Source of the DNA: a bacterium
Lineage (GTDB): Bacteria; CSSED10-310; JAJRTK01
Reading direction: 5' to 3'
Assembly (NCBI GenBank): GCA_024278345.1
Contig: JAJRTK010000494.1
Location: 1 to 8,775, forward strand
Length of the DNA: 8,775 nt
Part shown: positions 1-8,775 of the stretch, in pieces
Layout of the letters: every line of letters begins with the position of its first letter
Position numbering within the stretch: the first letter of the stretch is position 1
Position numbers and translations under genes: made by a program
The notes under the pieces: model-generated
What the model saw: only the letters and a program-made list of their open reading frames with translations
Database searches by the model: none
Told to the model about the DNA's origin: nothing

Positions 1-39
1 CGCGTTTTTGCTTTACACTCCGCGGCGCCGCCCTGGTGG

Positions 40-58
40 CACCGGCATCTTGCCGGTG
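40..58. repeat. short GC-rich palindrome, probable dispersed repeat
   Basis: The sequence CACCGGCATCTTGCCGGTG is a perfect inverted repeat: two 8-base arms around a TCT loop. No T-tract follows on either strand, so it does not look like an intrinsic terminator. From memory, very similar 'accggcatcttgccggt' palindromes recur many times in some PVC-group and other environmental genomes, where they are often mistranslated as part of proteins. Here the kinase frame remains open through it, which is why the frame appears to extend upstream of the real start. That it is dispersed is an inference; only one copy lies in this window. Confidence 0.45.
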
Positions 59-196
59 GCGGGCTGGACGGGATTCACGGAATTGAACGGTGGGTTCCTT
101 TCGTGCGTGGACTTGTCAACCGGATCTGATAGGTCCCCTCGTGGAGAACCGCCTCCTTCCCGTGGAATTCCCCTTTCACACCAAGCTCGAAGAACG

Positions 197-2242
197 ATGA
201 TGAAGCGTCCCCGCTCCACTCGCTTTGAAAAGAAACCCACGGTGCCCGAAGAAGCGAGCACTCCTGTTTCCAACGGTGCAACTTCCGTTGAGGCCCGGGT
301 GCAACAAGCGCTGGCGGAAAGCGAACAGCGTTACCGGCGGCTGGTGGAACTCTCCCCTCTCCCTATCGCCATCCACCAGGATGAGAAAATCGTCTTCGCC
401 AATGCCGCTGCGGCACACTGCCTGGGAACTGAAACCTCCGAAGATCTCGTGGGCCGATCTATCTGGGACTGGGTGCATCCCGATTCTCGGGCGCTTGCCC
501 AAGAGCGGGTCCAGACTCTCTACAACACGGACAGATCCACCGCCCCCTTTGCCGAAGAGAAGTTCGTCCGCGCCGACGGCCAAGTCATCGACGTGGAAGT
601 GATGGGGATGATGGTGACGTTTCGAGGCCGTCCGGCGAGTCAGATAATCTTGCGAGACGTGACCTCTCAGAAGCGGGCGAAGCGAGAGCTGGCGGCCAGC
701 GAGGCGCGGCTTGCCGAGGCTCAGCGAATCGCTCGCCTTGGCAGTTGGGAGTGCGACCTCGAGACTCGGGAGATCGTCTGGTCGGACCAGCTTTTTCGGA
801 TCTTGGGTTTTGACCCCTCTGAAGCCCCTCCCTCGCTGGAAGAATTCCTCCAGCACGTCCATGAGGAGGATCGGGAGAGTCTCACGGCAATCCTCACCGA
901 AGCCGGTCTACAAGGCGATGCCTACGAAGTCGATTACCGTATTGTCCTGCGGGATGGTGGAGTTCGGACCATTCGGGAGCAGGCCGAAGCCATTCTTGGC
1001 GCCAACGGCAAACCGGTGAAGCTCAGGGGTGTGTCCCAGGACATCACGCAACTGGTGGAGCTCGAAGCGGAGCGGATGCAAATGAACGAGCGGCTGAGGC
1101 AGTCTCAGAAAATGGAGGCACTGGGACAACTGGCCGGCGGCATCGCCCACGATTTCAACAATTTGCTCACCGTGATCCTCGGCGGTCTGGGTATCCTCCT
1201 CTCCATGGAGGACGATCCTCCCTCCAATTGGCAGCGCCAGCGAAAAACCAACCTTCAGGAGGCGCGTAACGCGGCTTGGAAGGCAAGCCTCCTCACGCGG
1301 CAACTCCTGGCCTTCAGCCGAAAAGAGGCCCCTCGGCCCAAAGTCATCGCGGCCCAGGAAATCGTCGCCGATCTCAAAAAGATGCTGGATCGCCTCATCG
1401 GGGAACGAATCGATTTTCGAGTCGATCTGGCGGCGGATGTTCCACCGGTCTTCATCCCACCGGGCCATCTGGAACAGGTTCTGCTCAATCTTGTGCTCAA
1501 CGCCAGTGATGCCATGCCCGAAGGCGGGACTCTGACCATTGGCCTCCTGAACCGAAGCCTCCAACGTACCGATGGTGAGCTCCCTCAAGAGCTGGAGCCT
1601 GGCATCTACACGGTTCTCTCTGTACGAGACACGGGGCCCGGGATTCCTCCCGAAACGATGCCACGCATTTTCGAGCCGTTCTTCACCACCAAGCCCAAAG
1701 GCGAGGGAACCGGTATCGGGTTGTCAACGGCAGCCAATATCGTCCGGCAAGCTGGCGGGCACCTCGCTGTCACTAGCGTGGTAGGCAGAGGCTCGACCTT
1801 CATCGTCTATCTTCCCGCGGTTCGCGGCGCCGCCGTCGAAACGACCTCGGAGTGGTCGATTCGGGCACCGGAAGGCAACGAAACCATCCTTGTCTGTGAA
1901 GACGAAGAATCGGTCCGCTACCTTGTCTGCCGCGCACTCCGTATGAAGGGTTACACGGTCCTTGAAGCGAATAACGGACAGCAGGCCCTCGATCTGTTTC
2001 GCCGCGCTCCGGGCCCCATCCACCTGCTCCTCAGCGACATCGTCATGCCCAAGATGGGAGGCATCGAGCTGGCGAAAAGAGTCCGCGCCGAGTATTCCCA
2101 CACGAAAGTCCTGCTCATCTCCGGGTACCCATCCCACGTCCCTGGCGCAAAAGAGCTCCGCGCCACCGTGGACCGGTTTCTCTACAAGCCGTTCCTTCCC
2201 TCGAGCCTCCTCCAAACCGTCCGAGCCCTGCTGGATGGCTAG
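197..2242 (+). CDS. hybrid sensor histidine kinase (PAS-PAS-HisKA-HATPase-REC)
   Basis: Predicted 681-residue soluble sensor kinase that autophosphorylates on His and can pass phosphate to its own receiver domain. Numbering from the ATG at 197: PAS 1 at about 40-155, PAS 2 (PAS_3 type) at about 175-285, then the H-box with phosphoacceptor H318 in GGIAHDFNN. The ATPase domain has an N-box with N431/N435 (NLVLNASDAM), G1 box DTGPGIP (478-484), F-box IFEPFFTTK (491-499) and G2 box GEGTGIGLS (502-510). The receiver (about 563-678) has acidic residues E568/D569, phosphoacceptor D614 in LLLSDIVMP, S642 and K664. There is no transmembrane segment, so it should sense an internal cue. The frame is open back to position 8, but that extension runs through a palindromic repeat and is not protein-like. 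The tandem ATGs at 197 and 200 fit the end of recognisable sequence, although the ribosome site (gaag) is weak. No cognate response regulator lies alongside, so it is an orphan here. The signal and targets are unknown. Confidence 0.93.
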   Translation: MMKRPRSTRFEKKPTVPEEASTPVSNGATSVEARVQQALAESEQRYRRLVELSPLPIAIHQDEKIVFANAAAAHCLGTETSEDLVGRSIWDWVHPDSRALAQERVQTLYNTDRSTAPFAEEKFVRADGQVIDVEVMGMMVTFRGRPASQIILRDVTSQKRAKRELAASEARLAEAQRIARLGSWECDLETREIVWSDQLFRILGFDPSEAPPSLEEFLQHVHEEDRESLTAILTEAGLQGDAYEVDYRIVLRDGGVRTIREQAEAILGANGKPVKLRGVSQDITQLVELEAERMQMNERLRQSQKMEALGQLAGGIAHDFNNLLTVILGGLGILLSMEDDPPSNWQRQRKTNLQEARNAAWKASLLTRQLLAFSRKEAPRPKVIAAQEIVADLKKMLDRLIGERIDFRVDLAADVPPVFIPPGHLEQVLLNLVLNASDAMPEGGTLTIGLLNRSLQRTDGELPQELEPGIYTVLSVRDTGPGIPPETMPRIFEPFFTTKPKGEGTGIGLSTAANIVRQAGGHLAVTSVVGRGSTFIVYLPAVRGAAVETTSEWSIRAPEGNETILVCEDEESVRYLVCRALRMKGYTVLEANNGQQALDLFRRAPGPIHLLLSDIVMPKMGGIELAKRVRAEYSHTKVLLISGYPSHVPGAKELRATVDRFLYKPFLPSSLLQTVRALLDG

Positions 2243-2274
2243 CGGCCCGGAGGGTATCCACGCAAGGCGGGACA
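2243..2274. repeat. left target duplication (2243-2251) plus left TIR (2252-2274)
   Basis: Nine bases, CGGCCCGGA, are followed directly by the left 23-bp terminal inverted repeat. The preceding three bases are the TAG of the kinase gene, so the insertion point is the first base after its stop codon. Confidence 0.8.
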
Positions 2275-2521
2275 GAACAGAAAAAAAAGGAAAACGCGTA
2301 GCGTACAAAAACGTGGGTGGGGAACTCGTTGCTTTTCATTGCAACGGGTCCTTGCGCGCTCCCTGGTGGGTGCAGGGCAAAGCCCTGCCTGGGGACCGGG
2401 GACGGAGTCCCCGGACCACCTACGGGTAACGCGCGGCGTGACCCGCCGAGCGATAGCGAGGCGTTGCCCGGACGCTTGCGATTCCACAGTCCCGGGAATG
2501 TCCCGCCTTGCGTGGATACCC
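2252..2521. mobile_element. 270-bp MITE-like element with 23-bp TIRs and 9-bp target duplication
   Basis: The ends are perfect 23-bp inverted repeats: 2252-2274 starts GGGTATCCACGCAAGG, and 2499-2521 is its exact reverse complement. Immediately outside both ends lies the same 9 bases, CGGCCCGGA (2243-2251 and 2522-2530), the signature of a transposition target-site duplication. No convincing ORF fits inside, so the element is non-autonomous and would need a transposase supplied from elsewhere. Nine-base duplications are made by several DDE families (IS4-type and IS1-type among them), so the parent family cannot be named. The left duplication begins at the base after the kinase TAG, and the right one ends 16 bp before the end of the converging vault gene, so neither gene is broken. 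The interior is rich in GC hairpins. Confidence 0.8.
2324..2445. other. cluster of four hairpins inside the MITE-like element
   Basis: Four inverted repeats follow one another. A (2324-2349) has a 9-bp stem around CGTTGC/GCAACG with one G-T pair and an 8-nt loop. B (2372-2388) is GCAGGGC-AAA-GCCCTGC. C (2396-2414) is CCGGGGAC-GGA-GTCCCCGG, with two more G-C pairs beyond an A-A mismatch. D (2423-2445) has two stem blocks around one mismatch and a GCG loop. Lying between convergent genes, these could block read-through from both sides, but no classical U-tract follows a strong stem. On the minus strand the run of eight T at 2281-2288 comes after only a weak 4-bp stem. Structure is seen directly; the terminator role is inferred. 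Confidence 0.5.
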
Positions 2522-2530
2522 CGGCCCGGA
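2499..2530. repeat. right TIR (2499-2521) plus right target duplication (2522-2530)
   Basis: Exact reverse complement of the left terminal repeat over 23 bases, followed by the second exact copy of CGGCCCGGA. Pairing stops after 23 bases on the inner side, which defines the length of the repeat. Confidence 0.8.
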
Positions 2531-2546
2531 CGGTCCGCTCAGCCGA

Positions 2547-4553
2547 CTACTCCTCCTCTGCTTCCGCCTTGGGCAGCAAAGTTGAAATCGTGCGGCCCAG
2601 CTTAGTTCCTCCGATGATCTCTCCGAAAATCGTGGCAACGTCCTTGCCTTTGAAGAGGCTCACGAGGTTCATGTTCCGGGCCACTTCTCCCAGCATCATC
2701 TTGTCGCCAAGGGCAGTGAGCGCTTCGATAAGGGCTGGCTGAATCGCCTTTCGCTCCGCCACGATGGCCTCGCTCCTGGACTGGATGCTTTCCAGCTCCA
2801 TTTGGTGAAGGATTCGGCGGTATTCCTGTTCTTCCCCATGGAGCAACCTTTGCGCGTCTACCTTGGCGGCGGTCTCCAGGCCGATCCTCTCGGAGGCCGC
2901 TAGCACATCCATCTTCCTGCGAAGGATCTCGGCTTGTAGACGCACCTCCTCCCGCTTAGCCTCCAACGTCACCTGCTGGTGGGAGAGCTCGTTGGTATTT
3001 TCCAGGTCCTCCAATCGCCCTGTGTGGTCCAGCTTTCTCGTAAGCGCCCGGATCTGTGCCTCGAGCTCGGTCATCTCGCGCTGCAAGTCCAGTCGCTTGC
3101 GGCCGATCTCGTGGCTGAGCTTGTCCGATCGGAGCTTTTCGCTCTCTTGCTGATCCCCGATGACCAAAGAGACTGATTCCCTTTGGATCCGCTCCAGGAG
3201 CTGGGCGATATCCGCATCGAGGATCTCGCTCTCCAGGACCTCCACCTCGGTCACGTGCATCCCATTTTCTTCGAAGAGCCGGCCTTTTCGCCCCTCCTCG
3301 GTTCTCTCCCCCAAAAGGGTATCGCGGATCACCGTGGACACCTTGGGCCAGAGCTCTGTAAGAGACATTTGGCGGCAACGGCTCCTCACGATGGAGCGAA
3401 GGTGGTCGCACAAGACGCCTACGTAGTTCTGATGGTTGAACCAGGTCTCTCGATACTCGGCGTCGAAGGTGACCCGATAGCTCACTTTGATGTCGATCTG
3501 CACGAAATCGGACGTTTTGACTCGAATGACGTCGGAAATCCGGTTCGCCATGGTGCGAAGGAAACAGGTCTCAAGACACCGAACATCAGTCTTGGGAGTT
3601 CCCGTGGACAGCTTGAGCTTCACCAGGGACTCTTCGTACTCCAAAAGCTCGACACAGGGCCCCTCGATCAACCGCTGTCCCCGTGCTGACGTCGCCAGGG
3701 CCGCCGTATTGTGGGGAACATTGATGGAAATAGCCCAGGGAGTCGTCACCGGCTCCGATGTTCTCTTGTGAGGCTCGTTCTCCGCGATCCATAGGTTCCA
3801 CTGGTCCACGGGGACGGTCCGGGTGATCTGAACTTCCTTCCGGGGATCGACCAGATAGGAGAGCTTGCCCCGGACCAAACGCGCCTCGCCCGTGGCCAGG
3901 TCCCGGACGTAGATTCCACTCTTCTGGTCGATGCCGATGGCTTCGATGAAGACGTGGCTGTGATCGTTCCCCACGTGAGGCTGCCCAGTGAGGGGATCGA
4001 GCACTTCGATCTCATTGAAGGGAAAGAAGAAAGAGTTGACGCCATAAAGGATCATCTCATCGCCGGGGTAGTACATCTCCTGGGTCAATTCGACGCTACG
4101 GGGCAGACGCAGTTTCAGCTTTTCCCGGCTGATGGGCAGAATAAAGCGGAGCCAGAGTGCCCGCTGGGGCAGAAGCTCGTAGGCATAGTAGATCCGGTTG
4201 TCCGACCCTTCGGTCATGAAGGAATCGTAAGGACCGGGAAAGACCCTGGCGGGGCCCACCTTGATCTGCCGTTTGCCGTCAGCGTCGAGGATGACGCAAA
4301 ACTCTTTCTCCCCGAGGACCACGGCCTGGCGTACCAGGCGGTTCTTCCGGATCTCCCGTTCCAGCGCCCGGCGATGGACATCGCTCACGAGGAAAGCCGC
4401 GATCTCATCCTTGGAAAGAGTTGGCTCCTCAGTTTTCTTTTCCGGGGCCGGCGTCACGGTGCGCTGCATAGCCTGACGCGTCCTGGCGGACTGGTCCACC
4501 GCTTTGAATCTGGATCCCTTCCGCTTAGACCTGGGGCGGGGCTTTTTTGCCAA
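2547..4553 (-). CDS. bacterial major vault protein homologue, C-terminal part (repeats, shoulder, cap helix, cap ring)
   Basis: 668-residue protein whose domain order and local sequence match the C-terminal two thirds of eukaryotic MVP, the self-assembling shell protein of vaults. Residues 1-75 are a basic, low-complexity leader (KKPRPRSKRK). Residues 80-275 hold vault repeats: EFCVILD matches the MVP segment NYCVILD, and GIYVRDLATGEARLVRG matches GIYVQDVKTGKVRAVIG. Residues about 276-440 are the SPFH-like shoulder (INVPHNTAA against YRVPHNAAV; LSTGTPK against LSAGRPK). Residues about 441-605 are a charged coiled coil, the cap helix. Residues 606-668 (ALIEALTALGDKMML...NLVSLFKGKDVATIF) resemble the cap ring. 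The family is established from eukaryotes, and I recall homologues noted in some bacteria; particle formation here is inferred. The start is TTG at 4553 with a weak GAAGAG in front; GTG at 4499 and ATG at 4469 are alternatives and would only trim the leader. The N-terminal partner lies 18 nt upstream in the same frame. An SPFH/stomatin-like protein is the fallback call. Confidence 0.88.
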   Translation of the reverse strand: MAKKPRPRSKRKGSRFKAVDQSARTRQAMQRTVTPAPEKKTEEPTLSKDEIAAFLVSDVHRRALEREIRKNRLVRQAVVLGEKEFCVILDADGKRQIKVGPARVFPGPYDSFMTEGSDNRIYYAYELLPQRALWLRFILPISREKLKLRLPRSVELTQEMYYPGDEMILYGVNSFFFPFNEIEVLDPLTGQPHVGNDHSHVFIEAIGIDQKSGIYVRDLATGEARLVRGKLSYLVDPRKEVQITRTVPVDQWNLWIAENEPHKRTSEPVTTPWAISINVPHNTAALATSARGQRLIEGPCVELLEYEESLVKLKLSTGTPKTDVRCLETCFLRTMANRISDVIRVKTSDFVQIDIKVSYRVTFDAEYRETWFNHQNYVGVLCDHLRSIVRSRCRQMSLTELWPKVSTVIRDTLLGERTEEGRKGRLFEENGMHVTEVEVLESEILDADIAQLLERIQRESVSLVIGDQQESEKLRSDKLSHEIGRKRLDLQREMTELEAQIRALTRKLDHTGRLEDLENTNELSHQQVTLEAKREEVRLQAEILRRKMDVLAASERIGLETAAKVDAQRLLHGEEQEYRRILHQMELESIQSRSEAIVAERKAIQPALIEALTALGDKMMLGEVARNMNLVSLFKGKDVATIFGEIIGGTKLGRTISTLLPKAEAEEE

Positions 4554-4571
4554 GTGCTCTTCGTCAAACTC

Positions 4572-5381
4572 TTACTGGGCCTGGAGCGCCTGCTCCATGA
4601 AGAGGTTTGCCACCCCATCGGCGGGCAGCTCCGGGGCGGACTGAGGCTGGGGATCAGCCTGTGAACGGCTGGGCAAGGAAGCCAGGATCCGCCGCGCCGC
4701 CGCGGCGGTCATCGCCTTTCCCCGGCCATCAAGGGAAAGGTCCGGAACAACGTCAACCCCTGTGGGAGGAATGTAGAACTGGGTGTCAAGGCCACGGATC
4801 ACGATGAGTTGCCCTCGCGTCAACTCGGTGGGTTCGGCCTGTTCCGCCTCTGATGTGCTAGAGGCTCCGGAGACATCTTCCGCCGTCGCCGTGGTAATGG
4901 CGGCGGATCGGACTGTAATATCGTAGTAGATCGCCGACTGTTCCACTTCCCCATAGACCTTCACCACCAGGTATTGGTTGGAAGCCAGCTCGTGGACATC
5001 GCGAACCTCAACTCTCTGGCCGGGACGCAGATAAAAGCTACACGGCCCCGGGATCATGTGGCGCGTGCCATTTTTCAGGGATCGCGACTCGTTGCGCCCG
5101 GGCCGGAAACGGCCATTGGGACCCTCATCCTCCAACTTATCGGCCAGAGGATTATAAAGGACCGCATAGTGGGAATCGCTGAGCTCGATCATCCGCTGCG
5201 GTCGACCCGAGTTGTCTTCCCGAAAACCGCCTTCCCCGTCGTCCACCACAACGCGATCCGCTGCCGTCGGGGAAACCATCGTGGGCCCGACGTGTAGAAT
5301 GACTTCCCCCTTGTCATCGTCCTGCACCCAAAGAAACTGCCGTTCAGTGACCGGAATCTTGCGACTGCCTCGCTCGCCCAT
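4572..5381 (-). CDS. bacterial major vault protein homologue, N-terminal repeat part
   Basis: 269-residue protein resembling the first vault repeats of MVP. Residues 8-60 (FLWVQDDDKGEVILHVGP) parallel the MVP start, YIHVLDQNSNVSRVEVGP. Residues 65-145 (HYAVLYNPLAD...SFYLRPGQRVEVRDVHEL) parallel the second repeat, HYCTVANPVS...FPLYPGEVLEKDI. Residues 187-215 (RGQLIVIRGLDTQFYIPPTGVDVV) parallel the [21 protein letters not shown] segment. A Ser/Thr/Glu/Ala-rich insert (about 160-186) and an Ala/Pro/Gln-rich tail (about 216-269) are not vault-like. There is no signal peptide or membrane segment. The chosen ATG at 5381 has an AGGAGG seven bases upstream; an in-frame ATG 14 codons earlier lacks such a site. 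It ends in TAA 18 nt before, and in frame with, the C-terminal vault gene. The pair plausibly forms one transcript and one particle. These repeats form the barrel wall and waist in eukaryotic vaults; that role here is inferred. Similarity is weaker than in the C-terminal part, but the neighbourhood supports the call. Confidence 0.78.
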   Translation of the reverse strand: MGERGSRKIPVTERQFLWVQDDDKGEVILHVGPTMVSPTAADRVVVDDGEGGFREDNSGRPQRMIELSDSHYAVLYNPLADKLEDEGPNGRFRPGRNESRSLKNGTRHMIPGPCSFYLRPGQRVEVRDVHELASNQYLVVKVYGEVEQSAIYYDITVRSAAITTATAEDVSGASSTSEAEQAEPTELTRGQLIVIRGLDTQFYIPPTGVDVVPDLSLDGRGKAMTAAAARRILASLPSRSQADPQPQSAPELPADGVANLFMEQALQAQ

Positions 5382-5388
5382 GCTCGTT

Positions 5389-5394
5389 CCTCCT
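5389..5394 (-). promoter_or_regulatory. Shine-Dalgarno site of the N-terminal vault gene
   Basis: The minus strand reads AGGAGG, then seven bases, then ATG at 5381. This decides the start in favour of 5381 over the in-frame ATG at 5423. It contrasts with the weak site in front of the downstream C-terminal vault gene. Confidence 0.8.
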
Positions 5395-5398
5395 GCTT

Positions 5399-5426
5399 GG
5401 ATTGTCCGGGACAAAGGGCCCAATCC
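5399..5426 (-). promoter_or_regulatory. possible leader hairpin before the vault genes
   Basis: On the minus strand GGATTG (5426-5421) can pair with CAATCC (5404-5399), leaving a 16-nt loop; an alternative pairing TTGTC/GACAA uses part of the same bases. The structure ends four bases before the AGGAGG, where it could affect ribosome access. The pairing is seen directly but is short, and a regulatory role is speculative. Confidence 0.25.
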
Positions 5427-5821
5427 TTCTCTTGGAGCCCCGTATCAGAGATTACCCCTTCTCAAAACCCAGGGACGGGTCAAAGGACATTTCTTCTTTT
5501 TGAGTTGGGTTCCGCTCCCATCGCTTGCATCCGCGCACGCTGCTCGCCATTCATCCCCCTTGGCCCATCCCATGAACCGAAAAAATCAATCAGCACCGAT
5601 TCTGGATCGTGTGGCGCCTCCAGGAGACGAATTGCGCTCCAAGGCCCAGAAAAAGGCGACGGGCGGCGGCCGGATGGACGCCGACCTGAGCGGACCCAAT
5701 CCAAAACAAAAATAGCATTTTACCGATTCCCGCTCAGCAGGGGGACACAACCCGGCGGCGAGCATAGCGCTTTTTTTTTCGCGGGTCCAGAAAAACCTGC
5801 AAAAGCCGTCAAAGCCGGTGC

Positions 5822-7570
5822 CTAAGGTTCTAGTATCAGATCGCGCCTCATCTGCTTCCAAAGGGTATCTGGCGCCTCGCGCCGCTTGGGCTTGTGCTTC
5901 CGTATCCGTTCGATGAGCCTCGGTGCCGAGGGCACCTGCTCCCGTCCCAGAAAAAGAGCTTGCTCCAACAGCCGGCGAGCTTCGGAGAACGCCCCTCGCC
6001 TGAGCTTCACCCACGCCAAGGCTTCGAGGCAAATGCTGTCGAGGGGATCGAGGTCCATCGCCTTCTCCGCTTCCCGTTCCGCCCTCTTGGTACCGCCCGG
6101 CCGCGAAAGCAAGATGACCGCCAGCCGCGCATGGTATCTGGCGACAGTGGGCGCAAGCCCCAGGGCCTTTCTCATGGACGCTTCGGCATCGAGGCACATT
6201 CCCCCATTATATTCTTGAATCGCCCGGTAATAGAAGCCCTTCGCCCGCTCCTTCTTCGACATCTTGGGGGAATCCAGCTTCTCCGTGGCCCCATTGGCCC
6301 CATCCTTGTCCGGAGATTCCCCTGTCGCCCCCTTGAGCTTAGCTTTTCCGGACTCGCCACAAGCCTCTTTTTTCGGCCCTCCTACTTTCTCGGATTTCGC
6401 GGCGCCCTTTTTCTTCGCCACCGGGGTCACTCTCGGCGACGCTGGCGAACGGCGCGCCAAAGCCACATAGCCCTTGGCATGAAGTCCCTCCACCAGCTTC
6501 ATGACCCGCTCCTGGGTCTGGCCCGTCACCAGGCAAAGCTCCCGAATGCTTGATTGCCCGTCGATTTGGCTCACAAGGAACAGGTCGTCCATGGCAAACC
6601 CCGTGAGAGAAATCTGCTCCAAGAAGACGCCTTCGGCCATCACGGGAACTGTCTCCGCGGTGAGAAACGGTGCGTCGTCCTCCAGTTCCGGAATCGTGTA
6701 AACCCCGGAATCTTCCGAAGCGGCGGAACCAGGCGCGGAATCGGGCTTAGAAGATGGAGCCGACGCTCCCAGGATTCTGACGACGCTTTGGGCAGGAGAA
6801 GAAGGGAGACTGACAGCTACGGATCCCACTGTAGGTGGTTCTGCCTTTACCGGCTCATGGCCGGCGACAACAACAACGAGCTTCGACTGGAGAAACCGGG
6901 CCAGCACCACCATGATGTCGAGACGATTTTTCCGGCCCGCCAAGATCGTCGATACCGGGCGTGTGCCGTCAAGGAGACGGAGCAGCCGACGCTCCACCTG
7001 CCCCAGTTTGGCATAAAGCGGCGATCTTTTCGCATCGGGATTCATCCGCAAACAAAGGCGCCCATCGCGAAATTTGTCGTAAACCCGAGGCCAAACCTTC
7101 CTGTACCGGAGCAGCCGGCCAAACAACTCTTCATCGACATTGGGCGCCAGCATATCCAGTTCGGCTGGTTGATCTCTATAGAAGAGGAACTGCCCATCCT
7201 CCGCTTTCAGTATCTCTCCGATGAGCTCCTCGGTCCTCTGGTAGAGCAGCTCCTGCATCTGATCCTTCGTCACCAGGTCCTCGTCCAGCAGGTAGGAATG
7301 AAAAAGAGCTCCCTGTTTCTTCGCCTCTATGAGGCCTTGTTGCACCTGCTCGAGTGTGAGCACTCCCCGAAGAATCAAGAACTCCCCTAACCTACGGCCT
7401 TTCTCTTTCGTCGTCGCGTAGAGCAACATCCCCCCCAAGAAAAGGAAATCGATATCCCTTCCATCGGGGGGCTTCCTTTCAAAATGCAACGTTCCCGTTA
7501 CACCCCGCGTACTCAACGCTGAAAGAATGGCCAGGACATTGCTCCTCTTGTAGTCAATCGTTTCGGGCAA
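5822..7570 (-). CDS. DUF4388 (PATAN) domain protein with TPR-like C-terminus
   Basis: 582-residue soluble protein. Residues about 8-155 form a DUF4388/PATAN-type domain: GVTGTLHF, then FLFLGGMLLYATTKEKGRRLGEFL and the helical segment LTLEQVQQGL...LLYQRTEELIGEIL. PATAN domains sit in many bacterial signalling and gliding/motility proteins and are thought to mediate protein contacts. Residues 187-235 and about 328-373 (DGQSSIRELCLVTG, then ERVMKLVEGLHAKGYVAL) look like two winged-helix-like units often found with this domain. A Ser/Pro-rich linker (240-290) and a Lys/Gly/Ala-rich one (375-440) separate them from a TPR-like helical region (about 440-545). The start is TTG at 7570, supported by AAGGAGG five bases upstream. 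It lies upstream of the vault genes on the same strand, but 440 bp away. Domain assignment is by recognition; the biological role is unknown. A scaffold or adaptor is the likeliest reading. Confidence 0.8.
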   Translation of the reverse strand: MPETIDYKRSNVLAILSALSTRGVTGTLHFERKPPDGRDIDFLFLGGMLLYATTKEKGRRLGEFLILRGVLTLEQVQQGLIEAKKQGALFHSYLLDEDLVTKDQMQELLYQRTEELIGEILKAEDGQFLFYRDQPAELDMLAPNVDEELFGRLLRYRKVWPRVYDKFRDGRLCLRMNPDAKRSPLYAKLGQVERRLLRLLDGTRPVSTILAGRKNRLDIMVVLARFLQSKLVVVVAGHEPVKAEPPTVGSVAVSLPSSPAQSVVRILGASAPSSKPDSAPGSAASEDSGVYTIPELEDDAPFLTAETVPVMAEGVFLEQISLTGFAMDDLFLVSQIDGQSSIRELCLVTGQTQERVMKLVEGLHAKGYVALARRSPASPRVTPVAKKKGAAKSEKVGGPKKEACGESGKAKLKGATGESPDKDGANGATEKLDSPKMSKKERAKGFYYRAIQEYNGGMCLDAEASMRKALGLAPTVARYHARLAVILLSRPGGTKRAEREAEKAMDLDPLDSICLEALAWVKLRRGAFSEARRLLEQALFLGREQVPSAPRLIERIRKHKPKRREAPDTLWKQMRRDLILEP

Positions 7571-7575
7571 GAGAA

Positions 7576-7582
7576 CCTCCTT
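7576..7582 (-). promoter_or_regulatory. strong Shine-Dalgarno site fixing a TTG start
   Basis: The minus strand reads AAGGAGG, then TTCTC, then TTG at 7570. A complete anti-16S match at good spacing supports TTG as the true start and shows that this genome uses TTG, which makes the TTG proposed for the C-terminal vault gene more believable. Confidence 0.75.
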
Positions 7583-7710
7583 GGGAACAGGCGGGTCAGG
7601 AAGCGAGGCTTGCTAGCCCTTCAGCCAGAATGCCCCCCAAATCTAGGCTTCCTTCGGCGACTTTCAGGAATGGTGGATCGCCAAAGATATCGACACAAAT
7701 CGGCAAAAGC

Positions 7711-7741
7711 AGAATACCAGGACAGAATCTGGTTGTGACAA
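7711..7741 (-). promoter_or_regulatory. weak candidate promoter for the DUF4388 gene
   Basis: On the minus strand TTGTCA (7741-7736) is followed after 19 bases by TATTCT (7716-7711). Both hexamers are near the sigma-70 consensus but the spacer is two bases longer than ideal. It would give a leader of about 130 bases. A dyad sits just upstream of the -35 (7750-7770). Confidence 0.2.
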
Positions 7742-7749
7742 ACGCTGCA

Positions 7750-7770
7750 ACTCTTGCTTAATTCAAGAGT
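7750..7770. promoter_or_regulatory. inverted repeat, possible operator, in the divergent intergenic region
   Basis: ACTCTTG (7750-7756) and CAAGAGT (7764-7770) are perfect 7-base arms around CTTAATT. A second small dyad, AATTT-G-AAATT, follows at 7776-7786. Both lie in the most AT-rich stretch of the intergenic region, just behind a candidate -35 for the leftward gene. The arm and spacer size suits a dimeric DNA-binding protein. No T-run follows, so a terminator is unlikely. Confidence 0.35.
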
Positions 7771-8128
7771 GCTTCAATTTGAAATTCTCATCACGGATCC
7801 GCTGTGGCGTCTGATCCCTCGTTCCCACCCGATTTCCCGTTGGTTCGGCATCCCGGGGCGGGTAGCAGCGGTTTTGAAACCGGCCACTACGCTCTTCAGC
7901 CCTCCTTATCCTTGATGGAAGCAGACATCAGACACGTTGTGACGATCCGTGGCGATCCATCCGAGTTCCATGTTGCGGAGCCAAAAATCACCTTTTTCCA
8001 GTCGATCTCTGCAACGTGACGCTCCCTTTCTTGTTGATCGGTTATTCGCCGTTTTCGCAAGGGTCCGGGGAATTCCGTCCGCCTCGAACCCGGATTCGAT
8101 CATGGAATTTGCAGGGCGGAGGTTCACG

Positions 8129-8135
8129 AAGGAGA
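8129..8135 (+). promoter_or_regulatory. Shine-Dalgarno site deciding a GTG start
   Basis: AAGGAGA (GGAG at 8131-8134) lies seven bases before GTG at 8142. No ATG occurs before the signal peptide region, and starting at this GTG gives a textbook signal peptide. Confidence 0.7.
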
Positions 8136-8141
8136 GATAAA

Positions 8142-8775
8142 GTGTCGAGATTCCGATGGATTCGGACCACAACATTCGCCTGCGTGGTGGGTCTGACCGC
8201 CGCGTTGATAGGGGCTCCTGGACCCGCTAACGCGGATTCAAAAAAGTCTTACGAAGAGATGGCAGCCGTCGTTCAGGCAGCGAGAAGTGCAGCTCGCAAC
8301 GCCAAGGACGCCGTCGCCGCCGCCGAGTTCGCGGCAAAAAAAGCCGAGGAGTCCGCCAATGCGGCAAAAGTGGCCCTCAGACGCGCCAAAAAGGCCGCCA
8401 AGGCTGCCATGGTTGCCGCCAATGCGGCTCAGGCTGCCGCTGACGCGGCTAAAGCCGCCCACGCGGAAGCTGTAAAACCCACCGACGCAAAACCCGCGGA
8501 GGCTAAACCGGAGACTAAACCGGAGGCAAAGCCCGCAGCCGTGAAACCAGCCGAAGCAAAGCCCGCTGAAGCTAAGCCGGAGGCAAAGCCCGCTGAAGCT
8601 AAGCCGGAGGCAAAGCCGGAAGCAAAACCGGAAGCAAAGCCCGCTGAGGCAAAGCCGGAAGCAAAGCCCGCTGAGGCAAAGCCGGAAGCAAAGCCCGCTG
8701 AGGCAAAGCCGGAAGCAAAGCCCGCTGAGGCAAAGCCGGAAGCAAAGCCCGCTGAGGCAAAGCCGGAAGCAAAGC
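8142..8775 (+). CDS. secreted Ala/Lys/Pro-rich repeat protein (3' end outside the window)
   Basis: At least 211 codons are visible; no stop occurs before the window ends. Residues 1-31 are a Sec-type signal peptide: Arg at 3, 5 and 8, a hydrophobic core (about 11-25), and a likely cut after ANA (A31/D32). Residues 36-110 are a very Ala-rich, Lys/Glu/Arg-containing helix ([18 protein letters not shown] and similar), likely a coiled coil. From about 111 on the protein consists of Lys-Pro-Glu-Ala repeats that settle into exact PAEAKPEAK units. Such Pro/Lys/Glu/Ala tracts are extended spacers in envelope-spanning or cell-wall proteins and also resemble histone H1-like tails; the signal peptide favours a periplasmic or surface location. 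The family is not recognised and the function is unknown. The adjacent Cys14 lacks a good lipobox, so a lipoprotein is unlikely. Confidence 0.75.
8640..8774 (+). repeat. 27-bp perfect tandem repeat, five copies, running off the window
   Basis: Units start at 8640, 8667, 8694, 8721 and 8748 and are identical at every base; the next base (8775) starts a sixth. Each unit encodes PAEAKPEAK. Imperfect relatives extend back to about 8475. Perfect identity including synonymous positions indicates recent expansion by slippage or recombination, and the copy number may vary between strains or be collapsed in assembly. Confidence 0.9.

What the first reader, a model, noticed from the sequence alone, without database searches (positions are those of the whole stretch)
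2243..2530. Intact MITE with 23-bp TIRs and a 9-bp target duplication between convergent genes
Perfect 23-bp inverted ends and an exact flanking CGGCCCGGA on each side show a transposition event that has not decayed, so it may be recent. There is no coding capacity, so an autonomous relative should exist in the same genome.
Basis: seen in the sequence. Interest (0 to 1): 0.62.

Follow-up and report, generated by a model that had tools for sequence, protein, structure and literature searches.

The report
Mosaic bacterial MITE, hundreds of copies
The stretch is a genuine small non-coding mobile DNA element: one of roughly two hundred copies of a 23-bp-ended family in this bacterial genome, built from interchangeable hairpin blocks that sister families with other ends also carry. 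It is a well-supported example of a known kind of element with an unusually modular design.

Summary
It is a real MITE. The host assembly (6.06 Mb, 550 contigs) holds 413 matches to this TIR (reversed-pattern control 0), and 233 to a second TIR. Of 39 two-ended copies sampled, 15 have exact 8-bp and 6 exact 9-bp duplications, and 9 more have one mismatch. Some copies have recognisable empty sites elsewhere in the genome. No copy was found in 97 other genomes, plasmids, phages or viral contigs. No intact autonomous partner was found. Fragments of ISL3, ISKra4 and ISAs1 transposases exist, but the ends I could read are not this TIR. ISL3 elements elsewhere have GGGTAT(T/C)C ends and 8-bp duplications, so an ISL3-type transposase is the best guess. 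Unexpected: the interior is an ordered row of hairpins whose second slot holds interchangeable modules, shared with families bearing other TIRs; elements are stop-poor; and three copies lie in frame inside genes (two convincing). New variant of a known kind. The neighbouring gene encodes a bacterial major vault protein homologue.

The parts
2243..2251 (.). left copy of the 9-bp target duplication CGGCCCGGA, directly after the stop codon of the + strand gene
2252..2274 (+). left TIR GGGTATCCACGCAAGGCGGGACA
2275..2317 (+). A end module: A-rich tract plus CGCGTAGCGTACAAAAACGTGGG, also found behind other TIRs
2318..2351 (+). slot 2 hairpin, here the GGGAACTCGTTGC..GCAACGGGTCC module; other copies carry GGGATCCCGTTGC.. 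or CCAGGGAGC-NN-GCTCCCTGG
2372..2388 (.). slot 3 hairpin GCAGGGCAAAGCCCTGC
2396..2414 (.). slot 4 hairpin CCGGGGACGGAGTCCCCGG
2421..2498 (-). B end module (GGGTCACGCCGCGCGTTACCC, GCTATCGCTCGGCGG, GACTGTGGAATCGCAAGCGTCCGGG read on the - strand)
2499..2521 (-). right TIR
2522..2530 (.). right copy of the 9-bp target duplication CGGCCCGGA

Best explanation
The stretch is a non-autonomous DNA transposon (MITE) of a large family, called F1 here. A transposase acting in trans bound its 23-bp ends and moved it into a staggered cut of 8 or 9 bp, duplicating the target. Shown: ends, duplications, copy number, different sites, empty sites. Inferred: a DDE transposase in trans, probably of the ISL3 type (GGGTAT.C ends, 8-bp duplication); the parent was not found. 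Internally the element is an ordered series of hairpins whose second slot has been exchanged between copies and between families with other TIRs, most simply by homologous recombination or template switching between similar copies (the exchange rests on the combinations seen; the mechanism is inferred). In the window it sits between two convergent genes and probably has no function there.
For: TIR and duplication exact. 413 TIR matches, control 0; 106 BLAST matches with only 40 candidates scored, up to 97% identity. Different duplications from site to site: 15 exact 8-bp, 6 exact 9-bp and 9 with one mismatch among 39 two-ended copies. Paralogous empty sites aligned across the junction for F1 copies at L078:2035 (ungapped) and L111:16807. 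An F2 sister element splits an ISL3 transposase gene with duplication GTTCAAGCG, and the Pfam match resumes on the other side (model 53-160, then 165-235). 87 of 242 contig ends lie in these elements against about 6 expected. Module exchange: three F1 A-end subtypes by three slot-2 modules, all nine cells occupied, and some of the same modules behind F2 or F3 TIRs. ISL3 elements of Pseudomonas plasmids have GGGTATTCG or GGGTTATCG ends with exact 8-bp duplications.
Against: No transposase bounded by this TIR was found. Own-genome ISKra4 and ISL3 fragments end in GGGTGCGGCTCTTTTT and GGCTCTTCGCCATC, not the F1 TIR. A third of the exact duplications are 9 bp, which is not classic for ISL3. 9 of 39 copies have no recognisable duplication. 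No species-level relative is held to show the empty site at this very locus.
Confidence: 0.9

Rival explanations
1. The F1 family is mobilised by an ISKra4-type transposase rather than an ISL3-type one.
For: ISKra4 transposase remnants are in the genome; ISKra4 elements from Calothrix and Nostoc plasmids have ends starting GGGT and exact 9-bp duplications, matching the 9-bp class seen here.
Against: ISKra4 ends, including the likely own-genome one, read GGGTGCGGCTCTTTT, sharing only GGGT with F1; the commoner duplication of F1 is 8 bp.
Confidence: 0.2
2. The element is now a host-maintained structured region, for example a bidirectional terminator or mRNA-end hairpin between convergent genes.
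For: Very strong folding; position directly after a stop codon between convergent genes.
Against: No terminator-like or promoter-like pattern in 2200-2600, no Rfam match; copies lie between convergent (6), divergent (5) and tandem (4) genes, and several inside ORFs.
Confidence: 0.06
3. The family behaves like Rickettsia palindromic elements: it spreads into coding genes and persists as added in-frame protein segments, and its stop depletion is selected.
For: F1 copies have 3.06 open frames of six against 1.27 in order-1 shuffles. In-frame copies lie in a kinase-AAA-TPR protein (L079:4075), a TPR-tailed membrane protein (L111:4011) and a helicase-like protein (L086:2416).
Against: Most copies are outside genes or near gene starts; copies are related, so the stop depletion is not many independent events; out-of-frame insertions may simply have been purged; translation of the inserts is not shown.
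Confidence: 0.2

Closest known systems
Prokaryotic MITEs such as Chunjie (Geobacter uraniireducens), Correia and ERIC (review PMC10969869)
   Same: Short, non-coding, TIRs plus target duplication, many dispersed copies, size variants and partial copies
   Different: Ordered slots with interchangeable hairpins, and a shared interior behind different TIRs; the words mosaic, chimeric and modular do not occur in that review
ISL3-family insertion sequences (e.g. elements on Pseudomonas plasmids, L226 and L227)
   Same: GGGTAT(T/C)C-type ends and 8-bp duplications
   Different: F1 has no transposase gene, its inner TIR sequence differs, and about a third of exact duplications are 9 bp
ISKra4-family insertion sequences (ISCasp2, ISCasp3)
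   Same: GGGT start and 9-bp duplications
   Different: TIR otherwise different (GGGTGCGGCTCTTTT)
Rickettsia palindromic elements (described in PMC10969869)
   Same: Palindromic element of about 150 bp or more found in frame inside unrelated genes
   Different: Only three in-frame cases seen here; the family is mostly outside genes; no sequence relation tested
TIMEs, Tn3-derived miniature elements (PMC4133298)
   Same: Non-autonomous, 262 bp, generate mosaic elements
   Different: 38-bp Tn3 ends and 5-6 bp duplications; the mosaics there are composite transposons, not exchanged hairpin slots

Membership tests
MITE | short element bounded by terminal inverted repeats | tested here: met
   270 bp, 23-bp perfect TIRs
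MITE | target-site duplication differing between sites | tested here: met
   8- or 9-bp duplications, different from site to site
MITE | many dispersed copies in the genome | tested here: met
   413 TIR matches, control 0
MITE | no transposase gene inside | tested here: met
   270 bp, too short for a transposase; the ORFs that touch it are short or run in from neighbouring sequence
MITE | mobilised by a related autonomous element with the same TIRs | tested here: inconclusive
   none found; contigs under 3 kb masked and genome 88% complete
ISL3-derived | ends of the GGGTAT/GGCTCT type | tested here: met
   GGGTATCC start as in ISL3 elements fetched here
ISL3-derived | 8-bp target duplication | tested here: inconclusive
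   15 copies with 8 bp, 6 with 9 bp, the window copy 9 bp
ISL3-derived | parent element encoding a PF01610 transposase between the same TIRs | tested here: inconclusive
   PF01610 fragments in contigs C5 and C395; the C5 one ends in GGCTCTTCGCCATC beside an F1 A module
ISKra4-derived | TIR of the ISKra4 elements | tested here: not met
   those fetched have GGGTGCGGCTCTTTT
Rickettsia palindromic element | in-frame insertion into coding genes | tested here: met
   three copies; the window copy itself is not inside a gene
Rickettsia palindromic element | sequence homology to RPE families | not tested
   no RPE sequences were compared

The most novel reading that the evidence does not exclude
A superfamily of bacterial MITEs in which ends and internal hairpin cassettes are exchangeable parts: different TIRs share one interior architecture, hairpin slots are swapped between copies by recombination, and the stop-poor interior lets copies persist in frame within genes, adding protein segments.
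Probability: 0.35. Interest if true: 0.6.

Novelty: new variant of a known kind. Interest (0 to 1): 0.42.

Why it matters
Bacterial MITEs are usually described as simple deletion derivatives of one insertion sequence. A genome where several TIR families share interchangeable hairpin cassettes, cover at least 2.6% of the sequence read and hold over a third of the contig ends examined would show that non-autonomous elements can evolve by swapping parts between families, and gives hundreds of copies in which to measure that. It also warns that draft assemblies of such genomes lose much of their mobile DNA.

Tried and rejected
ISKra4 as direct parent: remnants found, but the ends differ. ISL3 fragment in contig C5 as direct parent: at first attractive because an F1-type right end lies some 400 bp downstream; rejected because within about 30 bp after the stop codon the fragment ends in its own GGCTCTTCGCCATC.. 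end and abuts an F1 A module, i.e. it looks like an insertion into an F1 element. ISAs1 fragment at C373: different end. IS256 type: no match. ORFs inside TIRs with unusual interiors showed no obvious transposase by eye. A scan of 130 ORFs at contig ends against NCBIfam was uninformative about transposases, because only the 25 commonest families are listed. TIR in viral contigs: none. Literature searches for ISKra4/ISMich1 or an ISL3 MITE found nothing in the held library.

Full report
OBSERVATION. The coordinates and sequences given are exact. The arms 2252-2274 and 2499-2521 are 23/23 complementary and CGGCCCGGA flanks the element on both sides. The insertion lies directly after the stop codon of a PAS/histidine kinase/response-regulator gene (ends 2242; Pfam) and 16 bp before the end of a convergent gene (2547); without it the gap would be 25 bp.

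COPIES. In the own genome (6.06 Mb, 550 contigs, 87.9% complete) the TIR occurs 413 times with at most three mismatches, against 0 for the reversed control. BLAST with the whole element gives 106 matches although only 40 candidates were scored, the best at 95-97% identity. About 1.5 Mb of contigs was read. Counting these with the other loci, 39 distinct two-ended F1 copies with both flanks present carry an exact 8-bp duplication in 15 cases, an exact 9-bp one in 6, one with a single mismatch in 9, and none recognisable in 9. The duplicated words differ from site to site. F1 and sister elements cover at least 2.6% of the sequence read, and 87 of 242 contig ends fall inside them against about 6 expected, so the assembly breaks at these repeats and copies are under-counted.

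EMPTY SITES. After joining the flanks minus one duplication, the joined sequence of the copy at L078:2035 aligns without gaps across the junction to other places in the genome, and that of the copy at L111:16807 with small gaps. For the sister family F2 the case is cleaner: a copy with duplication GTTCAAGCG splits an ISL3 transposase gene, and the Pfam ISL3 match covers model positions 53-160 on one side and 165-235 on the other. The window site itself cannot be tested: no other genome of the same family or genus was found, and none of 97 other genomes, 7 of them of the same phylum, has the TIR; the whole element has no match in those 7, nor in plasmids or phages.

ARCHITECTURE. The two ends differ: one has an A-rich tract followed by about GCGYAGCGYACAAAAAYGTGGG (A), the other GACTGTGGAATCGCAAGCGTCCGGGCAACGCC (B). 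Between them lies a fixed order of hairpins. Slot 2 is filled by one of at least three different modules: CCAGGGAGC-NN-GCTCCCTGG, GGGAACTCGTTGC..GCAACGGG or GGGATCCCGTTGC..GCAACGGG (the last two resemble each other). Three A-end subtypes cross three modules with all nine combinations present, which descent without exchange does not readily explain. Elements with other TIRs, F2 (GGCCTCGGTCATGGTACCGGCCAC, 233 matches) and F3 (GGCCTCGTCCATCGTTTCGGCCAC, similar to F2), carry the same A module and some of the same hairpins and also make 8- or 9-bp duplications. I infer recombination or template switching between copies; the direct evidence is the combinations only.

CODING CONTEXT. F1 copies are depleted of stop codons (3.06 open frames of six versus 1.27 in first-order shuffles; 5.0 versus 9.8 stops); copies are related, so this is suggestive only. 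Three copies lie inside long ORFs that stay open with and without the element: a kinase-AAA-TPR protein (L079:4075), a membrane protein with a TPR tail (L111:4011) and a helicase-like protein (L086:2416) (Pfam). The first two show the duplicated target as a repeated peptide on both sides of the insert. Among copies that could be classified outside genes, neighbours were convergent 6, divergent 5, tandem 4; the sample is small and the gene calls are from a simple model of my own.

PARENT. No transposase bounded by this TIR was found. PF01609 gives only an ISAs1-like fragment (the ISAs1 label is my reading), PF00872 none, NF033572 gives ISKra4 remnants, PF01610 gives ISL3 fragments. Intact ISKra4 elements fetched from plasmids have GGGTGCGGCTCTTTT ends and 9-bp duplications, and the own-genome remnant in C464 has the same start near its N-terminal end. 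ISL3 elements from Pseudomonas plasmids have GGGTATTCG or GGGTTATCG ends with exact 8-bp duplications, and GGGTATCCG or GGGTATTCG lies about 30 bp after the transposase gene in Rhodanobacter and Lactococcus elements. The GGGTATCC start and the commoner 8-bp duplication favour an ISL3-type helper; I put this at about 0.55, ISKra4 at 0.2 and another family at 0.25. The ISL3 fragment in C5 has its own GGCTCTTCGCCATC end (read from the sequence) and seems to have inserted into an F1 element, so it is not the parent.

FUNCTION AT THIS SITE. No terminator-like, promoter-like or Rfam feature was found. The simplest reading is a neutral insertion between two convergent genes.

VERDICT. The modular interior and the in-frame copies go beyond what was reported. 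I rate it a new variant of a known kind.

Noticed in passing
window 2547-4553 (-): The gene next to the element encodes a bacterial major vault protein homologue (Pfam MVP_shoulder 1.6e-23, weak Vault_3 repeat), with 61-73% identical relatives in Myxococcota and proteobacterial MAGs. The adjacent gene 4572-5423 (-) has no Pfam match and may be its partner.
   Followed up: partly
window 1-139: The left edge of the contig lies in another dispersed repeat family ending in TGATAGGTCCCC; a copy is nested inside an F1 element in L076:126-798.
   Followed up: partly
own genome, e.g. L068:335-535, L078:13165-13413, L099:1002-1232: Sister MITE families F2 and F3 with different TIRs but shared hairpin modules; F2 TIR has 233 matches.
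   Followed up: yes
window 8460-8775: The gene at the right edge ends in a tandem repeat coding for EAKPA-like units; the contig stops inside it.
   Followed up: no
L148 (contig C17:1-1116), L151 (contig C464): Decayed ISKra4-family transposase genes, one at a contig start; the C464 remnant retains a GGGTGCGGCTCTTTTT end.
   Followed up: partly
own genome contigs under 3 kb: Short contigs read as N here, so collapsed multi-copy insertion sequences would be invisible.
   Followed up: no

Follow-up and report, generated by a model that had tools for sequence, protein, structure and literature searches.

Does a bacterial contig of 8,775 nucleotides, analysed here in full and referred to as the window, encode a major vault protein (MVP), the protein of which 39 chains form each half-shell of the closed cage of animal vaults, and does it do so in two separate chains? 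Both had been proposed in an earlier note on this DNA, which described a bacterial MVP encoded as two adjacent genes and possibly divided into a separable wall and cap. The analysis supports the first proposal and argues against the second.

Reading frame across the junction

The two open frames, of 269 and 668 residues, are present on the minus strand as that note had described, together with the three sequence motifs it had quoted. Their starts, at 5381 and 4553, are 828 bases apart and in the same reading frame, and the frame from 5381 to 2547 is open to its final stop except for one TAA at 4572-4574. The features of the locus are listed below in window coordinates, with vault repeats (R) numbered after their mammalian equivalents.

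5389..5394, minus strand: AGGAGG Shine-Dalgarno sequence of the single gene, identified by sequence, ending seven bases before the ATG
4572..5381, minus strand: upstream open frame (P0002), 269 aa, ATG start, TAA end, holding R1-R3 and the first part of the linker (open reading frame and fold match)
5232..5363, minus strand: vault repeat R1, the most conserved segment (94% mean identity to relatives)
5007..5204, minus strand: vault repeat R2
4740..5006, minus strand: vault repeat R3
4347..4739, minus strand: variable linker (31% mean identity), at the position of mammalian R4-R5, which holds the stop
4572..4574, minus strand: in-frame TAA, lacking in every relative and the sole break in 944 codons
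4554..4571, minus strand: stretch of six sense codons that links the TAA to the TTG, frame unchanged
2547..4553, minus strand: downstream open frame (P0001), 668 aa, TTG start, holding the rest of the linker, R6-R9, shoulder, cap helix and C-terminal segment
4206..4346, minus strand: vault repeat equivalent to R6
3996..4205, minus strand: vault repeat equivalent to R7
3822..3959, minus strand: R8-equivalent vault repeat (match to Pfam Vault_4 that stays below cut-off)
3567..3746, minus strand: R9-equivalent vault repeat (match to Pfam Vault_3 that stays below cut-off)
3216..3566, minus strand: MVP shoulder (SPFH-like) domain (Pfam PF11978)
2745..3215, minus strand: cap helix, 157 predicted residues (AlphaFold2 helix 447-603 of P0001)
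2550..2744, minus strand: C-terminal segment, modelled with low confidence, perhaps a cap ring

Relatives were collected by a scan of bacterial and archaeal genomes, and profiles of the two halves were derived from alignments A1 and A2. The scan returned seven loci whose identity to the downstream part is 61-73%; their labels are those of Myxococcota, Polyangiaceae, Myxococcales or Proteobacteria metagenome-assembled genomes (MAGs). Six of these are complete, each a single frame that starts at the equivalent ATG and extends for about 860-942 codons; the seventh ends at a contig edge, yet is open through the junction. Both halves lie in one chain in all 43 distinct homologous genes that span the junction, seven of them at about 62-68% identity, leaving the window, where the TAA interrupts the polypeptide in this assembly, as the only split case. 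Four short-frame homologues were considered as natural splits or halves and rejected, one (G375) as a frame that runs off its contig end and three (G716, G640 and G503:C108) as distant, shorter proteins instead. With zero split homologues among the 43 genes, a two-gene design was also rejected as a trait of the family. Hence, what had been read as two adjacent genes is one frame with one TAA: relatives are uninterrupted, and no clear Shine-Dalgarno sequence was found before the downstream TTG, whereas the upstream ATG is preceded by AGGAGG.

The remainder of the gene shows good preservation. It contains neither a frameshift nor another stop, and the window departs from columns invariant in nine other members at 2 of 119 positions in the upstream half and 5 of 202 in the downstream half, both within the range of intact members; on this sequence measure, neither half shows extra decay relative to them. 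Given this lack of added decay, frameshift or second stop, the TAA may be an error, a very recent mutation, or tolerated. We consider it probable that the locus is one gene of a bacterial MVP family with a single in-frame stop, whose intact relatives would specify an MVP-like product. The stop itself most likely arose as an error of sequencing or assembly, or else as a recent nonsense mutation that the linker tolerates.

A real nonsense mutation that abolishes the particle in this strain would overlap with the recent-mutation branch of this explanation. One nonsense codon followed by a weak restart site is what a newly dead gene would look like, but the rest of the gene is free of decay, so that the loss would have to be very recent, and we regard it as unlikely. 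Unlikely, too, is a working two-chain vault protein, which would require a fixed, tolerated stop and a translational restart at the TTG, with an R1-R3 chain and an R6-to-cap chain rejoining inside the wall. The stop does sit between repeats, in the linker, with the TTG 18 bases past it, and both halves retain otherwise invariant residues without other stops or frameshifts; a functional split would also predict the good preservation of the rest of the gene. Nevertheless, such a protein would be known from one small contig of one MAG, without a single split homologue and with a restart codon that lacks a clear Shine-Dalgarno sequence. If the stop is real, reinitiation at the TTG, a short gap downstream, may still yield some second chain. 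The suggested separable wall and cap fit the locus poorly, as the cut falls between R3 and R6, within the wall, the stop lies in the variable linker, and the homologues spanning the junction are single-chain without exception. The single interrupted gene thus remains the preferred reading, and the two halves are treated below as parts of one protein.

Resemblance to the major vault protein

The downstream part matches the Pfam MVP_shoulder family (PF11978) at E 1.6e-23 and 83.4 bits, against a cut-off of 25, and Pfam Vault_3 and Vault_4 at scores that are both below cut-off. A phmmer search of this part against solved structures returned MVP at E 3e-24, and the family profile returned MVP at E 4e-57 with Flotillin-2 next at 0.03; identity to eukaryotic MVP is about 21-23% over the aligned part. 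Its AlphaFold2 model, built on 38 sequences, displays beta repeats and a shoulder with pLDDT mostly above 80 from residue 131 on, and directly after the shoulder a single helix of 157 residues (447-603). The C-terminal segment is modelled with pLDDT mostly below 55, yet is conserved by sequence, and may correspond to a cap ring. In Foldseek the model matches MVP at 8e-28 vs 1e-6 for the best SPFH protein, and VIA-align superposes it on human MVP with a Z of 23.5 over 437 residues (MVP 323-802), compared with 12.1 for prohibitin; along the cap helix the alignment reaches MVP residue 813. Whole-model rmsd to MVP is large, at 69-78 Å (69 Å for this VIA-align superposition), a value that we attribute to the long helix and to hinges between domains; the structural match consequently rests on local geometry and domain order.

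For the upstream part, similarity by sequence alone is weak (E 0.01), and the family profile retrieves only MVPs, at E 3e-4 to 3e-3, with the next match at 0.25. Its predicted structure (pLDDT 72) has MVPs in all of the top 16 Foldseek rows, the best at 9e-6, and VIA-align places model residues 3-207 on MVP residues 2-155 with a Z of 10.3; the fold match as a whole, over MVP 2-158, corresponds to R1-R3. The two outcomes that the earlier note had named as fatal did not occur: the 668-residue protein gave more than generic SPFH or stomatin matches, with MVP_shoulder above its cut-off, and the 269-residue part is not devoid of vault-repeat matches or tandem beta repeats, as its predicted fold matches MVP 2-158. 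Profiles and predicted folds also bear out the proposed order of vault repeats, shoulder, long helix and C-terminal segment.

It is very improbable that the locus instead holds a generic SPFH or stomatin-like protein beside an unrelated upstream gene. The shoulder does have an SPFH fold and SPFH proteins do match the model at lower score, but the Foldseek E-value for MVP is better by some 20 orders of magnitude, in a match that covers the repeats and helix. The upstream part, too, resembles MVP repeats, and every relative has it in one chain with the downstream part. With vault repeats present, MVP_shoulder passing its Pfam cut-off, and Foldseek, VIA-align and the family profile all favouring MVP, we rejected the SPFH class (stomatin, prohibitin, flotillin) and assign the gene to a bacterial MVP.

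Vault repeats, linker and putative cage

The body of mammalian MVP comprises nine repeats, and its helix-cap region starts from residue 647 (PMC13347060). The repeat count of the bacterial protein rests mainly on the VIA-align superposition of both parts and on motif spacing in relatives; the sequence of rat MVP residues 1-377 used in the repeat comparison and in the tree was checked against fragments in the search alignments. Fold and sequence matches of either part include no counterpart of about MVP 159-272, i.e. R4-R5, and residues 78-143 of the downstream part match MVP 274-342 by sequence (phmmer). The linker found at this position is the least conserved segment, vs 67-87% mean identity for R6, R7, R8, R9 and the shoulder. 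In a compact subfamily (about 820-860 aa) just 21-22 residues separate the R3 end motif from the R6 strand motif, so that these members have no space for R4-R5. In the window's own subfamily, this gap measures 133-173 residues in the members where both motifs could be located, with one exception of 63, and holds no detectable repeat. The bacterial members examined here therefore carry seven vault repeats, R1-R3 and R6-R9. Tandem vault repeats, shoulder and long cap helix are all present and the full R1-R9 series is not, which supports membership as a variant of the MVP family rather than a standard member.

By analogy with animal vaults, the seven beta repeats of each chain would pack side by side into a wall, with the shoulder domains forming a ring above it and the long helices bundling into a cap. 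Two half-shells would then join through R1-R1 contacts at the waist to yield a closed cage in the cytoplasm; with two repeats fewer in each half, it would be shorter than its animal counterpart. The near-invariance of R1, a feature of the alignment, fits such a contact surface.

Distribution, neighbourhood and known systems

Of 377 genomes sampled from the phylum to which one relative belongs, 47 have MVP_shoulder (46 over cut-off). The domain was also detected in 2 of 8 genomes from the window's own phylum, and a sample of 386 nearest-relative genomes reaching across the domain Bacteria contained 7 with it, two of these seven being the own-phylum ones; none of 14 control genomes had a match over cut-off. 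Several genomes hold two copies, and no second MVP copy was found in the window's own genome. The contig is short and its gene resembles those of a neighbouring phylum, so it may stem from another organism in the bin. In the eukaryote-bacteria tree, eukaryotes are represented by a single mammalian sequence, whose very long branch measures 3.7 substitutions per site, so that the tree is uninformative on the suggested relic of vault origin.

Two further groups of proteins were encountered. A third, divergent MVP-like subfamily of about 910-915 residues (L046:7117-9861 and L059:4592-7321) occurs as a second copy in bacterial genomes that also carry another MVP. Two proteins of about 490 residues (L071:4801-6285 and L072:5821-7287) combine an SPFH/Band_7 domain with weak MVP_shoulder and weak Vault_3 matches, and are possibly intermediates between SPFH proteins and MVP.

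Around the MVP gene, the window encodes a convergent hybrid histidine kinase with PAS domains and a receiver domain (2-2242, plus strand) and, upstream on the same strand, a 582-aa protein with a DUF4388 domain (5822-7570, minus strand), which was not found as a conserved neighbour in relatives among the matches listed. An open reading frame that runs off the contig end contains, at 8549-8775, 8.6 copies of a 27-base tandem repeat (93% match), which code for repeats rich in Pro, Glu, Ala and Lys. A conserved operon was rejected, as only a generic histidine kinase recurs among the matches listed, at 27% identity. TEP1, PARP4 and vault RNA are partners of vaults and are not required for MVP membership. 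No TROVE domain (as in TEP1) was found in the window's own genome, which is 87.9% complete, and the window has no Rfam match. The absence of conserved neighbour genes among these matches and of a TROVE protein in the genome suggests a stand-alone cage protein.

Bacterial MVP homologues are already on record (Daly et al. 2013, as cited in PMC7916137), although vaults are still described in the review literature as exclusive to eukaryotes (PMC11855390). The literature searched, to which the original reports of Daly et al. did not belong, yielded no description of the seven-repeat architecture, the linker subfamily or the frequency in the relative's phylum. Bacterial MVP itself is thus known, and this absence is not proof of novelty for the seven-repeat form. 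The complete bacterial genes examined here present the MVP order in full, with a wall that is shorter at seven repeats, and MVP shoulders are found in one phylum and in a few others, so that cage assembly, function and the origin of vaults become testable in bacteria. A false lead is also removed, the two-gene arrangement being probably one interrupted frame.

Among known systems, SPFH proteins (prohibitin, erlin, flotillin, stomatin, HflK/C) have the same SPFH fold as the shoulder and, like it, continue into a long helix, but lack tandem vault repeats and give far weaker fold matches than MVP. The putative homologues of Daly et al., as they are cited in PMC7916137, are likewise MVP-like proteins encoded in bacteria. 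Compared with eukaryotic MVP (rat, human and rabbit; PDB 4HL8, 4V60, 9BW5 and 9Z4W), the bacterial form differs in having seven repeats rather than nine, with a variable linker in place of the absent R4-R5, and, in this genome, in its in-frame stop; the order of repeats, shoulder, cap helix and C-terminal segment is common to both.
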